Source of the DNA: an uncultured Bacteroidales bacterium
GTDB taxonomy: Bacteria > Bacteroidota > Bacteroidia > Bacteroidales > UBA932
DNA length: 64,000 nt
Assembly (NCBI GenBank): GCA_900316955.1
Contig: ONEX01000007.1
Span: forward strand, 62,001 to 126,000
Direction: 5' to 3'
This document shows, one piece after another, positions 1-64,000 of the stretch (within the stretch, counting starts at the first letter, position 1; each line of letters opens with the position of its first letter). The notes under the pieces are model-generated. The model did not search any database, had not been told where the DNA came from, and was given only the letters and a program-made list of their open reading frames with translations. Both the position numbers and the translations under genes were made by a program.

Positions 1-2
1 CC

Positions 3-971
3 GCGCGGAAGCATCCCGAGCTCGCCACGCAGGTGGGCAACCAGGGCCACTCCGAGGCGAACTACTTCCAGTTCAAGGCCTGGAAGGACGCCGGCATCAT
101 CAAGGATGTCTACAAGATTGTCGCGCACCACAACGACTGGCGCCGCTGGCATCCCTATGACGTGAATATCAAGAAGTTCCCGGAAGCGGAGCCCCTTCCT
201 CCGGGCATGGACTGGGACACCTGGCTCACCACGGCCCAGTGGCATGACTACAACGGGAAGTACCATCCCGGCAACTGGCGCGGCTGGTTCGACTTCGGCA
301 TGGGCGCCATCGGCGACTGGGCGGCGCACCTGATCGACACGTGCCACCAGTTCCTGGAGCTGGGCCTGCCGTACGAGATCGACCCGCTGAAGCTCACGGG
401 CGCGAACGACTTCTTCTTCCCGCAGGAGACCACCCTCCGCTTCAAGTTCGGCCCGCGCGGCGACATGCCGCCGGTGGAGATGATGTGGTACGACGGCCAG
501 AAGAACTTCCCGCCGCTCCCGGCCGGGTATGGGCCCACCACCAACAACGCCGCGGATGTTCCCGCGACGAACATGGACGGCACCTTCACCCCGTCGGCCC
601 TGAGCCCGGGCAAGATCATCTATTCCAAGGAGCTGACTTTCAAGGGCGGCAGCCACGGGGCGACCCTGGAGATCATCCCGAAGGAGAAGGCGGCCGAGAT
701 GGCCTCCCGCCTGCCGGAAGTGCCCAAGAGCCCGTCCAACCACTTCGCGAACTTCCTCCTCGCCTGCCAGGGCCTGGAGAAGACGCGTTCCCCGTTCGAG
801 CTGTTCGGCCCGATGTGCCAGACCTTCGCCCTGGGCGTGGTCGCCATCCGCACCGGCCGCAAGCTCACCTTCGACGCGGCCAGCAAGACCATCGTGAACG
901 ATCCCTTCGCGAACGCCCTCCTCGTGGGCAATCCGCCGCGCAAGGGTTGGGAAGAATATTACAGGATGTAG
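3..971 (+). CDS. Gfo/Idh/MocA-family oxidoreductase, C-terminal part (5' end outside window)
   Basis: The reading frame is open from the first bases of the window, so the N-terminal Rossmann domain is missing and only the C-terminal substrate domain is seen. The start of the visible part, reading [12 protein letters not shown], is the block that follows the nucleotide-binding domain in this family, and [21 protein letters not shown] is the typical helix lining the sugar site (G, D and H are the family's conserved positions). Family members oxidise or reduce sugars or sugar derivatives with NAD(P). Its neighbours are a DUF1080 protein and a second member of the same family at 3413-4696, as in operons that make and hydrolyse 3-keto-glycosides. 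That role is inferred. The stop codon (969-971) borders a dispersed repeat. Confidence 0.85.
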
Positions 972-996
972 ATTTCTCGACAAGCTCGAAATGACA
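971..996 (-). repeat. Dispersed palindromic repeat overlapping a start codon
   Basis: Read on the minus strand this 26-bp stretch begins TGTCATTTCGAGC and ends TCGAGAAATC. It has an internal inverted repeat (CTCGA..TCGAG). It resembles the 'TGTCATTCTGAGCG...GAAGAATC' family of dispersed repeats, which occurs again at 40067-40116. It fills the whole gap between the Gfo/Idh stop and the DUF1080 gene, and the first possible ATG of that gene lies inside it. Confidence 0.55.
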
Positions 997-2340
997 ATGA
1001 TGAAAAAGTTAGCACTGATCCTGGGCCTCGCGCTGGCGGGCCTGACCGCTTCCGCGCAGGAGTGGGAGCCACTGTTCAACGGAAAGAACCTCAAGGGCTG
1101 GAAGCAGGTGACCGGCACGGCGAAGTACGCCGCGAAGGACGGCATGATCGTGGGCACGGCCACCGACAGCAAGATCAATTCCTTCCTGGCCACCACGAAG
1201 GACTACGGCGATTTCATCCTGGAGTTCGACTTCATGACCGAGGGCATCAACTCCGGCGTGCAGCTCCGGAGCCACAAGGACAACGCCCGCGGCCTGGTGT
1301 ACGGCTACCAGTTCGAGATCGACCCGTCCCCGCGCGCCTGGACCGGCGGCATCTATGACGAGGCCCGCCGCCTGTGGCTGTACCGGATGACGGAGAACGA
1401 GCCCGCCCGGAAGGCCTACAAGGACGGCTGGAACCACGCCCGCGTGGAGTGCATCGGCACGCACATCCGCACCTGGGTCAACGGCATCCCCTGCACGAAC
1501 CTCATCGACGACGTGGATCCCACGGGCTTCATCGCCCTGCAGGTGCATGTAGTGGGCCCGGACCAGATGGGCAACAAGATCTGCTGGAAGGACCTCCGCA
1601 TCCTCACCAAGGACGTGGAGAAGTATGCGACGCCCACGACCGCCCCGTGCGTGAACTGCATCGCGAACACCCTCACCCCGGAGGAGGTCGCCGACGGCTG
1701 GAAGCTCCTGTTCGACGGCAAGACCGCGAACGGCTGGCAGAGCGCCCGTCCCCGGATGAACGGCGCCTTCCCGCACGAGGGCTGGAGCGTCGAGAACGGC
1801 ACGCTGTATGTCCATGCCGGCGACGGCGGCGAGAGCGTGAACGGCGGCGACATCATCACCACCCGCAAGTACCGCAACTTCATCCTCAAGGTCGATTTCA
1901 AGATCACGGAGGGCGCGAACAGCGGCATCAAGTACTTCGTGGACCCGTTCATGAACCAGGGCGGCGGCTCGGCCATCGGCTGCGAGTACCAGGTCCTGGA
2001 CGACCAGCGCCACCCGGACGCCAAGCTGGGCGTGAAGGGGAACCGCACGATGGGCTCGCTGTACGACCTGATTCCCGCCCCGAAGGGCGAATGGGAGACC
2101 TACACTATCGACGGCTGGCAGCGCGCCATGATCGTCGTGGACGGCAACCACGTGGAGCACTGGCTCAACGGGCACAAGCTCCTGGAGTACGAGCGCAACA
2201 ACCAGATGTGGGACGCCCTGGTGGCGTACAGCAAGTATAAGAACTGGCCTAACTTCGGCAACGCCGAGGAAGGCTACATCCTCCTGCAGGACCACGGGTT
2301 CCTCGTGTGGTACCGGAACATCAAGATCAAGGAGTTATGA
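991..2340 (+). CDS. Secreted DUF1080 (3-keto-disaccharide hydrolase) protein with two domains
   Basis: A 449-residue protein with a Sec signal peptide ([19 protein letters not shown]). It has two copies of the concanavalin-like DUF1080 fold: residues about 24-210 ([21 protein letters not shown]) and about 230-448 ([30 protein letters not shown]). DUF1080 members include 3-keto-disaccharide hydrolases, which cleave glycosides already oxidised at C3. That fits the two flanking Gfo/Idh oxidoreductases. ATGs at 991, 997 and 1000 are all possible starts; the first lies inside a dispersed repeat, so 997 or 1000 may be the functional one. The stop overlaps the ATG of the next gene by the ATGA arrangement, so translation is probably coupled. 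Confidence 0.85.
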
Positions 2341-2564
2341 AAGACACCCTGATCACGGCGCATCGCAAGCTGGTCGAACTCAAGACGGCGGGCGTGTGCC
2401 TGCTGCTCGCCGTCCTGTTGAACGTCGGCTGCATCATCTACTACCATACGCCGTTCTACGAGGTTTTCACGCAGATCGGCTACACGGTGGTAATCGCGCT
2501 GGGATTCTACGTGATCTGGACGGCCATCCGCCTGATTGTCTGGCTGTTCCGAAAGAAGAAATAG
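2337..2564 (+). CDS. Small two-helix membrane protein, unknown function
   Basis: A 75-residue protein starting at the ATG that overlaps the DUF1080 stop (ATGA). It has two hydrophobic helices, about residues 16-33 ([20 protein letters not shown]) and 43-66 ([25 protein letters not shown]), and a basic C-terminus (RKKK) that would face the cytoplasm. No known family is recognised. It abuts the ApbE-like gene directly (GTG next to its stop). It could be a membrane anchor or accessory for the flavin-transfer or sugar-oxidation steps, but nothing in the sequence proves that. Confidence 0.6.
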
Positions 2565-3416
2565 GTGGAGTTTTTATACAGCACCCGCAATCCGTCCGTC
2601 CCGACGGCCTATTCGCGGCTGGATGCGATGCACACCCGGTGCGAGATTCTGCTGCCGTTCCTGCCGGAGGACGAGGCGCGGGCGCTGGTGGGGGCCGTGT
2701 GGGAGCGCGTGCAGGAGGCGGACCGGCGCTATAACCGGTTCCTCCCCGGCAGCGTGCTGGCGGAGGTGAACCGGAAGGCGGCCGGGGAGGCCGTGGAGGT
2801 GGACGAGGAGCTGTTCATGGTCCTGCAGCTGTGCGAGACGTTCCGGAAGGCGACTTCCGGGTATTTCGACGTGACGGCGGGATCGCGGGTCCCGGACCGT
2901 GCCGTGCTGCTGGACGCATCGGCCCATACCGTCCGGTTCTCCCGGCCGGGCATGCGGCTGGACCTCGGCGGGTTCGCGAAGGGGTTTGTGCTGGAGCAGG
3001 CCGTGCGGCTGGTTTCCGCCCGGGCGGAGAGCGCCCTGATCTCCTTCGGGGGCAGTTCCGTCGCGGCCGTCGGCCGGCATCCGCTGGGCGCGCCCTGGCC
3101 GGCGGCGGTGGCCCACAGCTATTACGCGGACCGGACGGCCCATACCTTCCAGCTGGAAGGGGAGGCCCTGTCCGTGTCCGGCAAGGATCCCCACGGAAGG
3201 GGACATATCATCGACCCGGCAACGGGCAACACGCTGGAGAAGGAAGGCCTGGTCGCCGTGACGGGCCCTTCCGCGATGGTGACGGAAGTCCTGTCGACGG
3301 CCCTGTGGGTCGCTCCGGCCGAGCGGCGCGGCGACATCCTGGCCGCCTTCGACGGCTACCGGGCCTCCGAGGTCCGGTGCCTCACCGACGGGCAGGCCCT
3401 GACATTGACACTATGA
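2565..3416 (+). CDS. apbE: ApbE-like FAD:protein FMN transferase
   Basis: A 283-residue protein with a GTG start immediately after the previous stop. ApbE blocks are visible: DRRYNRFLPGSVLAEVNR (substrate region, about 49-66), FDVTAG (about 101-106), LDLGGFAKGF (FAD-site glycine motif, about 129-138), ALSVSGK and GHIIDPATG (about 200-222), and AMVTEVLSTALWV near residue 240. ApbE enzymes attach FMN through a phosphoester bond to Thr/Ser of exported flavoproteins. Two oddities: there is no signal peptide or lipobox, although most ApbEs act outside the cytoplasm, and the usual metal-binding Asp in the AD-x-LSTA motif appears as Glu. It may be an active variant or a repurposed ApbE fold. It overlaps the next gene by ATGA. 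Confidence 0.75.
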   Translation: MEFLYSTRNPSVPTAYSRLDAMHTRCEILLPFLPEDEARALVGAVWERVQEADRRYNRFLPGSVLAEVNRKAAGEAVEVDEELFMVLQLCETFRKATSGYFDVTAGSRVPDRAVLLDASAHTVRFSRPGMRLDLGGFAKGFVLEQAVRLVSARAESALISFGGSSVAAVGRHPLGAPWPAAVAHSYYADRTAHTFQLEGEALSVSGKDPHGRGHIIDPATGNTLEKEGLVAVTGPSAMVTEVLSTALWVAPAERRGDILAAFDGYRASEVRCLTDGQALTLTL

Positions 3417-4696
3417 GTGAGAAAATGACACGCAAGGACTTCCTGTCCAGCCTCGCCTTCGGCGGGGCCACGCTGGCCCTGTTCCCCTGGCTGTCCGCCT
3501 GCTCGAGCGAGCGGCAGCGGGAAGCGGCGGGGGAGAAAGCCCGCCTGGGCATCATTGGCACCGGCTCCCGGGGCCAGTTCCATCTGGCGAACCTGCTGCA
3601 GGACCCGGCGGCGCAGGTCGTCGCCCTGTGCGACGACTTCCCACCGCACCTGGACGCCGCCTCGGCCCTGTGCCCGTCGGCCAAACGCTATACGGATTAC
3701 CGGAAACTCCTGGAAGACAAGGAAGTGGACGGGGTCATCATCTGTACGCCCCTGTCGATGCATGCGCAGATGACCATCGACGCCCTGGCCGCCGGGAAGC
3801 ACACCTTCTGCGAGAAGGCGATGGCTCATACCCCCGAGCAGCTGAGTGAAATGTTCCGCGCCTGGAAGGAAGGGAACCGGGTGCTGATGGTCGGCCAGCA
3901 GCGGCTGTACGACCCCAAGTACGTGCAGGCGATGGAGCTTGTCCACAATGGGGCCATCGGCCAGGTCGTGGGCATCCGCAACTACTGGTACCGCAACAAC
4001 GACTGGCGCCGGGAAGTGCCTTCGCCGGAGTTCGAGCGCCGCATCAACTGGCGTCTCTATGATGAATACTCCCGCGGCCTGATGACCGAACTGGCCTGCC
4101 ACCAGCTCCAGAACGGCTCCTGGGCCATGGGCGGCCTCCAGCCTTCCTTCGTCACGGGCACCGGCAGCATCCAGTACTGGAAGGACGGACGCGAGGTCTT
4201 CGACAACGTGGCCGCCATCTACCAGTACCCGAACGGGGTGCACATGACCTTCGAGTCCATCATTTCCAACAAGCACTTCGGCATGGGCGAGCAGATCCTC
4301 GGCAGCGAAGGCACCATCGACCTGGTCCGCGGCGTGATGTACAGCGAGACGCCCCGGCCGCGCTCCGGCATCCGCCAGCTCCTGGACCAGATCGAGCAGG
4401 GCATCCTCTCCAACGCCGCCTTCGCCGGCACCTCCTGGGCCACCGAAGAAGCCTCCAAGGATGCGGGCGTACGCTTCGCGGAAAATGTGACGGTCAATGA
4501 CGGAGCCAGCTCCGTGGGCGCGGCCGGCGACGGCTCCGTGGAACTGATCCACGCCTTCTGCCTCGCCGTCATCTCCGGCGCCCAGCCTGCCGGCATCGTG
4601 GAGGAAGCCTACTGGTCCACCCTCCTCGCCCTCCTCGGCGACCGCGCCACCCACCTCGCCTCCCGCGTGGACATCCCCGGTGAGATTGTCTGGTAA
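3413..4696 (+). CDS. Exported Gfo/Idh/MocA-family oxidoreductase
   Basis: A 427-residue protein. The start at 3413 overlaps the apbE stop and gives a leader with TRKDFLSSLAFGG followed by a hydrophobic stretch and SAC. This resembles a Tat-type signal (R-K in place of R-R) combined with a possible lipobox. The dinucleotide-binding fold starts at RLGIIGTGSRGQFHL, and the classic EKAMAHTPEQ block (Glu-Lys of the sugar site) is present. The family exports cofactor-loaded oxidoreductases through Tat, so a periplasmic sugar oxidation role is reasonable. It closes the operon started upstream; with the DUF1080 protein it suggests 3-keto-glycoside chemistry (inference). Confidence 0.85.
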   Translation: MSEKMTRKDFLSSLAFGGATLALFPWLSACSSERQREAAGEKARLGIIGTGSRGQFHLANLLQDPAAQVVALCDDFPPHLDAASALCPSAKRYTDYRKLLEDKEVDGVIICTPLSMHAQMTIDALAAGKHTFCEKAMAHTPEQLSEMFRAWKEGNRVLMVGQQRLYDPKYVQAMELVHNGAIGQVVGIRNYWYRNNDWRREVPSPEFERRINWRLYDEYSRGLMTELACHQLQNGSWAMGGLQPSFVTGTGSIQYWKDGREVFDNVAAIYQYPNGVHMTFESIISNKHFGMGEQILGSEGTIDLVRGVMYSETPRPRSGIRQLLDQIEQGILSNAAFAGTSWATEEASKDAGVRFAENVTVNDGASSVGAAGDGSVELIHAFCLAVISGAQPAGIVEEAYWSTLLALLGDRATHLASRVDIPGEIVW

Positions 4697-4888
4697 GCCC
4701 TGCGCCATCGGCAGAATACTTCTATTGCATCGATCGACCTGGTCGCCTATCCTACTTCGACATCGACTGGCAGTTCCTGCTCACCTTCCTCACCTTCCTT
4801 AGCCGGTGGGTACTCACTTCCGTGACAACACTCACATCCTAATAGGCGGGTGGTACCCCTTTTCATCCCGCTCACCGAACCCGTTTTT

Positions 4889-5168
4889 CACTACGTGGCG
4901 CAGGTGTATGGGCTTTTTGGTGCAGGTGCCGATGTTTTTGGCGCAGGTACCGGTAGATCTTGGCGCAGGTGTAGGGGGATGTTGGCGCAGGTGAGGAAAG
5001 AGGGTGGGGACCTGCGCCGCAAAACGGGCTCCCACGCACTACAGTGGCGCAGGTCCCCCACCAAAAACCCCACCTGCGCCAAGAATGGAGTCCGCCTGCG
5101 CCATCGGCCTACTACCTCTGTTCCCAAGGGCTCACCTGCGCTAGGAATGGGTCCTACCTGCACCAAGA
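4889..5168. repeat. REP-like array A (GGCGCAGGT / ACCTGCGCC cores)
   Basis: The stretch holds about ten copies of a 9-10 bp core. GGCGCAGGT occurs in the left half (near 4897, 4940, 4961, 4983). ACCTGCGCC occurs in the right half (near 5072 and 5094), with decayed copies near 5132 and 5156. In the middle, 5009-5055 is a 47-bp unit bounded by GACCTGCGCC and GGCGCAGGTC. The first 24 bp (4889-4912) and the flanks of the 47-bp unit are repeated at 7482-7617. The array ends directly at the stop codon of a REP-associated transposase. From 4697 to 4888 I see no gene, only one more TGCGCC core near 4702. Confidence 0.85.
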
Positions 5169-5169
5169 C

Positions 5170-6135
5170 TTACCCTTCGGCCTTGCCCTCGTCGGGATGG
5201 GACTTAGCGGCGGGACGGGGTTTTCCCACCATCCGGACGACCGTGTCCGGGTCCAGGCCGAAGCAGCGGGCGAGCTGGGCGATGGATGTACGGAAGGAGC
5301 GGTAGATGTAGGGGAGGAGGCGGGCTTTCTTTTCCAGCGGAAGATCCAGGAGGCCGCACTTGAACCAGCCTTGGGCAATGCTTTCGATGGTCTTGAGCAT
5401 TTCGGTGTCGTTCTGCCGCTGGCGGGGATTGTCGACCAGTTTCTGGTGCATCTCGGCCATATTGACCGTGCCGATGGTCTTGAGAAAGAAGGCCTGGTCA
5501 TACCCGAAGGCGGATTCCAGGTATTCATGGTCGCAGGCCGAGGCGGGTTCCAGTCCGCCCTCGGAATTGACGAGCCAAGGGACGCCGTCCAGGGAATCGT
5601 GGGTATGGAAGCAGGCTTCCTTTTCCCTTCGCGTCAGGGTCCATGCTTTCCGAATGCCGTCGGGAGCCTTCCCTTGGCAGAACATGCCCCGATAACCGGA
5701 CCACCGGTAGTCTTCCACCCTGGACAGGGCGTCCAGCGCGTTTTTCGGAACATAGGCCAGGGTGTTCCGGAGATACCATTCGGAATCCAGATAGAGCGCG
5801 ACGGCAGAAGTGTGGTGGAGGACCTTCCGCTGGTGGTACTTCTTGCTGAAGTACTGGGAGTACATCCGGAGCCACTCCGTCTTGAAAGCGTCCGCATCAT
5901 CTTGGCAGGTGGCCAGGATGGTTGCGTGCCCATGGTTGGACATGGCGATGTAGATGACGACGATCACATTCTTCCGCTTCGCGCAAATGAAGATGTATTT
6001 GACCATCACGTCATAGTCCTCGTCATCCCGGCAGAGGACCAGTTTAGCCATTCCTTCCAGGCTGACATGATACGGATAGACCTTCCGGACGCTACCATCC
6101 GGCAGCGTCCGGAAACAGATTCTCTCGAAGGCCAT
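5170..6135 (-). CDS. REP-associated tyrosine transposase (RAYT, Y1/HUH type)
   Basis: About 321 residues from the ATG at 6135; a TTG at 6141 overlapping the upstream stop is an alternative. The HUH pair is seen in AMSNHGHATIL (His68 and His70), the counterpart of the family's PNHVHLL. The presumed nucleophile Tyr lies in MYSQYFSKKYH (Y92 or Y95). LRNTLAYVPKNALDALSRVEDYRWSGY matches the conserved NPV..G.....Y.WSSY block. The C-terminus (SIAQLARCFGLDPDTVVRMVG) looks like a helix-turn-helix. RAYTs nick and join REP hairpins and are usually single-copy host genes embedded in their own repeats. Here dense repeat arrays lie on both sides, which strongly supports the call. Confidence 0.8.
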   Translation of the reverse strand: MAFERICFRTLPDGSVRKVYPYHVSLEGMAKLVLCRDDEDYDVMVKYIFICAKRKNVIVVIYIAMSNHGHATILATCQDDADAFKTEWLRMYSQYFSKKYHQRKVLHHTSAVALYLDSEWYLRNTLAYVPKNALDALSRVEDYRWSGYRGMFCQGKAPDGIRKAWTLTRREKEACFHTHDSLDGVPWLVNSEGGLEPASACDHEYLESAFGYDQAFFLKTIGTVNMAEMHQKLVDNPRQRQNDTEMLKTIESIAQGWFKCGLLDLPLEKKARLLPYIYRSFRTSIAQLARCFGLDPDTVVRMVGKPRPAAKSHPDEGKAEG

Positions 6136-6137
6136 GG

Positions 6138-6593
6138 TCAATTGCCCATTTTGCCGAGCGTTTGTCCGAGCGGGAATAGCATCGTGTTTGAGCCGCCGGC
6201 CCAGGCGCCGCCGACGATGGGCCTCGTCACGGCCCGGTCGTCGAAACCGTAGGCCTTCTTGATGGCTGCTGTGAACTTCTCGAATTGCGGAATGGTGTGG
6301 AACATCATCAGGCTCCAGAACTCTTCCGCGTGTTCATAGGGCTGGGCGCATCCCAGGATTTCCGCCATCGCCACCAGGCGGACGGCCTGGCTGACCTTCT
6401 GTTCCTGGTTCTGCCACATGAATTCCGTCATGTCATGGACCAGCCGCTTGAGCAACTTGTCAATATCCTTCGCGTGTTCTACTTTCGCACGTGGATTCTC
6501 CACGGCAAACGCTTCCTCCGAGACAAACTCTTCTTCCGTGGAGAAATGGAACTTCCCATCCTCGTCCACCAGCACTTCCAAAAACTTTTTCAT
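6138..6593 (-). CDS. Conserved-looking hypothetical protein upstream of the RAYT
   Basis: A 151-residue soluble protein; I chose the start at MKKFLEVLVDEDGKFHF. It is rich in Lys and Glu in the first third (FSTEEEFVSEEAF), mostly helical in the middle, and ends in a Gly-rich tail (PIVGGAWAGGSNTMLFPLG). No known motif is recognised. Its stop overlaps or abuts the RAYT start, so the two are probably co-transcribed. It lies inside the interval bounded by the two repeat arrays and may be an accessory of the RAYT unit or simply a passenger. Confidence 0.5.
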   Translation of the reverse strand: MKKFLEVLVDEDGKFHFSTEEEFVSEEAFAVENPRAKVEHAKDIDKLLKRLVHDMTEFMWQNQEQKVSQAVRLVAMAEILGCAQPYEHAEEFWSLMMFHTIPQFEKFTAAIKKAYGFDDRAVTRPIVGGAWAGGSNTMLFPLGQTLGKMGN

Positions 6594-6918
6594 GATATGA
6601 TTGTATTGCCGGGCCGCCACCGTTGGCGCTCCCAGTGCAAGGATAGGGAATATTTCCATGATTGGGCTCCAAAAACCGTAATGAGAATCTCGCACTTTAA
6701 ATCTTTGAGTATTAAGTGTTTGGAGAGAAACAACGAAATCCTGGTTTTCTGAATGTTCACCGAAATCTCCTGAGAGTCAACAGATTGTGCTCTGTCGTGC
6801 TCTGCGGGAAAACCAAGCTTCTTGACCTTGGCTAAGAAATTGTTGGTGAATACAAGTGAATGGTCCTTGATGCACATTCGACCAGAACACGAAAACAGGG
6901 AAACAGCCATCGTTGATT
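6594..6918. other. AT-rich intergenic stretch, no supported gene
   Basis: About 325 bp between divergent genes, clearly more AT-rich than the surroundings. An open frame exists on the minus strand but has no family resemblance or credible start context. No clear promoter box or hairpin was found. It must hold the start signals for the divergent genes at 6593 (minus) and 6919 (plus). Confidence 0.4.
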
Positions 6919-7413
6919 ATGAATAAACCGGGCATTCTTCTTTTCTTTTTGACGTGCTTTATGTCTCTTCCCGTTTTGGCTCAAACCGACATAAAGTCTT
7001 TTCAAGGCAAAACACCGGAAATGATCATAAAAGAGTATGGAGACCCCCTCAATGAGAATCTGATACCGGACCAGTCATACTATGTCCTGAAGTATGAGTC
7101 CTTCACGATTGTCCTCGAACCAGAGACCTTCACCATTGATGAGTTTGTGACGGCCAGTTCTCAATTCAAGTTTCTCTGCGGCATTGTCGATGGCGGAGTG
7201 AAGGTTGGAGATTCCATTAATAAACTTCAAACCATCGATAAGAAATACACCCAGGATAAGGCTGGGAATGGACTCAAAACACCGGAGATTACGATAGATC
7301 TTGTCAATCATAAGGCGAATTACATTCTCTTTGAAAAAGACACGATCCGTTATTATTTCTATATTGCGGGCGGAATCATTCAAGAAATCGGATACTTTTC
7401 TTTCCCCGTATAA
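6919..7413 (+). CDS. Small secreted protein of unknown function, AT-rich
   Basis: A 164-residue protein with a clear Sec signal peptide (MNKPGILLFFLTCFMSLPVLAQ). The mature part is a mixed alpha/beta protein with no recognised motif (DIKSFQGKTPEMIIKEYGDP; DGGVKVGDSINKL). GKTPEMIIKEYGDPL and VGDSINKLQ resemble small Bacteroidetes periplasmic proteins of the SmpA/BamE-like shape, but this is only an impression. Codon use is much more AT-rich than in the flanking genes, so it was probably acquired. It lies between the RAYT and repeat array B, inside the interval framed by the two arrays. Confidence 0.6.
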   Translation: MNKPGILLFFLTCFMSLPVLAQTDIKSFQGKTPEMIIKEYGDPLNENLIPDQSYYVLKYESFTIVLEPETFTIDEFVTASSQFKFLCGIVDGGVKVGDSINKLQTIDKKYTQDKAGNGLKTPEITIDLVNHKANYILFEKDTIRYYFYIAGGIIQEIGYFSFPV

Positions 7414-7481
7414 TAATCGATTAACGTTCTCAGAACCCCCGTTTACTCCCACATCGTCCAGTAGTTCCTGTTCACCTTCCC

Positions 7482-7838
7482 CACTACGTGGTGCAGGTGT
7501 ATGGGTATTTTGGCGCAGGTGAGGAAAAAGGGTGGAGACCTGCGCCAGTGTAGTGCGTAGGAGCCCATTTTGCGGCGCAGGTCCCCCACCAAAAACCCCA
7601 CCTGCGCCAAGAATGGGGTATACCTGCGCCAAGAACCGGGCATACCTGCGCCATCGGCCTTCTACTTTCGTTCCAGTGGGCCCACCTGCGCCAGGAATGG
7701 GGCATACCTGCGCCAGGGCCGGGGCCCACCTGCGCCAGAGAAAATATCCCAGGAATCCGCGGAGGGGGAGTCTTCGTCTGGTAGCCTATCCCAGGAAGCC
7801 GCAGAGGGGGGCTTGTGGGGCCGGAGCCCACCTGCGCC
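7482..7838. repeat. REP-like array B (second copy, core inverted)
   Basis: Positions 7482-7505 repeat 4889-4912, and 7509-7617 repeats 4981-5089 except that the 47-bp central unit (7537-7583) is the reverse complement of the unit at 5009-5055. I count 44 of 47 matching bases after inversion. Further ACCTGCGCC cores follow near 7622, 7645, 7684, 7707, 7729 and 7830, almost all in one orientation. No gene is seen in this interval. Confidence 0.85.
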
Positions 7839-7868
7839 AGAGCAATTATCCCAGGAATCCGCGGAGGG
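7724..7868. repeat. Duplicated 3' end of the HIRAN-like gene within array B
   Basis: A 43-bp unit at 7724-7766 (GCCCACCTGCGCC through ATCCGCGGAGGG) recurs at 7826-7868 with two changes, and a shorter, more diverged copy lies at 7787-7811. The 7826-7868 copy contains the stop codon and last codons of the minus-strand gene at 7846-8592. The upstream copies therefore look like partial duplications of that gene's end together with one REP core. Confidence 0.7.
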
Positions 7869-8592
7869 AGTCTTCGACGAAGGGGCGGGAGGAGGGGAGG
7901 ACGATTCGGATGTCGGCGTAGTAGCGGCCGGTGGTGCTGAGGCCGATGTGGCCGGCGAAGGGGCAGAGGACGTGGTCCGGGTTGAAGGTGTTGTAGGCCG
8001 ACCGGTCTTTCATGGGCAGGTAGCCCATCAGGCCGTCGTTGGTGTCGTGGACTTCCAGCGCGGTCGTCACCGGATCCACCATGATATAGCCGAGCACGCC
8101 GCCCAGGTTCTCCCGGGTGCAGTAGCCCTGCAGGCCGGCGATGAAGGAACTCATCGTCTTTTCCGGCAGGTCCGGGTCGTAGTCGAGTTCATCCAGATAA
8201 CTGAAATCCAAGGCCTTTTCCGCGCCATAGGCGAAGGCGGAGGGGTGGACGTCGTTCTTGGTCATGCGGGGCGGGGCCGATGCATACTTCGGCTGCGGAT
8301 CGTCGGGCTTTAAGCGTTCGTCCAGCTTCCGGGGCCGGTACTGCTTCTCCTCCGGGACGATGGTCCGGGGGCCCATGGCCGGGGCCGGAGGCGGCATCGG
8401 GCTCGTGGGCACGTCGGGCTTCCGGGAAACCGGGGCGTTCCGCCGGGGCGCCGCCGATTTCTGGTAGATGGATTTCCGTCCGTTCTCGCGTCCGGACTTG
8501 GGCTCGTTCCGGGAGTAGGAACGGTCGTGGTCGTCGCGGAGAATCAGGAAAAGCGCGACGGCGGTGAGTATGAGGATCAAGGCGATGATCAT
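7846..8592 (-). CDS. Membrane-anchored HIRAN-like domain protein
   Basis: A 248-residue protein. It begins with a hydrophobic N-terminal helix (MIIALILILTAVALFLIL), then a long basic, Pro-rich disordered linker (residues about 20-100), then a C-terminal globular domain from about residue 135. That domain reads FIAGLQGYCTRENLGG, VDPVTTALEVHDTNDGLMGYLP and CPFAGHI, the order seen in HIRAN-type modules (a small beta-barrel that binds DNA ends or similar ligands). The match is by eye only. It probably faces the cytoplasm behind a single anchor. Its 3' end lies inside a duplicated repeat unit of array B. A TAnnTTTG box lies upstream at 8618-8625. Confidence 0.6.
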   Translation of the reverse strand: MIIALILILTAVALFLILRDDHDRSYSRNEPKSGRENGRKSIYQKSAAPRRNAPVSRKPDVPTSPMPPPAPAMGPRTIVPEEKQYRPRKLDERLKPDDPQPKYASAPPRMTKNDVHPSAFAYGAEKALDFSYLDELDYDPDLPEKTMSSFIAGLQGYCTRENLGGVLGYIMVDPVTTALEVHDTNDGLMGYLPMKDRSAYNTFNPDHVLCPFAGHIGLSTTGRYYADIRIVLPSSRPFVEDSLRGFLG

Positions 8593-8617
8593 GGCGGTCA
8601 GGGGAATGATGGTCCAT

Positions 8618-8625
8618 CAAATATA
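8618..8625 (-). promoter_or_regulatory. Bacteroidetes -7 box (TATATTTG) for the HIRAN-like gene
   Basis: On the minus strand the sequence reads TATATTTG, a full match to the TAnnTTTG -7 element, 26 bp upstream of the ATG at 8592. No convincing TTTG -33 box was found. Confidence 0.5.
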
Positions 8626-8645
8626 CGGATTATTTCCCGCCGTGG

Positions 8646-8680
8646 CAACAAAAAAACCGCCCAGGCGGAGGGGCGGTTCT
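8646..8680 (-). terminator. Rho-independent terminator after the small lipoprotein gene
   Basis: On the minus strand AACCGCCC (8671-8678) pairs with GGGCGGTT (8655-8662) around an 8-nt loop, followed by a run of U. It lies 20 bp past the stop codon at 8699. Confidence 0.8.
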
Positions 8681-8698
8681 TCGTGAAGTCATCGGGAA

Positions 8699-9073
8699 CT
8701 AGAGTCCCAGTTCCTCGAAGAAGCCTTTCGCTCCTTCGGCGGCCGTGTCGATGGCGCTGGGGACTTTCTTGAGGAGGGCGTTGATCTGCTTCAGGCCGTC
8801 GGCGACGCCGCACTTGAGGGCCGTGGCGGTGTACTTGCCGATGGCGGCGTTGATTTCTTTCTTGTCCTCGTTGGACAGCTTGTCGTATTTGTCCACATAC
8901 TGGTTGACCAGCGCCTCGAACTGGGCGTTGGCTTTTTCCCACTGGGCGGGGGTGTAATCGGCGCCCTTGGCGGCCACCTTGTCGGCCAGCTGGGTGAACT
9001 TTCCGGGGAGGGAGAAGGCGCAGGCCGTCATCAGTACGGCGGCGAGGGCTAGGAAAAGGATTTTCTTGATCAT
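8699..9073 (-). CDS. Small helical lipoprotein, unknown function
   Basis: A 124-residue protein. I chose MIKKILFLALAAVLMTACAF as start because it yields a lipoprotein signal with lipobox LMTAC. The mature part is predicted all-helical and charged (AKGADYTPAQWEKANAQFEALVNQYVDKYDKLSNEDKKEI), ending in an amphipathic helix. It resembles small Bacteroidales helical lipoproteins (such as DUF6565-type proteins), but I cannot fix the family. It is monocistronic with its own terminator. The divergent PUL promoter lies directly upstream. Confidence 0.7.
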   Translation of the reverse strand: MIKKILFLALAAVLMTACAFSLPGKFTQLADKVAAKGADYTPAQWEKANAQFEALVNQYVDKYDKLSNEDKKEINAAIGKYTATALKCGVADGLKQINALLKKVPSAIDTAAEGAKGFFEELGL

Positions 9074-9157
9074 AGTACAGTTTTTTAGCGACGGAAAGGT
9101 CTGCAAAAAGCGTTCCCCCGGCGTCCAAAAGGGCGCAGATGGCTGTATAACTTGTTT

Positions 9158-9224
9158 TTAAGTCTTTTTTAAGGTCGGTTAATCCCGCATTAAAGAATGA
9201 ATAAAGGCAGGCGCGATAATTTTG
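9158..9224 (+). promoter_or_regulatory. PUL promoter with phased TTAA array
   Basis: TTAA occurs at 9158, 9169, 9179 and 9190, spaced 11, 10 and 11 bp, i.e. about one helical turn. A perfect -7 box TAATTTTG follows at 9217-9224, 17 bp before the ATG at 9241. In this GC-rich stretch four evenly spaced TTAA words are unlikely by chance. They may be a binding array for an activator. Confidence 0.6.
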
Positions 9225-9240
9225 TACAAAAACGCGCGCC

Positions 9241-11985
9241 ATGAAACGGACCCTCCTGCTTCTCCTCCTCGGACTCCACGCCGCCCTCCTCGGGGCCGGC
9301 GTCCGGTTCCCGGGCCGCTTCGCCCCCTCCGAGGGGCTGACGAACCGTCTGGAGAAGCCCTACCGCGACGAAATCTGCCTCAACGGCTTCTGGCAGTTCC
9401 AGGCCGGGGCGGAGGACACGGGTAACTGGGATGCGGTCCGCATTAGGATCCCTTCTCCCTGGAACGTGAACGGTTTCGCCTGGAACGGCCTGGAAGGGCC
9501 CGACCACCGCGACTTCCCGTCCTATCCGGCCACTTGGAACAGCGTCCGCGAGGCCTGGATGCAGCGGACGGTCCGGGTCCCGGCCGACTGGGCCGGCGAC
9601 CGGATCTTCCTGCATTTCGAGGCCGTCGCCGGCCAGGCGCAGGTCTTCGTGAACGGGGAGAAAGTGGCGGAGAACTTCGACCTTTTCCTCCCGTTCGAGG
9701 CCGATGTCACCGACGTCGTCCGTCCCGGGATGGAGGCCGACATCCGCGTGTTCGTCCAGTCCCAGAAGCTGTTCGAGGACCACTCCGGCGTCGGCCGCCG
9801 GATCGTCCCGGCCGGGTCGATGTGGGGGTACTACATCGACGGCATCTGGCAGGACGTGTACCTGCAGCGCCGCCCGGCGGTGCGCATCGACGACGTATAT
9901 ATCCACCCCCTGGTATCGGAGGGTCTCCTGGAAATCAAGGTCCGATTACGGAATGACGGAGTCCGGAAAGCTTCCGTCCAGCTCGCGGGCCGGGTTGATG
10001 GTTGGTTGAACCGTTCTGGCAAGACGGTGCAGGAGGCCCCCGTACCAGCGTGGGAACTGGGAGAAAAGGCGCTGGATGTCCCGGCCGTGAAGCTCTCGGT
10101 TCCCGCCGGGGACACCCTGACGCAGATCCTCCGTGTCCCGGCGGACCTCAAGACCTGGACGCCGGAGCATCCCGACCTGTACGCCCTCCAGCTCTCGCTG
10201 TCGCAGGGGAAAAAGACCATCGACAACAAATACGAACGCTTCGGCTGGCGGGAATGGACCCTGAAGGACGGCATGCTGTGCCTGAACGGGGAGCCGTATC
10301 CGCTCCGGGGCGATTCCTGGCATTTCATGGGCATCCCGCAGCTCACCCGCCGCTATGCCTGGGCCTGGTACATGGCCATCAAGGGCATGAACGGCAACGC
10401 CGTCCGGCCCCATGCGCAGGTCTATCCCCGCTTCTACCTGGACCTGGCCGACGAAATGGGCATCTGCGTCCTCGCGGAGACGGCGAACTGGGCCAGCGAC
10501 GGCGGTCCCGCCCTGGAGAACCCCCGGTTCTGGGAGCACTCCAAGGACCACCTCCGCCGGATGGTGCTCCGCGACCGGAACCACGCCTCCGTCTTCGGTT
10601 GGAGCGTCTCCAACGAGAACAAGCCCGTCATCCTGCATGTCCATCACCGGCCGGACCTGATGCCGCTCCAGGAGCAGGCCTGGCGCGACTGGACGGCCAT
10701 CGTCCGGGAGAACGACCCGTCCCGGCCCTGGATCTCCTCGGATGGCGAGGAGGACGGCTCCGGCATCCTGCCCGTGACCGTGGGCCACTATGGCGACGCC
10801 GGGTCCATGCGCGAATGGAAAGCCATCGGCAAGCCCTGGGGCGTGGGCGAGCACAGCATGGCCTACTACGGCACGCCCGAGGAAGTCTCGAAGTACAACG
10901 GCGACCGGGCCTATGAATCCGCCCTGGGGCGGATGGAAGGCCTCGCCTACGAGTGCTATCACCTGATCAAGTCCATGCGGGAGGCCGGCGCCTCCTACAG
11001 CACGGTCTTCAATATGGCGTGGTATGCCCTGAAGCCCCTTCCGCTGGGAAAAAAGGACCTCACCACGGCCCCTACGCTGGAGGACGGCATCTTCTTCGGC
11101 CCGTACGAGGAAGGCGTTCCGGGCGTCCAGCCGGAGCGGCTGGGCCCCTACGGGACCACCTTCAACCCCGGCTACGACCCGGCGCTCCCGCTGTGGGACC
11201 CCTGGCCGCTGTACGATGCGATGCGGGCGGCGAACGCCCCCGAAGGCAGCGCCTGGTGCCGCTGGGAAGAACAAGAAAAGGAAAATCATAAGGTTAAGTT
11301 GGTTGATAACGCTGTTCCGGAGCCCTATCAGAGTGTGGTATGTTACGGGGCTCCGGACGGGCGGGTGCGGCGGATCCTGCGCTCGCAGGGCGTCGTCCTG
11401 TCGGACAAGCCGAAGGGACGGACGCTGTCCGTCGTGGACGCCGCCTCCGGCGCGCTCCCGCCCGAGGACGGCTCCGACGTCTGGTACTGGGGCCTGACCC
11501 CGGAAACAGCGGCCACGTACGGCCTGGACATCGTCCTCACCCCGCTCCGCCGGTCCTCTTTCCTGCCTGCGCAGCGTTCCTGGACGCGGGGAATGACCAA
11601 TGCCGATTTCTATTTCTGCGAAGTGCAGCGGCAGGATGCCGCGAAATATACGCTCTCCGGCCCGTTCGTGGAGGAAGGGGAAGTGCTCGTGGAGGCCTGC
11701 CGGACCGACTGGCGCCGCTGGAACAAGCGGGCGGAGGAGATGAAGACGGCTTCCCTCCTGCGCAGCGAATACGAATGCACCGCCCCGCTGCCGGTTTTCG
11801 TCAAGAACGGGAACCGGTATGTAAGCACCCTGGATGACTTCCTTTCGTCCGAAAAAGGATGGAATACCCTGCATAAACTGCTGCTGAACGCCGGCATTCC
11901 CTGCGCCGACGTCGCTCCGGCGAACTTCGGCCGGTTCGACGACGGCATCTACCAGCCCGGCATTCTGACCCGGCCCGTCAAATAA
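9241..11985 (+). CDS. Secreted GH2-family glycoside hydrolase
   Basis: A 914-residue protein with signal peptide KRTLLLLLLGLHAALLGAG. The N-terminal sugar-binding jelly roll (about 25-210) contains EICLNGFWQFQ and AVAGQAQVFVNGEKV, followed by an Ig-like domain and a TIM barrel (about 330-640). The acid/base Glu459 sits in GWSVSNENKP and the likely nucleophile Glu537 in PWGVGEHSMAYYG, both in the usual GH2 positions. GH2 enzymes are exo-acting beta-galactosidases, beta-mannosidases or beta-glucuronidases; the specificity cannot be read here. It is the first gene of a four-gene unit (GH2, SGNH-GH43, GH92, GH31) with only a few bases between genes. The long C-terminal part after residue 680 has no clear family. 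Confidence 0.85.
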   Translation: MKRTLLLLLLGLHAALLGAGVRFPGRFAPSEGLTNRLEKPYRDEICLNGFWQFQAGAEDTGNWDAVRIRIPSPWNVNGFAWNGLEGPDHRDFPSYPATWNSVREAWMQRTVRVPADWAGDRIFLHFEAVAGQAQVFVNGEKVAENFDLFLPFEADVTDVVRPGMEADIRVFVQSQKLFEDHSGVGRRIVPAGSMWGYYIDGIWQDVYLQRRPAVRIDDVYIHPLVSEGLLEIKVRLRNDGVRKASVQLAGRVDGWLNRSGKTVQEAPVPAWELGEKALDVPAVKLSVPAGDTLTQILRVPADLKTWTPEHPDLYALQLSLSQGKKTIDNKYERFGWREWTLKDGMLCLNGEPYPLRGDSWHFMGIPQLTRRYAWAWYMAIKGMNGNAVRPHAQVYPRFYLDLADEMGICVLAETANWASDGGPALENPRFWEHSKDHLRRMVLRDRNHASVFGWSVSNENKPVILHVHHRPDLMPLQEQAWRDWTAIVRENDPSRPWISSDGEEDGSGILPVTVGHYGDAGSMREWKAIGKPWGVGEHSMAYYGTPEEVSKYNGDRAYESALGRMEGLAYECYHLIKSMREAGASYSTVFNMAWYALKPLPLGKKDLTTAPTLEDGIFFGPYEEGVPGVQPERLGPYGTTFNPGYDPALPLWDPWPLYDAMRAANAPEGSAWCRWEEQEKENHKVKLVDNAVPEPYQSVVCYGAPDGRVRRILRSQGVVLSDKPKGRTLSVVDAASGALPPEDGSDVWYWGLTPETAATYGLDIVLTPLRRSSFLPAQRSWTRGMTNADFYFCEVQRQDAAKYTLSGPFVEEGEVLVEACRTDWRRWNKRAEEMKTASLLRSEYECTAPLPVFVKNGNRYVSTLDDFLSSEKGWNTLHKLLLNAGIPCADVAPANFGRFDDGIYQPGILTRPVK

Positions 11986-11992
11986 CCCGCGT

Positions 11993-13558
11993 ATGAAACG
12001 ACTGACACTGACCCTGCTCGCCCTCGCCGCCACCCTGGCCCTTTCCGCCCAGGTGCGGGTGACCTTCGTGGGCGCCAGCATCACCGAGGGGGCCGGCACT
12101 TCCGACCCGGCCACCCGGTCCTATCCGGCCCGGACGCAAGCCCTGCTCGGAGACGCCTGGCACATCGAGAATTACGGCGTCGGCGGCTGCACGATGCTCC
12201 GCCATTCGGATTGCCCTTACTGGACGCGTGGACGGCTGGGCGAGGCGTTGACGAGCCATCCGGACATCGTCCTCATCGACCTGGGCGGCAACGACAGCAA
12301 GCCCTGGAACGAACCGGCCATCGACAAGGGAGAACTGGTGGACGACGCCGAGACGCTGGTGTCCATGTTCCAGGCCCTTCCGTCGCATCCCCGGGTGATC
12401 CTGATGACCCCGACCCTGTTCACGAAGGATTCCTACGGTATCTCCGATGGAGTAAGCCAGAAGAAAGTGTGTCCCGCCCTTTACGAGGCGGCGAAACGCA
12501 CCGGTTGCGAGGTGCTGGATATGTACCCGGTCCTGCAGGACGCTCCGGAAACGCTTGCGGGTGACGGCATCCACCCGGACGACCGGGGTGCGGAACTCCT
12601 GGCGGAAAAGGTGGCTTGGTATCTGAAGGCCTATCCGGAGAAACCGGCGGAGTTCATGACCATCGACGGCATGGCCGACAATCCCTTCATCACGCACCTG
12701 TACACGGCCGACCCGTCCGCCCATGTGTGGGCCGACGGCCGCCTGTACGTGTACGCTTCGCATGACATAGACCCGCCGCGGGGATGCGACCTCATGGACC
12801 AGTACCACGTGTTCTCCACGGATGACATGGTCCATTGGACCGACCATGGCGAGATCGTGCGCGCCTCCGACGTGCCCTGGGGCCGCAAGGAAGGCGGTTT
12901 CATGTGGGCGCCGGACGCCGCTTACCGCAACGGAAAGTACTATTTCTACTTCCCGCATCCGTCCGGGACGCACACCGGCTCCACCTGGAAGATCGGGGTC
13001 GCCACCTCCGACAAGCCCGCTTCGGACTTCAAGGTGGGCGGCTACATCAAGGGGATGACCTCCTATTACGATCCGTGCGTCTTTGTCGATGACGACGGCC
13101 AGGCCTACATCTACAACGGAGGTGGCGGCCAGTGCTTCGGCGCGCGCCTGAAGAAGAACATGACCCAGCTCGCCGGCAAGATGGTTCCGATGGAGGGACT
13201 GGTGGATTTCCACGAGGGCCCCTGGGTCCACAAATACAACGGCAAGTACTACCTGTCCTATCCGGACAACTATATCGATGCGAACGGAAAACAGTACAAC
13301 CGGATGCATTATGCGATGTCGGACAACCCGCTGGGCCCCTGGGAGTACAAGGGCATCTTCCTGGACGCGACCGACTGCGACACCTCCCACGGCAGCATCG
13401 TGGAATTCAAGGGCCAATGGTACCTGTTCTACCACGGCTGCCAGCTCTCCCAGATGGGCAATCTCCGCTCCATCTGCGTGGACCGGCTCTATTACAACGA
13501 GGACGGAACCATCCGCAAGGTCCACCAGCGCCACCACAGTTATCTCCCCCGCAAATAA
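11993..13558 (+). CDS. Fusion of SGNH/GDSL esterase and GH43 glycosidase
   Basis: A 521-residue protein with signal peptide LTLTLLALAATLALSAQ. Residues about 20-215 are an SGNH esterase: block I VTFVGASITEGAG (Ser nucleophile), block III LGGND, block V DGIHPDDRG (Asp and His). Residues about 225-515 are a five-bladed GH43 domain: DPSAHVWADGRLYVYASHD (base Asp), DPCVFVDDDGQAY, and HEGPWVHKYNGKYYLSY with the acid Glu. GH43 enzymes act on arabinosides, xylosides or galactosides. The fusion would deacylate and cleave the same side chain. The GH43 half is a close paralogue of the free-standing GH43 at 27446-28441. Confidence 0.9.
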   Translation: MKRLTLTLLALAATLALSAQVRVTFVGASITEGAGTSDPATRSYPARTQALLGDAWHIENYGVGGCTMLRHSDCPYWTRGRLGEALTSHPDIVLIDLGGNDSKPWNEPAIDKGELVDDAETLVSMFQALPSHPRVILMTPTLFTKDSYGISDGVSQKKVCPALYEAAKRTGCEVLDMYPVLQDAPETLAGDGIHPDDRGAELLAEKVAWYLKAYPEKPAEFMTIDGMADNPFITHLYTADPSAHVWADGRLYVYASHDIDPPRGCDLMDQYHVFSTDDMVHWTDHGEIVRASDVPWGRKEGGFMWAPDAAYRNGKYYFYFPHPSGTHTGSTWKIGVATSDKPASDFKVGGYIKGMTSYYDPCVFVDDDGQAYIYNGGGGQCFGARLKKNMTQLAGKMVPMEGLVDFHEGPWVHKYNGKYYLSYPDNYIDANGKQYNRMHYAMSDNPLGPWEYKGIFLDATDCDTSHGSIVEFKGQWYLFYHGCQLSQMGNLRSICVDRLYYNEDGTIRKVHQRHHSYLPRK

Positions 13559-13567
13559 ACCGTGCCT

Positions 13568-15760
13568 ATGAAAAAGATATCGGCCCTGCTGCTTTGCGCC
13601 GCCCTGTTGGCCGGCTGTTCTCCCAATGGCCCCAAGGACCCCGTGGACTATGTGAACCCGTACATCGGCAATATCAGCCACCTGCTGGTCCCGACCTTCC
13701 CGACCGTGCAGCTTCCGAACTCGATGCTGCGGGTGTATCCCGAGCGCGCGGACTACACGTCCGAGTATGTCAACGGCCTGCCGGTCATCGTGACGAACCA
13801 CCGGGAGCGGTCGGCCTTCAAGCTGTCCGTGACGACGGGGGAGACGCTCCGTCCGGTCATCCCGGTCACCTACGACAATGAGCACTTGACTCCGTACGGG
13901 TTCGGCATCGACCTGGAGGACGGGGCGGTCCATGCCGATTATGCCGTCTCGCACCAGAGCGCCGTGTACCGGATCCGGTTCAAGGAGGGGCGCGGGACGC
14001 TCCTGCTGACCAGCGGAAACGGGGCCGTGAGCCTGGCGGACGGGGTTTTCGCCGGCTATCAGGTCGTGGACGGGGAGACGAAGGTGTACGTGTACATGGA
14101 AGTGCAGGAGAAACCCGTGCAGGAGGGATATCTCAGCCACGGCCAGCTGCTGGACGGCAAGTCCGACAGCGGCCGGAACGCCTGCGTGGCGAAGGTTTTC
14201 GACGTGCCGGAGATCCATGTCCGCTACGGCGTCTCCTTCATCAGCCAGGAGCAGGCGGCGGCGAACCTGCGCCGGGAAATCGACTCGTTCGACGTGGAGA
14301 AAGTGGCCGCCGAGGGCCGCAAGGTCTGGAACGAGACCCTCGGCCGCCTGGAAATCCGCGGCGGGAACGAGACGGAAAAGACCGTGTTCTACACCTCCTA
14401 CTACCGGACCTTCGAGCGCCCGGTATGCCTGAGCGAGGACGGCCGCTACTGGAGCGCCTTCGACAACCAGGTCCATGAGGACGGCGGCACGCCGTTCTAC
14501 ACGGACGACTGGATCTGGGACACCTACCGCGCCGCGCACCCGCTGCGCGTGGTGATGGACCCTTCCCTGGAGGAGGACATCCTCGCCTCCTTCGTCCGGA
14601 TGGCGGAGCAGACCGGCAACGACTGGGCCCCGACCTTCCCGGAGGTGACCGGCGATTCCCGCCGGATGAATTCGAACCATACGGTGGCGACCTTCGCCGA
14701 CGCCATTGTCAAGGGCCTGGACGTAGACAAGCAGCGGGCCTTCGAAATCTGCCGGAAGGCGCTTCTGGAGAAGACCCTGGCGCCCTGGTGCGGGAACCCC
14801 GCCGGCTGGATCGACCAGTTCTTCTGGCACAACGGATACATTCCGGCGCTCCGTCCCGGCGAGCCGGAAACGGACCCCAACGTCCATTCTTTCGAGAAGC
14901 GCCAGCCCGTGGCCGTCACCTTGGGAACCGCCTATGATTCCTGGTGCATGAGCATCATCGCCGATGCGGTGAAGGAGTACCCGGAAGGGGTCGCTTTCCG
15001 CAAGGCCGCACAGTTCTACCGCAACCTGTACAACGGCACGACGGGTTTCTTCCATCCCAAGGACCAGGACGGGAACTTCATCGAGCCGCTGGACTACAGC
15101 TTCTCCGGCGGGATGGGCGCCCGCGAGTACTACGGCGAGAACAACGCCTGGGTGTACCGCTGGGACGTCCAGCAGGACATTCCCGGCCTGATCACCCTGA
15201 TGGGCGGCCCCGACGCTTTCGTGAAGAAACTGGACGAGACGTTCGCCACGCCGCTGGGCCGGTCCAAGTATGAGTTCTACGCGATGCTGCCGGACCATAC
15301 CGGCAACGTGGGCCAGTTCTCGATGGCCAACGAGCCTTCGCTCCACATCCCGTACCTGTATGACTACGCCGGCGCGCCGTGGAAGACACAGAAGCGGATC
15401 CGCCAGCTCCTCCGTACCTGGTTCCGGGACGACCTGATGGGCGTTCCCGGCGACGAGGACGGCGGCGGCATGACCTCCTTCGTGGTCTGGTCCTGCCTGG
15501 GCCTGTATCCGGTCACGCCCGGATCGGCCGAATACGCGATCGGAAGCCCGGTCTTCCCGGAGGCCAAGGTGCACCTTCCCGGCGGGAAGACCTTCGAGAT
15601 CGTCGCCAAGGGCGCGTCCGAGGACAATAAATACATCCAGTCCGCCACTTTGGACGGGGAGCCGCTCATGCGGCCGTTCCTGAGCCACGACCAGGTGGTC
15701 AAGGGCGGAAAACTGGTGTTCGTGATGGGCGACCAGCCCAATAAAGAATGGGGAATATGA
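13568..15760 (+). CDS. GH92 alpha-mannosidase lipoprotein
   Basis: A 730-residue protein. The ATG at 13568 gives a lipoprotein signal (ALLLCAALLAGC). GH92 signatures are clear: VDYVNPYIGN at the mature N-terminus, DDWIWDTYRAAHPL in the middle, and GVPGDEDGGGMTSFVVWSCLGLYPV near the C-terminus with the catalytic acidic residues. GH92 enzymes are calcium-dependent inverting exo-alpha-mannosidases on N-glycans, yeast mannan or related glycans. The protein is at the usual family length. It overlaps the next gene (ATGA). The signature points to alpha-mannose in the PUL substrate. Confidence 0.92.
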   Translation: MKKISALLLCAALLAGCSPNGPKDPVDYVNPYIGNISHLLVPTFPTVQLPNSMLRVYPERADYTSEYVNGLPVIVTNHRERSAFKLSVTTGETLRPVIPVTYDNEHLTPYGFGIDLEDGAVHADYAVSHQSAVYRIRFKEGRGTLLLTSGNGAVSLADGVFAGYQVVDGETKVYVYMEVQEKPVQEGYLSHGQLLDGKSDSGRNACVAKVFDVPEIHVRYGVSFISQEQAAANLRREIDSFDVEKVAAEGRKVWNETLGRLEIRGGNETEKTVFYTSYYRTFERPVCLSEDGRYWSAFDNQVHEDGGTPFYTDDWIWDTYRAAHPLRVVMDPSLEEDILASFVRMAEQTGNDWAPTFPEVTGDSRRMNSNHTVATFADAIVKGLDVDKQRAFEICRKALLEKTLAPWCGNPAGWIDQFFWHNGYIPALRPGEPETDPNVHSFEKRQPVAVTLGTAYDSWCMSIIADAVKEYPEGVAFRKAAQFYRNLYNGTTGFFHPKDQDGNFIEPLDYSFSGGMGAREYYGENNAWVYRWDVQQDIPGLITLMGGPDAFVKKLDETFATPLGRSKYEFYAMLPDHTGNVGQFSMANEPSLHIPYLYDYAGAPWKTQKRIRQLLRTWFRDDLMGVPGDEDGGGMTSFVVWSCLGLYPVTPGSAEYAIGSPVFPEAKVHLPGGKTFEIVAKGASEDNKYIQSATLDGEPLMRPFLSHDQVVKGGKLVFVMGDQPNKEWGI

Positions 15761-18045
15761 GAAACTGTCTGTTTGCTGTGGCGGCGGTCCTCCTGCTGAG
15801 CAGTTGCGGCGGGTCGGTCCGCAAGACGGCCCAAGGGTTCCGGACCGACGGGCCCGCCGCCCGTTTCGAAGTCGTATGCTATGCCCCGGACATCATCCAG
15901 GTGGTGAAGTCCCCCCTGTTCGGCGAGGTGGACACCGCCCCGACGGCTTCCGTCTCGATGAAGCCCGGAAAAGTCCGTTTCGACCTGGAGATCGGGGAAG
16001 ACGGAATCATCCGACTGACGACCGGGGCGCTCCGGGTGGAACTGGATCCGGCGAAGGCGGTCTATTCCTTCTACCGTCCGGACGGGACGCTGTTGCTCCG
16101 GGAGCAGCCCGAGGCGGCTTCCCACGAGGAAATCTACCAGGGCTTCCTGCTGGAGCCGGGCGAGGCCATCTACGGCCTGGGCCAGCACCGGGGCGGCGGC
16201 CTGGACCAGCGGCAGAAGAACTACCACCTGGAGAATGTCAACATGGAGATCGCCATCCCGCTCTTCCATTCCGTGAAGGGATACGCCGTCTATTGGGACA
16301 ATTATTCCCCGACGGAGTTCAAGAGCGGTGAGGAGGGGGTTTCCTTCTCGTCGGAGGCCGGGAAGAACTGCTCGTATTTCTTCCTGGGCGGCGGCAGCGG
16401 CGATGCGGTGGTGCGGAACATCCGCGCCCTGACCGGCCGGGCGCCGATGAACCCGCTCTGGCAGTACGGCTTCCTGCAGTCCAGGGAACGCTATGGCTCG
16501 GCGGAGGAACTGGTCTCCGTCGTCAAGAAGTACCGCGAGCTCCGGGTGCCCCTGGACGGCATCATCCAGGACTGGCAGTACTGGGGGGACAACGCCCATT
16601 GGAATGCCGTGGAGTTCCTGAATCCGGCCTACCCGGACCCGAAGGGGATGATGGACGAGGTCCATGGGCTCCACGCCCACGCCCTCATTTCCGTGTGGCC
16701 GTCCTTCGGCCCTGAATCGAACATTTTCCAGGAGCTGCAGGCGGAGAACCTGCTCCTGGGCCAGAGCACGTTCCCGCAGGGAAACGGGGTCCGGGTCTAC
16801 GACCCCTGGAACCCGCGCGCCCGGGAGATCTTCTGGAACTATATGGAAAAGAACCTCTGGTCGGCCGGCATTGACGGCTGGTGGCTGGACGCCACGGAGC
16901 CGGAGCACCAGCCGGTCCGTCCGGAGGACTACGATTACCGTTCCCCGGAAGGAACCTACCGCGAGATGCGGAATTCCTTCCCGCTGTATACCGTGGGCGG
17001 CGTGTATGACCACCAGCGGGCGCTCACGTCCGACCGCCGCGTCTCCATCCTCACCCGTTCCGCCACGGCGGGCCTGCAGCGCTACGGCGCGCACGTGTGG
17101 TCCGGCGACCTGGAGTCCACCTGGACTTCCCTGAAGGAACAGGTCCAGGAGGCGCTGAACCTGTCCCTGTGCGGCATTCCTTTCTGGAACGCGGACATCG
17201 GCGGTTTCTTCGCCGGGTCCTGGCCGGGCGGGTACGAAAACCCGGGATTCCGGCAGCTGTACGGCCGCTGGATGCAGTTCGCGGCCTTCACGGGGATGAT
17301 GCGTTCGCACGGAACGAACACGGCGCGGGAGATCTTCCAGTTCGGCGGTCCCGGTGACCCGGACTTCGACTTGCAGGAGAAGTATATCCGGCTGCGCTAC
17401 CGCCTGCTGCCCTATACCTACAGCACCGTCGCGGCCGTGACGCGGGAGGACGCTTCCCTGATGCGGGCCCTGTTCCTGGACTATCCCGGGGACAAGCGGA
17501 CCTGGGACGAGGATACGGAGTTCCTGTATGGAAAGTCCTTTCTCGTCGCTCCGGTGTTCACGGAGGACGACACCCGGAGCATCTATCTCCCGGAAGGGAG
17601 GTGGATGGGATTCTGGGACGGCAGACGCCTGAAAGGCGGCGTCAGCTTCACCCAGACTTTCGCCCGGGACGAACTGCCCTTGTACGTGAAGGCCGGGACG
17701 ATCCTGCCCATGGGCCCGGAAGTGCAGTATGCGGATGAAAAGCCCTGGGATGATCTCCAGATTCGCGTCTATACGGGCGCGGATGGTTCCTTCACCCTCT
17801 ATGAGGACGAGGGCGACGGCTACGGGTACGAGAAAGGCGCCAGCTCCACCATCGATTTCGACTGGAACGATGCGGACGGCGTCCTGACCATCGGCCCGCG
17901 CCGGGGGACATACCCCGGGATGATCGCCGAGCGCGCGTTCCGGATCGTCCTGGTCCGGCCGGGGACAGGCACCGGCCTGGACAACGCCTCCTGCGACCGC
18001 GAAGTCCGGTACGCCGGGGAGAAAGTCTCCGTCGATATGAACTGA
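15757..18045 (+). CDS. GH31 alpha-glycosidase lipoprotein
   Basis: A 762-residue protein starting at the ATG that overlaps the GH92 stop; the leader VAAVLLLSSCGG is a lipobox. The catalytic core has the nucleophile Asp378 in DGWWLDATEPE and the acid/base Asp451 in WSGDLESTW. The C-terminal beta domain (YTGADGSFTLYEDEGDGYGYE) is the usual DUF5110-type module. GH31 includes alpha-glucosidases, alpha-xylosidases and alpha-galactosidases; the exact activity is not readable. It is the last gene of the GH2-GH43-GH92-GH31 unit; no clear terminator follows. Confidence 0.9.
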   Translation: MRNCLFAVAAVLLLSSCGGSVRKTAQGFRTDGPAARFEVVCYAPDIIQVVKSPLFGEVDTAPTASVSMKPGKVRFDLEIGEDGIIRLTTGALRVELDPAKAVYSFYRPDGTLLLREQPEAASHEEIYQGFLLEPGEAIYGLGQHRGGGLDQRQKNYHLENVNMEIAIPLFHSVKGYAVYWDNYSPTEFKSGEEGVSFSSEAGKNCSYFFLGGGSGDAVVRNIRALTGRAPMNPLWQYGFLQSRERYGSAEELVSVVKKYRELRVPLDGIIQDWQYWGDNAHWNAVEFLNPAYPDPKGMMDEVHGLHAHALISVWPSFGPESNIFQELQAENLLLGQSTFPQGNGVRVYDPWNPRAREIFWNYMEKNLWSAGIDGWWLDATEPEHQPVRPEDYDYRSPEGTYREMRNSFPLYTVGGVYDHQRALTSDRRVSILTRSATAGLQRYGAHVWSGDLESTWTSLKEQVQEALNLSLCGIPFWNADIGGFFAGSWPGGYENPGFRQLYGRWMQFAAFTGMMRSHGTNTAREIFQFGGPGDPDFDLQEKYIRLRYRLLPYTYSTVAAVTREDASLMRALFLDYPGDKRTWDEDTEFLYGKSFLVAPVFTEDDTRSIYLPEGRWMGFWDGRRLKGGVSFTQTFARDELPLYVKAGTILPMGPEVQYADEKPWDDLQIRVYTGADGSFTLYEDEGDGYGYEKGASSTIDFDWNDADGVLTIGPRRGTYPGMIAERAFRIVLVRPGTGTGLDNASCDREVRYAGEKVSVDMN

Positions 18046-18050
18046 CGCCC

Positions 18051-18132
18051 TTAAAAAAACATTAAAACGACATGTTAAGGGCCGGATTAAGCATGCGTTC
18101 CGCGCGTTTTTAAGGGTACGCGCGCATATTTG
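18051..18132 (+). promoter_or_regulatory. Second PUL promoter with phased TTAA array
   Basis: TTAA occurs at 18051, 18062, 18075, 18087 and 18110 (steps of 11, 13, 12 and 23 bp, the last close to two turns). The -7-like box CATATTTG at 18125-18132 differs from TAnnTTTG at one base. The gene begins at 18191. The central TTAAGGGCCGGATTAA resembles TTAACGGCCGATTTAA at 36518. Confidence 0.5.
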
Positions 18133-18190
18133 TGACCGGACATTGAGCCCAGAGAAAAACGATAAACCAATCACATAATCCTTTTTCAAC

Positions 18191-19921
18191 ATGAAAAAAC
18201 ACCTCATCAGCGCGCTCCTCATCGGAGCCATGGTCGTTCCCGCCTTCGTCGCCTGCGACAACAAGGGGCTTGACGACCTTACCCGTCGGGTAGAAGTCTT
18301 GGAAGGTGCCTGGCACCAGACCCAGAAGGACCTCCAGAACGCGGTCGTGACGGGCCTCACCGTCACCAGCGCCAACCAGGCCGACGGTGTGTGGACCATC
18401 GTCCTGAGCGACGGCAAGAACATCGTCATCGACACCAAGGGCGGCGGTGGCGCCGCCGTTTCCGTCGAGGAGACCGCCGAAGCGTTCATCATCACCGTGA
18501 ACAGCACCTCCTACACCATCCCGAAGGTTTCCTCCGCGGCCATAAACTCCATCGTCTATGTACCGGAGTTCATCGACCAGATCGTCAATGTCGGGGAAGA
18601 GGGCGCCGTGGTCAACTTCCTCGCCACGCCTTCCTTCAACGCTTCCGAAGCGACCTTCGATATCGCGGATGCGCGTGAGGTGAAGACCCGCGCCGGCGCC
18701 GGCCTCTTCAAGGTGGAGTCCGCCGTGAATGACGGCGACCTCATCAAGGTGGCCCTGAAGGCCCTCGCCGCGGAGTCCAACAAGGATTACACCGTCGCCC
18801 TGAAGGTCGAGCTCAAGGGCACCGCGATCAGCTCCAACTACTTCGTGGTCCATGTGGGCGAGAACACCTTCGAGCCCGAGGTGCTCGTCGAACCTTCCGT
18901 GGTGGACGGCGTCCAACTGACCAAGCTCGACGGCGACCTGGACGGCTATCATCGCGTCCTGATTCCCAATTCCGCCGCCAAGTTCGTCCAGGGTTTCAAC
19001 CTGAAGGACTATCTGAAGGATCTTCCTGCCGGAAATATCGCCTTCCAGCTCGCTCCGAGGGAGGACCAGAACGAGAATGTGCAGCGTGCCTACGACACCA
19101 TTGCCGAGGCGCTGTCCGCCGATGGCACCTGGGCGCCGAAGCACCGTCTGGGAACCGACGCCTGGAACAGCGAGGGCAAGAACGGCATCATCATCTACAC
19201 CCTGGCCGATGACGTGATCAAGCACAAGATTTTCTGGCAGATCGACAACCCGATCCCGGGCATGGGCCTGGACCAGTTCCTCACCAAGGACGGCTTCGGC
19301 GGCGGCCGGCACATCGAATACGGCTCCGAGGCCTCCGTCAACCTCAAGTGGATGATCCCTGCCGGTGCCGGCGTGTATGACCTGGCCCAGATCTTCCTGA
19401 CCGCCACCTTCCCCGAGGGAGAACTCCTGCCCGAGCCGCTCTACCTTCGTCATGGTGACGCGAACAATGAACTGCAGATCCTCCAGAAAGCCAATTTCAT
19501 CCGGGGAGACGAAGTGCTTCTCGACAACGATGGAAGCCATTTCATCCTGGGCGACAGCCTGAAGGAACTGGTCAAGTACTCCCGCGGCCTTGTCTGGCGG
19601 ACCACGCAGCCTTCCTGGGCCTCTTCCATCCGTGAGAACTGGTCCGACGAAGAAAAGGCGGCGGCCAACGGCCCTTGCAACGGCGAAATCCTCGGCGGCT
19701 GGGACGGTGGCGGCGACATCCCCGGACTGATGGGCTGGGAGATGAACGAGAAGGGTCTCGTGACCACGGACGCTTACAAGGGATGGGCTTTCCGCTCCGG
19801 TATCGGCCTCTACCTGGAGTATGACCTCGGTGAGCAGACGATCGGTCCTTGGCACTGGTTCTACATGTGGTTCAACCGCCGTGTCAGCCCGACTGGCGCC
19901 AATGACCCCGATGCGAGATAA
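18191..19921 (+). CDS. PUL surface lipoprotein with N-terminal coiled coil (DUF4988-like)
   Basis: A 576-residue lipoprotein (signal ending PAFVAC, then DNKGLDD). A short coiled coil (LDDLTRRVEVLEGAWHQTQKDL) is followed by beta-rich repeats (TVTSANQADGVWTIVLSDGKNIVI). This is the layout of DUF4988/PL29-N type proteins that sit next to SusCD pairs and often bind glycans. The acidic residues after the lipid Cys could serve as a surface-export signal. It precedes susC with a 25-bp gap, unlike most surface glycan-binding proteins, which follow susD. No catalytic motif is seen; a binding role is inferred from context. Confidence 0.65.
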   Translation: MKKHLISALLIGAMVVPAFVACDNKGLDDLTRRVEVLEGAWHQTQKDLQNAVVTGLTVTSANQADGVWTIVLSDGKNIVIDTKGGGGAAVSVEETAEAFIITVNSTSYTIPKVSSAAINSIVYVPEFIDQIVNVGEEGAVVNFLATPSFNASEATFDIADAREVKTRAGAGLFKVESAVNDGDLIKVALKALAAESNKDYTVALKVELKGTAISSNYFVVHVGENTFEPEVLVEPSVVDGVQLTKLDGDLDGYHRVLIPNSAAKFVQGFNLKDYLKDLPAGNIAFQLAPREDQNENVQRAYDTIAEALSADGTWAPKHRLGTDAWNSEGKNGIIIYTLADDVIKHKIFWQIDNPIPGMGLDQFLTKDGFGGGRHIEYGSEASVNLKWMIPAGAGVYDLAQIFLTATFPEGELLPEPLYLRHGDANNELQILQKANFIRGDEVLLDNDGSHFILGDSLKELVKYSRGLVWRTTQPSWASSIRENWSDEEKAAANGPCNGEILGGWDGGGDIPGLMGWEMNEKGLVTTDAYKGWAFRSGIGLYLEYDLGEQTIGPWHWFYMWFNRRVSPTGANDPDAR

Positions 19922-19946
19922 TTCCGATGTCAATATCGAGAATCGT

Positions 19947-22900
19947 ATGAAATTGAAACTGTCACATATCATCCTGACCGTGCTGACGGCGTTCCTGACG
20001 CTGTCCCTGTCCGCCCAGGACCGTACCGTGAGGGGTACGGTCCGGGACGGGGGCGGCGAGCCGCTCGTCGGCGCCAGCGTCATCGTGCAGGGTACCACCC
20101 GCGGCACGATGACCGACGCGGCCGGACGCTTCGAGATCGCCGCTTCCACGCGGGACAATCTCGTCGTCTCCTTCATCGGCTACACCGATGAGGTGGTGTC
20201 CGCCGCGCAGACTCCCCTCGACATCGTGCTCCGGGACGATGCCAACTTCCTGGAAGAGACGGTCGTCGTCGGTTACGGTGTCCAGAAGAAGGCCACCCTC
20301 ACCGGTGCGGTTTCGGCCGTTACCAACAAGGAAATGGTCATTACCAAGAACGAGAACGTCGTGAACATGCTGTCCGGCAAGGTCGCCGGCGTCCGCATCT
20401 CCCAGCGCTCCGCGCAGCCGGGCGAGTTCGACAACGCGATCGACATCCGCGGCATGGGCACCCCGCTGTTCGTGGTGGACGGCATTCCGCGCGACCAGGC
20501 CTACTTCTCCCGCATGGACGCCAATGAAATCGAGTCCGTGTCCGTGCTGAAGGACGCTTCCGCCGCCATCTACGGCGTGCGGGCCGCGAACGGCGTCATC
20601 CTCGTCACCACCCGCAAGGGTTCCGGCGACGACGGCAAGTTCGACATCGACCTCTCGATGAACTACGGCTGGCAGACCTTCCTGTATGTCCCGAACACGG
20701 TGGACGCCGCTTCCCACATGATGCTCATCAACGAGAATAACTACAACGGGTTCAACGGCAACTATCCGAACCGGGGCCTGGGCATCTATGCCTGGGACAC
20801 CATCATGTCCTACAGCGACGGCACCCGCAAGAGCACCATCTGGAGTGACGAGCTGTTCAAGAACAACGTCCCGCAGAGCCAGTACAACCTGTCCGTCAAC
20901 GGCGGTTCGGAGAAGATCAAGTACTTCTTCAACCTCGGTTACATGGACATGATGGGCTCCTACCGCAGCGGCTCCCTGAACTACCACCGCTGGAACTTCC
21001 GTTCCAACGTGGATGCGAAGATCACCGACCGCCTGCGGGCCAATGTCGCCCTGTCCGGCTACATGGACGAGAAGAACCAGCCGTTCACGACCATCTGGGC
21101 CGTGTACAAGAAGGCGTGGACCTACCGTCCCACCTCCGAGGCCTGGATCGACGGGAACCACGAGCTCCCGAGCTTCGACGACCAGATGCTCGAGTCCGAG
21201 AACCCGGTCGCCGCGACCGACAGCCGTTTCTCCGGCTTCCGCCAGGAGAAGCGCAACAACCTGAACGCCGCGATGACCCTCACCTACGACATCCCGTATG
21301 TCGAGGGCCTGAGTCTCCGCGCCTTCTACAGCTACGATTACTACACCACCAACAACACGGAGTACCAGCGGACCTACTACCTGTTCTCCAAGAACGCGGA
21401 CGGTTCCCTGAACAAGTTCATCCGCAACGGCGGTGACGATTCCTACGTGCAGCGCTCCACCGACCCGAACAGCGGCCAGGTGATGCAGCTGTCCGTCAAC
21501 TACGACCACACCTTCGCGAAGGCGCACCATGTCGCGCTGATGGGCATGTACGAGCAGTCCTACAACGAGTGGGACAACTTCTACGCCCGCCGCACGATGA
21601 TGCTGGACAAGCCGTACCTGTTCTCCGGCGAAGAGGAGAACCAGGTGGGCAAGTCCAACGGCCTGGGCGACATGTCCCGCCGGGCGTGGATCGGCCATCT
21701 GAACTACGACTACAAGGGCAAGTACCTGCTGGACGCCGCCATCCGTCACGACGCTTCCTCCCGCTTCCCGGCCGCGAGCCGCTGGGGCTGGTTCCCGTCG
21801 GTCTCCGTGGGCTGGCGCATCAGCGAGGAAGGCTTCATCAAGAACAACCTCCCGTGGGTCACCAACCTGAAGTTCCGCGCGTCCTGGGGTAAGCTCGGTG
21901 ACGACGGCTCCGCCGGTACGTACCCGTCCATCTACACGGGCTACAACCTGCAGGGCGACAAGGCGTGGATCTATAACGGCACGGTCGTGACCGGTGTCGA
22001 TGCCGCCGCGATCCCGAACCCGAACCTCACCTGGTACACCGCCACCACCAAGAACCTGGGTCTGGACTTCAACTTCTGGAACCAGAAGCTGGGCGGTACC
22101 TTCGAGGTGTTCCAGCGCAACCGCGACGGCCTGCTTGCGACGTCCTCCGTCGTGCTTCCGGGCACCGTGGGTGCCTCCATGCCGCAGGAGAACATCGAAA
22201 GCGACATCACCTTCGGCTACGAGTTCCAGCTGAGCCATCGCAACCGCGTGGGCGAGGTGGGCTACTACGTCACGGGCTTCATGTCCGCCGCCAAGAACCG
22301 CTGGAACTACCACCTGGATTCCCAGGCGGGCAACTCCATGGAGAACTGGCGCCGCGACAAGGTCTCCGGCCGTAACAAGGACATCTGGTTCTCCATCCCG
22401 GAGGCCGGACGCTTCACCACCTACGAGGAGATCCAGAACCACCCGACCACCGGCACCAACTACGGCACCGGCACCCTTCCGGGCGACTACTACTATGAGG
22501 ACTGGAACGGTGACGGTGTGGTGGACGGCAACGACTCCCACCCGGTGGCCACCTACAACCTCCCGGTGTTCAACTACGGTATCACCCTCGGCGCGGACTG
22601 GAAGGGATTCGACCTGTCCATGAACTGGGCCGGTTCCGCCGGCGTGTACAGCGAGTACGGCGAAGTGTTCGGCGAAGTGGGCCCGTTCAACGGCGGCGCC
22701 GTCCTGGACATGTACCTGGACCGCTGGCACACCGTGAACCAGTGGGACGACCCGTGGAACCCCCACACCCAGTGGGTCGCGGGCTACTATCCCGCCACCA
22801 GCCACAGCTTCACCACCGGCACGACGGGCATCAAGGACATGTCCTACCTCCGCCTGAAATCCCTGGAACTGGGCTACACGCTTCCCGCCAAGTGGACCCG

Positions 22901-23087
22901 CGTGGTGAACATCAAGAGCCTCCGCGTCTATGTGAGCGGCTATAACCTCCTCACCTTCTGCAAGGACAAGTACATGGACCCGGAGCGTCCGGGCACCAAC
23001 GGCGGCGCGGCCAACGGCAACGTGGTGCTGAACTACAACTACCCCGTGAACCGGACCGTCAACGTGGGCGCCTCCCTCAAATTCTAA
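19947..23087 (+). CDS. susC: SusC-like TonB-dependent glycan transporter
   Basis: A 1046-residue outer-membrane protein. The start at 19947 gives a signal peptide (LTAFLTLSLSAQ) followed directly by the carboxypeptidase-regulatory-like domain (RTVRGTVRDGGGEPLVGASV), then the TonB-box and plug region (EETVVVGYGVQKKATLTGAV) and a 22-strand barrel of normal length. The C-terminus (NRTVNVGASLKF) ends in the aromatic residue expected for BAM insertion. Together with SusD it imports oligosaccharides released at the surface. The upstream lipoprotein and downstream susD are in the same unit. Confidence 0.95.
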   Translation: MKLKLSHIILTVLTAFLTLSLSAQDRTVRGTVRDGGGEPLVGASVIVQGTTRGTMTDAAGRFEIAASTRDNLVVSFIGYTDEVVSAAQTPLDIVLRDDANFLEETVVVGYGVQKKATLTGAVSAVTNKEMVITKNENVVNMLSGKVAGVRISQRSAQPGEFDNAIDIRGMGTPLFVVDGIPRDQAYFSRMDANEIESVSVLKDASAAIYGVRAANGVILVTTRKGSGDDGKFDIDLSMNYGWQTFLYVPNTVDAASHMMLINENNYNGFNGNYPNRGLGIYAWDTIMSYSDGTRKSTIWSDELFKNNVPQSQYNLSVNGGSEKIKYFFNLGYMDMMGSYRSGSLNYHRWNFRSNVDAKITDRLRANVALSGYMDEKNQPFTTIWAVYKKAWTYRPTSEAWIDGNHELPSFDDQMLESENPVAATDSRFSGFRQEKRNNLNAAMTLTYDIPYVEGLSLRAFYSYDYYTTNNTEYQRTYYLFSKNADGSLNKFIRNGGDDSYVQRSTDPNSGQVMQLSVNYDHTFAKAHHVALMGMYEQSYNEWDNFYARRTMMLDKPYLFSGEEENQVGKSNGLGDMSRRAWIGHLNYDYKGKYLLDAAIRHDASSRFPAASRWGWFPSVSVGWRISEEGFIKNNLPWVTNLKFRASWGKLGDDGSAGTYPSIYTGYNLQGDKAWIYNGTVVTGVDAAAIPNPNLTWYTATTKNLGLDFNFWNQKLGGTFEVFQRNRDGLLATSSVVLPGTVGASMPQENIESDITFGYEFQLSHRNRVGEVGYYVTGFMSAAKNRWNYHLDSQAGNSMENWRRDKVSGRNKDIWFSIPEAGRFTTYEEIQNHPTTGTNYGTGTLPGDYYYEDWNGDGVVDGNDSHPVATYNLPVFNYGITLGADWKGFDLSMNWAGSAGVYSEYGEVFGEVGPFNGGAVLDMYLDRWHTVNQWDDPWNPHTQWVAGYYPATSHSFTTGTTGIKDMSYLRLKSLELGYTLPAKWTRVVNIKSLRVYVSGYNLLTFCKDKYMDPERPGTNGGAANGNVVLNYNYPVNRTVNVGASLKF

Positions 23088-23099
23088 AGACAGCGTAAG

Positions 23100-25097
23100 A
23101 TGAAAGCAACCTTCAAAACCATTCTTTTTGCGGCGGCCCTCCTCCTGGGTGCGGTCTCCTGCAACCGGCTCGACCTCGAGCCCAAGGGCATGCTGGATGA
23201 CGGAACGCTGTTCAGTTCCGAATTCGGTGTCCGCAAGTATCTCTCCGGCTTGTACAACGACCTGCCCATCGAGGATTTCTGCTACAAATATGCAGATGAC
23301 AACAAGGGCTATTCCACGATGAACTCGAACGGTAACAAGAACGGTTACCACGTGGGTAATGTCTGGGAGGCCCTGAAGGGCTACGGCTCCACCATCTGCT
23401 ACGAGACCACGGGCCGCGGCAACGGCGACACCGCCGGCCAGTGGGGCTACTGGCCCTACGACCGCGTCCGTGAGATCAACGTGATGATCGACAAGCTTCC
23501 CGAGTATCAGGACGCCTGGACGGCCGACCGCTATGAGGAGCTGATGGCCGAGGCCCGGTTCATCCGCGCGTACTACTATTTCGCGATGGCCAAGCGCTAC
23601 GGCGGCGTGCCGATCGTGGACAAGGTCCAGGATCCGACCGCGCCGATGGAGGAGCTGCAGGTTACCCGCGCCACCGAGTACGACACCTGGAAGTTCATCT
23701 ACGAGGACCTCAAGTTCGCGATGGACAACGGCGCTTCCGACAAGTCCGAGGTGTACCGCGGCAACCGCTATGCCGCCGCGGCCCTGATGGCCAAGGCGAT
23801 GCTCTGGGCGGGCTGCGTGGCGAAGTACAACCAGTACACCGGCATCACCGGCCCCGCGACCGACGCGGGCCTGATGGGCATGGACCCGGCCGATGCGAAG
23901 GAGTTCTTCCAGTATGCCTACGACGCCTGCAAGTTCATCCATGACGCGGGCTTCAGGCTCCACACCGGCGCTGACAAGGAGAAGGCCTACACCGAGATCT
24001 TCATCGAGGACCTCGCCGGCGAAGAGGACATCTTCGTCAAGACCTTCGGCACCCCGAACACCGTGGTTCCGTGGAACTCCTCCCTGTACAGCTCCTATGA
24101 CGACATGGTGCTCCCGAAGGGAACCGGCATGGCCCAGAGCGTGGGCGCCGCCATCCATGCGACCTGGGATCTGGTGAGCCTGTACGAGACCCCGGCCGTC
24201 GTCGACGCCGACGGCTATCCCGTCCGCTTCGACTCCTACGACGACTTCTGGAACACCGACGAGATGGAGCCGCGCTGCCGCGCGAACTTCTTCTTCTCCG
24301 GCATGGTGGAGCCCGTCTCCGGCACCAAGCTGGACATCCAGCAGGGCGTGTTCACCACCCTCGCCGCCAAGGCGGCCGACCTGACCCCGGAGGACAACAA
24401 CTTCGTGGCTCCGAACTGCATCAAGCTCCAGGACCCGGGCAAGACCCAGGACGTGGGCGGCTTCGGCAACGTGAAGATCACGGGTGTCAACGGCATCAAG
24501 CGCAACGGCGACGAAGGCTTCTCCACCACCGGCATCTTCGTCCGCAAGTACATGAACTACAAGGCCGATCCCGCCACGCGGCAGCTCCACCAGAGCACCC
24601 AGAGCTGGAAGGTCTTCCGCTATGGCGAGATCCTGATGGACTGGGCCGAGGCCGCGTATGAGCTGGGCCTCGAGACCGGGAACGACGCACTCAAGGCCGA
24701 GGCCTTCGAGCACGTGAACGAGATCCGCGACCGCGCGGGCGCCCACCGTCACGAGATGGTGGCCAGTCCCGCCGACATCGGCGAGGAACTCTACGGCTTC
24801 CCGCTGGACGAGAACCTCCAGTACATCCGTGACGAGCGCCGCCGCGAACTCTGCATCGAGAACCAGGGAGAGTGGGACCAGCGCCGCTGGCGCACCGCCC
24901 ACAGCATCCTCGCGTCCAACTACTGGCCGCGCACCCTGATGCCGTACAAGGTCCTGAACGAGGACAAGTACATCTTCCTCAACGAAGTGGAGGTCTATGG
25001 CCGCCGCCTGTCCTTCGACAAGCGCAACTACTACGAGGCCATCCCGGGCGGCGAGATCAACAAGAATCCGAAGCTCGTGCGCAACGACGGTTATTGA
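23100..25097 (+). CDS. susD: SusD/RagB-family glycan-binding lipoprotein
   Basis: A 665-residue lipoprotein (LLLGAVSC lipobox, then NRLDLEPKG). The SusD pattern is plain: the N-terminal LEPKGMLDDGTLF block, TPR helices with EARFIRAYYYFAMAKRYGGVPIV, and the C-terminal RDERRRELCIENQGEWDQRRW block (the family's 'ERR.EL..EG.RW.DL.RW' region). SusD caps SusC and captures the glycan. The gene lies 12 bp after susC. Confidence 0.95.
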   Translation: MKATFKTILFAAALLLGAVSCNRLDLEPKGMLDDGTLFSSEFGVRKYLSGLYNDLPIEDFCYKYADDNKGYSTMNSNGNKNGYHVGNVWEALKGYGSTICYETTGRGNGDTAGQWGYWPYDRVREINVMIDKLPEYQDAWTADRYEELMAEARFIRAYYYFAMAKRYGGVPIVDKVQDPTAPMEELQVTRATEYDTWKFIYEDLKFAMDNGASDKSEVYRGNRYAAAALMAKAMLWAGCVAKYNQYTGITGPATDAGLMGMDPADAKEFFQYAYDACKFIHDAGFRLHTGADKEKAYTEIFIEDLAGEEDIFVKTFGTPNTVVPWNSSLYSSYDDMVLPKGTGMAQSVGAAIHATWDLVSLYETPAVVDADGYPVRFDSYDDFWNTDEMEPRCRANFFFSGMVEPVSGTKLDIQQGVFTTLAAKAADLTPEDNNFVAPNCIKLQDPGKTQDVGGFGNVKITGVNGIKRNGDEGFSTTGIFVRKYMNYKADPATRQLHQSTQSWKVFRYGEILMDWAEAAYELGLETGNDALKAEAFEHVNEIRDRAGAHRHEMVASPADIGEELYGFPLDENLQYIRDERRRELCIENQGEWDQRRWRTAHSILASNYWPRTLMPYKVLNEDKYIFLNEVEVYGRRLSFDKRNYYEAIPGGEINKNPKLVRNDGY

Positions 25098-25115
25098 TTT
25101 AACATCTAAATGACT

Positions 25116-25850
25116 ATGAAGCATTTATATACGATACTGCTGGGCTGCGCGGTGCTGCTGGGACCGGTCTCCTGCATGAAGATCGACAACTTCGACGCCC
25201 CGTCCGCGAAAATCCAGGGCAAGATCATCGACAAGACCACCGGTCAGCCGATGCTCCTGGACCAGGGCGTGAGCCACATCCGCATCTGGGAGATGAGCTA
25301 TTCGGAGCATCCCAACCCGCAGGACCTGGCCATCAAGGAAGACGGCACCTACTACAACGACAAGCTGTTCTCCGGCACCTATGACATGCTGCCCCGCGAC
25401 GGCGCCTGGTGGCCGTGCGACACCACGTACAACGTGGCGATCGGCAAGGCCGGCACCGTCCAGGACTTCGGGGTGATCCCGTACCTGCACGTGGTCGATT
25501 TCGACGCGACGCTCGAGGGCACCGAACTCACCCTGACCTGCCGCCTGCAGGCCCCGGTGACGGACGGCCTCCCGCAGATCCGCGAAATCCGCCCGTTCAT
25601 CAACAACAACATCCACTGCGGCCCCGGCAACCACATCGACTACTACTACAACGATGCGAACCGGATCAACCTCCGCAAGATGTGGCCGGCGATCGGCGAT
25701 GCCGACGGCAACCAGACCGTGGCGCCGTACAGCCTCAAGATCCAGCTCAAGGCCGGCTACACCTACTGGGTGCGGATGGGCGTGCAGGTGAATGACACCT
25801 ACACCAGCTGGAACCTCTCCGAAGTCAAGAAAATCGTCGTTCCCGAATGA
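25116..25850 (+). CDS. DUF3823 lipoprotein, SusCD-associated
   Basis: A 244-residue lipoprotein (CAVLLGPVSC). DUF3823 members are two-domain beta-sandwich proteins found after susD in many PULs; here the N-terminal KIQGKIIDKTTGQPML and the middle ATLEGTELTLTCRL give the typical pattern. The function is not known but a surface glycan-binding role is likely. It overlaps the next gene through ATGATG. Confidence 0.8.
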   Translation: MKHLYTILLGCAVLLGPVSCMKIDNFDAPSAKIQGKIIDKTTGQPMLLDQGVSHIRIWEMSYSEHPNPQDLAIKEDGTYYNDKLFSGTYDMLPRDGAWWPCDTTYNVAIGKAGTVQDFGVIPYLHVVDFDATLEGTELTLTCRLQAPVTDGLPQIREIRPFINNNIHCGPGNHIDYYYNDANRINLRKMWPAIGDADGNQTVAPYSLKIQLKAGYTYWVRMGVQVNDTYTSWNLSEVKKIVVPE

Positions 25851-27433
25851 TGAGAAAACTCCTTTACACCGCCCTTGCGCTCGTGGTCGCCTTCTCCTGC
25901 GGCAAGCCGGAGGAGGTGATCCCGGGGCGGGTGGAACCCGACAAGCCGGATCCGAAGCCGGGTGAGTCGGAGTATGCCGATCCCGGCGTGGAGCCCCACA
26001 AGGACGGGCAGCCGTACGACACGTACCGCGGCCTCGTCATGGCGGGCTACCAGGGCTGGTTCGGCACGCCGGGCGACGGCTCGCCGATGACGCAGGTCCC
26101 GAACCAGGGCTGGTACCACTACCGCGAAAGCGAGCAGTTCCGCCCGGGGGTCCTGCGCAACTCCATCGACTTCTGGCCGGATATGTCCGAGTACGAGAAG
26201 AAGTACGTGGTGGGCGACGGCGACGCGACCGGCTACAGCTCTCCTTTCATCCTTCCCGACGGCTCGCACGCCACGGTGTTCAGCTCCTATGACGAGTCCA
26301 CGGTGCTCACGCACTTCAAGTGGATGAAGCAGTACGGGCTGGACGGCGTGTTCATGCAGCGCTTCGTGGGCGAGATCCAGGACGCCAAGCACAAGGACCA
26401 TTTCGACACCGTGCTCAAGCACGCGATGAAGGGCTCCAACGAGTTCGGCCGCGCCATCGCCGTGATGTACGACATGGGCGGAACGACCAACGACAATATG
26501 GCGAAGAGCATGGTGGCCGACGCGCAGAAGCTGATGGACCAGTACAACCTCAAGGACCGCAGCACCCAGAAGTTCTACCTGTACGAGAACGGAAAGCCGC
26601 TCCTGGCCCTCTGGGGATTCGGTTTCAACGACAGCAACCTGCCCAAGCCCTCCTTCATCGAACCCTACATCGAGCAGCTCCAGGCCCAGGGCTGGGCCAT
26701 CATGCTGGGCTGCCCGGGTTACTGGCGGGCCGGCGGCAACGACGCCCTGAGCGGGACCGAGCACCGCAAGATGATCGAGATCATCAAGAAGTGCGACGCT
26801 TTCATCCCGTGGTACGTGGGCCGTTACGGCAACGACAACTTCGAAAGCAGCGACTGGCAGGCCCGGATCAAGGACGACATCGCCGAGGCGAAGAAGTACT
26901 CCACCGACGGTCACGTCGTGGTGTACGCCCCGCACGTGTTCCCGGGCGGCAGCGACCGCAACATGCACCCGAACAACGGCTATCCCGACGGCGACGCCAC
27001 CAACACGGGCTTCCGCTTCGGCGGCAAGTTCTACTGGAAGCAGTTCTACCGCGACATCAAGGCGGGCGCCCAGGCCATCTACGTGGGCATGTTCGACGAG
27101 ATTGACGAAGGTACCGCCATCTTCAAGCAGATGCACGTGTCCGAGGTTCCGTCCAACGTCCCGTACAAGAAAGCCAACGTCCCGGCCGGATATGGCTATA
27201 CCTCCGACGACGACTACTGGGTGACCAGCTACACGAACGGAAACTACCGGATGAATTCTTCGGAGCAGAGCGGGGACGGCGTCCGCTGGAGCAGGAAGAC
27301 ATCCGATCTGGACATCCGCTTCCAGGGTATCGACGACAACCTGCCCACCGACTGGTACCTGTTCCTGACGGGCGAGGCGGCGAAGATGCTCCGCGGCGAA
27401 GTGAAGATGACCCCGGACATGCCGACCAAATAA
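25847..27433 (+). CDS. GH99/GH71-like glycoside hydrolase lipoprotein
   Basis: A 528-residue lipoprotein (ALALVVAFSCG). From residue about 60 it has the GH99/71-like barrel: YRGLVMAGYQGWFG at the first strand, FKWMKQYGLDGVFMQRF, and MFDEIDEGTAIF, whose Glu418 and Glu421 correspond to the two catalytic carboxylates of GH99. GH99 enzymes are endo-alpha-1,2-mannosidases or mannanases; this Bacteroidetes subgroup is often only annotated as GH71/99-like, so the substrate is uncertain. With GH92 in the same PUL, alpha-mannan is a fair guess. Confidence 0.8.
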   Translation: MMRKLLYTALALVVAFSCGKPEEVIPGRVEPDKPDPKPGESEYADPGVEPHKDGQPYDTYRGLVMAGYQGWFGTPGDGSPMTQVPNQGWYHYRESEQFRPGVLRNSIDFWPDMSEYEKKYVVGDGDATGYSSPFILPDGSHATVFSSYDESTVLTHFKWMKQYGLDGVFMQRFVGEIQDAKHKDHFDTVLKHAMKGSNEFGRAIAVMYDMGGTTNDNMAKSMVADAQKLMDQYNLKDRSTQKFYLYENGKPLLALWGFGFNDSNLPKPSFIEPYIEQLQAQGWAIMLGCPGYWRAGGNDALSGTEHRKMIEIIKKCDAFIPWYVGRYGNDNFESSDWQARIKDDIAEAKKYSTDGHVVVYAPHVFPGGSDRNMHPNNGYPDGDATNTGFRFGGKFYWKQFYRDIKAGAQAIYVGMFDEIDEGTAIFKQMHVSEVPSNVPYKKANVPAGYGYTSDDDYWVTSYTNGNYRMNSSEQSGDGVRWSRKTSDLDIRFQGIDDNLPTDWYLFLTGEAAKMLRGEVKMTPDMPTK

Positions 27434-27445
27434 GCAAGAACCAAG

Positions 27446-28441
27446 ATGAAAACCTTACGATTCCTGACGATACCGGCCGTTGTGGCCGCCTGCCTGATGG
27501 CATTCTCCTGCGGGTGCAACAAGACGCCCGCCGCCGAGGAGGTCGTCGAGCTCCAGATGCCCGGCAACCCTTTCATCACCGAGCTCTACCTGGCCGACCC
27601 CTCCGCCCACGTGTGGAGCGACGGACGCCTGTATGTCTATCCTTCCCATGACGTCGCCCCGCCCCGGGGCTGCGACCTGATGGACGGATACCACGTGTTC
27701 TCCACCACCGACATGGTCAACTGGACCGACCACGGCGAGTTCCTGCATTCCCGCGACGTAGCCTGGGGACGGCCCGAGGGCGGTTTCATGTGGGCCCCGG
27801 ACGCGGCGTACCGGAACGGGAAGTACTACTACTATTTCCCGCACCCGAGCGGCACGGACTGGAACAACACCTGGAAGGTGGGCGTCGGCGTCTCCGACAA
27901 GCCCACGATGGAAAACCTGAAGCTCCTCGGCTATCTCGAGGGCCTCGGCGACGCGTTCTCGATGATCGACCCCTGCGTGTTCACCGACGATGACGGGCAG
28001 GCCTACTTCTACTACGGAGGCGGCGGCCGGATGATTGGCGTGAAGCTCAAGGACAACATGACCGAGATCGACGGCGAGCCCGTGCCGATGAAGGGGATGA
28101 AGGACTACCACGAAGGTCCGTGGGTGTTCAAGAACAACGGCAAATACTACCTGATGTATGCCGACAACCACCAGGAACCCGGCCTCGGGGGACGGAACCA
28201 GCTCCGCTACTGCTGGAGCGACTCCCCGCTCGGCCCCTGGGAGTACAAGGGCATCATCCTGAAGCCTACCGACTGCGACACCTCCCACGGCAGCATCGTG
28301 AAGTACAAGGGCCAGTGGTACCTGTTCTATCACAACTGCAACATCTCTCACATGGGGAACCTCCGTTCCATCTGCGTGGACAAGCTCTATTTCAACGAAG
28401 ACGGCACCATCCGCGAGGTCGTCCAGACCTTCGCGAAATGA
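27446..28441 (+). CDS. GH43 glycosidase lipoprotein (free-standing paralogue)
   Basis: A 331-residue lipoprotein (leader ending MAFSCGC). It is a single GH43 domain: DPSAHVWSDGRLYVYPSHD, DPCVFTDDDGQAYFYYGGGG, YHEGPWVFKNNGKYYLMY. It is very similar along its length to the GH43 half of the fusion at 11993-13558; both end with NLRSICVD-(R/K)-LY-(Y/F)-NEDGTIR. This indicates duplication inside the PUL. It is translationally coupled (ATGA) to the tandem GH99-like gene. Confidence 0.9.
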   Translation: MKTLRFLTIPAVVAACLMAFSCGCNKTPAAEEVVELQMPGNPFITELYLADPSAHVWSDGRLYVYPSHDVAPPRGCDLMDGYHVFSTTDMVNWTDHGEFLHSRDVAWGRPEGGFMWAPDAAYRNGKYYYYFPHPSGTDWNNTWKVGVGVSDKPTMENLKLLGYLEGLGDAFSMIDPCVFTDDDGQAYFYYGGGGRMIGVKLKDNMTEIDGEPVPMKGMKDYHEGPWVFKNNGKYYLMYADNHQEPGLGGRNQLRYCWSDSPLGPWEYKGIILKPTDCDTSHGSIVKYKGQWYLFYHNCNISHMGNLRSICVDKLYFNEDGTIREVVQTFAK

Positions 28442-30879
28442 GACGGCTGCTGACTGTACTGATCCTGACCGCCGCTACGGTCTCTGCCTCCGCGCAGGGA
28501 CCGTATCGGTCTTCTATCACCTACGAGTCCTACGAAGGGCTCGTGATGGCGGGGTACCAGGGGTGGTTCAACACTCCCGGCGACGGGGCCGGCCGGAACT
28601 GGCACCACTACGAGAAAGGCCGGCGCTTCGAGCCGGGCTGGTGCACCATCGACCTGTGGCCGGAGGTGGACGAGTATCCGCAGCTGTACGAGACGGCTTT
28701 CCGCTTCGAGGACGGCACGCCCGCGTATGTCCCGTCCCCGTATGACAAGAGTACGGTCGATGTCCACTTCCGCTGGATGAAGGAGTACGGCCTGGACGGC
28801 GTGTTCCTCCAGCGGTTCATCGCGGAGATCGCCAATCCCTCCGGGAAGAAGCATTTCAACAAGGTGATGGACTCGGCGATGGAATGCGCGAACAAGTACG
28901 ACCGCGCCGTCGCCGTCATGTACGACCTCAGCGGCATGCCCGCCAATGGCCCGGAGATCCTCTTGAAGGACATCGACGCGCTGGCGGAGGCCCATCATCT
29001 CTTCGACCACCGGGCCAATCCGTCCTACCTGTACCAGAACGGGAAGCCGCTCGTGACGGTGTGGGGCGTGGGCTTCAACGACAACCGGAAATACGGCTTC
29101 GACGAGGCCGAGAAGATCATCGACGGCCTGAAGGCCAAGGGCTACAGCGTGATGATCGGCGTGCCTACACATTGGCGGACGCTCACGAAGGACACCCTGC
29201 CCGACAAGCGGCTCCATGCGCTCATCCGCAAGTGCGACATCGTGATGCCCTGGTTCGTGGGCCGGTACAACGAACGGACCTACGGGAGCTACAAGCCGCT
29301 GATCCGGAAGGACATGGCCTGGGCCGAGAAGGAGGGAGTCGCCTATGCGCCCCTCTGCTTCCCGGGTTTCTCCTGGGCCAATATGCAGCGCCTCGGACAT
29401 CCCGGCGTCCAGATTCCCCGGAACGGGGGCAGTTTCTTCAAGAAACAGCTGGACTACTGCCTGGACAGCGGCGCCAAGATGCTCTACATCGCGATGTTCG
29501 ACGAGATCGACGAGGGCACGGCCATCTTCAAGATCGCCCGGAAAGTGCCCGTGGCGGCTCCCGGAAGCACCTTCGTGCCCCTGGAGGACGGCGTCCCGTC
29601 GGACCGTTACCTGACGCTCGCCGGCGAGGCGGCCGCCCGGCTGAAAGGGAAGCTGATGGCGCAGAACCGGCATGGCTCCGACCTTGTCCATCCAGAGTAT
29701 GAGGGGCTGGTCATGGCTGGCTACCAGGGCTGGTTCCACCTGCCCCGGAACGGGGTGATGTATCCTGACGAGAACCGGGTCCATATCGACATGTGGCCCG
29801 ATGTGAGCGAATACGAGAATACCTATCCGACCGGACTCCGCAACGCCGACGGTTCCACCGCGCGTTTCTTCTGCTCGGATGACGAGCAGACGGTCCGGAC
29901 GCACTTCCGCTGGATGCAGGAGTATGGCCTGGACGGAGTGTTCCTCCAGCGCTTTTACGGTTCCTGTCGCCCGCAGCGCGGGACGCGGAAGCATTCCGTA
30001 ACGGTTCTCCGGCATGCGATGGCGGCGGCGCAGGAGTACGACCGCGCTTTCGCGGTGATGTACGACCTGTCCGGCCTCAGCCCCGAGCGGGAAGAAACCT
30101 GCGATTTGCTGCAGGAGGACTGGAAGTTCCTGGTGGACAGTATGAAAGTGACTTCCTATGGGAAGCGGAACGAGTACCTGGGGCACCTGGGAAAACCGCT
30201 CGTGGTCATCTGGGGCGTGGGTTTCCCGGACCGGACCTATGACATCCGGAAGATCAAGCTGGCGGAGCTCATCGACTTCCTGCACAACGATCCGGACTAC
30301 GGCGGCTGCACGGTGATGCTGGGCATCCCGACCTATTGGCGGGACCTCTGCGCCGACTGCACCACGGACTCTTACCTGCATACCCTCATCCGCATGGCGG
30401 ACCTGGTCCTCCCCTGGATGGTCCAGCGCTTCACACCGTTGCTTCACTTCGAGATGAACCGCTACCGCGACCGCATCATGAAGGATACAGAGTGGTGCGA
30501 ACGGAACGGCGTGGGCTATGTTCCGCTCGTGTATCCCGGATTCAGCTGGTACAACCTGAGCCGCGGCGGCTCGGATGCCAATGACATCGGCGGAGAGAAG
30601 CCGCTGGCGAGCATCCCGCGCCAGGGCGGCAAGTTCTACTGGGATCAGATCTATACGGCCGTCTGCGCCGGGGCGAAGATGCTCTATGTGGCGATGTTCG
30701 ACGAGGTGAACGAAGGCACGGCCATTTTCAAGTGCACGGACACACCGCCCGTCAGCGACGTCGCGAAGTTCGTCGACATGGACGGACAACCGTCCGACCA
30801 CTATCTCTTCCTCACCGGCGAAGGCGCCCGGATGCTCCGCGGCGAACGGCCGCTGGAGAAGGCGATGCCGGTGAGATAG
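28438..30879 (+). CDS. Tandem double GH99/71-like glycoside hydrolase
   Basis: An 813-residue secreted protein. The start overlaps the GH43 stop; the signal peptide is RRLLTVLILTAATVSASAQ. It has two full GH99-like modules: the first from YEGLVMAGYQGWFNTPGDG to MFDEIDEGTAIFK (about residues 25-365), the second from YEGLVMAGYQGWFHLPRNG to MFDEVNEGTAIFK (about 415-765). Both keep the paired acidic motif (E-x-x-E). The modules resemble each other and the gene at 25847-27433, so the PUL encodes three copies. The two halves differ in substrate-loop sequence, so they may cut different linkages. Confidence 0.8.
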   Translation: MRRLLTVLILTAATVSASAQGPYRSSITYESYEGLVMAGYQGWFNTPGDGAGRNWHHYEKGRRFEPGWCTIDLWPEVDEYPQLYETAFRFEDGTPAYVPSPYDKSTVDVHFRWMKEYGLDGVFLQRFIAEIANPSGKKHFNKVMDSAMECANKYDRAVAVMYDLSGMPANGPEILLKDIDALAEAHHLFDHRANPSYLYQNGKPLVTVWGVGFNDNRKYGFDEAEKIIDGLKAKGYSVMIGVPTHWRTLTKDTLPDKRLHALIRKCDIVMPWFVGRYNERTYGSYKPLIRKDMAWAEKEGVAYAPLCFPGFSWANMQRLGHPGVQIPRNGGSFFKKQLDYCLDSGAKMLYIAMFDEIDEGTAIFKIARKVPVAAPGSTFVPLEDGVPSDRYLTLAGEAAARLKGKLMAQNRHGSDLVHPEYEGLVMAGYQGWFHLPRNGVMYPDENRVHIDMWPDVSEYENTYPTGLRNADGSTARFFCSDDEQTVRTHFRWMQEYGLDGVFLQRFYGSCRPQRGTRKHSVTVLRHAMAAAQEYDRAFAVMYDLSGLSPEREETCDLLQEDWKFLVDSMKVTSYGKRNEYLGHLGKPLVVIWGVGFPDRTYDIRKIKLAELIDFLHNDPDYGGCTVMLGIPTYWRDLCADCTTDSYLHTLIRMADLVLPWMVQRFTPLLHFEMNRYRDRIMKDTEWCERNGVGYVPLVYPGFSWYNLSRGGSDANDIGGEKPLASIPRQGGKFYWDQIYTAVCAGAKMLYVAMFDEVNEGTAIFKCTDTPPVSDVAKFVDMDGQPSDHYLFLTGEGARMLRGERPLEKAMPVR

Positions 30880-30899
30880 GGCGGCGTCGGAAATCTTGC

Positions 30900-30907
30900 T
30901 ATCTTTG
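30900..30907 (+). promoter_or_regulatory. -7 box (TATCTTTG) for the GH5 gene
   Basis: TATCTTTG matches TAnnTTTG exactly and lies only 6 bp before the ATG at 30914, so the transcript would be leaderless or nearly so. No TTAA array is present here. Confidence 0.55.
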
Positions 30908-30913
30908 CGAAAC

Positions 30914-32140
30914 ATGACCAAGCGATTCCTTTCCTGCGCAGCTGCCGTCCTGCTGCTGGCGGCCTGCGCCCCCCACTCTTTCGTGTCCATCGACGGGACC
31001 ACCCTGGTCGGCACGGACGGGAAACCTTTCCTCATCAAGGGCACCAACCTGGGCAACTGGCTCAATCCGGAAGGGTACATGTTCGGCTTCGGCCGGACCA
31101 ATTCGCCGCGGATGATCGAGGACCTGCTGTGCGAGATGGTGGGCCCCGACGAGGCGGCGGCCTTCTGGAAACAGTTCAAGGACAACTATATCACCGAGGA
31201 AGACATCGCTTTCATCGCCTCGACGGGTGCCAATACCATCCGGCTTCCGTTCCATTACAAACTCTTTACCGACGAGGACTACATGGGCCTTTCCGCCGGC
31301 CAGGACGGCTTCGACCGGGTCGATGCCTGCGTGGAGTGGTGCCGGAAATACGGTCTGTATCTGATTCTGGACATGCACGATGCGCCGGGCGGGCAGACGG
31401 GTGACAACATCGATGACAGCTACGGCTATCCCTGGCTGTTCGAAAGCGAACCCTCCCGCCGGCTGTTCTGCGACATCTGGCAGCGGATCGCCCGGCATTA
31501 CCGGGACGAACCCGTCATCCTGGGCTATGAACTGATCAACGAGCCCATCGCTCCCTATTTCGGGGAGAAGACGGAGGCACTGAACACGATGCTGGAAGGC
31601 CTTCACAAAGAAGCGGTCGCCGCCATCCGGGAAGTGGACCGGAACCACATCATCCTGCTGGGGGGCGCCCAGTGGAACGGCAATTTCGGGCCGTTCACCG
31701 ACTGGACCTACGATGACAAGATCATGTACACTTGCCACAGGTATGGCGGGGAACCCACGAAGGAGGCTATCCAGGAGATCATCGACTTCCGCGACAAGAC
31801 GGGATTGCCGATGTACATGGGCGAGATCGGCCACAACACGGCCGAGTGGCAGGCGGTGTTCTGCCGGACAATGGAAGAGAACAACATCGGCTGGACTTTC
31901 TGGCCGTACAAGAAGATCGACGGATCCTGCATGGTTTCGTTCCGGGCGCCCGAAGGCTGGCAGGAAGTGCGCCACTTCTCCGAGGCGCCTCGCGGGACCT
32001 ATGCGGAAATCCGCGAAGCCGGCGTGGACCCGATTGTCGCCCAGGAGGCGCTCGCAGGCCTCGTGGAAGCCGTGAAGTTCAAGAACTGCCATCCGCAAGG
32101 CTCCTACATCCGGTCCATCCAATTGACGTATGGGGATTGA
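30914..32140 (+). CDS. GH5-family glycoside hydrolase lipoprotein
   Basis: A 408-residue lipoprotein (AVLLLAACAP). The GH5 barrel begins at FLIKGTNLGNWLNPEGYMFGF; the acid/base is Glu210 in GYELINEP and the nucleophile Glu304 in YMGEIGHNT. TFWPYKKIDG at the end is the usual aromatic strand-8 region. GH5 enzymes act on beta-glucans, mannans or related chains. It has its own promoter, separate from the susCD unit. Confidence 0.88.
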   Translation: MTKRFLSCAAAVLLLAACAPHSFVSIDGTTLVGTDGKPFLIKGTNLGNWLNPEGYMFGFGRTNSPRMIEDLLCEMVGPDEAAAFWKQFKDNYITEEDIAFIASTGANTIRLPFHYKLFTDEDYMGLSAGQDGFDRVDACVEWCRKYGLYLILDMHDAPGGQTGDNIDDSYGYPWLFESEPSRRLFCDIWQRIARHYRDEPVILGYELINEPIAPYFGEKTEALNTMLEGLHKEAVAAIREVDRNHIILLGGAQWNGNFGPFTDWTYDDKIMYTCHRYGGEPTKEAIQEIIDFRDKTGLPMYMGEIGHNTAEWQAVFCRTMEENNIGWTFWPYKKIDGSCMVSFRAPEGWQEVRHFSEAPRGTYAEIREAGVDPIVAQEALAGLVEAVKFKNCHPQGSYIRSIQLTYGD

Positions 32141-32170
32141 CCCCGGGGAAATCGTTTCGGTGGGGCGTGT

Positions 32171-32197
32171 TTTGTCCGTTTATTATTTGTATCTTTG
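32171..32197 (+). promoter_or_regulatory. Promoter of the membrane regulator gene
   Basis: TTTG at 32171-32174 and TATCTTTG at 32190-32197 give a Bacteroidetes-type -33/-7 pair (15 bp apart, slightly short). The ATG is at 32227. Confidence 0.55.
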
Positions 32198-32226
32198 CCT
32201 ATTAGTGACACTTGACTGAAATCAGG

Positions 32227-34776
32227 ATGAGGCACTTGACCCGGATACTCTGCACGATGCTCCTGCTCGGCGCCCCGCTTTTCGCGGCGTCGGCGCAGGC
32301 CGTGTCGGACAGCGCGAGCATCCAGGCGGCGGAGCTGGACTATGGCCTCCATATCGTCTCTTATCCGGCGCACTCGGACGAGTTCACCGGCCTCGCCCTG
32401 GAGGACGGGAAGGCGATTCCCGTCAAGGGGAAGACGCTGGAGATGTCCTTCAACCTGTTCAACCGGCCGGACAACGTGTTCGGCTGCATCTTCCGCATCA
32501 TCACCGACAAGGGGGACAACGTGGACCTGATGTACACGGCGGACCTGCAGGACGCGCGGAAGCTCATCCTCGTGACCGGCGACCAGGTCCATTTCATCGC
32601 GACGGAGATTCCGATGGAGCAGTGGTTCCCGGTCCGGATCGGCCTGAACACGAAGGACGGAACCATCGACCTGGACTACAACGGCGCCAAGTTCTCGGTC
32701 CGCGACGCCGGGACGAAGGGCGCGAAGACCTTCCGGATCAGCTTCGGCCTGTGCCAGCTGGCGGGCTACACCCTCGGCGACGTGGCTTCGGTCAATGTCC
32801 GGGACATCAATCTGTCCCTGAACGGGAAGCCGTTCCGCGCCTGGGAGTGCGCCCGGCATGCCGGGGACCTGTGCTATGACGGGCTGGGCGGCGTCCCCGC
32901 CCGGGCCTTGAACCCGCAGTGGATGGTCGACAGCTACATCTCCTTCAAGCCGGTCTTCGCCCATACCTTCGAAAGCATTCCTTCCATTACCTTCGACGAC
33001 AAGGACAAGTTCTACCTGACCTGCCCCGACGAGCCCATCCACGTGTTCTCCACCACGGACGGCTCCCTGACGGAGATTCCTGTCCGCGGCGGATACAATC
33101 CGGCGAACTTCCCCAACCAGCTGCTCTATGTGGCCGGCCACCACCACTGGCTCACCGCCTACAACCTGGACGAAGGCCTCTTCTCGAAGTTCGACTTCAA
33201 GTCCGGCCGCTGGGAGAACGAGAAGGAACCCGAGCAGGACCACTATTTCTGGAACAACACGAATACCTGGGAGCCGCGGGTGCACGCCCTGTACAGCTTC
33301 GGCGGCTATGGACACTACCATTTCCGGAACGAACTGATCGTCACGTACCTGGAGAATCCGGAGAAGAATACCCGGACGACCATCGAGGAAATCACGCCCC
33401 GCTACGGGTCCACCTCCTACATCGTGGACAGCCTGCTGTACGTTTTCGGCGGCCGCGGCAATCCTTCCGGCAAGCAGGAGCTCTCCCCGAAGAACTATTA
33501 CGACCTGTATACCATCAACACCCGGACCCTGGAAGTGAACAAGCTTTGGGATATGGGTACGTCGCCGTACGGGGACTTCATCTCGAGTGAAAACTTCGTA
33601 TACAACTGGGCCAATGGAGATTTCTACCTCCTGTCCAACCTGGATGGCTTCACGCTCCTGAAGCTGCGCCCGGAAACGCCCGGCGTCGAGCGGATGTCCC
33701 TGCCCATTCCCTGGAAGCGGAATGCCCAGTACACGTATGTGAACATCTGGCACAGCTACGAGCTGGAGAAGATCTACGCCGCCATCCTGCAGGCGCAGGT
33801 GGACGGCCATACGGACGTGGAGGTGTACGAGATCGACTATCCGCCCATTCCGGTGAGCAAGATCATGCAGGAAGGATACGGCGAGCAGGCGGGAACGGAA
33901 AAGAGCGGCCTGTGGTGGAAGATCCTGCTCGTTGCGCTTGGCGTGGCGATTATCGGCGACTATGTCTGGTACAGGTTCTTGAGGAACCGGAAGCAGCGCC
34001 GCAAGCCGGCCGTGAAAGAGCCGGCCGGCGAGCGGGAAGAGCGCTACGAACCCGAGCGGCTGTATTATGATTTCTCCCGTTCCTCGGTGAACTTCTTCGG
34101 CGGATTCCGGGTGACGGACCAGGAAGGGAATGACGTCTCGGCCCAGTTCACCCCCACGGTGAAGGCCCTCCTGATCCTCCTCATCGTGTCCACGGCGAAG
34201 TCCGGCGGCATCGCCTCCCAGAAGATCAACCACCTCCTGTGGTCCTACAAGCCGGATGATACGGCGAACAACAACCGCAACGTGTACATGTCCAAGCTCC
34301 GCGGCCTGCTGGAGGGCGTGGGCGACATCCGGATCCAGAACCAGAACAAGCTCTGGAGCATCGCCTTCGAGGGCGATACCCAGTGCGACTATCTGGAAGC
34401 GTTGCGCCTGTTCCGGGAAGGGACGGGCGAGGAGGACGTGGACCGGCTGCTGGAACTGCTCCTCAAGGGCCAGATGCTGCCCAATACCGAGCTGGACTGG
34501 ATCGACGAGTACAAGAGCGCCTTCTCCAACGCCACGATCGATTTCCTGTGCCGCCAGCTGCGCCGTGAGGATCTCTCCGACAAGACGCTCCTGCAGGCCG
34601 CCAATACGATCTTCCAGCACGACTTCCTGAACGAGGACGCCCTGCAGGCGAAAGTCCGCATCCTGTGCAAGGAGAATAAGCCCGGCCTCGCGAAGACTAT
34701 CTACGACAACTTCTGCAAGGAGTACCGCAAGTCGCTCGGCATCGACTACACCGTCCCGTTCAAGGACATGATTTAG
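32227..34776 (+). CDS. Membrane-spanning PUL regulator: LamG-like + Kelch propeller, TM helix, cytoplasmic SARP-type wHTH-BTAD
   Basis: An 849-residue protein. A signal peptide (LTRILCTMLLLGAPLFAASAQA) is followed by a periplasmic beta-sandwich (about 25-205; KTLEMSFNLFNRPDNVFGC, LDYNGAKFSV) and a Kelch-type beta-propeller (about 225-555; YVFGGRGNPSG). A single TM helix at about 560-585 (WWKILLVALGVAIIGDYVWY) precedes a basic stop-transfer. The cytoplasmic part has an OmpR/SARP-like winged helix (about 620-720; FFGGFRVTD, INHLLWSY, VYMSKLRGLL) and a helical BTAD-type domain to the end (CDYLEALRLFREG; AKTIYDNFCKEYRKSLG). It lacks histidine kinase, receiver and AraC domains, so it is not a hybrid two-component system. 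Signalling would pass from a periplasmic glycan-binding propeller directly to a DNA-binding domain. Its location in the PUL makes it the likely regulator. Confidence 0.75.
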   Translation: MRHLTRILCTMLLLGAPLFAASAQAVSDSASIQAAELDYGLHIVSYPAHSDEFTGLALEDGKAIPVKGKTLEMSFNLFNRPDNVFGCIFRIITDKGDNVDLMYTADLQDARKLILVTGDQVHFIATEIPMEQWFPVRIGLNTKDGTIDLDYNGAKFSVRDAGTKGAKTFRISFGLCQLAGYTLGDVASVNVRDINLSLNGKPFRAWECARHAGDLCYDGLGGVPARALNPQWMVDSYISFKPVFAHTFESIPSITFDDKDKFYLTCPDEPIHVFSTTDGSLTEIPVRGGYNPANFPNQLLYVAGHHHWLTAYNLDEGLFSKFDFKSGRWENEKEPEQDHYFWNNTNTWEPRVHALYSFGGYGHYHFRNELIVTYLENPEKNTRTTIEEITPRYGSTSYIVDSLLYVFGGRGNPSGKQELSPKNYYDLYTINTRTLEVNKLWDMGTSPYGDFISSENFVYNWANGDFYLLSNLDGFTLLKLRPETPGVERMSLPIPWKRNAQYTYVNIWHSYELEKIYAAILQAQVDGHTDVEVYEIDYPPIPVSKIMQEGYGEQAGTEKSGLWWKILLVALGVAIIGDYVWYRFLRNRKQRRKPAVKEPAGEREERYEPERLYYDFSRSSVNFFGGFRVTDQEGNDVSAQFTPTVKALLILLIVSTAKSGGIASQKINHLLWSYKPDDTANNNRNVYMSKLRGLLEGVGDIRIQNQNKLWSIAFEGDTQCDYLEALRLFREGTGEEDVDRLLELLLKGQMLPNTELDWIDEYKSAFSNATIDFLCRQLRREDLSDKTLLQAANTIFQHDFLNEDALQAKVRILCKENKPGLAKTIYDNFCKEYRKSLGIDYTVPFKDMI

Positions 34777-36458
34777 TAATCCGCCGCGTTGATCCGGTCG
34801 TTCAGCCAGGCGAGGCGGGCTTCATAGAATTCCTTCAAGAAAGCGTATTCCTGCTCGTAGGTGGGGAAGTAGTAGTAATTGGGCCAGACCTTCACGCCCA
34901 GGATCTGCCAGCGGTCGAAGTTCCGGGATTCGGCGCCCGCCATCAGGGTGTGCTGTCGGTCCAGGAAGGCGGGGACCTGCGTCAGGAGGGTAGGGTAGAG
35001 CTCGTTCCAGCGGTCCACGACGGCCTTCTTGAACGCCGGGTCGAAGAACAGCTGGTTGTACCACTTCACGTAGCGCATCTGCCAGCCTTCGGGCTTCTCG
35101 AAGTTCGTGTAGTCGCAGTTTCCGAGGGTGATGTCGAAGTCCCACACGTGGTACATCTCCAGGGGCTTTCCCTTCTCCTTCGTGAGGTAGGTGCTCTTCC
35201 GGACGTTTCCGTCTGGATTCTTGGTGATTTCCTGGATGATGTAGTAGTTGATGAAGGAGGGAACGTCGATATAGGACCGATAGGCATAGTCGTGCTCGCC
35301 CTGGACCCTTTCCAGGGCATGCTCGAAGCCATCGAACCACTCCTTGACGTACTTCTTCTGGGCCTCCGTCGGATACTCCGGCTCGTGGAACATCACGGGG
35401 GTGTCCCAGACGGTCTTGAAGCAGACGGGCTCGTCCATCGCCTCTTCGAGCTCGAGGTAGTAGCCGCCCTCGAGGTCGTTTTCCGTGGCCACTTCGATGT
35501 TGACCCGGTGCCCCGCGATCTCCTTGTGGTCGGAGAAGGCATAGACGCCCTGGTACTGCCCGTTGAGGTACACTTCCACGCTGAGCATCATCGGAGTCCA
35601 GCTCATCCCGCAGATGCGGGAGATTTCCATCGCCATGATGTTCCGGAGGAGGGTCTTGTCGCTGTAGTTGGCCAGCAGGATCCAGTCCTTGTTGCCCCAG
35701 CGGCTGAAGACATGGGCCTTCTCGTCCAGCTTGATACGGTAGGGTTTCTTGGGCATGCCCCAGGTGGTGTTGCCGCGGCCCTTGATCCGGCCGGTCAGCT
35801 CCAGGGACTCCTCGTCGGTATAGAAGCGGGAGGGGTCCTCGAACCGGAAGGTGGCCTTGACATAATTGTCCTTGCTGTCGATGGGTTTCCCGCCTTCGGT
35901 GGTGATGTGGACCGTCGGAATCCGGAAGTTCGAGGGGATGGCCTTGTCGTGCAGCGGGTCGATGTACGGCGGCTTGGGCGGGTCCACGGGCTCTTCGGGT
36001 TTCTCGGGCTCCCAGCCGTTGTCGAACTCCATCGTCTCGCCGTTGGAGGCCCAGATCCGCAGGTACTTCAGGTTGCGGTAGGCATAGAGGGGAACGCTTT
36101 CCTCCAGAGGGCCGTTCGTCCTTCCGATGCCGGTGTCCTCCCCGTCCAGGAACCAGTTCGTTCCCTGCCGGACGACCGTTTTCGGCACATAGGCGAGGGT
36201 GTCCGTCCCGTCCTCGATGACCCATTCCGCCGTCGGGACGACGACACTTGTTCCGTCCTGGAAGAAGACCTTCGAGAAAGTGGTCAGGGTGCGGGTTTCC
36301 GTGTAGGTCTTTCCGTCCCGGTAGGCATGGACCATTTCCAGGAAGGAAGGGGGCGTGGACGGCCTGGTTTCCGGGACGATCCGGTCCTCCCGGCAGGAAA
36401 TCGCGAGGAGCAGGATTCCCGTCAGGAGAAGGAGCCGATATCCCAGGTGGCGCTTCAT
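34773..36458 (-). CDS. CotH-kinase-family lipoprotein
   Basis: A 561-residue lipoprotein (LLLTGILLLAISC). The CotH core starts at IKGRGNTTWGMPKKPYRIKLDEK, then WILLANYSDKTLLRNIMAMEI and VEVYLNGQYQGVYAFSDHKEIA. FINYYIIQEI and VWDFDITLGN carry the conserved Asn and Asp-x-Asp of the protein-kinase-like fold. CotH proteins phosphorylate secreted proteins in spores; in Bacteroidetes PULs the target is not known. It is the only minus-strand gene in this PUL, and its stop overlaps that of the regulator by 4 bp (34773-34776), a convergent overlap that could give antisense interference. Confidence 0.85.
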   Translation of the reverse strand: MKRHLGYRLLLLTGILLLAISCREDRIVPETRPSTPPSFLEMVHAYRDGKTYTETRTLTTFSKVFFQDGTSVVVPTAEWVIEDGTDTLAYVPKTVVRQGTNWFLDGEDTGIGRTNGPLEESVPLYAYRNLKYLRIWASNGETMEFDNGWEPEKPEEPVDPPKPPYIDPLHDKAIPSNFRIPTVHITTEGGKPIDSKDNYVKATFRFEDPSRFYTDEESLELTGRIKGRGNTTWGMPKKPYRIKLDEKAHVFSRWGNKDWILLANYSDKTLLRNIMAMEISRICGMSWTPMMLSVEVYLNGQYQGVYAFSDHKEIAGHRVNIEVATENDLEGGYYLELEEAMDEPVCFKTVWDTPVMFHEPEYPTEAQKKYVKEWFDGFEHALERVQGEHDYAYRSYIDVPSFINYYIIQEITKNPDGNVRKSTYLTKEKGKPLEMYHVWDFDITLGNCDYTNFEKPEGWQMRYVKWYNQLFFDPAFKKAVVDRWNELYPTLLTQVPAFLDRQHTLMAGAESRNFDRWQILGVKVWPNYYYFPTYEQEYAFLKEFYEARLAWLNDRINAADY

Positions 36459-36481
36459 GGTGCAAAGATAGTTTTTCGGTC

Positions 36482-36566
36482 TTAACGGCGGCCTCCCTTT
36501 TGGGGTTAAAAGGGCCCTTAACGGCCGATTTAAGGTTTTATTAATGAAGAATAATCCTTACTTTTG
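36482..36566 (+). promoter_or_regulatory. Third PUL promoter with phased TTAA array
   Basis: TTAA occurs at 36482, 36506, 36518, 36530 and 36541 (steps of 24, 12, 12 and 11 bp). The -7 box TACTTTTG at 36559-36566 is a perfect TAnnTTTG. The ATG is at 36588. The divergent CotH gene starts at 36458, so the array could serve both directions. Confidence 0.6.
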
Positions 36567-36587
36567 CGAAGACAGAACCGTGAACCG

Positions 36588-37694
36588 ATGAAACGACTGC
36601 TGATTTCCCTGGCGGCGGCCTTCGCCGCCTTCTTCTCCGCCACGGCGGATCCCATCGACGAGCTCCTGCCCGTGCGGGGCCTCGCCATCGAGGCGCCCTC
36701 CTCCCGCGGGCTGAACGATTTCCTCAAATTCATCGAAGGGGACCTGGTCCCTGCCCATTTCAACCTGCTCATCCTGCGGGTGGACTGGAACTACGCCTAC
36801 GAGACCCACCCCGAATTGCGGGACGAGCACCCGTTGACGAAGGAGGACGTGAAGCGGATCGTCGCCGTGTGCCGGAACCGGGGCATCCGGCTGGTGCCGC
36901 AGATCAACCTGCTGGGCCACCAGTCCTGGGCCAAGCAGACGCACGCCCTGCTCCGGGAGTACCCCGAGTTCGACGAAACCCCGTCCGTCAAGACGGAGAA
37001 CTATACGGACTGGCCCAATCCGGAGGGCCTGTACTGCAAGAGCTACTGCCCGTTGCATCCGGACGTGCACAAGGTCGTTTTCGACGTGGTGGACGAGCTC
37101 TGCGACGTCTTCGAGACGGACGCGTTCCATGCCGGGATGGACGAGGTGTTCTACATCGGCATGCCGGAATGCCCCCGCTGCAATGGCCGCGACAAGGCGG
37201 AACTCTTCGCCGGGGAAGTGACGCTTATCCGCAACCACCTGGCCGCGAAGGGCCGCCAGCTCATGATCTGGGGCGACCGCCTGCTGGACGGCCGCACCAC
37301 CGGGCTGGGGGAGTGGGAAGCCAGCTACAACTACACCTGGCGCGCCATCGACCTGATCCCGAAGGATGTCTTCATCTGCGACTGGCACTATGAGCGGGCG
37401 GACCTGACGGGCGTCTATTTCGCCACGAAGGGCCTCCCGGTCGCTTCCTGCGGCTATCGGAACCCGTCCCTCTGCGAGCAGCAGATCCGCGACATGGTCC
37501 GCTTCCGCAAGCAGGCCGCTCCCGAGACGGCCGCCCGCCTGCAGGGATACATCCACACCATCTGGTCCGGCGCCGGCCAGTTCCTGCGCCGGTACAACGC
37601 CGTGAAGCAGAATACCGAGCCGGAAGACGGGCGCTTCGACGACGCCCACGCCCTGCAGACGGTCATCGCCACATTCACCAACCTAGCCCAGTAA
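36588..37694 (+). CDS. GH20-like glycosidase (TIM-barrel only)
   Basis: A 368-residue secreted protein (signal KRLLISLAAAFAAFFSATA). The barrel carries INLLGHQSW and AFHAGMDEVFYIG, the Asp-Glu pair of GH20 (family consensus H-x-G-x-D-E), and LMIWGDRLLDG and YNYTWRAIDLIP in later strands. The usual N-terminal GH20b domain is absent. GH20 enzymes are beta-N-acetylhexosaminidases or lacto-N-biosidases using substrate-assisted catalysis. Short stand-alone forms occur in Bacteroidetes, and activity on another beta-hexoside cannot be excluded. It is followed by the double hydrolase after 4 bp. Confidence 0.75.
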   Translation: MKRLLISLAAAFAAFFSATADPIDELLPVRGLAIEAPSSRGLNDFLKFIEGDLVPAHFNLLILRVDWNYAYETHPELRDEHPLTKEDVKRIVAVCRNRGIRLVPQINLLGHQSWAKQTHALLREYPEFDETPSVKTENYTDWPNPEGLYCKSYCPLHPDVHKVVFDVVDELCDVFETDAFHAGMDEVFYIGMPECPRCNGRDKAELFAGEVTLIRNHLAAKGRQLMIWGDRLLDGRTTGLGEWEASYNYTWRAIDLIPKDVFICDWHYERADLTGVYFATKGLPVASCGYRNPSLCEQQIRDMVRFRKQAAPETAARLQGYIHTIWSGAGQFLRRYNAVKQNTEPEDGRFDDAHALQTVIATFTNLAQ

Positions 37695-37698
37695 AGCT

Positions 37699-39420
37699 AT
37701 GAAAAAAGCCGCCACCCTTCTCCTTTTCCTCCTGTCCATCTCCTTGTGGGCGCAGGAGCGCGTCCCCGTCTGGCCGAAAGGCAAGATGCCCGACCCGCAG
37801 GGGCACCAGATCGCCGCGATGACCGACGAAGCCGGCCTCGAGGGCTTCAATCAGGACAAGTACCGGATCCCGTACCTGGAATGGTTCGAGAAACCCGCCC
37901 ACCCGAACGGGACCTGCATGATCCTCATCTCGGGCGGCAGCTATATGAACTGCTGCGACGTGGGGCTCATCAAGAGCTGGCGCGAGAAGCTTACGGCGCT
38001 GGGCGTCCAGTGCGTGAACTTCGTGTACCGCACCCCGCGCCCCGTGGGCCTGCCCATCTACCAGTCGGCCTGGGAGGACGGCCAGCGGGCGGTCCGCTTG
38101 GTCCGCCGCGAGGCGGCGAAGCGCGGCTTCGACCCGGAGAAGATCGGCGTGATCTCGATGTCCGCCGGGTCGCACCTCGCGCTCCTGCTCGCCACCAGCT
38201 CGCAGACGCCGGCGTACGCCCCCATCGATAAGGTGGATGACACCCCCTGCCACATCAACTGGGCCATCGTGAACGCGCCGGCCTATGTGACCACGGACGG
38301 CGAGACGGGCACGCCCGCCTTCCGGGAGGGCTACGGCACGGACGTCACGATCAGCGACGTGTTCAAGTTCGATGAGAAGACTTGCCCGATGAGCCTGCAT
38401 CACGGGGAAGTCGATCCTTATACCCCCACGGGTTCCACGCTGGTGTACCGGAAGCTCCGGAAGATGGGCGTTCCGGCGGAACTGCACCTGTATCCGGACA
38501 AGGGACACGGCGCGTTCGGCTTCGAGCGGGGCGTCGAGTTCATGACGCAGATGGGCTTCCTGGGCCCCGTCCAGCCGGAAGTGGCCCTGCTGGACCGTTT
38601 CACGTCGGATGAGGCCCGGGCGCAGTACATCAAGGAAGACATCTGGCCGGAGGGCAAGATGCCCGATGCGCAGGAAGCGCTGGGCGCGCCCTACATCGAG
38701 TGGCACTTCCCGAAGGAGCTCAAGACCACGGCCATCCAGATCATCTACTCCGGCGGCGCCTATCTGCGCAACGACCCGGGCAGTTTCGAGGTGACGCCTG
38801 CCCGGCGCTATCTCAACGACCTCGGGATGACGGTCGTGACGATGCGCTACCGCACCCCGCGTCCGGAAGGCCTTGCCAAGCATACGACCGCGTGGCAGGA
38901 CCTCCAGCGGGCCGTCCGGGTGGTCCGGAGCGAGGCCGCGCAGTACGGCCTGGACCCGGACCGGATCGGCATCATGGGCTCGTCCGCCGGCGGTCATCTG
39001 ACGCTGATGGGCGTGACTTCCGCCCGGCACAAGTCCTACCTGCCCGTCGACAACATCGACCGGACGGTATCCTGCAAGGTCCAATGGGGCATCGGCATCT
39101 ATCCGGCCTACGCGCTCGTGGACGGCGCGGACGGGCATAACGCCCACGGCGGCAACGAGGATGCCGACATCCTGGTCCCCGAGTTCTCCTTCGACCTGGA
39201 CACCGCCCCGATGCTGCTGCTCCACGGCGACGCCGACGGCTATGCGTCGATGGGTTCCGTCAAGGTGTGGGAAAAGCTGCGCGCGATGGGCCTTTCCGCG
39301 GAGCTGCATACGCTCGCCCTCCGCGAGCACTGCTTCCAGCGGACGGCCTCCCCGGGCACCGGCAGCTACACCTGGCTGGACCGGATCCAGGAGTTCTTCA
39401 AGAGCCGCGGCCTCCTGTAA
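37699..39420 (+). CDS. Secreted double alpha/beta hydrolase (esterase-like)
   Basis: A 573-residue protein with signal peptide LLLFLLSISLWAQ and two related alpha/beta-hydrolase domains. In the first (about 35-300) the nucleophile motif is ISMSAGSH (first Gly replaced by Ser), with Asp in HHGEVDPYT and His in DKGHGAFGF. In the second (about 310-573) the nucleophile is in IMGSSAGGH, Asp in HGDADGY and His in REHCFQR. Both open with a WPKGKMPD/WPEGKMPD repeat, so the protein arose by internal duplication. PUL esterases of this type remove acetyl or other acyl groups. It is probably co-transcribed with the GH20-like gene. Confidence 0.85.
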   Translation: MKKAATLLLFLLSISLWAQERVPVWPKGKMPDPQGHQIAAMTDEAGLEGFNQDKYRIPYLEWFEKPAHPNGTCMILISGGSYMNCCDVGLIKSWREKLTALGVQCVNFVYRTPRPVGLPIYQSAWEDGQRAVRLVRREAAKRGFDPEKIGVISMSAGSHLALLLATSSQTPAYAPIDKVDDTPCHINWAIVNAPAYVTTDGETGTPAFREGYGTDVTISDVFKFDEKTCPMSLHHGEVDPYTPTGSTLVYRKLRKMGVPAELHLYPDKGHGAFGFERGVEFMTQMGFLGPVQPEVALLDRFTSDEARAQYIKEDIWPEGKMPDAQEALGAPYIEWHFPKELKTTAIQIIYSGGAYLRNDPGSFEVTPARRYLNDLGMTVVTMRYRTPRPEGLAKHTTAWQDLQRAVRVVRSEAAQYGLDPDRIGIMGSSAGGHLTLMGVTSARHKSYLPVDNIDRTVSCKVQWGIGIYPAYALVDGADGHNAHGGNEDADILVPEFSFDLDTAPMLLLHGDADGYASMGSVKVWEKLRAMGLSAELHTLALREHCFQRTASPGTGSYTWLDRIQEFFKSRGLL

Positions 39421-39423
39421 GCG

Positions 39424-40776
39424 ATGCGGAAGCTCAAGGTCCCGAATACCTACGTCATCATCGCGGTCATCATCGCTCTCTGCGCGGTCCTGACCTGGTT
39501 CGTGCCGGGCGGGCAGTATGTGAAGGCCGAGGACGGGACGCTGTCCTACGAGGCGGTCGATGCCGTCCCGCAGACGTGGCAGGTGTTGTCGGCCGTCTAT
39601 CACGGGTTCGTGAAGCAGGCCGGCATCATCGTCTTCATCCTGGTCGTGGGCGGAGCCTTCTGGCTGCTTAATGCCACCGGGGCGGTGGAGGCGGGCATCC
39701 AGCGCTTCATCGCCCGGATCGGCAAGCGGGACATCCTCGTGCTGGTCGCGCTGACGGTGCTGTTTTCCCTGGCGGGGGCCGTTTTCGGGATGAGCGAGGA
39801 AACGATTCCTTTCGTGGGCATCGTCGTCCCGCTGGTCGTGTCCATGGGCTATGACGCCTTCATGGGCATGCTGGTGGTCTATGTGGCCTCCAATGTGGGC
39901 TTTTCCAGCGCGTTCCTGAATCCTTTCACCGTGGGAATCGCGCAGGAAATGGCGGACCTTCCGCTCTTCTCCGGCATGGGTTACCGCATCTTCTGCTGGG
40001 CCTTCCTCACGCTCCTGATGGTCGTTTTCGTGTGGCTCTATGCGAAGCGGACGCGGAAAGAACCGACTGTCATTCCGAGCGCTCCTTCTGTCATTCTGAG
40101 CGCCAGCGAAGAATCTGCCCGGCCCCTGACGAAGCGCCAGTCCTGGATCCTCGTCGTCCTCCTCCTGACGGTCGTCGCCCTCATCGTCGGCGTCACCTGC
40201 TGGGACTGGTATATGCCGGAAATCACGGGCTTGTTCCTCGGGATGGGCATCGTGTGCGGCATCATCGCCGGCTTCTCCGCGAACAAGATCGCCGACGAGC
40301 TCATCGCCGGGGCGCGCGACATCCTGTCGGCGGCCCTCGTCGTGGGTTTCGCCTCCGGCATCATCGTCATCCTGCAGGACGGAAAGGTCGTGGACAGCAT
40401 CCTGCACGGGATGCAGGAGGGGCTGGACGGGAGCTCCCCGGTGGCTTCGCTGTCGGCGATGTACGGCATCCAGGCCCTCATCAACTTCATCATCCCTTCC
40501 GCCACCGCCAAGGCCGCCATCACCATTCCGATCATGGCGCCCTTTGCCGATATGGTGGGCGTTTCCCGCCAGGCGATGGTCCTCGCCTTCCAGTTCGGCG
40601 ACGGCTTCACGAACATGGTCACCCCCACTTCCGGCGTCCTCGTGGCGGCCCTCGCCATGGCCCGCATCCCTTATGCGAAATGGGTGAAATGGGTCTGGAA
40701 AGGCGTTCTTGTGCTGCTGGTTCTCGGCCTGTTGCTGCTGCTGCCGACGGCTTTGCTGTCGATTGCGGAGTTCTAG
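39424..40776 (+). CDS. YfcC/C4-dicarboxylate-type membrane transporter
   Basis: A 450-residue polytopic protein with 10-12 hydrophobic segments (NTYVIIAVIIALCAVLTWFV; GIIVFILVVGGAFWLL). FGMSEETIPFVGIVVPL and INFIIPSATAKAAITIPIMAP are typical of the YfcC/DcuC (arginine-ornithine or dicarboxylate) carrier group. A hydrophilic loop at about residues 214-236 is encoded by a dispersed repeat (40067-40116) inserted in frame, between helices ending VWLYAKR and starting SWILVV. It starts 3 bp after the hydrolase gene, so it may import a PUL product. The substrate is not readable. Confidence 0.8.
   Translation: MRKLKVPNTYVIIAVIIALCAVLTWFVPGGQYVKAEDGTLSYEAVDAVPQTWQVLSAVYHGFVKQAGIIVFILVVGGAFWLLNATGAVEAGIQRFIARIGKRDILVLVALTVLFSLAGAVFGMSEETIPFVGIVVPLVVSMGYDAFMGMLVVYVASNVGFSSAFLNPFTVGIAQEMADLPLFSGMGYRIFCWAFLTLLMVVFVWLYAKRTRKEPTVIPSAPSVILSASEESARPLTKRQSWILVVLLLTVVALIVGVTCWDWYMPEITGLFLGMGIVCGIIAGFSANKIADELIAGARDILSAALVVGFASGIIVILQDGKVVDSILHGMQEGLDGSSPVASLSAMYGIQALINFIIPSATAKAAITIPIMAPFADMVGVSRQAMVLAFQFGDGFTNMVTPTSGVLVAALAMARIPYAKWVKWVWKGVLVLLVLGLLLLLPTALLSIAEF
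40067..40116 (+). repeat. Dispersed TGTCATTCTGAGCG-type repeat inside a transporter gene
   Basis: CTGTCATTCCGAGCG (40067-40081) and CTGTCATTCTGAGCG (40088-40102), followed by CCAGCGAAGAATCT, is a tandem form of a dispersed repeat that I know from intergenic regions of many Bacteroidetes and other genomes. Its other frame reads CHSER, a well-known translation of this repeat. Here it is in frame with the carrier gene and encodes VIPSAPSVILSASEESA. Confidence 0.7.
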
Positions 40777-40777
40777 T

Positions 40778-40808
40778 CTTGCCGATTTCCGGAAAATCGT
40801 TAAATTTG
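40778..40808 (+). promoter_or_regulatory. Promoter of the abrB-acyltransferase pair
   Basis: CTTG at 40778-40781 and TAAATTTG at 40801-40808 (perfect TAnnTTTG) are separated by 19 bp. The start codon is at 40835. Confidence 0.55.
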
Positions 40809-40834
40809 TGGGAAATTTCTAACTTTTCCTACAA

Positions 40835-41044
40835 ATGCAAGAGAAAGACGGCAAATACATCTTCGGAGTCGTGAAGGTGGGGGACAAGGGACAGATCGTC
40901 ATCCCCAAGGACGCGCGCCAAGTCTATGGCATCAAGCCGGGCGACGCCCTGATCATGCTCGGGGACGAGCGCGGGATCGCTCTCCTCAAGACGGAAATCT
41001 TCCAGAACGCAATCGACCAGGCGATGGGGGGCCTGACCAAATGA
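40835..41044 (+). CDS. AbrB/SpoVT-type DNA-binding protein
   Basis: A 69-residue protein. VKVGDKGQIVIPKDARQVYGIKPGDALIML is the swapped-hairpin AbrB N-terminal fold (G-Q-I-x-I-P motif). The C-terminal tail (IFQNAIDQAMGG) is a short helix. AbrB-like proteins act as dimers or tetramers that regulate their own operon or serve as antitoxins. It overlaps the acyltransferase gene by ATGA and probably regulates that pair; no toxin is seen nearby. Confidence 0.8.
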   Translation: MQEKDGKYIFGVVKVGDKGQIVIPKDARQVYGIKPGDALIMLGDERGIALLKTEIFQNAIDQAMGGLTK

Positions 41045-42150
41045 GAAAGCATTGGATCGACAACCTGCGCTGGGCGACGGTGCTCCTGGTGCTGTTCTAC
41101 CACGTCATCTATTTCTACAACAACAAGGGAGTCTTCGGCGGCATCGGCGGTTTCGGCGAATATCCGCAGTGCCCCCAGTATCAGGATGTGGTGATGTACA
41201 TCCTGTATCCTTTCTTCATGCCGCTGCTGTTCCTCCTTGCGGGCATCAGTGCGCGGTATGCGCTCCAGAAGTATCCGGCCAGGGAATGGTTCAAGGCCCG
41301 CACGCGGAAACTGCTGGTTCCCGGCACCATCGGCCTGCTCGTGTTCCACTGGATGGTGGGGTATTTCAATACGGTCGTAGCGGAAAGGGAAGGCGTGTTC
41401 GAGGGGGTCCCCGGCGTGGTCAAGTATTTCATCATGGCGTTCTCCGGCACCGGCCCGCTCTGGTTCGTCCAGGTGCTCTGGCTGCTGTGCCTCGTGCTTC
41501 TCGCGGTCAGGGCGCTGGACCGCAAGGACAAGCTCTGGACCTGGTGCGGGAAAGCGAACATCCTCTGGATCATCCTGCTCGGGGTCCTGTTCTGGCTCGG
41601 CGAGCAGACGCTCGTCAAGAACCCCCGCCCGGCCACGATGGACGGCCTCCTGAACCTGTACAAGCCTGTTTTCTACCTCATTCCTTTCCTGCTGGGTTAT
41701 TTCGTTTTCTCCCATGACGAGGTGCAGGAGAAGCTGGGCAAGGCCTGGATTCCCCTGATGGCCTGCGCGGTCGTCGCCGGCGGCATCCTCATCGGCACCA
41801 CCTTCGGCCAGGACAATACGTCGCCGCAGTACCTGGGAAGCCCGCTGAACTGCATCTACGGCTGGCTGATGTGCCTTGCGATGATGGCCTGGTTCCAGGC
41901 GAAGTACGACTGCACCAGTCCGTTCGCGGCCTATATGACGAGGAGCAGCTACGGCATCTACATCGTCCATTATCTGGTCATCGCCAGCCTGGGCTATATG
42001 ATGAAGACCTACACCCAGCTGCCGCCGTGGTCGATGTATGCGATCCTGGCCGTGGCCGTCTTCACGCTGTCCCCGCTGCTGTACGAAATCCTCCGCCGGA
42101 TTCCGTTCGTCCGCTGGGCGGTCCTGGGCGAGAAAAAGGCGGCAAAATAG
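41041..42150 (+). CDS. Acyltransferase-3 family membrane protein
   Basis: A 369-residue integral membrane protein with about ten helices. The start RKHWIDNLRWATVLLVLFYHV carries the family's conserved R-x-x-x-x-x-H(V) active-site pattern (Arg in helix 1, His in YHV). SYGIYIVHYLVI is the conserved late-helix block. The family transfers acyl groups (often acetyl) across the membrane to sugars or other periplasmic molecules. It is translationally coupled to AbrB. The substrate is unknown. Confidence 0.8.
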   Translation: MRKHWIDNLRWATVLLVLFYHVIYFYNNKGVFGGIGGFGEYPQCPQYQDVVMYILYPFFMPLLFLLAGISARYALQKYPAREWFKARTRKLLVPGTIGLLVFHWMVGYFNTVVAEREGVFEGVPGVVKYFIMAFSGTGPLWFVQVLWLLCLVLLAVRALDRKDKLWTWCGKANILWIILLGVLFWLGEQTLVKNPRPATMDGLLNLYKPVFYLIPFLLGYFVFSHDEVQEKLGKAWIPLMACAVVAGGILIGTTFGQDNTSPQYLGSPLNCIYGWLMCLAMMAWFQAKYDCTSPFAAYMTRSSYGIYIVHYLVIASLGYMMKTYTQLPPWSMYAILAVAVFTLSPLLYEILRRIPFVRWAVLGEKKAAK

Positions 42151-42153
42151 AAT

Positions 42154-42186
42154 AAAAATGCAGCCGAATGAATAATTTGCATTTTT
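42154..42186 (+). terminator. Probable terminator after the acyltransferase gene
   Basis: AAAAATGCA (42154-42162) pairs with TGCATTTTT (42178-42186), with a long loop, 3 bp past the stop. The T-run is part of the stem, so strength is uncertain. Confidence 0.5.
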
Positions 42187-42314
42187 GCTGAATCGGCCGT
42201 TTAATTAGAGTATGCTTCCGGAAGGCGGTTTTCGCCGTCAGATAAGTAGCGAATCTTGGCATTCTGACCGAAAATACTAAGCCGAATGGCCTGGAAGGGC
42301 GAAAATTATCAAAA

Positions 42315-42344
42315 TTTGGTAATTTAAAATTTTTAGTATTTTTG
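42315..42344 (+). promoter_or_regulatory. Canonical Bacteroidetes promoter of icd-gltA
   Basis: TTTG at 42315-42318 and TATTTTTG at 42337-42344 with 18 bp between them is the standard -33/-7 arrangement. The ATG of icd follows at 42375. The rest of the 225-bp gap is AT-rich and holds nothing else I recognise. Confidence 0.7.
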
Positions 42345-42374
42345 CCTAAGTCCAATTTTTAGTTAGTAGTTGCT

Positions 42375-43583
42375 ATGTCCAAGATTACGAAAACCCCCAC
42401 GGGCCTGAGGGTCCCTGATGCTGTCACCATTCCGTTCATCACGGGCGATGGAATCGGAAAGGAAATCTCTCCGGTCTGCCGCGCGGTCGTGGATGCGGCC
42501 GTCAAGCAGGCATTCAAAGGAAACCGCTCCATCGAGTGGTTGGAGGTGGAAGCCGGCCAGGAAGCGTTCAAGAAACGCGGATCCTATCTGCCGGACGAAA
42601 CGGTGGCGGCCTTCAAGGAGTACCGGGTCGGCCTGAAAGGACCGCTCAATACGCCGGCGGGACGGGGTGTCCGGTCTTTGAACGTAGCCTTGCGCCAGGC
42701 GCTGGACCTCTATGCCTGCGTGCGCCCCTTCCGCTATTTCTACGGCGTCTATTCCCCTGTGAAGTATCCCGAGCGGATCGACATCACCGTGTTCCGCGAG
42801 AACACGGAGGACGTCTATGCCGGCATTGAATGGCCCTTTGGCTCCGATAACGCCGCAAAGTTCAGCAAATTCCTCACCGAGGAACTCCAGGAGACCAAAG
42901 TCCGCTTCCCGGAAACGGCGGCGTTCGGCGTGAAGCCTGTCTCGAAGGAGGGCACGGAGCGCCTGGTCCGTCAGGCAATCCAGTATGCGCTGGCCCATCA
43001 TCGCCGCAGCGTGACCCTGGTCCACAACGGCAATATCATGAAATACACGGAGGGCGCGTTCTGCAACTGGGCCTATGAACTGGCCGAGCGGGAGTTCGGA
43101 CCCTATCTTTCCTCGGGCCGGCTGGTCGTGACGGGCATCACCTGCGACGCCTTCCTGCAGAATGCCATCTCCAATCCGGACGAATACAGCGTCATTGCCA
43201 CGCTGAACCTGAACGGCGACTACATCTCCGACGTGCTGGCCGCGCAGGTGGGCGGCGTCGGGATGGCCCCGAGCGGAAACATCAACTACGAGACCGGCCA
43301 CGGCATCTTCGAGGTGACGCACGGCGTCGCCTCCGACATCGAGGGCAAGAACGTGGCGAATCCCAGCTCGCTCATCCTCTCCGCCGCGATGATGCTGGAG
43401 CACATCGGCTGGAACGACGCGGCCAAGCTCATCGTCACGGCCATGGAGCGCGTCCTGCGCCAGGGCATTTCCACCTCGGATGTCGCGGAATCCCAGAAGC
43501 ACGGCAAGTGCGTAGGTACCAAGGAGTTTGGCGATGCGCTCATCGCCATGATGAATCCATCATCCCATTTCGGCACGCGTTAG
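42375..43583 (+). CDS. icd: Isocitrate dehydrogenase, probably NAD-dependent
   Basis: A 402-residue dimeric-type isocitrate dehydrogenase (isocitrate to 2-oxoglutarate plus CO2). Signatures are ITGDGIGKEISP, VFRENTEDVYAGIEWP and NLNGDYISD. In the coenzyme loop the E. coli NADP enzyme has HGTAPKYAGQDKVNP; here it is HGVASDIEGKNVANP, so Lys344 is Asp, Tyr345 is Ile and Val351 is Ala. The later Tyr391 and Arg395 that bind the 2'-phosphate are Ser and Glu. These are the NAD-type residues. It abuts citrate synthase directly, and a transhydrogenase lies downstream. Confidence 0.92.
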   Translation: MSKITKTPTGLRVPDAVTIPFITGDGIGKEISPVCRAVVDAAVKQAFKGNRSIEWLEVEAGQEAFKKRGSYLPDETVAAFKEYRVGLKGPLNTPAGRGVRSLNVALRQALDLYACVRPFRYFYGVYSPVKYPERIDITVFRENTEDVYAGIEWPFGSDNAAKFSKFLTEELQETKVRFPETAAFGVKPVSKEGTERLVRQAIQYALAHHRRSVTLVHNGNIMKYTEGAFCNWAYELAEREFGPYLSSGRLVVTGITCDAFLQNAISNPDEYSVIATLNLNGDYISDVLAAQVGGVGMAPSGNINYETGHGIFEVTHGVASDIEGKNVANPSSLILSAAMMLEHIGWNDAAKLIVTAMERVLRQGISTSDVAESQKHGKCVGTKEFGDALIAMMNPSSHFGTR

Positions 43584-44927
43584 ATGAACAAGGATTATCT
43601 GATATACAAGCTGGCGGACCGGGTCAAGGCCGCCAGCCGGATCGACAGCTCCCTCTTCCCCCAGTACGGCGTCAAGCGCGGCTTGCGGAACGAGGACGGG
43701 TCGGGTGTCCTGGTGGGCCTGACCAATGTCGGCAACGTCGTCGGCTACCGGCGGGAGGAGGACGGCAGCCTGACGCCCGTGGAAGGAAAGCTCTTCTACC
43801 GCGGGTATGAGCTGAGCGAACTGGTCGCGCCGCTCCGGAAGGAGAAGCGGCTGGGGTTCGAAGAAGTGGCCTACCTGCTGCTTTCCGGCGACCTGCCCGA
43901 CCGGGAGGAACTGGATTCCTTCCGGGAACTCCTGAACTCCAAGATGCCCCTGGACCACCGTTCCCTGGTCCATATCATCGACCTGGAGGGCTCCAACATC
44001 ATGAACATCCTGGCGCGCTGCGTCCTGGAGATGTACACCTTCGACACCAATCCGGAGGACCTGTCCCGGGACAACCTGATGCGCCAGTCCATCGACCTGA
44101 TCGCGAAGTTCCCGACCATCATCGCCTACGCCTACAACTGCTACCGGCATTCCGTGCAGGGGCGGGGACTCCATATCCGCCATCCCAAGGAGAGCCTTTC
44201 CCTGGCCGAGAACTTCCTCTACCTGCTGAAGGGCGATTTCACCCCCCTGGAGGCCCGGATGCTGGACCTGTTGCTGATCACGCAGGCGGAGCACGGCGGT
44301 GGTAACAACTCCACCTTCACGGTCCGCGTGACGAGCTCTTCCCGGACGGACACGTATTCGTCCATCGCCGCAGGCATCGGCTCCCTCAAGGGACGCCTCC
44401 ACGGCGGCGCCAACATCATGGTGGCCGACATGTTCCAGCATCTCCGGGAGGTCATCCGGAACTGGGACGATACGGAGGAGATCGACAGCTACCTGAACCG
44501 GATGCTGGACAAGGACGCGTATGACCAGACGGGGCTCATCTACGGCCTCGGGCACGCGGTCTATACCATCAGCGACCCCCGCGCCGTGAACCTGAAGGAA
44601 CAGGCGCGGCAGCTGGCCGAGGAGAAGGGGCGGATGAAGGAGTACGAGTTCCTGTGCAAGATCGAGGAGCGCGGCCTCGCGTGCATCCGGGCCCGCCGGA
44701 GCACGCCGCGCCCCATCTGCGCCAACCTGGACTTCTATTCCGGCTTCATCTATGAGATGATCGGCATTCCCCGGGAGCTCTATACGCCCATCTTCGCGAT
44801 GTCCCGCATCGTGGGCTGGTGCGCCCACCGGATCGAGGAACTGAATTTCGAAGACAAGCGGATCATCCGTCCGGCCTACATGAACGTGGCCGGCCAGCGG
44901 AAATACGAACCCCTCTCCAAGCGGTAA
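43584..44927 (+). CDS. gltA: Citrate synthase
   Basis: A 447-residue citrate synthase starting next to the icd stop. The catalytic residues are in AEHGGGNNSTF (His), GLGHAVYTISDPRA (His and the Arg block) and NLDFYSGFIYEMIGIP (Asp). It condenses oxaloacetate and acetyl-CoA, feeding the adjacent isocitrate dehydrogenase for glutamate synthesis. Aconitase is not in this window. The N-terminal 50 residues match Bacteroides-type enzymes rather than the short archaeal form. Confidence 0.92.
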   Translation: MNKDYLIYKLADRVKAASRIDSSLFPQYGVKRGLRNEDGSGVLVGLTNVGNVVGYRREEDGSLTPVEGKLFYRGYELSELVAPLRKEKRLGFEEVAYLLLSGDLPDREELDSFRELLNSKMPLDHRSLVHIIDLEGSNIMNILARCVLEMYTFDTNPEDLSRDNLMRQSIDLIAKFPTIIAYAYNCYRHSVQGRGLHIRHPKESLSLAENFLYLLKGDFTPLEARMLDLLLITQAEHGGGNNSTFTVRVTSSSRTDTYSSIAAGIGSLKGRLHGGANIMVADMFQHLREVIRNWDDTEEIDSYLNRMLDKDAYDQTGLIYGLGHAVYTISDPRAVNLKEQARQLAEEKGRMKEYEFLCKIEERGLACIRARRSTPRPICANLDFYSGFIYEMIGIPRELYTPIFAMSRIVGWCAHRIEELNFEDKRIIRPAYMNVAGQRKYEPLSKR

Positions 44928-44947
44928 CAAGCGTCAGTAATAATAAT

Positions 44948-44990
44948 TTCGTTGAAATAGTACAACGAATGGTTAAAATGTGTAACTTTA
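44948..44990 (+). promoter_or_regulatory. Inverted repeat and weak promoter before pntAA
   Basis: TTCGTTG (44948-44954) and CAACGAA (44963-44969) form a perfect 7-bp inverted repeat with an 8-bp spacer. TAACTTTA at 44983-44990 differs at one base from the TAnnTTTG box. It could be the operator of the transhydrogenase operon or a weak end signal for gltA. Confidence 0.45.
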
Positions 44991-45029
44991 ACGGCACATT
45001 TAACTGCATTATTACTAACACTTGCAACT

Positions 45030-46187
45030 ATGATCATCGGTATTCCCAAGGAAATCATGCACGACGAGGCTCGTGTAGCCGCCACACCCGAAACGGTGGG
45101 GAAATTCGTTCAGGACGGTTTTGAGGTGCTCGTGGAGCGCCACGCCGGCGACGGCGCCCTCTATCACGACGAGGATTACATCAAGGCCGGCGCAAGGATC
45201 ATCGACAATCCGCAGGAGATCTACGACCGCGCGGAGATGATCCTCAAGGTCAAGGAACCCTTGATGAACGAGACCTTGCACAAGCACGAAGTGGACATGA
45301 TGCACAAGGGCCAGGTCCTCATCACCTTCATCCACCCGGCCTCCCCGGTGAACCACGAAATGGTGAAGGCCCTCTCCGCCAAGGGCGTCACGGCCATCAC
45401 CCTGGACGGCATTCCGCGCATTTCCCGCGCCCAGAACATGGACGCGCTCACGTCGATGAGCACCTGCGCCGGCTACAAGGGCATCCTGATGGCCGCCAAT
45501 ATGCTCACGACCTTCGTCCCGCCCATGTTCACGGCCGTCGGCCCGATCAAGCCTGCCAAGGTCATGGTCATCGGCGTGGGCGTCGCCGGCCTTCAGGCCC
45601 TCGCGACCGCCAAGCGCCTCGGCGCGATCACCTATGCCGCCGATATCCGTCCCATGGCCTCCGAGAATGCGATGTCCCTGGGCGCGAAGGTGGTCGACAC
45701 CACCGTCCCGCCGGAGCTGGCCATCGCCGAAGGCGGCTACGCCAACCGGCTGCCGGCCGATGTCCTCATCCAGGAGCAGGAAGCCCTGAAGGCGACCATC
45801 CAGGAGATGGACATCGTCTTCTGCTCCGCCCTCATCCCCGGCAAGATCGCCCCGGTCATCATCACGGAAGAGATGGTGAAGGGCATGAAGAAGGGGTCCG
45901 TCATCGTGGACATCTCCATCGACCAGGGCGGCAACTGCGAGCTCACCCCGAAGGGCGGCATCGAGACCAAGTACGGCGTGACGCTGATGGGGGTGAAGAA
46001 CATCCCCGGCCTCCTGCCGACGAGCTCCACCTGGATGTTCTCCAACAACCTCTACAACCTCGTGCGCTACCTGGTCAAGGACGGCAAGGTCGTCCTGGAC
46101 CGCAGCGACGAGATCGTCCAGAAGTCGCTGGTGTGCATCGACGGCCAGCTGGTCCATCAGGGCGCCCGCGAAGCCATGGGCTTATGA
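45030..46187 (+). CDS. pntAA: NAD(P) transhydrogenase subunit alpha part 1 (NAD-binding domain I)
   Basis: A 385-residue soluble domain I. It starts MIIGIPKEIMHDEARVAATP, with the NAD-binding VMVIGVGVAGLQALATAKRLGA and the RQD-loop region replaced by GNCELTPKG. It binds NAD(H) and passes hydride to NADP in domain III. The stop overlaps the next ATG (ATGA). The split alpha subunit is common outside enterobacteria. Confidence 0.9.
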   Translation: MIIGIPKEIMHDEARVAATPETVGKFVQDGFEVLVERHAGDGALYHDEDYIKAGARIIDNPQEIYDRAEMILKVKEPLMNETLHKHEVDMMHKGQVLITFIHPASPVNHEMVKALSAKGVTAITLDGIPRISRAQNMDALTSMSTCAGYKGILMAANMLTTFVPPMFTAVGPIKPAKVMVIGVGVAGLQALATAKRLGAITYAADIRPMASENAMSLGAKVVDTTVPPELAIAEGGYANRLPADVLIQEQEALKATIQEMDIVFCSALIPGKIAPVIITEEMVKGMKKGSVIVDISIDQGGNCELTPKGGIETKYGVTLMGVKNIPGLLPTSSTWMFSNNLYNLVRYLVKDGKVVLDRSDEIVQKSLVCIDGQLVHQGAREAMGL

Positions 46188-46480
46188 TCCACCCGCTGAT
46201 CCTCGTCGCAGTCTTTGTCGTGAGCGCGGTCCTGGGGTATTTCATCATCAGGACCGTGCCCAGCCTGCTCCATACGCCGCTGATGTCCGGGATGAACGCC
46301 CTGTCCGGGGTGACGATCGTCGGCGCCATCGTGGCGACGGGCGTCGCTTTCCTCGCCGGGGACGGCTTCTGGGCCCAGCTCGCCGGCGGCCTGGCCATCG
46401 TGCTGGCGGCGATCAATGTGTTCGGCGGCTTCGGCGTGACGCACCGGATGCTGAAGATGTTCGACAAGAAAAAGAAGTAG
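46184..46480 (+). CDS. pntAB: NAD(P) transhydrogenase subunit alpha part 2 (membrane)
   Basis: A 98-residue membrane protein with three helices (LILVAVFVVSAVLGYFII; VTIVGAIVATGVAFLAG; AGGLAIVLAAINVFGGFGVTHRML). The last block is the conserved end of the PntAB half of domain II. It pairs with pntB to form the proton channel. Confidence 0.88.
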   Translation: MIHPLILVAVFVVSAVLGYFIIRTVPSLLHTPLMSGMNALSGVTIVGAIVATGVAFLAGDGFWAQLAGGLAIVLAAINVFGGFGVTHRMLKMFDKKKK

Positions 46481-46483
46481 GGG

Positions 46484-47992
<1,509 letters not shown>

Positions 47993-48005
47993 AGCGTCTT
48001 TTAAG

Positions 48006-48050
48006 CACGAAATAAAGGAACCGGCTCGGGACGAGTCGGTTCCTTTCGTG
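48006..48050. terminator. Strong bidirectional hairpin terminator
   Basis: A 15-bp stem: 48014-48028 (AAAGGAACCG...) pairs with 48032-48046 (...CGGTTCCTTT) around 3 nt, extended by CACGA/TCGTG outside. It lies between convergent pntB and the carboxylesterase gene and can stop both. Confidence 0.8.
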
Positions 48051-48089
48051 TGTAGAAGCTCCGGGCCCCTTTCCCGGTCCCGAAAACAA

Positions 48090-49658
48090 TCACCAGTATT
48101 TCAACATTACGGCGTCGTGGTTCTTCTTGAGTTCCGGGGTGTTGTCCAGCACCATCGTGGGATTCTCGTCCGGATTGAACGGCTCCCAGGCGGGCAGTTC
48201 CTTGCAGTTCGGGTTTCCGGTCTTGATGAAAGCGATCCAGGCGCTGCTGACTTTGTCGGCCATCCGGTAGGCCTCTTCTGTCCCGCCGGTCATCTCCCGC
48301 TGGCTGGCCACATTGTTGAACATGAACGGAAGTTCCATCCCGTGGCAGGCGGCAAGCGCTCCGTCATTGACGGCCGATTTCCAGGCGAAGAGATAGACAT
48401 AGGCGTCGGCGCCGCCCAGGGCATGTTTGGCCGTGGCCTGGCGGATGACGTTGGCGCGGGTCCGGAAGTCCGTATTGACCAATTCTTTAGGCGCCTGCCC
48501 CGGATACACGGACTCGAAATCCCGGAGGAAAGCCTCGAACTTCTCCTCGCCCAGTCGCGGAAGCAGCGCCGCCCGGACCTGGTCCATGGAAAGAGGAATG
48601 TCGTTGGTATAGCAGAACTCGTTGAGGTTGGACCCGATCAGCATGGGCACCTCGGCGCTGCACTCCGCCGCAACAGGATCGAACGGATGCTGCACCAGAT
48701 ACTTCCCGTCCACGACGGGGGAGAAGCCGCCCCGGCCGAGCCGGCGTGACGCCCGGTTCCCGGCGGCCACGAGCTCTTCGTAGGAGAACGTGTCCAGGTC
48801 CACGTCCGGTCCCGGCTTCAGCCCCAGCTCTTCCACGACCGCCAGCCCTAGGGCCCGGCTCTGCGCGGGCTCCTGCTGGCGCAGCGTGGAGCCGCTCTGC
48901 ACGATGGCCCGGTGGAAAAGGCCTTTCGCGGAGGGCATCGCCATCAGGGTGGAAGTCTTGCCGCCACCGCCGCTCTGCCCGCCGATCGTGACGCAGCCCG
49001 GGTCTCCTCCAAAGGCCTCGATATGGTCCCGTACCCACTCCAGGGCCTTCACCAGGTCTTGCTGGCCCAGGTTGACGGATTCGGCATACTTCCCGCCCAA
49101 GGCGGTCAGGTCCAGATAGCCCAGGATGTTGAGGCGATGATTGACCGTGACCACCACGATGTCTCCTTTCCTGGCCAGCGCCGTCCCTTCCTGCGCCGGC
49201 AGGAAAATGGCGGATCCGGAAGAATACCCCCCGCCATGGAACCATACGAATACCGGACGCTTCCTGTCGTCCAGGCCCGGCGTCCATATATTGAGCCGCT
49301 GGCAGTCCTCGGAACTCTTTTCATTCTTGAACTGGAAGCCGAAGTCATAGTCGCTGGGCTGGCCGCCCCAGTTCATGTTCTGGCCCTGGCGGGCCTGCGG
49401 GCCGTACACCTGGGTTTTCCTGACACCCTCCCATGGGGCGGGGTCCGTGGGCGGCATGAACCGGTCGGCCTTGGCATAAGGGACGCCTTTGAAGGTATAG
49501 ATCCCGGCATCGTTGTACCCCATGATCTTCCCGGCTCCGGTTTCCACGATACAATCGTCCCCGGTCGTTATGGGGCCGGTTCCTGAGACTTGGCCGTTGT
49601 TCTTGCAGGCGCCCAGGATCATCAGGACTCCCACCGCGGTAAACAATGTTCTTCTCAT
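48090..49658 (-). CDS. Type B carboxylesterase lipoprotein
   Basis: A 522-residue lipoprotein. The start at 49658 yields MRRTLFTAVGVLMILGAC; upstream in-frame codons are not credible. It contains TFKGVPYAKADRF, SEDCQRLNIWTPG, VFVWFHGGGYSSGS (oxyanion hole) and the nucleophile in IGGQSGGGG (family GESAG; Gln replaces the usual Glu before Ser). The third triad residue His is in ACHGMELPF. It hydrolyses carboxylic esters, possibly from plant or xenobiotic compounds. It is monocistronic. Confidence 0.88.
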   Translation of the reverse strand: MRRTLFTAVGVLMILGACKNNGQVSGTGPITTGDDCIVETGAGKIMGYNDAGIYTFKGVPYAKADRFMPPTDPAPWEGVRKTQVYGPQARQGQNMNWGGQPSDYDFGFQFKNEKSSEDCQRLNIWTPGLDDRKRPVFVWFHGGGYSSGSAIFLPAQEGTALARKGDIVVVTVNHRLNILGYLDLTALGGKYAESVNLGQQDLVKALEWVRDHIEAFGGDPGCVTIGGQSGGGGKTSTLMAMPSAKGLFHRAIVQSGSTLRQQEPAQSRALGLAVVEELGLKPGPDVDLDTFSYEELVAAGNRASRRLGRGGFSPVVDGKYLVQHPFDPVAAECSAEVPMLIGSNLNEFCYTNDIPLSMDQVRAALLPRLGEEKFEAFLRDFESVYPGQAPKELVNTDFRTRANVIRQATAKHALGGADAYVYLFAWKSAVNDGALAACHGMELPFMFNNVASQREMTGGTEEAYRMADKVSSAWIAFIKTGNPNCKELPAWEPFNPDENPTMVLDNTPELKKNHDAVMLKYW

Positions 49659-49966
49659 GTCGCTTGATGTTTTAGTGTTCAATGACTTACTGACAAAGAT
49701 AAGAAAGTTTTTGGAAGAAAAGCCGGATCTCGGGGAAGCGCTACATAGAGTCTTCCGTAGTTGCGCTTTTCCAAGAAAAATCAAACATAAAAAGGACGCT
49801 TTTCTAAGTCTGGGATGCTGGCATTTGGTTATTTGGCGTGATTTCGTTTGGTCATTTGGCGGTTTTGGGGCTGTGTGGAGAATCCTCTCGAAACTGACCC
49901 GGGTTGGTGGATCACTTTCAAAAGAGAACGACCGGGTCACTTTGCGTAGGAATTTCCAATTTATAC
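49659..49966. other. Intergenic stretch with promoter and inverted repeat at a composition border
   Basis: On the minus strand a TATCTTTG box (49694-49701) lies upstream of the carboxylesterase gene. Further right, TGACCCGG and CCGGGTCA (near 49898 and 49931) form an 8-bp inverted repeat with a 25-bp loop, and the stretch 49826-49865 has five TTTGG words. Base composition changes here from GC-rich to the AT-rich island on the right, so a junction is likely near this point. Confidence 0.45.
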
Positions 49967-50734
49967 TTATAGTATCTCTTTAAACTCCATGATATCCAGC
50001 ATCGAGAATAGAATACCGTCTATCTCGGAATTCCAGCTCTGGTGGAAGTGACCGTAATACCAATGGGACACTGGATGTCCGGCTGATTTGAGATGGGAGT
50101 GAATCTGGTCCATAGTCTCTCGCTCTTTAGCGCAGTCCGCCGGAATATCCGGGTCCAGTTCTGCCCATTCGGTTAAACCATCCTTCAAAATTAGCTCGCA
50201 AAAGGATGGTGCCGTGTGAGTGATGACCGTGTCGATCTTGAGTTCTTGACAGATGCTGTCCAGCTTTTCCTTGTCATAGACGGGCATTTCGTCGGTCCAG
50301 TATGATGCGACACCGGAGAGCAGATGCCGAGAATCGTGCTTCTTCCGGTAATCCCGGTCTATGCTGACGGCACCGCCGACGCATAGGATATTGTGTCCGC
50401 AAGCTTGGATGACACTGTAATCTGGAATGCAGCGGAATCGCTCGTGATGAATACGCTCTTCCTGGAAATATGCTGGGTCATCGTGATTCCCCCGGATCAT
50501 CACAACCCAATTGTTCGCCTTGCTCAACCTTGAGGAATTGCGATTGTACACATTGTCATAGTATCCCGGCTTATCGAACCCAAAACCGCAGTCCCCAGCA
50601 ATAATAAGCACGGTATCCGTCATTTGATACTGATAGCACAACTTATATAGCACGGCATTGAAATCGCCGTGAATATCGCCGCAAACAACTATGCTTTTGG
50701 CTTCTGGAAAGGAGTATGTGCTAAAAGATCCCAT
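49967..50734 (-). CDS. Calcineurin-like metallophosphoesterase, third gene of the AbiE operon
   Basis: A 255-residue protein with the full metallophosphoesterase motif set: VVCGDIHGDF, IIAGDCGFG, IRGNHDDPAYF, THTAPS and YYGHFHQSW. No signal peptide, so it is cytoplasmic. Such enzymes hydrolyse phosphodiesters or phosphomonoesters; substrates range from proteins to nucleotides. It starts 4 bp after the abiEii stop, so it belongs to the same transcript as the toxin-antitoxin pair and may modify or reset the toxin's product (inference). Confidence 0.85.
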   Translation of the reverse strand: MGSFSTYSFPEAKSIVVCGDIHGDFNAVLYKLCYQYQMTDTVLIIAGDCGFGFDKPGYYDNVYNRNSSRLSKANNWVVMIRGNHDDPAYFQEERIHHERFRCIPDYSVIQACGHNILCVGGAVSIDRDYRKKHDSRHLLSGVASYWTDEMPVYDKEKLDSICQELKIDTVITHTAPSFCELILKDGLTEWAELDPDIPADCAKERETMDQIHSHLKSAGHPVSHWYYGHFHQSWNSEIDGILFSMLDIMEFKEIL

Positions 50735-50738
50735 TGTG

Positions 50739-51611
50739 TCAGTGGTTAAGGTTCTTCCAGTACGGAAGGAGTTTTTCCTGAAGATATGTAACTACTTCAG
50801 AAAACTGAAGGTCTGACTTACTCGTGATCTTTTTGATAAATGCGCGCCACCTTGTCTCCATCTGCGGATTGGTCCCGAAGTTGTCCCTGAAGAACATCGT
50901 GTCAGGGTCATAGGGCGTGTGCCTGTTTTCAAAAGTTCTTGCAATGGCTTCCTGCAATACATCGGGATCCAAATTCCGAGTCTTCAGTATCTGATACAGA
51001 TCATAATAATCCTTCATTCGACTGCTCTGATCTGCGAGGTCAACGACCGCATGCAGTTTCTCAGCAACGACGGTTTCTAGAGAATAAGCAAGGATGCTTG
51101 CTCTTGGAAGATGCTCAAGGAGAGCCGGGTAGTCAAGGTCTACGGGAGCCGGTGTCACAATGTCACCGAATCCGATATCCATCGTCAAGACCTGAGAAAC
51201 CGTATCCATTGATACAGGAATGCTCAATCTCACTCCGTGGTAGTCCTTTAGTTCTGATATGTTCTTAGATGTGATATGCTCTACATCAAATACTACAGCG
51301 TCCTCTTCGCAAGGGCAGGAACATATTTCCCGGAAGGCGGCAACGATTCTTTCGCCATCATTGCTGATATTATTACCAAGGAAATCTATGTCCAACGTAG
51401 GTCTTGCCGCAAAGCCTTCATGTGCGTACATCAAGGCTCCACCTTTCAGATAGAAATTCTGGCGATATCCAGATAGGGAAATCCTATAAATCAATCTTTC
51501 CTGGAAGTATCTAGTCAGGACCGTCTGGTAGTAGACGTCCTCATTCTTTGCAATGTTCAGAAGTTTGCTCCGGATCGATTTCCCGTAATTCTTAATAATG
51601 TCTTGGCTCAT
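50739..51611 (-). CDS. abiEii: AbiEii nucleotidyltransferase toxin
   Basis: A 290-residue protein. The nucleotidyltransferase active site is FYLKGGALMYAHEGFAARPTLDIDFLG (Gly-Gly, then Asp-x-Asp), and VAEKLHAVVDLADQSSRMKDYYDL is the conserved helical block that follows. AbiEii family members transfer nucleotides to tRNA or other targets and block growth in phage-infected cells. It is coupled by an ATGA overlap to the antitoxin. Confidence 0.88.
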   Translation of the reverse strand: MSQDIIKNYGKSIRSKLLNIAKNEDVYYQTVLTRYFQERLIYRISLSGYRQNFYLKGGALMYAHEGFAARPTLDIDFLGNNISNDGERIVAAFREICSCPCEEDAVVFDVEHITSKNISELKDYHGVRLSIPVSMDTVSQVLTMDIGFGDIVTPAPVDLDYPALLEHLPRASILAYSLETVVAEKLHAVVDLADQSSRMKDYYDLYQILKTRNLDPDVLQEAIARTFENRHTPYDPDTMFFRDNFGTNPQMETRWRAFIKKITSKSDLQFSEVVTYLQEKLLPYWKNLNH

Positions 51612-52171
51612 AGTTTGACTTCCAGATATTTTTCCAGGATGGCGGACACCCTGAGAGTCCGCGCATAGTCCATCAGTCTCGAGATATTCCTTTCCGGGCG
51701 CTCCAGGTAATTGTTGATTATCTCAGAACACACATCCATTCCCACTTTGTTTCTGAACTTTACGGCGTCGCATACGCATCTCTCCACGTCATAAACATTG
51801 ACTGAAAAACCGTCAATAGTCATCTGTGATACGCCGACATTCAGGACCTTGTCGGTGTAATAATGAATCTCCATTTGCGGAAAAGCAGGAACAGTTATCT
51901 TTTTGTTTCTTCTGACAGCGACATGAAAGGCTTGGGGCATAGATGTGGTCAGCCTGTGAATACTCCAGGCAGACCATAGACACAGGATGCCGTCCGGAAC
52001 GATGGAATTAATGTCTATCATATTACCGCTCAGTTGCTCAGAGGTGGCATAGACGCCGCGACGAACCTGAATAAGTTCACCTTGCCTAGCCTTTTCAAGC
52101 ATCTTGTAGTACTCTGTCCGTCCGTGTTTTTTCACGGAGGAAGATGAAATAAACTGTTCTCTATCGCTCAT
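51608..52171 (-). CDS. abiEi: AbiEi-type antitoxin/autorepressor
   Basis: A 187-residue protein starting MSDREQFISSS at 52171. The N-terminus has a winged-helix (EYYKMLEKARQGELIQVRRGVYAT) and the C-terminal domain has the AbiEi pattern VNVYDVERCVCDAVKFRNK. AbiEi binds inverted repeats in its own promoter and counteracts AbiEii without direct contact in the known system. A candidate operator lies upstream at 52190-52233. Confidence 0.8.
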   Translation of the reverse strand: MSDREQFISSSSVKKHGRTEYYKMLEKARQGELIQVRRGVYATSEQLSGNMIDINSIVPDGILCLWSAWSIHRLTTSMPQAFHVAVRRNKKITVPAFPQMEIHYYTDKVLNVGVSQMTIDGFSVNVYDVERCVCDAVKFRNKVGMDVCSEIINNYLERPERNISRLMDYARTLRVSAILEKYLEVKL

Positions 52172-52189
52172 TTCGCTTTTGGTAATTCT

Positions 52190-52233
52190 GTACAAATATA
52201 CCACAAAAATCATAATTTGTATCAAGTTTGTAC
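52190..52233 (-). promoter_or_regulatory. AbiE promoter and candidate operator
   Basis: GTACAAA (52190-52196) and TTTGTAC (52227-52233) form an inverted repeat separated by 30 bp. The -7 box TATATTTG (minus strand, 52193-52200) overlaps the left arm, so a protein bound to both arms would block transcription. AbiEi-type autorepression fits. Confidence 0.55.
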
Positions 52234-52239
52234 GAATAA

Positions 52240-52665
52240 ATGGGAATAAACCAGTCTGGCATCCGGGCAAAGACCGCCGCCGAGGAGGTCAACCGCCTGC
52301 GGAACTGGAAACGCACGAAGGAAAGGTTCGAGGAGAACAAGGCCCGCATCAAGAAGGATTGCCTCGCGGTCCTGTCAGGAATGTCGGCCTTCTCCTGGGA
52401 GAAGTATTCTGCTGCGCTGGAAGCCAAAGGATACAAGGTCAAGCTGAAAATGGATGCTTCGGTGGCGGTCCGTGGATATACGATTCAGAGCGGGAACTCT
52501 GTCTATAAGTCATCCGTCATTGGTCGTGACTTGACGCCATCCCGAATCCAGGAGACCTGGAAGAAGATGCGTCCGGAGAACAGATACGGACAGATGACTC
52601 CATCGGAGCGCGTCGCATTTGCCACGTCCGATGAAGGGAAAGATTATCTCTTCCCTTGGGAATAA
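52240..52665 (+). pseudogene. C-terminal fragment of a mobilisation relaxase
   Basis: The 141-residue frame reads ALEAKGYKVKLKMDASVAVRGYTIQSGNS and SSVIGRDLTPSRIQETW, the typical C-terminal block of Bacteroidetes MobB-type relaxases. The N-terminal nuclease domain with its catalytic Tyr and His triad is absent, and the apparent start at 52240 falls in the AbiE control region. This looks like the end of a relaxase gene truncated when the AbiE unit was inserted or the element decayed. The family assignment is by eye. Confidence 0.55.
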
Positions 52666-52982
52666 CCTTGAATGGGAAGAGATATGAAACGAAAGCTTCC
52701 GGGAAAGCCGTAAAGGCCTTTTATGAAGAGAGCAGAGCGATCGAGTGGACCCATTCTCCCGAGGAGACTGGCAACATCTTTCGAACAGCATTTCTTCTGT
52801 TCGTCGGGCAAGTCGATGCCGCCACCTCCTTCGCACAAAACTGCGGAGGCGGAGGATCCGCCCCCGACCCCAACTGGGATCGTGACAAGAACGAGGATGA
52901 CATTCTCTGGGCACACCGTTGCTTCCGCAAGGCACGGGAGATGGTTACTACGCCGGTAGTGAGGTGGGGTAGAAGGCGATGA
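52656..52982 (+). CDS. Mobilisable-element accessory protein, unknown function
   Basis: A 108-residue frame overlapping the relaxase fragment by 10 bp; the start (TTG at 52656) is uncertain. LNGKRYETKASGKAVKAFYEES is followed by a Gly-rich turn (QNCGGGGSAPDP) and a charged C-terminus (WDRDKNEDDILWAHRCFRKA). Small proteins with this Gly-rich and W-G-x-D-x-x-E-D-D pattern often follow relaxases in Bacteroidetes mobilisable transposons. The function is unknown. Confidence 0.45.
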   Translation: MGITLNGKRYETKASGKAVKAFYEESRAIEWTHSPEETGNIFRTAFLLFVGQVDAATSFAQNCGGGGSAPDPNWDRDKNEDDILWAHRCFRKAREMVTTPVVRWGRRR

Positions 52983-52998
52983 GCCTAATTAACGTGTT

Positions 52999-53085
52999 GA
53001 ACTGCCAGGATATTCTTGGCAGTTCATTGTTTATCAGTGGTTGTTTCCAAAATGGAAAGAACCACGACTGTTTCCATTTTGGAAA
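52999..53085 (+). repeat. Hairpin plus paired inverted dyads
   Basis: GAACTGCCA (52999-53007) and TGGCAGTTC (53017-53025) form a 9-bp hairpin just after the mobilisation gene, a probable terminator without a strong T-run. Then TTTCCAAAATGGAAA (53044-53058) and TTTCCATTTTGGAAA (53071-53085) are each dyad-symmetric and are exact reverse complements of one another. The first is also nested in GTGGTT...AACCAC (53037-53065). They may be operator sites. Confidence 0.6.
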
Positions 53086-53153
53086 TAGTCGCCTCTTCTT
53101 GTCAAAAACATAAAGAAAGCGTTATTAGAAAGTCTTGTATGGGAATAATTTGT

Positions 53154-53161
53154 TAAATTTG
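53154..53161 (+). promoter_or_regulatory. -7 box for the mod-res transcript
   Basis: TAAATTTG is a perfect TAnnTTTG; a weak CTTG lies at 53134-53137. Transcription would begin near 53168, giving a leader of about 275 nt before mod. Confidence 0.55.
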
Positions 53162-53167
53162 TAACTG

Positions 53168-53443
53168 CAATCCCACGGGAAAGCATTTACATACCGAAAG
53201 CGTTAGCTTTATTCCGTGTCGGCGAATCTCGACAATTCATAATTGATACAGGAATAATGTACGACGCTTGCGCGGCTATATTATGGGCTTCGGCTCACAC
53301 TATAGCAGTGCGAGCCGAATTGTACTTATTCGTATCAAAGGGAGTCGAGACCCGGCCGACACAGTAAGATGCTAAGGAGGCTCGCACTTTCGCGTATTTG
53401 AGCGAACCAATTGCCTGTCGGGCCCGGGCGCAGAATAAATCAG
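53168..53443 (+). ncRNA. Long structured 5' leader of the type III mod gene
   Basis: Nested complementary arms are visible. Outer stem: 53216-53223 GTGTCGGC and 53227-53233 TCTCGAC pair with 53355-53362 GCCGACAC and 53344-53350 GTCGAGA. Middle stem: 53243-53262 (TTGATAC, GAATAA, GTAC) pairs with 53322-53338 (GTAC, TTATTC, GTATCAA). Inner hairpin: GGCTC.CAC (53292-53300) pairs with GTG.GAGCC (53308-53316). In addition, AGTGCGAGCC (53307-53316) is perfectly complementary to GGCTCGCACT (53379-53388), so a second fold or pseudoknot is possible close to the start codon at 53444. I do not recognise a known riboswitch class. It could be a regulatory leader or a stand-alone RNA. Confidence 0.65.
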
Positions 53444-55369
53444 ATGGACAATCTGCACCTATACCACGAGCTGGAGGCCCTTCTTCGGAACGACTCCAAG
53501 TACTGCATGGACGATGGCACACTCATCAAAGCAAAAATCGTTGAAGATGCACTCAACCTGCAGCCTGACCTCCTCAAATACATATTGTCGCATGCTGAAT
53601 TGAAGGATAACTTCTTTAGCGAAGTTTCAGAAACGCTCGTCTTCGACAAGGTAAAGTTCCAACAGTTCGTGATTAACAAGTCTTTCCTTCCAGACAGTTA
53701 CACCGCATACAAGAATAAGATTGGTCTAACTGACCAGGAAGGGCGTTTTATCAGTGAGAGTCGGGAGGTTGTCTTGGCATGGCCTTATAAGGATTGTATG
53801 CTTGAGGGCGGTCAGACGAAAGAGGACACCAAAAGAAATGAAGTCTTCTGGAGCGAGACCTTGGCTCCGGATGAGATTACTCGACTGACAGAACCTAAGG
53901 CTCTTACGGGGTTCCAGCTGTACGACAAAAAAGGTTCGCATAAAGTCAAGCACCTTGCTCCTACAGACAACCTTCTGATTAAGGGCAACAACCTCCTTGC
54001 ATTGTATTCTTTGAAAGAGCGTTTTGCCGGAAAGGTGAAAATGATCTATATCGACCCGCCGTACTACTTTGCCAAAAATAAGGCCGGGGATTCGTTCTGC
54101 TATAATTCTAATTTCAAGCTCAGCACTTGGCTGGTCTTTATGAGGGATCGTCTCCGCGTCGCCAATGAGCTGCTTTCTAATGATGGCGTCCTGCTCTGCC
54201 ACATTAAAGAAGACGCTATCCATTGGCTTAAAGTATTGATGGAAGAGTTATTCGGCAAAGAGAACTTTGTCGAAACATTCATCTGGCGTAATACTGATAA
54301 CCCTGATTCTTTATCCAATAAATCACGCTCTGCTGTTGAGTATATCATTTGTTTTGAGAAACGGAAAGATGCCTCTCGTGCATATATTGGTAAAGATACC
54401 GAGAACGGTGACGCGCCTATCCTTCATACTGGCAACAATATTCATGAGTTAGTTTTCCCTAAAGGGTCTATTCACTTTAATATCCCGGATGGGCATATTG
54501 ATCCAGGCAAGCCTAATAGAGTTGAAATTATCACTCCATTTGACATCAAAGATGGACTGAACAAACAGAAAGTGACCCTTAAGGGAGAGTTTACATGGTC
54601 TCAAGATACATTAAATGATAACTGGAAAGCTGGTTGTTATTTTCTGGTGAAATCAAACCAATTCTCTGTCAGGGTACAGATGCCATCTGGTAAATCTATG
54701 GCTCCAGAAAAATATTTCGACGACCAATATCTTTCTAAAGCTATTGGCGTAGGCACAAATGAAGATGCAAGTACTCACTTGAGAAATATGGGAATCAACT
54801 TCTCGTATTCTAAGCCTGAGAGCGTTGTTGCATACTTCGTCAGAGCCGTCACTAAGGAAGATGATTGGGTTATGGATTTCTTCGTTGGAAGTGGGACAAC
54901 AGCAGCCGTGGCAATGAAGATGAAACGCCGTTTCATAGCAGTCGACCAGATGGATTACATCGGGACTGAGACACTGAAACGACTCAGAAAAGTTATTGAA
55001 GGTGAGCAGGGAGGTATTTCTTCTTCCGTTGGCTGGCAAGGCGGTGGCTCTTTTGTCTATTGCGAACTCGCGAAATCCAACGCCCTCTTTATGGACGAGA
55101 TTAATGCCGCTAAGAAGGAAGACGCCCTGAAAGATATTTGGAAGCGAATGCAGGAGACGGGGAACCTTAATTATAAGATTAATCCTGCCGACATAACTGA
55201 GTCCGCCGAAGATTTCAATGCATTAAGTCTGGCAGACAAGAAACGGTTCCTCATTGAGTGCCTTGACAAGAATCTGCTATACATACCTGTTAGCGATATT
55301 GACAGCGAGGAGTATTCAATTGACGCAGAAGACAAGCGCCTGACTCAAGAGTTTTACAACAAGATTTAA
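53444..55369 (+). CDS. mod: Type III restriction-modification DNA methyltransferase (Mod)
   Basis: A 641-residue N6-adenine methyltransferase of the beta class: the catalytic DPPYYF (204-209) comes before the AdoMet-binding FFVGSGTT (479-486). The variable middle region (about 230-440) is the presumed target-recognition domain. In type III systems two Mod subunits recognise an asymmetric 5-6 bp site and methylate one strand. The gene is followed by res after 5 bp. The start at 53444 was chosen because the Mod N-terminus (MDNLHLYHELEALL) begins there. Its codon use is AT-rich compared with the PUL. Confidence 0.92.
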   Translation: MDNLHLYHELEALLRNDSKYCMDDGTLIKAKIVEDALNLQPDLLKYILSHAELKDNFFSEVSETLVFDKVKFQQFVINKSFLPDSYTAYKNKIGLTDQEGRFISESREVVLAWPYKDCMLEGGQTKEDTKRNEVFWSETLAPDEITRLTEPKALTGFQLYDKKGSHKVKHLAPTDNLLIKGNNLLALYSLKERFAGKVKMIYIDPPYYFAKNKAGDSFCYNSNFKLSTWLVFMRDRLRVANELLSNDGVLLCHIKEDAIHWLKVLMEELFGKENFVETFIWRNTDNPDSLSNKSRSAVEYIICFEKRKDASRAYIGKDTENGDAPILHTGNNIHELVFPKGSIHFNIPDGHIDPGKPNRVEIITPFDIKDGLNKQKVTLKGEFTWSQDTLNDNWKAGCYFLVKSNQFSVRVQMPSGKSMAPEKYFDDQYLSKAIGVGTNEDASTHLRNMGINFSYSKPESVVAYFVRAVTKEDDWVMDFFVGSGTTAAVAMKMKRRFIAVDQMDYIGTETLKRLRKVIEGEQGGISSSVGWQGGGSFVYCELAKSNALFMDEINAAKKEDALKDIWKRMQETGNLNYKINPADITESAEDFNALSLADKKRFLIECLDKNLLYIPVSDIDSEEYSIDAEDKRLTQEFYNKI

Positions 55370-55374
55370 ACGCT

Positions 55375-58300
55375 ATGGCAAATCTTCAAGATAAACTTGA
55401 GAGCGAGTTTGGTCGACGCTATATTTCACGTATAGAGTTGCCGAATTACTTCGAGACGGGACTGAGCCAGTCTCGTCCCTTGCGCCCTTATCAGGAAGAA
55501 TGCTTCCGCTACTTCCTTTGCTACATGGACCCAGAGAATGATTTTGACGGGAAGCAAACGAGACCGCATCTTCTATTTCATATGGCCACTGGATCAGGAA
55601 AGACCCTGGTTATGGCCGGTGCAATGCTTTACCTCTACGAGCAAGGCTATCGCAACTTTCTTTTCTTTGTTGATAGCACGAACATTGTTGAGAAAACAAA
55701 AGACAATTTTCTCAATCCCTCATCATCGAAGTACCTGTTTGCCCAACAGGTATTCGTCAACGGAAATCGTGTCAATATAAAGAAAGTTGACAATTTCCAG
55801 GGAGCTGATACTGAGAGCATAAATATATGCCTTTCCACAATACAGGGACTTCATTCTGACCTTAATTCCGAGAAAGAGAACTCCGTCACTTATGAGGATT
55901 TTTCCGACCAACCGGTCGTTCTTATTTCTGACGAAGCGCATCACATGAATGCGGCCACCAAGCGCGGAGGAGTCAGTGAAGAGGAAGAGCAGCACACTAA
56001 GGACTGGGAATCCACGGTGATGCGCATTTTCAACAAAGAGAATGGCTCATTCCCCAATATCTTGCTTGACTTTACAGCAACGGCAGATCTTACCGACCCG
56101 GCAATTGCACAGAAATATGAGGACAAAGTCATATTTGACTATCCACTTAAGAAATTCAGAGAAGACCTGTATTCTAAAGATGTAGAGGTCGTTGTCAGCG
56201 ACCTTGAACCGCTTGAAATGGCTCTTCAGGCAATGATTCTGAGTCAGTATAAGCGTAAGCTGTTTGCGGACATCAAGCAGAATATCAAGCCAGTCGTACT
56301 CCTCAAATCGAAGACAATTAACGCCAACAAGGATATATACACGCAGTTTATACAGGCTGTATCTGCGCTAAAAGCATCTGACATTGACAAGATTCGAGGG
56401 CGGGCAAAAGATGACCTTGCGGCAGCCTTTACCTATTTCGACAAGCATCACATCACCGCTGCCAACCTGATTCTTGAGCTTAAGGAAGAATTCGCGGAAG
56501 AACGGCTACTGCTTATAGATGGAAACAATATTTCGCCGGAAAAACAGTTATTGCTTAACTCTCTTGAGAATTCGGACAATGGGATTCGTGCCATCTTTGC
56601 GGTTGATATGCTAAACGAGGGGTGGGACGTTCTCAATTTGTATGACATAGTCCGACTGTATAACACCCGTGACGCGGTTGGAAATAAGCCCGGTAAAACC
56701 ACGATGCAAGAGGCACAGCTTATTGGTCGCGGCGCAAGGTATATGCCTTTCAGCGACCCTAATAACCCTGCTTTGCCTTTCGATAAGCGGAAATATGACG
56801 GCGATGCCAGCAATCCTTTCCGCGCAATAGAGAAGTTGCACTATCATAGCGCATACAATCCCCGTTACATACAGGAACTTCATATTGCCCTTGTTGAAAC
56901 CGGTATCATTCCGAATACCAAAAAGCAGCTAAACCTGGCATTAAAGGCCAATTTCAAGACAAGCCGATTGTATCAGAAGGGATACGTGTTCGTAAACAAA
57001 CGCCTCCCTCTTTCCGAGGCTGAGGACGACGGCACCATCGGTAAGGAAATTCTTAACAAGAGTTTTAGCGTATCTGTTCATACCGGACAAATGCATACCA
57101 GTCAGGTATTATCTGACAACGGAACCTCGGCTGCCATAACAGTTAAAACCATACCGATTAAGTTTAAGGAAATTGATCACCACGTAGTTCGTGCTGCGAT
57201 GAATTGTTTTTCATCGTTCCACTTTGACAAACTTAAGGCTCTTTATCCTCAACTGAAATCAAGTAAGGACTTCATTAAGAGCGATAGTTACCTGGGTAAT
57301 CTAAGCATTAGGGTAAGTGGGAGCAAGTCCACTCTTGCAGAGTGCTCGCAATCTGAAAAGTTGATGATTGCTAAGGCGGTTTTTAAGGAAATTGAGCCTT
57401 TGCTCCTGTCTCGTGGCAAATCTTTTAAAGGCAGTACAGAGTTTAAACCTTTCCCCATCAAAGATCAGTTCCGTAATGCTATTCAGCTCAATGTGACAAT
57501 TAACGAAGGAGGTGACCAGGAGTTCGGTGTGTCTATGAAGGACACCACGAATGTGAACTATAAGCTGGACATTTCAACCGTTGATTGGTACGCTTACGAC
57601 GACAACTTCGGTACGTCCGAAGAAAAGGCGCTGGTCAAGTGGATTGAAGGCATTATGCCCAAACTCGAAGAAAAATACGAAGAAATCTATCTTGTCCGAA
57701 ACGAGAAAGACGTCAAGATCTTCAGCTTCGATACCGGCCAGGTCTTTGAACCGGATTTTGTGCTCTTCTTGCGAGTCAAAGGAACGACAGACGTTTACGA
57801 TAACCTGCAATTGTTTATCGAGCCTAAAGGTGACGGCCTTTTGAAACAAGATAAGTGGAAGAACGATTTCCTGAAGCAGATCAAATCCATGGCCGACATC
57901 AGGTGGTGTACACAAACCGATCAATTCTTTGTCTGGGGGGTGCCCTTCTTCAACGAGAAAGCCAAAAAGGAATTCGAGGATGCATTTGAGGATGAAGTGC
58001 TTAACTATACGCCATCCGCTCCCTCAGCAAAGGTCGTCGCTTTCGTAATCGTAGCCTCATCTGAAGTTGCGGAAGAGAAGAGATATAAACAATTCTTGCC
58101 AGTGTATTCCGTCCGTGCCGCCTGCGGCTCATTCGAGGACAGCCAGACCATTCCAGAGGAAGAAGCCGAAGGATGGGTTGACATTACAGGAACTGGAGTG
58201 ACGGCAAACAAAAACATGTTCCTTGTCCACGCTATTGGCAATTCAATGGCCCCCCGGATCAACGATGGCGATTTATGCGTTTTCGAGTTATATGGAGCCG

Positions 58301-58548
58301 AAACTGGAGGCTCTCGTGAAGGAGAAATTGTCTTGACACAGCGAATTGACAAAGATGATGACTACGGTTGCTCATACACTATCAAGAAATACTATAGTGA
58401 AAAAGTCCAGAATAAAGATGGAACCTGGCATCACACCAAGATCCAGTTACAGTCACTGAACCCGGATTACAAAGCGATTGACGTACCTCCCGAGGAGGCT
58501 CCGGCACTGCGTACAATCGGTATTTTACGTACAGTATTGTCGTTTTAA
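55375..58548 (+). CDS. res: Type III restriction endonuclease (Res) fused to a LexA/UmuD-like S24 domain
   Basis: A 1057-residue protein. SF2 helicase motifs: MATGSGKT (70-77), DEAH (186-189), DFTATADLTDP, and LNEGWDV plus QLIGRGARY for motifs V and VI. The PD-(D/E)xK nuclease has Asp794 (EPDFVLF), Glu816 and Lys818 (IEPKG). The ordinary Res would end near residue 870. Here a further domain from about 895 carries S24 peptidase marks: VRAACGSFED with a Cys917-Gly918 scissile pair as in UmuD, GNSMAPRINDGDLCVFE with Ser957, and a Lys in YTIKKYY (1004 or 1005). In LexA and UmuD this dyad self-cleaves on RecA filaments. The fusion suggests that DNA damage could release or inactivate the restriction subunit. 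This is inferred. Confidence 0.9.
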   Translation: MANLQDKLESEFGRRYISRIELPNYFETGLSQSRPLRPYQEECFRYFLCYMDPENDFDGKQTRPHLLFHMATGSGKTLVMAGAMLYLYEQGYRNFLFFVDSTNIVEKTKDNFLNPSSSKYLFAQQVFVNGNRVNIKKVDNFQGADTESINICLSTIQGLHSDLNSEKENSVTYEDFSDQPVVLISDEAHHMNAATKRGGVSEEEEQHTKDWESTVMRIFNKENGSFPNILLDFTATADLTDPAIAQKYEDKVIFDYPLKKFREDLYSKDVEVVVSDLEPLEMALQAMILSQYKRKLFADIKQNIKPVVLLKSKTINANKDIYTQFIQAVSALKASDIDKIRGRAKDDLAAAFTYFDKHHITAANLILELKEEFAEERLLLIDGNNISPEKQLLLNSLENSDNGIRAIFAVDMLNEGWDVLNLYDIVRLYNTRDAVGNKPGKTTMQEAQLIGRGARYMPFSDPNNPALPFDKRKYDGDASNPFRAIEKLHYHSAYNPRYIQELHIALVETGIIPNTKKQLNLALKANFKTSRLYQKGYVFVNKRLPLSEAEDDGTIGKEILNKSFSVSVHTGQMHTSQVLSDNGTSAAITVKTIPIKFKEIDHHVVRAAMNCFSSFHFDKLKALYPQLKSSKDFIKSDSYLGNLSIRVSGSKSTLAECSQSEKLMIAKAVFKEIEPLLLSRGKSFKGSTEFKPFPIKDQFRNAIQLNVTINEGGDQEFGVSMKDTTNVNYKLDISTVDWYAYDDNFGTSEEKALVKWIEGIMPKLEEKYEEIYLVRNEKDVKIFSFDTGQVFEPDFVLFLRVKGTTDVYDNLQLFIEPKGDGLLKQDKWKNDFLKQIKSMADIRWCTQTDQFFVWGVPFFNEKAKKEFEDAFEDEVLNYTPSAPSAKVVAFVIVASSEVAEEKRYKQFLPVYSVRAACGSFEDSQTIPEEEAEGWVDITGTGVTANKNMFLVHAIGNSMAPRINDGDLCVFELYGAETGGSREGEIVLTQRIDKDDDYGCSYTIKKYYSEKVQNKDGTWHHTKIQLQSLNPDYKAIDVPPEEAPALRTIGILRTVLSF

Positions 58549-58598
58549 TTAAGAATCGGGGGGGGCGGCCTCTGGATACAAAATAATGATGTTTTGAT

Positions 58599-58970
58599 AT
58601 GACCCCGGAAGAACACCGCCAGGTCCGCAGAATCATTCTGCACAATAGAATCGGTTGCATCGTCGCAAAGATGTCCGAGCTTTTCCGTATTTCCCTTACA
58701 GAAGCCTTGGATGTGTTCTATAGAAGCGACACCTGCCGCCGGTTCCATGATGAGAAGACTGGGCTGTATCTTTATGGGAATCTGTATATCATCGACGAGT
58801 TGGAGATAGAACTGCTGGGAGCGAAAGGAGATAGTGAACTCCGGAGTATTCTATTCCAATCCTTCAGCACTGACGAGCAGATGTCTGAAGTGGAAAAGTT
58901 CAGGCGATTCCTAAAGGGTGGAATCTCTTTCCTTGATCCTCAACCTGCGGCATTCGTTCGCGGTTTATAA
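58599..58970 (+). CDS. Small DUF3791-like protein in the defence island
   Basis: A 123-residue acidic, helical protein: HRQVRRIILHNRIGCIVAKMSELF, then SLTEALDVFYRSDTCRRFHDEKTGLYLYGNLYIIDELEIEL. The middle block (an 'ALDVFY..DT...' helix followed by 'GLYLYGN.YI.DEL') resembles DUF3791-type small proteins often found near defence and toxin genes. The match is weak. It lies 50 bp after res and 135 bp before rloA and may belong to either unit. Confidence 0.5.
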   Translation: MTPEEHRQVRRIILHNRIGCIVAKMSELFRISLTEALDVFYRSDTCRRFHDEKTGLYLYGNLYIIDELEIELLGAKGDSELRSILFQSFSTDEQMSEVEKFRRFLKGGISFLDPQPAAFVRGL

Positions 58971-59105
58971 TCCGCCGATTCTCATCGTTTTCTGCTTAAA
59001 TCGGCAGAATATAACACAAATTTGACGCAATATTGAGAGATTTTCTCAAAACTCTTGCGTTTTTCACCAAAAAACGTTTTCTTTGCTAAAAAGAAAGGAT
59101 CGCTT

Positions 59106-60314
59106 ATGCTTATTAATTTCACCGTAGGAAACTTTCTGTCGTTCCGCGATAAGAAAACATTAAGCCTGGAGGCTTCTTCCATTAAAGATGCTGGCAGCCA
59201 GATCATAGAGGTTGGGAAACTCCAGCTTCTACCTTCTGCCGCCTTGTACGGAGCCAATTCCAGCGGGAAAAGCAACTTTCTCCACGCATTAGGAGCATTC
59301 TCAGCGATCGTCAATTCGTCATCTTCAAGAAGCTCTATCGCAAGACTGCCGGTCTTGCCCTTCCTTCTTGACAATGATAGCGAAAAAGAGCCTTGTTTCT
59401 TCGAGATTGAAGTGATCACCCACGCTGCCAATCATTACCGTTATGGATTTGAATGCACGCAGACTTCAATCACGAAGGAATGGCTATATAAGATTAATAG
59501 CCGTTCGGAAAAGTGTCTTTTCATTCGTGAAGGAGACGAGATAGGTGTCACTTCCGCTTTTGCTGAAGGGAAAGGACTGGAAGAGAGGACAAGGTCCAAT
59601 GCTTTGTTCCTTTCCATCTGTGATTCTTTCAATGGCCCTATCGCAAAAGAATTGGTTAAGAGTATCGTCATACCTCCTATCCCCAATAATCCCCAGGATC
59701 TCATTGATGCCCAAAGGCAATTCCTACAAGTTGCCAAAGAAGCGTATTCCGATGAGATCAATCAGATTTTCAGAAAATTAGATTTTGGTTTTACTTCGTT
59801 TGAGATTCCTGATTCAGAAGCTGAAATCAGAGATGTTAAAGCCTGGACAACACACAATGTCTATGACAAGAATGGTGAAATCATTGGTAGCCGCAGATTC
59901 CCGATGAGGACTTCAGAATCAGCAGGAACGAATCGACTGTTTGATCTTGTTTACTTGATTGTAAATGCCCTGAAAGACGGAAGTCCTTTGATCATTGACG
60001 AACTGGACCGCGCGCTCCATCCGCTGATTACCAAATACATCATCGAACTCTTCAATAGTGCGAAGACCAATCCGAATGGAGCACAGTTGATCTTTACGAC
60101 ACACGATACCAATCTATTGAGTTCCAAGATATTCCGTCGGGACCAGATTTGGTTCGTCGAGAAAGACAAGACCGAGTCTTCGGATCTCTATTGCCTTGCG
60201 GAGTTCAAGGATGCAGAGGGCGTTAAGGTGCGCAATGACCGCAGTTTCGAAAAGGATTATATCCAGGGCCGATACGGTGCCATCCCGTATTTGAACTATG
60301 ATTGGGTAGATTGA
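59106..60314 (+). CDS. rloA: RloA/AbiLi-like AAA ATPase
   Basis: A 402-residue ABC-type ATPase of the RloA/OLD group: LINFTVGNFLSFRDKKTLSLEAS at the N-terminus, Walker A GANSSGKS (49-56), a signature-like RRFPMRTSESAGTNRLFDLV (Ser-Ala-Gly-Thr), Walker B PLIIDELDRALHP (Asp298-Glu299) and a TTHDTNLLSS His loop. Such ATPases sense phage infection and switch on a partner nuclease. The partner RloB begins 2 bp after the stop. The start at 59106 was chosen because the fold begins there. Confidence 0.88.
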   Translation: MLINFTVGNFLSFRDKKTLSLEASSIKDAGSQIIEVGKLQLLPSAALYGANSSGKSNFLHALGAFSAIVNSSSSRSSIARLPVLPFLLDNDSEKEPCFFEIEVITHAANHYRYGFECTQTSITKEWLYKINSRSEKCLFIREGDEIGVTSAFAEGKGLEERTRSNALFLSICDSFNGPIAKELVKSIVIPPIPNNPQDLIDAQRQFLQVAKEAYSDEINQIFRKLDFGFTSFEIPDSEAEIRDVKAWTTHNVYDKNGEIIGSRRFPMRTSESAGTNRLFDLVYLIVNALKDGSPLIIDELDRALHPLITKYIIELFNSAKTNPNGAQLIFTTHDTNLLSSKIFRRDQIWFVEKDKTESSDLYCLAEFKDAEGVKVRNDRSFEKDYIQGRYGAIPYLNYDWVD

Positions 60315-60315
60315 T

Positions 60316-61020
60316 ATGGGAAAGGCAATATCCGGGAAGGCAATCCGTGAAATGCGGGAGAGGGAGCGTAAAGCTCACCGTCTTGAGAAACGAATCAAGG
60401 TGGGAACGAGGCTTACGCACCTCAATTATCTGATCGTATGCGAAGGCGAACAGACGGAGCCAAATTACTTCAAGGCATTAGTTAAAGGAAGAAACTCGCA
60501 AGTCTTGACTGCCGTCGTAGCGGGTGAAGGGGCTAGCACAAAGTCTCTGATAGACATTGCCTTGAAGCAGCGTTCATCTTGTGATATCCACTTCGATGTG
60601 GTGTGGGCGGTTTTTGATAAAGATGAGTTCCGGGATTTTAATGAGGCTATCGCCTATGCTGTGAGCAACGGCGTCAATCCGGCCTGGTCCAACGAATCCT
60701 TCGAGTTGTGGTACTATCTGCATTTTCAGTTCCTGGACACCCAGAACTCCCGGCAACAGTATATTGAAATGCTTACCCGTGAAATTCGAAAAGTGTATCC
60801 CGAATTCGAGTACCAAAAGAATGACAAAGGGATGTATGAATTGCTGCAGAGGATTGGAAATCAGGAGCAGGCAATCAAGAATGCAAAGGCCCTTGAGGCG
60901 CGATATGAAGACGAAGATTATGCCTCCCACAAACCTTGTACAACAGTCTATAAACTGGTCGAAGAGTTAAACAAGCCGGAAGAGGTAATTGCCCGGCTTA
61001 ACCGGCAAAGCTGCCCTTAA
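60316..61020 (+). CDS. rloB: RloB/AbiLii-like Toprim-type effector
   Basis: A 234-residue protein. After a basic N-terminus (REMRERERKAHRLEKRIK) it has LIVCEGEQTEPNYFKAL and VVWAVFDKDEFRDFNEA, the Glu and Asp-x-Asp of a Toprim fold as in RloB. The C-terminal Trp/Tyr-rich part (NESFELWYYLHF) is also typical of RloB. RloAB is related to the AbiL abortive-infection system and functionally resembles ATPase-Toprim pairs such as PARIS. The nuclease target is not readable. Confidence 0.88.
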   Translation: MGKAISGKAIREMRERERKAHRLEKRIKVGTRLTHLNYLIVCEGEQTEPNYFKALVKGRNSQVLTAVVAGEGASTKSLIDIALKQRSSCDIHFDVVWAVFDKDEFRDFNEAIAYAVSNGVNPAWSNESFELWYYLHFQFLDTQNSRQQYIEMLTREIRKVYPEFEYQKNDKGMYELLQRIGNQEQAIKNAKALEARYEDEDYASHKPCTTVYKLVEELNKPEEVIARLNRQSCP

Positions 61021-61052
61021 GTCGCCAAAATGTCGCCAAAAATTGAGACACA

Positions 61053-61090
61053 AAAGAGCTAACCGCTGAAAATCAGTCAGTTAGCTCTTT
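61053..61090. terminator. Terminator at the end of the defence island
   Basis: AAAGAGCTAAC (61053-61063) pairs perfectly with GTTAGCTCTTT (61080-61090); the loop holds a nested CTGA/TCAG. It ends the rloAB transcript and immediately precedes the tRNA-like fragment, so it may be the terminator of the tRNA gene on the other strand. Confidence 0.75.
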
Positions 61091-61094
61091 CTAG

Positions 61095-61116
61095 GGTGCC
61101 CCGGGCGGGATTTGAA
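61095..61116 (-). other. tRNA 3'-end fragment, probable attachment site
   Basis: Read on the minus strand this is TTCAAATCCCGCCCGGGGCA plus two C: T-loop (TTCAAAT), 3' T-stem (CCCGC), 3' acceptor strand (CCGGGGC) and discriminator A of a tRNA. The rest of the tRNA is absent in this window. A lone 3' end next to a tyrosine integrase is the usual trace of integration at a tRNA. The intact tRNA should lie at the far end of the element, outside the window to the right. Confidence 0.7.
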
Positions 61117-61261
61117 AATTACCCCAAGATACTCAATCTTACTGCGGTTTACCAAGTGTCACAAATATAATATAGATTGATTATCAATTATATAAGTTGT
61201 AATCAAGCAGTAATCCGTGCCCCTATCCGGTATTGAATGTTACCTAGATGTTTGCCAAATG

Positions 61262-61292
61262 TTTGCCAAGTCGGAAGATGTTGTTATCTTTG
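61262..61292 (+). promoter_or_regulatory. Integrase promoter
   Basis: TTTG (61262-61265) and TATCTTTG (61285-61292) are 19 bp apart, a canonical Bacteroidetes promoter. The integrase ATG follows at 61315. The stretch 61117-61261 is AT-rich with no gene. Confidence 0.7.
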
Positions 61293-61314
61293 CGGTGAAC
61301 ATAAGGGAAACGCT

Positions 61315-62661
61315 ATGACAATTGCCTTTCAGATAAGGACTACGAAGTCCGCCAAGTCCGAAGAAGAAGTACCCGTTTACATCCGTCTTGTTGATGGTCG
61401 TGAATGGCTGTTCAGGAATCGAACCCAGATTCTAGTTCGCCCGGATTTCTGGGATCCCAAAAACGAAGGGATAAAGAAGCGGGTAGTATGCTCCGATGAG
61501 GACAGGCAGAAGGTAGATGATGAGATCGAGAAACTGAGGACCTATGTCCGTAAAGCCTATACGGAAGACCACGACAGAGGGAAGATAAAGAAGGGCTGGC
61601 TGGAGAAGACCCTTCAGGATTACTATGCCGGCAAGGAACGTGGGCCCAAGCGCCGCAAGAAGAATGAGGCTTCCTTGGAAAAACTGTTTGACAAGTTCCT
61701 TGAAGGCCGTGATCCACAGATATCCAGGACCAAGCATTACCATGTCTTGAAGCGGACCCTTCTCCGTTATGAGGAATATGTCCGGCTTTCCCAGCCCCGC
61801 CAGTCTAAATACGTGTTTGATGTCAAGGCAATCACCACAGAGGATCTGAACGATATCTATGATTATATCGTCAATGAGCACCAGCTCGTCAAGGACTACC
61901 CCGGAATTCTAGAAGCATATCCGGAGACCCGCAAGATACAGGAGCGGGGTGGAAATACGGTAACCGGAATCATCAAGAAACTACGTGCCTTCTTCAACTG
62001 GTGCGAAAAGGAAGGTTTCCTGAAAAAGAATCCCTTCATCGGTTTCGAGAAAGGGGAAGGTGAACAATACGGAACGCCCATCTATTTTACTAAAGACGAA
62101 CTGAAACAGATCTATGCCGCCGACTTTTCCGACAATCCGTCATTGGAAGCACAACGGGATATCTTCGTATTCCAGTGCAATATCGGATGTCGCGTTGGAG
62201 ATATGATGCGTTTGACCAAGCGTGATGTCATCAACGGGTCCATTGAGTATATCCCCAACAAGACCATCAAGGAGAACGCAAAGACTGTCGTCGTTCCGCT
62301 GAACTCCATGGCAAAGGCTATCCTAGAAAAGTACAAAGACCTGCCCGGAGAACGGCTCCTTCCATTCATAGCCAGCCAGAATTACAACTACGCCATAAAG
62401 GACATCGTCAAGAAAGCCGGCATAACCCGGCTCGTAACCACCCTTGATCCTTTAACCCGAAAGGAAGTGAAGCGCCCGATCTATGAAGTCGCCAGCAGCC
62501 ACATGGCCCGCCGCACTTTTATCGGCAACATCTACAAACAAGTCAAGGACCAGCACCTGGTTTCCTCCCTCACCGGCCATTCCGACAACTCCCGCGCCTT
62601 TGTCCGCTACCGCAATATCGACATCGACATGAAACAGGAACTGGTGAATATTTTGGACTGA
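61315..62661 (+). CDS. Tyrosine site-specific recombinase (integrase)
   Basis: A 448-residue tyrosine recombinase. An arm-binding N-terminus (TIAFQIRTTKSAKSEEEVPV) and a SAM-like core-binding domain are followed by the catalytic domain: Arg in NIGCRVGDMM, His-x-x-Arg in SSHMARRTFIGNIYKQ, His in SLTGHSDNSRAF and the nucleophile Tyr in FVRYRNIDID. The start at 61315 was chosen after the promoter; the upstream in-frame codons overlap it. It belongs to Bacteroidetes integrative elements. It lies 200 bp from the tRNA fragment, as usual for int genes next to their att site. Confidence 0.92.
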   Translation: MTIAFQIRTTKSAKSEEEVPVYIRLVDGREWLFRNRTQILVRPDFWDPKNEGIKKRVVCSDEDRQKVDDEIEKLRTYVRKAYTEDHDRGKIKKGWLEKTLQDYYAGKERGPKRRKKNEASLEKLFDKFLEGRDPQISRTKHYHVLKRTLLRYEEYVRLSQPRQSKYVFDVKAITTEDLNDIYDYIVNEHQLVKDYPGILEAYPETRKIQERGGNTVTGIIKKLRAFFNWCEKEGFLKKNPFIGFEKGEGEQYGTPIYFTKDELKQIYAADFSDNPSLEAQRDIFVFQCNIGCRVGDMMRLTKRDVINGSIEYIPNKTIKENAKTVVVPLNSMAKAILEKYKDLPGERLLPFIASQNYNYAIKDIVKKAGITRLVTTLDPLTRKEVKRPIYEVASSHMARRTFIGNIYKQVKDQHLVSSLTGHSDNSRAFVRYRNIDIDMKQELVNILD

Positions 62662-62688
62662 GACAAGGAAATATGTAAATTCGCAACT

Positions 62689-64000
62689 ATGATAACGAGA
62701 GAAGAGTTGCTCGGTCTTCTTGCGAGCACGGAAACATACAGGATAGAAAGAACTATATCCACGACCAACATGGATAAGTTCTGCGAGGCTATTTGCGCCT
62801 TTTCAAATGATCTTCCCAATTCCCGGAAGAACGGCTACCTTATCCTCGGAGCCTATGATGATGGCACGATTTCCGGTCTGAAGGTAGATGACGCATTGAT
62901 GAAAAAGATTGCCGCTATCCGATCTGACGGGAACATCCTTCCCATCCCGGTGATGTCCGTGGAGCGTTTTGACTTTCCGGAAGGGGATCTGCTTGTGGCC
63001 GAGGTAACACCTTCATTCCAGCCTCCTGTCCGCTATCGCGGACGCACCTTTGTCCGTATCGGCCCTCGCCGTGACATCGCTACGGAAGACGAAGAACGCA
63101 TTTTGATTGAACGCCGCACATCAGCAGCTGCGACGTTCGATGTACTCCCTTGCATGCGGGCAAGTCTCTCTGATATTCACGTTGACAAAATCATGGAAGG
63201 GTATCTTCCCAAAGCGATCGACGCAGATATCCTTGCCGACGATGACCGCCCCATCAAAGAACAGTTGGCTTCAATCGGCCTCTTCGATCTTGAGAGCGAC
63301 AGGCCGACAAATGCCGCTATGATTCTCTTCGGAAAGAATCCTTTCCCTTTTATTCCTGGCCATTATCTGCAATTTGTCCAATTCGATGGCGATGACAACG
63401 GCTCCGAGATTCTGAACGAGCGTGCTTTTCGAGGCTGCTTGTTTGATGTCCTGCCACAGATAAACACATTTGTCGATTATACCATCGTTAAATCGAGACC
63501 CGTTCCGATTTCGACCCTTCAGGAAAAGCAGCTGATCAACTACCCGGCAGATGCTGTACGTGAGTTGATACTGAACGCGTATATGCATAGGGATTATCAG
63601 TCAAATACGCCGATTCGCCTCTATCAGTATAGGGACCGCCTGGAGATAATGAATGCTGGAGGGCTATACGGAAAAGCTCGCCCCGAGAATTTCCCGAACG
63701 CGAACGACTACCGGAACCCAGTGATTGCAGGAGCACTGAAGATTCTTGGTTATGTGAATATGTTCAATCGCGGAATCCCAAGGGTTAAGAATCTCATGAG
63801 GGCAAACGGGAATCCAGATCCCGTATTTGTCGTGGACCAAATCACCCATTTCAATGTGATTGTTCCTCAGTCGCACGACGCATCAGGGACCAAGTCGGGA
63901 CCAAGTCGGGACCAAGTTGGGATCAAGTCAGTATCGTCGTTACAAGATCTTGCTGACAAGATTAAAGTCAGTGTAAATGAAATAGATAAGATCCTGGGGT
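62689..64000 (+). CDS. AlbA_2/HATPase_c_4 transcriptional-regulator-like ATP-binding protein (3' end outside window)
   Basis: The frame is open to the edge of the window (437 codons seen). The N-terminal AlbA_2 (Schlafen-like) domain has IERTISTTNMDKFCEAICAFSN and NGYLILGAYDDGTISGL. YRGRTFVRIGPRR ends that domain. The HATPase_c_4 region has NYPADAVRELILNAYMHRDY (Asn of the ATP site) and LEIMNAGGLYG. A linker with DQVGIK is followed by the start of a winged helix. These proteins are common in mobile elements and phage-defence loci. It follows the integrase by 27 bp and probably belongs to the same element. Confidence 0.85.
   Translation, partial: MITREELLGLLASTETYRIERTISTTNMDKFCEAICAFSNDLPNSRKNGYLILGAYDDGTISGLKVDDALMKKIAAIRSDGNILPIPVMSVERFDFPEGDLLVAEVTPSFQPPVRYRGRTFVRIGPRRDIATEDEERILIERRTSAAATFDVLPCMRASLSDIHVDKIMEGYLPKAIDADILADDDRPIKEQLASIGLFDLESDRPTNAAMILFGKNPFPFIPGHYLQFVQFDGDDNGSEILNERAFRGCLFDVLPQINTFVDYTIVKSRPVPISTLQEKQLINYPADAVRELILNAYMHRDYQSNTPIRLYQYRDRLEIMNAGGLYGKARPENFPNANDYRNPVIAGALKILGYVNMFNRGIPRVKNLMRANGNPDPVFVVDQITHFNVIVPQSHDASGTKSGPSRDQVGIKSVSSLQDLADKIKVSVNEIDKILG
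63886..63929 (+). repeat. Four-copy 11-bp tandem repeat inside the AlbA_2 gene
   Basis: GGGACCAAGTC, GGGACCAAGTC, GGGACCAAGTT, GGGATCAAGTC occupy 63886-63929 without gaps. The unit is not a multiple of three, so gain or loss of a unit would shift the frame between the ATPase and the C-terminal winged helix. Confidence 0.85.

Follow-up and report, generated by a model that had tools for sequence, protein, structure and literature searches.

Gene organization of the locus

The window (the whole stretch of DNA analyzed, 64,000 nucleotides from an uncultured Bacteroidales bacterium) carries what its sequence identifies as a type III restriction-modification operon, in which a mod gene is followed after a gap of 5 bases by a res gene whose product extends into a peptidase-like tail (Table 1). 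The in-frame ATG listed there is more likely to be the mod start than the TTG at 53411 given in the open reading frame list. Mod-like sequence lies immediately 5′ of res in all eight of the tailed relatives (discussed below) that have upstream DNA, and the ninth (L033) begins within res; of those window genes that were sought in 12 relatives, only Mod recurred beside tailed res genes. L004 and L007 contain an RloA-like match.

Table 1. Features of the mod-res locus (positions in the window)
Feature	Position	Strand	Basis or remarks
mod, type III DNA methyltransferase subunit	53444..55369	+	Pfam N6_N4_Mtase 7.7e-33, TypeIII_RM_meth 9.7e-20; PADLOC MTase_III 3.7e-157
res-S24, type III restriction subunit with C-terminal S24 peptidase domain	55375..58548	+	1057 aa, open ORF, ATG start
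Res body, residues 17-875: SF2 helicase, then PD-(D/E)XK nuclease	55423..57999	+	PADLOC REase_III 2.3e-130 over 17-875; Pfam ResIII 1.1e-30
Putative flexible linker, ~residues 876-888	58000..58038	+	Low pLDDT in models
S24 peptidase tail, ~residues 889-1057	58039..58545	+	Pfam PF00717 at 910-1040; model confident from ~889; Foldseek LexA/CI
Putative scissile pair Cys917-Gly918	58123..58128	+	Aligns with UmuD Cys-Gly; [A/C]-G in 47/48 tails
Putative catalytic Ser957	58243..58245	+	UmuD alignment; Ser in 47/48 tails
Putative catalytic Lys1004	58384..58386	+	UmuD′ alignment; Lys in 48/48 tails

The body of the protein shares with Res proteins of the EcoP15I type an SF2 helicase followed by a PD-(D/E)XK nuclease and a mod gene directly upstream, but differs from them in its additional C-terminal S24 domain. 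Among 36 aligned relatives the helicase motifs (GSGKT at 73-77 and the DEAH-type box D186-E187-x-H189 at 186-189) are near-invariant and the nuclease residues (P793-D794, E816 and K818) are invariant, and both sets look intact. The full-length model (pTM 0.58) has SF2 helicases and HsdR as its PDB matches, EcoP15I being absent among the 50 structural matches listed for it, and no PDB sequence relative of the Res body was found at 1e-3. Residues 870-888 of the tail model and 882-888 of the full-length model have pLDDT values below 50, and the linker is probably flexible. Because the REase_III profile stops at 875 and the untailed relatives end near there, the tail is an add-on to the Res body; with broken or contig-cut reading frames set aside, alignments to untailed relatives end at query residues 817-878, and the extra C-terminal stretch of these relatives is at most 57 residues.

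The S24 tail

Pfam Peptidase_S24 matches the tail with an E value of 1.8e-9 and a score of 37.7 bits (cut-off 23.3). The motif GNSMAPRINDGD begins at residue 955, so its putative catalytic Ser is residue 957, and TIKKYY begins at 1002, so its first Lys is residue 1004. A PDB search with the window tail alone gave no S24 entry, the sole match being a signal peptidase (0.022); a profile of 10 tails matched UmuD (3.2e-5), UmuD′ (1.2e-4) and also LexA. In the printed profile alignments C917-G918 and S957 fall on the Cys-Gly and the Ser of UmuD, and K1004 is paired with the FTVK Lys of UmuD′; these are the scissile and catalytic residues of UmuD. The tail was modeled with moderate confidence (pLDDT 78.6), and in a Foldseek search of the PDB LexA and λ CI were the best matches (ranks 1-26, E from 2.0e-5), with target TM values of 0.64-0.72 for isolated C-terminal domains; UmuD was not among the 50 matches listed. 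By sequence and predicted fold together, the tail is thus assigned to the LexA/UmuD class of S24 domains.

The tail resembles UmuD, LexA and λ CI in its fold, its Ser-Lys pair and an [A/C]-G scissile bond that precedes the Ser in the chain. It differs from them in its partner, a helicase-nuclease on its N-terminal side; the Pfam scan found no N-terminal helix-turn-helix such as LexA and CI repressors have, the N-terminal part being helicase. The Ser follows the Cys by 40 residues, and the Lys follows the Ser by 47; in UmuD the corresponding distances are about 36 and 37.

The earlier note on this DNA had described a type III restriction subunit fused to a LexA/UmuD-type S24 domain, and the Pfam match, the profile alignment and the LexA and CI folds all bear out that description. 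The Cys-Gly pair at 917-918, Ser957 and the Lys of TIKKYY that it named are indeed at those positions and align with the UmuD pair and Ser-Lys dyad, and its statement that the catalytic residues of both parts appear intact agrees with the 36-relative Res alignment and with the tail homologs described below. Of the three refuting outcomes that the note listed, two (no S24 fold, and homologs without Ser957 or the Lys) were checked and did not arise, a partial copy aside. Its suggestion that the enzyme could be cut away from its own nuclease is not supported as worded; the nuclease residues (794-818) precede the scissile bond (917-918), so autolysis would shed the S24 domain only, with helicase and nuclease remaining parts of a single polypeptide.

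Conservation of the putative cleavage residues

The [A/C]-G pair, the Ser and the Lys are all kept in 47 of the 48 tails collected, which sit on six kinds of enzyme body and have identities to the window's tail down to 29%; the exception, L100, is a partial copy. The 48 include near copies (L003, L004, L005 and L008; L126 and L127), a contig-cut copy (L140) and a frame-split copy (L143), and six of the tails (L159-L164) were delimited at their start by the AAG motif, the profile-bounded versions showing the same residues. This retention suggests selection for cleavage, beyond that for the fold alone. P2 is Ala in 46 of the 48, where UmuD has Gln, and the predicted post-cleavage ends of the bodies are Ala-Ala in 30 tails, Ala-Cys in 16 and Thr-Ala in one; the window body would end in Ala-Ala-Cys, with Cys at P1. 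Further residues are common to the tails, for example G83, R85 and D98 (window tail numbering). All six other type III tails that were scanned with Pfam S24 lie above its cut-off, whereas among tails of other enzymes L102 (23.2 bits) and L161 (23.3 bits) lie at or under the 23.3 value, and L126, L162 and L163 were unlisted at the thresholds used.

Spread and exchange of the tail

Among the best 80 of 125 loci, the Res-S24 fusion occurs in frame at nine other type III loci, which come from different assemblies; three more of that set (L006, L038 and L047) gave no clear tail state. This is not an estimate of prevalence, since the best 80 were selected and one search pattern came from the tail itself, and the nine represent about six lineages since the tails of L003, L004, L005 and L008 are near-identical. 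Most Res relatives were found without a tail. What the earlier note does not mention is that tails of this family also terminate restriction and defense enzymes of several further classes: clear relatives lie at the end of type I HsdR, type IV SauUSI-like and type IIG/DrmMI-like enzymes, and also of Schlafen-group-3 helicases and a DISARM-neighboring SNF2 helicase. The bearers come from Bacteroidota and from no fewer than three further phyla, and the tails of L128 and L124 lie on contigs of 4.1 Mb and 2.6 Mb, respectively. The type IV bearers L102, L126-L128, L138 and L139 have the PLD-helicase-DUF3427 layout of SauUSI (L126 matches PADLOC mREase_IV, 2.1e-245) and all are S24-tailed, whereas SauUSI as characterized in PMC3874153 ends with DUF3427, and the text of that paper contains no mention of S24.

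Two Res bodies that are about 50% alike have tails that are 84% alike. In the tail tree, the type III tails do not form a group apart from the Schlafen-A and type I tails, and Schlafen-B and type IV tails cluster (95/90), in a tree in which 16 of 34 inner branches are weak and a very long branch at the root leads to UmuD and an S24 repressor. The body tree was built from the window sequence and L001-L047, with the overly short L047 removed and L048-L080 outside it; L006, whose tail is missing as its contig ends, was omitted from the state count. On this sequence evidence, the tail family has been reused and exchanged among several classes of defense enzyme. A phage or plasmid origin of the tail was considered and rejected: no tail match was found in phage records, one Halomonas replicon matched among plasmid records, and two tails, each used singly to search viral contigs, yielded no confirmed match. 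Beside untailed relatives at the loci examined there was no separate S24 gene (tail profile, E 1e-3, ORFs of at least 60 aa). No S24-restriction fusion turned up in literature searches over openly licensed papers, and the text of a 2025 review (PMC12707154) contains neither S24 nor LexA; domain-architecture databases may already list such fusions.

Possible roles of the tail

The reading that we favor, which we put slightly below an even chance, is that the self-cleaving tail is a post-translational, damage-triggered off-switch, a built-in form of restriction alleviation. LexA's own cleavage fragment ends in Ala-Ala. DNA damage, most likely sensed as RecA filaments on single-stranded DNA, would cause S957 and K1004 to cut after C917; the S24 domain would be freed and the body would retain a loose segment with Ala-Ala-Cys as its new C-terminus (in most relatives Ala-Ala), and this exposed end could act as a ClpXP tag, as in fragments of LexA-like proteins, whose autocleavage is reported to uncover degrons for Clp and other proteases (PMC7101444, PMC10584840). 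Res would thereby be removed or disarmed while repair and recombination make self DNA with unprotected sites, and the outcome would be restriction alleviation in cis, by the enzyme itself. The proposed end result, an R subunit eliminated once self DNA is endangered, is shared with EcoKI, where alleviation is known to rest on ClpXP degradation of HsdR; as far as those accounts go, no self-cleaving tail is described there and the SOS response is not needed (PMC4231737, PMC11109961). The authors of PMC4231737, who report no identified degron, also ask why other restriction classes show no alleviation. Beside a gene read from its sequence as umuC, the host carries a gene for a UmuD-like S24 protein that has an Ala-Gly site, so S24 cleavage in response to damage is probably functional in this bacterium.

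Several points count against such an off-switch. Classic ClpX tags have Ala at their end, and P1 in the window protein is Cys. Type IV enzymes cut modified DNA, and we know of no sparing of methylated self DNA by Schlafen-group helicases, so protection of unmodified self sites fails to cover every bearer. In EcoKI the SOS response is dispensable for alleviation (PMC11109961), and the authors of PMC4231737 regard alleviation as restricted to those type I enzymes that have translocating motors. SOS control of mod-res transcription was also considered and is not supported: from 52900 to the mod start neither published Bacteroidetes SOS motif was found, that is, CTAA-N5-TTAG with at most one mismatch (4 matches in the window against 7.4 expected, no excess) or GGA-N5-TCC, a short motif over-represented in the window (76 against 29.5).

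If instead the tail restrains the enzyme, self-cleavage induced by damage such as phage attack would free a more active or less fastidious nuclease, which we consider rather unlikely. UmuD, the nearest solved relative by sequence, is activated by its cleavage; such a last-resort trigger would also fit type IV and Schlafen-group bearers more readily than the guarding of unmodified self DNA does, and the body would remain whole after cleavage, behind a linker that looks flexible in the models. However, the preponderance of untailed proteins among the Res relatives found means that Res does not in general depend on a tail for restraint, and type I and III enzymes must, it may be argued, hit incoming DNA before a damage signal accumulates. 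Cleavage might also occur apart from any damage response, constitutively or upon dimerization to set a half-life, or upon another signal. The LexA-like protein IrvR autocleaves without RecA, which speaks for this and against the off-switch, and the extra residues shared by the tails mean that the trigger may differ; but the catalytic layout is like that of UmuD and LexA, and RecA stimulation is the rule in the family, IrvR being termed an exception in the same source (PMC7101444), so we think this improbable.

We give a still smaller chance to a role of the S24 domain in dimerization or docking for which cleavage is dispensable. The S24 domains of LexA and CI do dimerize, and UmuD′ remains a structural subunit after cleavage, but a mere scaffold at such low identities should have lost the scissile pair, Ser or Lys somewhere among the tails. 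The tailed type III loci all come from metagenome-assembled or uncultured genomes, as an assembly artifact or meaningless chance fusion might, yet in-frame tails at nine type III loci in different assemblies and on other enzyme classes, some on long contigs, in effect exclude this by the number of separate loci.

Implications

The presence of S24 tails on several kinds of defense enzyme suggests a built-in damage switch. More broadly, and with a confidence a shade lower than that given to the off-switch itself, one exchangeable self-cleaving S24 tail might place type I, IIG/DISARM-like, III and IV enzymes and Schlafen-group-3 helicases under direct post-translational control by DNA-damage signals, as a general regulator of immunity that acts on the effector protein and not on its gene. 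With one defined tail, its effect could be compared across unrelated nucleases. It has long been asked how bacteria keep their chromosome from being destroyed by their own restriction nucleases while it is under repair; a self-cleaving damage-sensor tail on type I, III and IV enzymes, if true, would be a direct and testable answer for those bearers and would connect immunity with the SOS response at the level of proteins.

The res-S24 operon and its surroundings

The gene preceding res-S24 ends five bases upstream of it and encodes a type III methyltransferase, so the two genes form a mod-res operon. The PADLOC type III restriction profile matches residues 17-875 of the res-S24 product (2.3e-130), and Pfam places ResIII at residues 36-237 and Peptidase_S24 at 910-1040 (1.8e-9, above the cut-off). 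The three nuclease residues of the Res body are invariant across 36 aligned relatives. Low pLDDT values (<50) precede the tail, at residues 870-888 in the tail model and 882-888 in the full-length model, and the modeled linker is thus probably flexible.

The stretch from the AbiE pair to the recombinase (see the table) may be a mobile defence island. The region directly upstream of mod is strongly structured (predicted RNA fold -97 kcal/mol, z -5.8, with no shuffle equally good); among the loci compared only L001, a relative on another contig, shares it (95% over 307 bases). It matches no Rfam family at gathering score and has no second copy in the host genome. It could be a regulatory leader RNA.

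Features of the window, the host genome and related loci
Feature	Location	Strand	Remarks
AbiEi/AbiEii toxin-antitoxin pair	50739-52270	-	PADLOC
Structured stretch	53185-53440
mod (type III methyltransferase)	53444-55369	+	Pfam, PADLOC
res-S24 ORF	55375-58548	+	open, ATG start, 1057 residues
Res body GSGKT	residues 73-77		sequence
Res body DEAH-type box	residues 186-189		sequence
Res body PD-(D/E)XK residues	D794, E816, K818		sequence
123-aa ORF between res-S24 and RloA	58599-58970		resembles PADLOC candidate family PDC-M13C, 1.4e-8
RloA-like AAA ATPase and RloB	59055-61020		downstream of restriction operon; match AbiLi/AbiLii profiles (Pfam, PADLOC)
Phage-integrase-family recombinase	61237-62661		after defence genes; Pfam
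Host UmuD-like gene (L122, L142)	G000:C12 35479-35829		Ala-Gly site
Non-S24 C-terminal domain	L007:10602-11198		on a Res closely related to that of the window
Schlafen-helicase/S24 gene	L129:4793-6979		in-frame stop within helicase part
Schlafen-helicase/S24 gene, Halomonas	L143:3950-6438		frame change near helicase-tail junction

The tail is a distant S24 domain

The earlier note assigned a cleavage site and catalytic residues to the tail, and these are correct as read from the sequence (C917-G918, S957 and K1004). A PDB search with profile A1, an alignment of ten type III tails, found UmuD (3.2e-5), then UmuD' and LexA. In the profile alignments the tail Cys-Gly and Ser fall on those of UmuD, and K1004 falls on the Lys of UmuD'; the top entry, 8gmt, presumably an engineered mutant bound to RecA, has Ala where K1004 aligns. 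The best PDB matches listed for an AlphaFold model of the tail (built from ten sequences; pLDDT 78.6) are LexA and lambda CI (E from 2.0e-5), in agreement with the S24 fold that had been proposed, at identities of 16-23%. Together, these profile and fold matches make the tail a distant branch of the S24 family.

The residues are also kept in homologs: among 48 tails from all kinds of bearer, near copies included, [A/C]-G and Ser are each present in 47 and Lys in all 48, the sole exception being L100, which is without the front of the domain. Such retention suggests that cleavage itself has been selected. The pair is Cys-Gly in all ten type III tails, Ala-Gly in type I, IIG, IV and SNF2 tails, and either one in Schlafen tails. 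P2 is Ala in 46 of the 48, and the body ends predicted after a cut are Ala-Ala (30), Ala-Cys (16) and Thr-Ala (1).

Exchange of the tail among type III enzymes

The whole res-S24 protein was searched against genome contigs, and among the best 80 of 125 loci nine carry the S24 tail in frame (L001-L005, L008, L009, L017 and L033), those of L003, L004, L005 and L008 being near-identical. L006 ends at a contig end, the tail state of L038 and L047 cannot be judged, L007 has a different, unrelated tail, and the remaining loci among these 80 have none. In a body-only tree (47 rows, quick method) one supported clade of 13 holds the tailed enzymes together with L006, L007 and the tailless L010; with L006 omitted, the tree requires three changes of tail state.

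Between L017 and L033, identity is 54% in the helicase part, 44% in the middle part and 48% in the nuclease part, but it reaches 84% in the tail. For the window protein and L001 it is 93-94% over residues 150-870 but 72% in the tail; taken in 60-codon blocks, their nucleotide identity ranges from 71 to 93% in the blocks preceding residue 961 and is 65 and 50% in those that follow. For the window and L007 the values are 67-84% (body) and 12% (tail). A simple reading of these sequence contrasts would be repeated recombination at the tail end of the res gene.

Weak relatives of the L007 tail occur in 4 of 198 genomes (L149-L152; E 4e-7 to 3e-4), at the end of two DUF2357-PDDEXK_7 proteins (L149 and L150) and of L152, which is weakly LlaJI-like, below the cut-off. 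There may be a second exchangeable tail.

S24 tails on other defence enzymes

Other bearers were found by searching whole genomes with profiles of the tail, their matches being at 1e-24 or better and 29-46% identical to the window tail where aligned; in the phylum search the next-ranked match is an ordinary helix-turn-helix S24 repressor (9e-9). Matches occur in 10 of 393 genomes of the window's order (profile A1, 1e-12, own genome counted) and 19 of 395 of its phylum (A2, another tail profile, 1e-8, own genome and the repressor counted). For other phyla, named from the organism names of relatives, the counts are 4/398 for that of Psittacicella (Pseudomonadota), 5/149 for that of Corynebacterium (Actinomycetota), 1/151 for the phylum of an Anaerolineales genome (Chloroflexota; the match is a fragment resembling HsdR where a contig begins) and, in a search without a positive control, 0/299 for that of Tepidanaerobacter (Bacillota).

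Bearers, classed with Pfam or PADLOC or through resemblance to a member classed in this way, include two sorts of Schlafen-group-3 helicase, some with an N-terminal GIY-YIG nuclease; SauUSI-like type IV enzymes (PLD nuclease, helicase and DUF3427); two sorts of type I HsdR; type IIG/DrmMI-like methyltransferases (L159, L160); and an HmaA-resembling SNF2 helicase (L163). The type IV profile stops at residue 950 of L126 and the tail match begins at 978; in L161, an HsdR, the type I profile stops at 1012 and the tail match begins at 1043. Assignment of L102, L126 and L161-L163 rests on the tail profile, the Pfam S24 score being at or below cut-off in L102 and L161 and not listed at the threshold used in the others. 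Neighboring genes fit the bearer classes: a gene resembling HsdS, along with a partial match to MTase_I, by the L161 HsdR (L169), DrmD and DrmMI by the SNF2 protein (L168), and DpdE- and DruE-like helicases by a type IIG protein (L167). No whole stand-alone tail is among the matches found; L100 and L140 are partial, and the L129 and Halomonas copies are split, through either sequencing error or genuine inactivation. By eye, AbiE-like genes appear to follow the Halomonas locus.

Possible role of the tail

The S24 domains found in the host genome are the res-S24 tail and a UmuD-like protein; a Pfam profile search found no helix-turn-helix S24 repressor in it. The gene adjoining the UmuD-like gene is read as umuC, and S24 cleavage on DNA damage is therefore plausible in this cell. 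The earlier note suggested that the enzyme could be cut away from its own nuclease, which is not borne out: about 100 residues separate the last nuclease residue from the scissile bond C-terminal to it, so self-cleavage would leave helicase and nuclease joined. Cleavage, for which we infer RecA to be the trigger, would remove the S24 domain; the enzyme would otherwise stay whole and would end in a loose segment. The sequences and models thus show the architecture, the residues and their conservation, the fold and the exchange of the tail, whereas cleavage, its trigger and the fate of the body are predictions.

In LexA-like proteins, self-cleavage uncovers tags that Clp, among other proteases, recognizes (PMC7101444, PMC10584840), and the known basis of EcoKI restriction alleviation is HsdR removal by ClpXP (PMC4231737, PMC11109961). 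Because of these parallels, the tail is most likely, by analogy, an off-switch of the enzyme that DNA damage would set. The main rival is an on-switch modeled on UmuD, in which cleavage would activate the enzyme. Several points tell against an off-switch: it is not obvious why type IV and Schlafen-group bearers would have to protect unmodified self sites; alleviation of EcoKI is described as not being an SOS function (PMC11109961); the authors of PMC4231737 regard alleviation as confined to type I enzymes that translocate; and PMC7101444 mentions a LexA-like protein whose cleavage does not require RecA.

No paper on an S24-restriction enzyme fusion was found, which is weak evidence of novelty because the search covered openly licensed papers; the terms "S24" and "LexA" are absent from the DUF3427 papers found and from a 2025 review of restriction biology. 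Both component families, taken singly, are already well known; what seems to be new is their union and the spread of the tail over unrelated defence enzymes.
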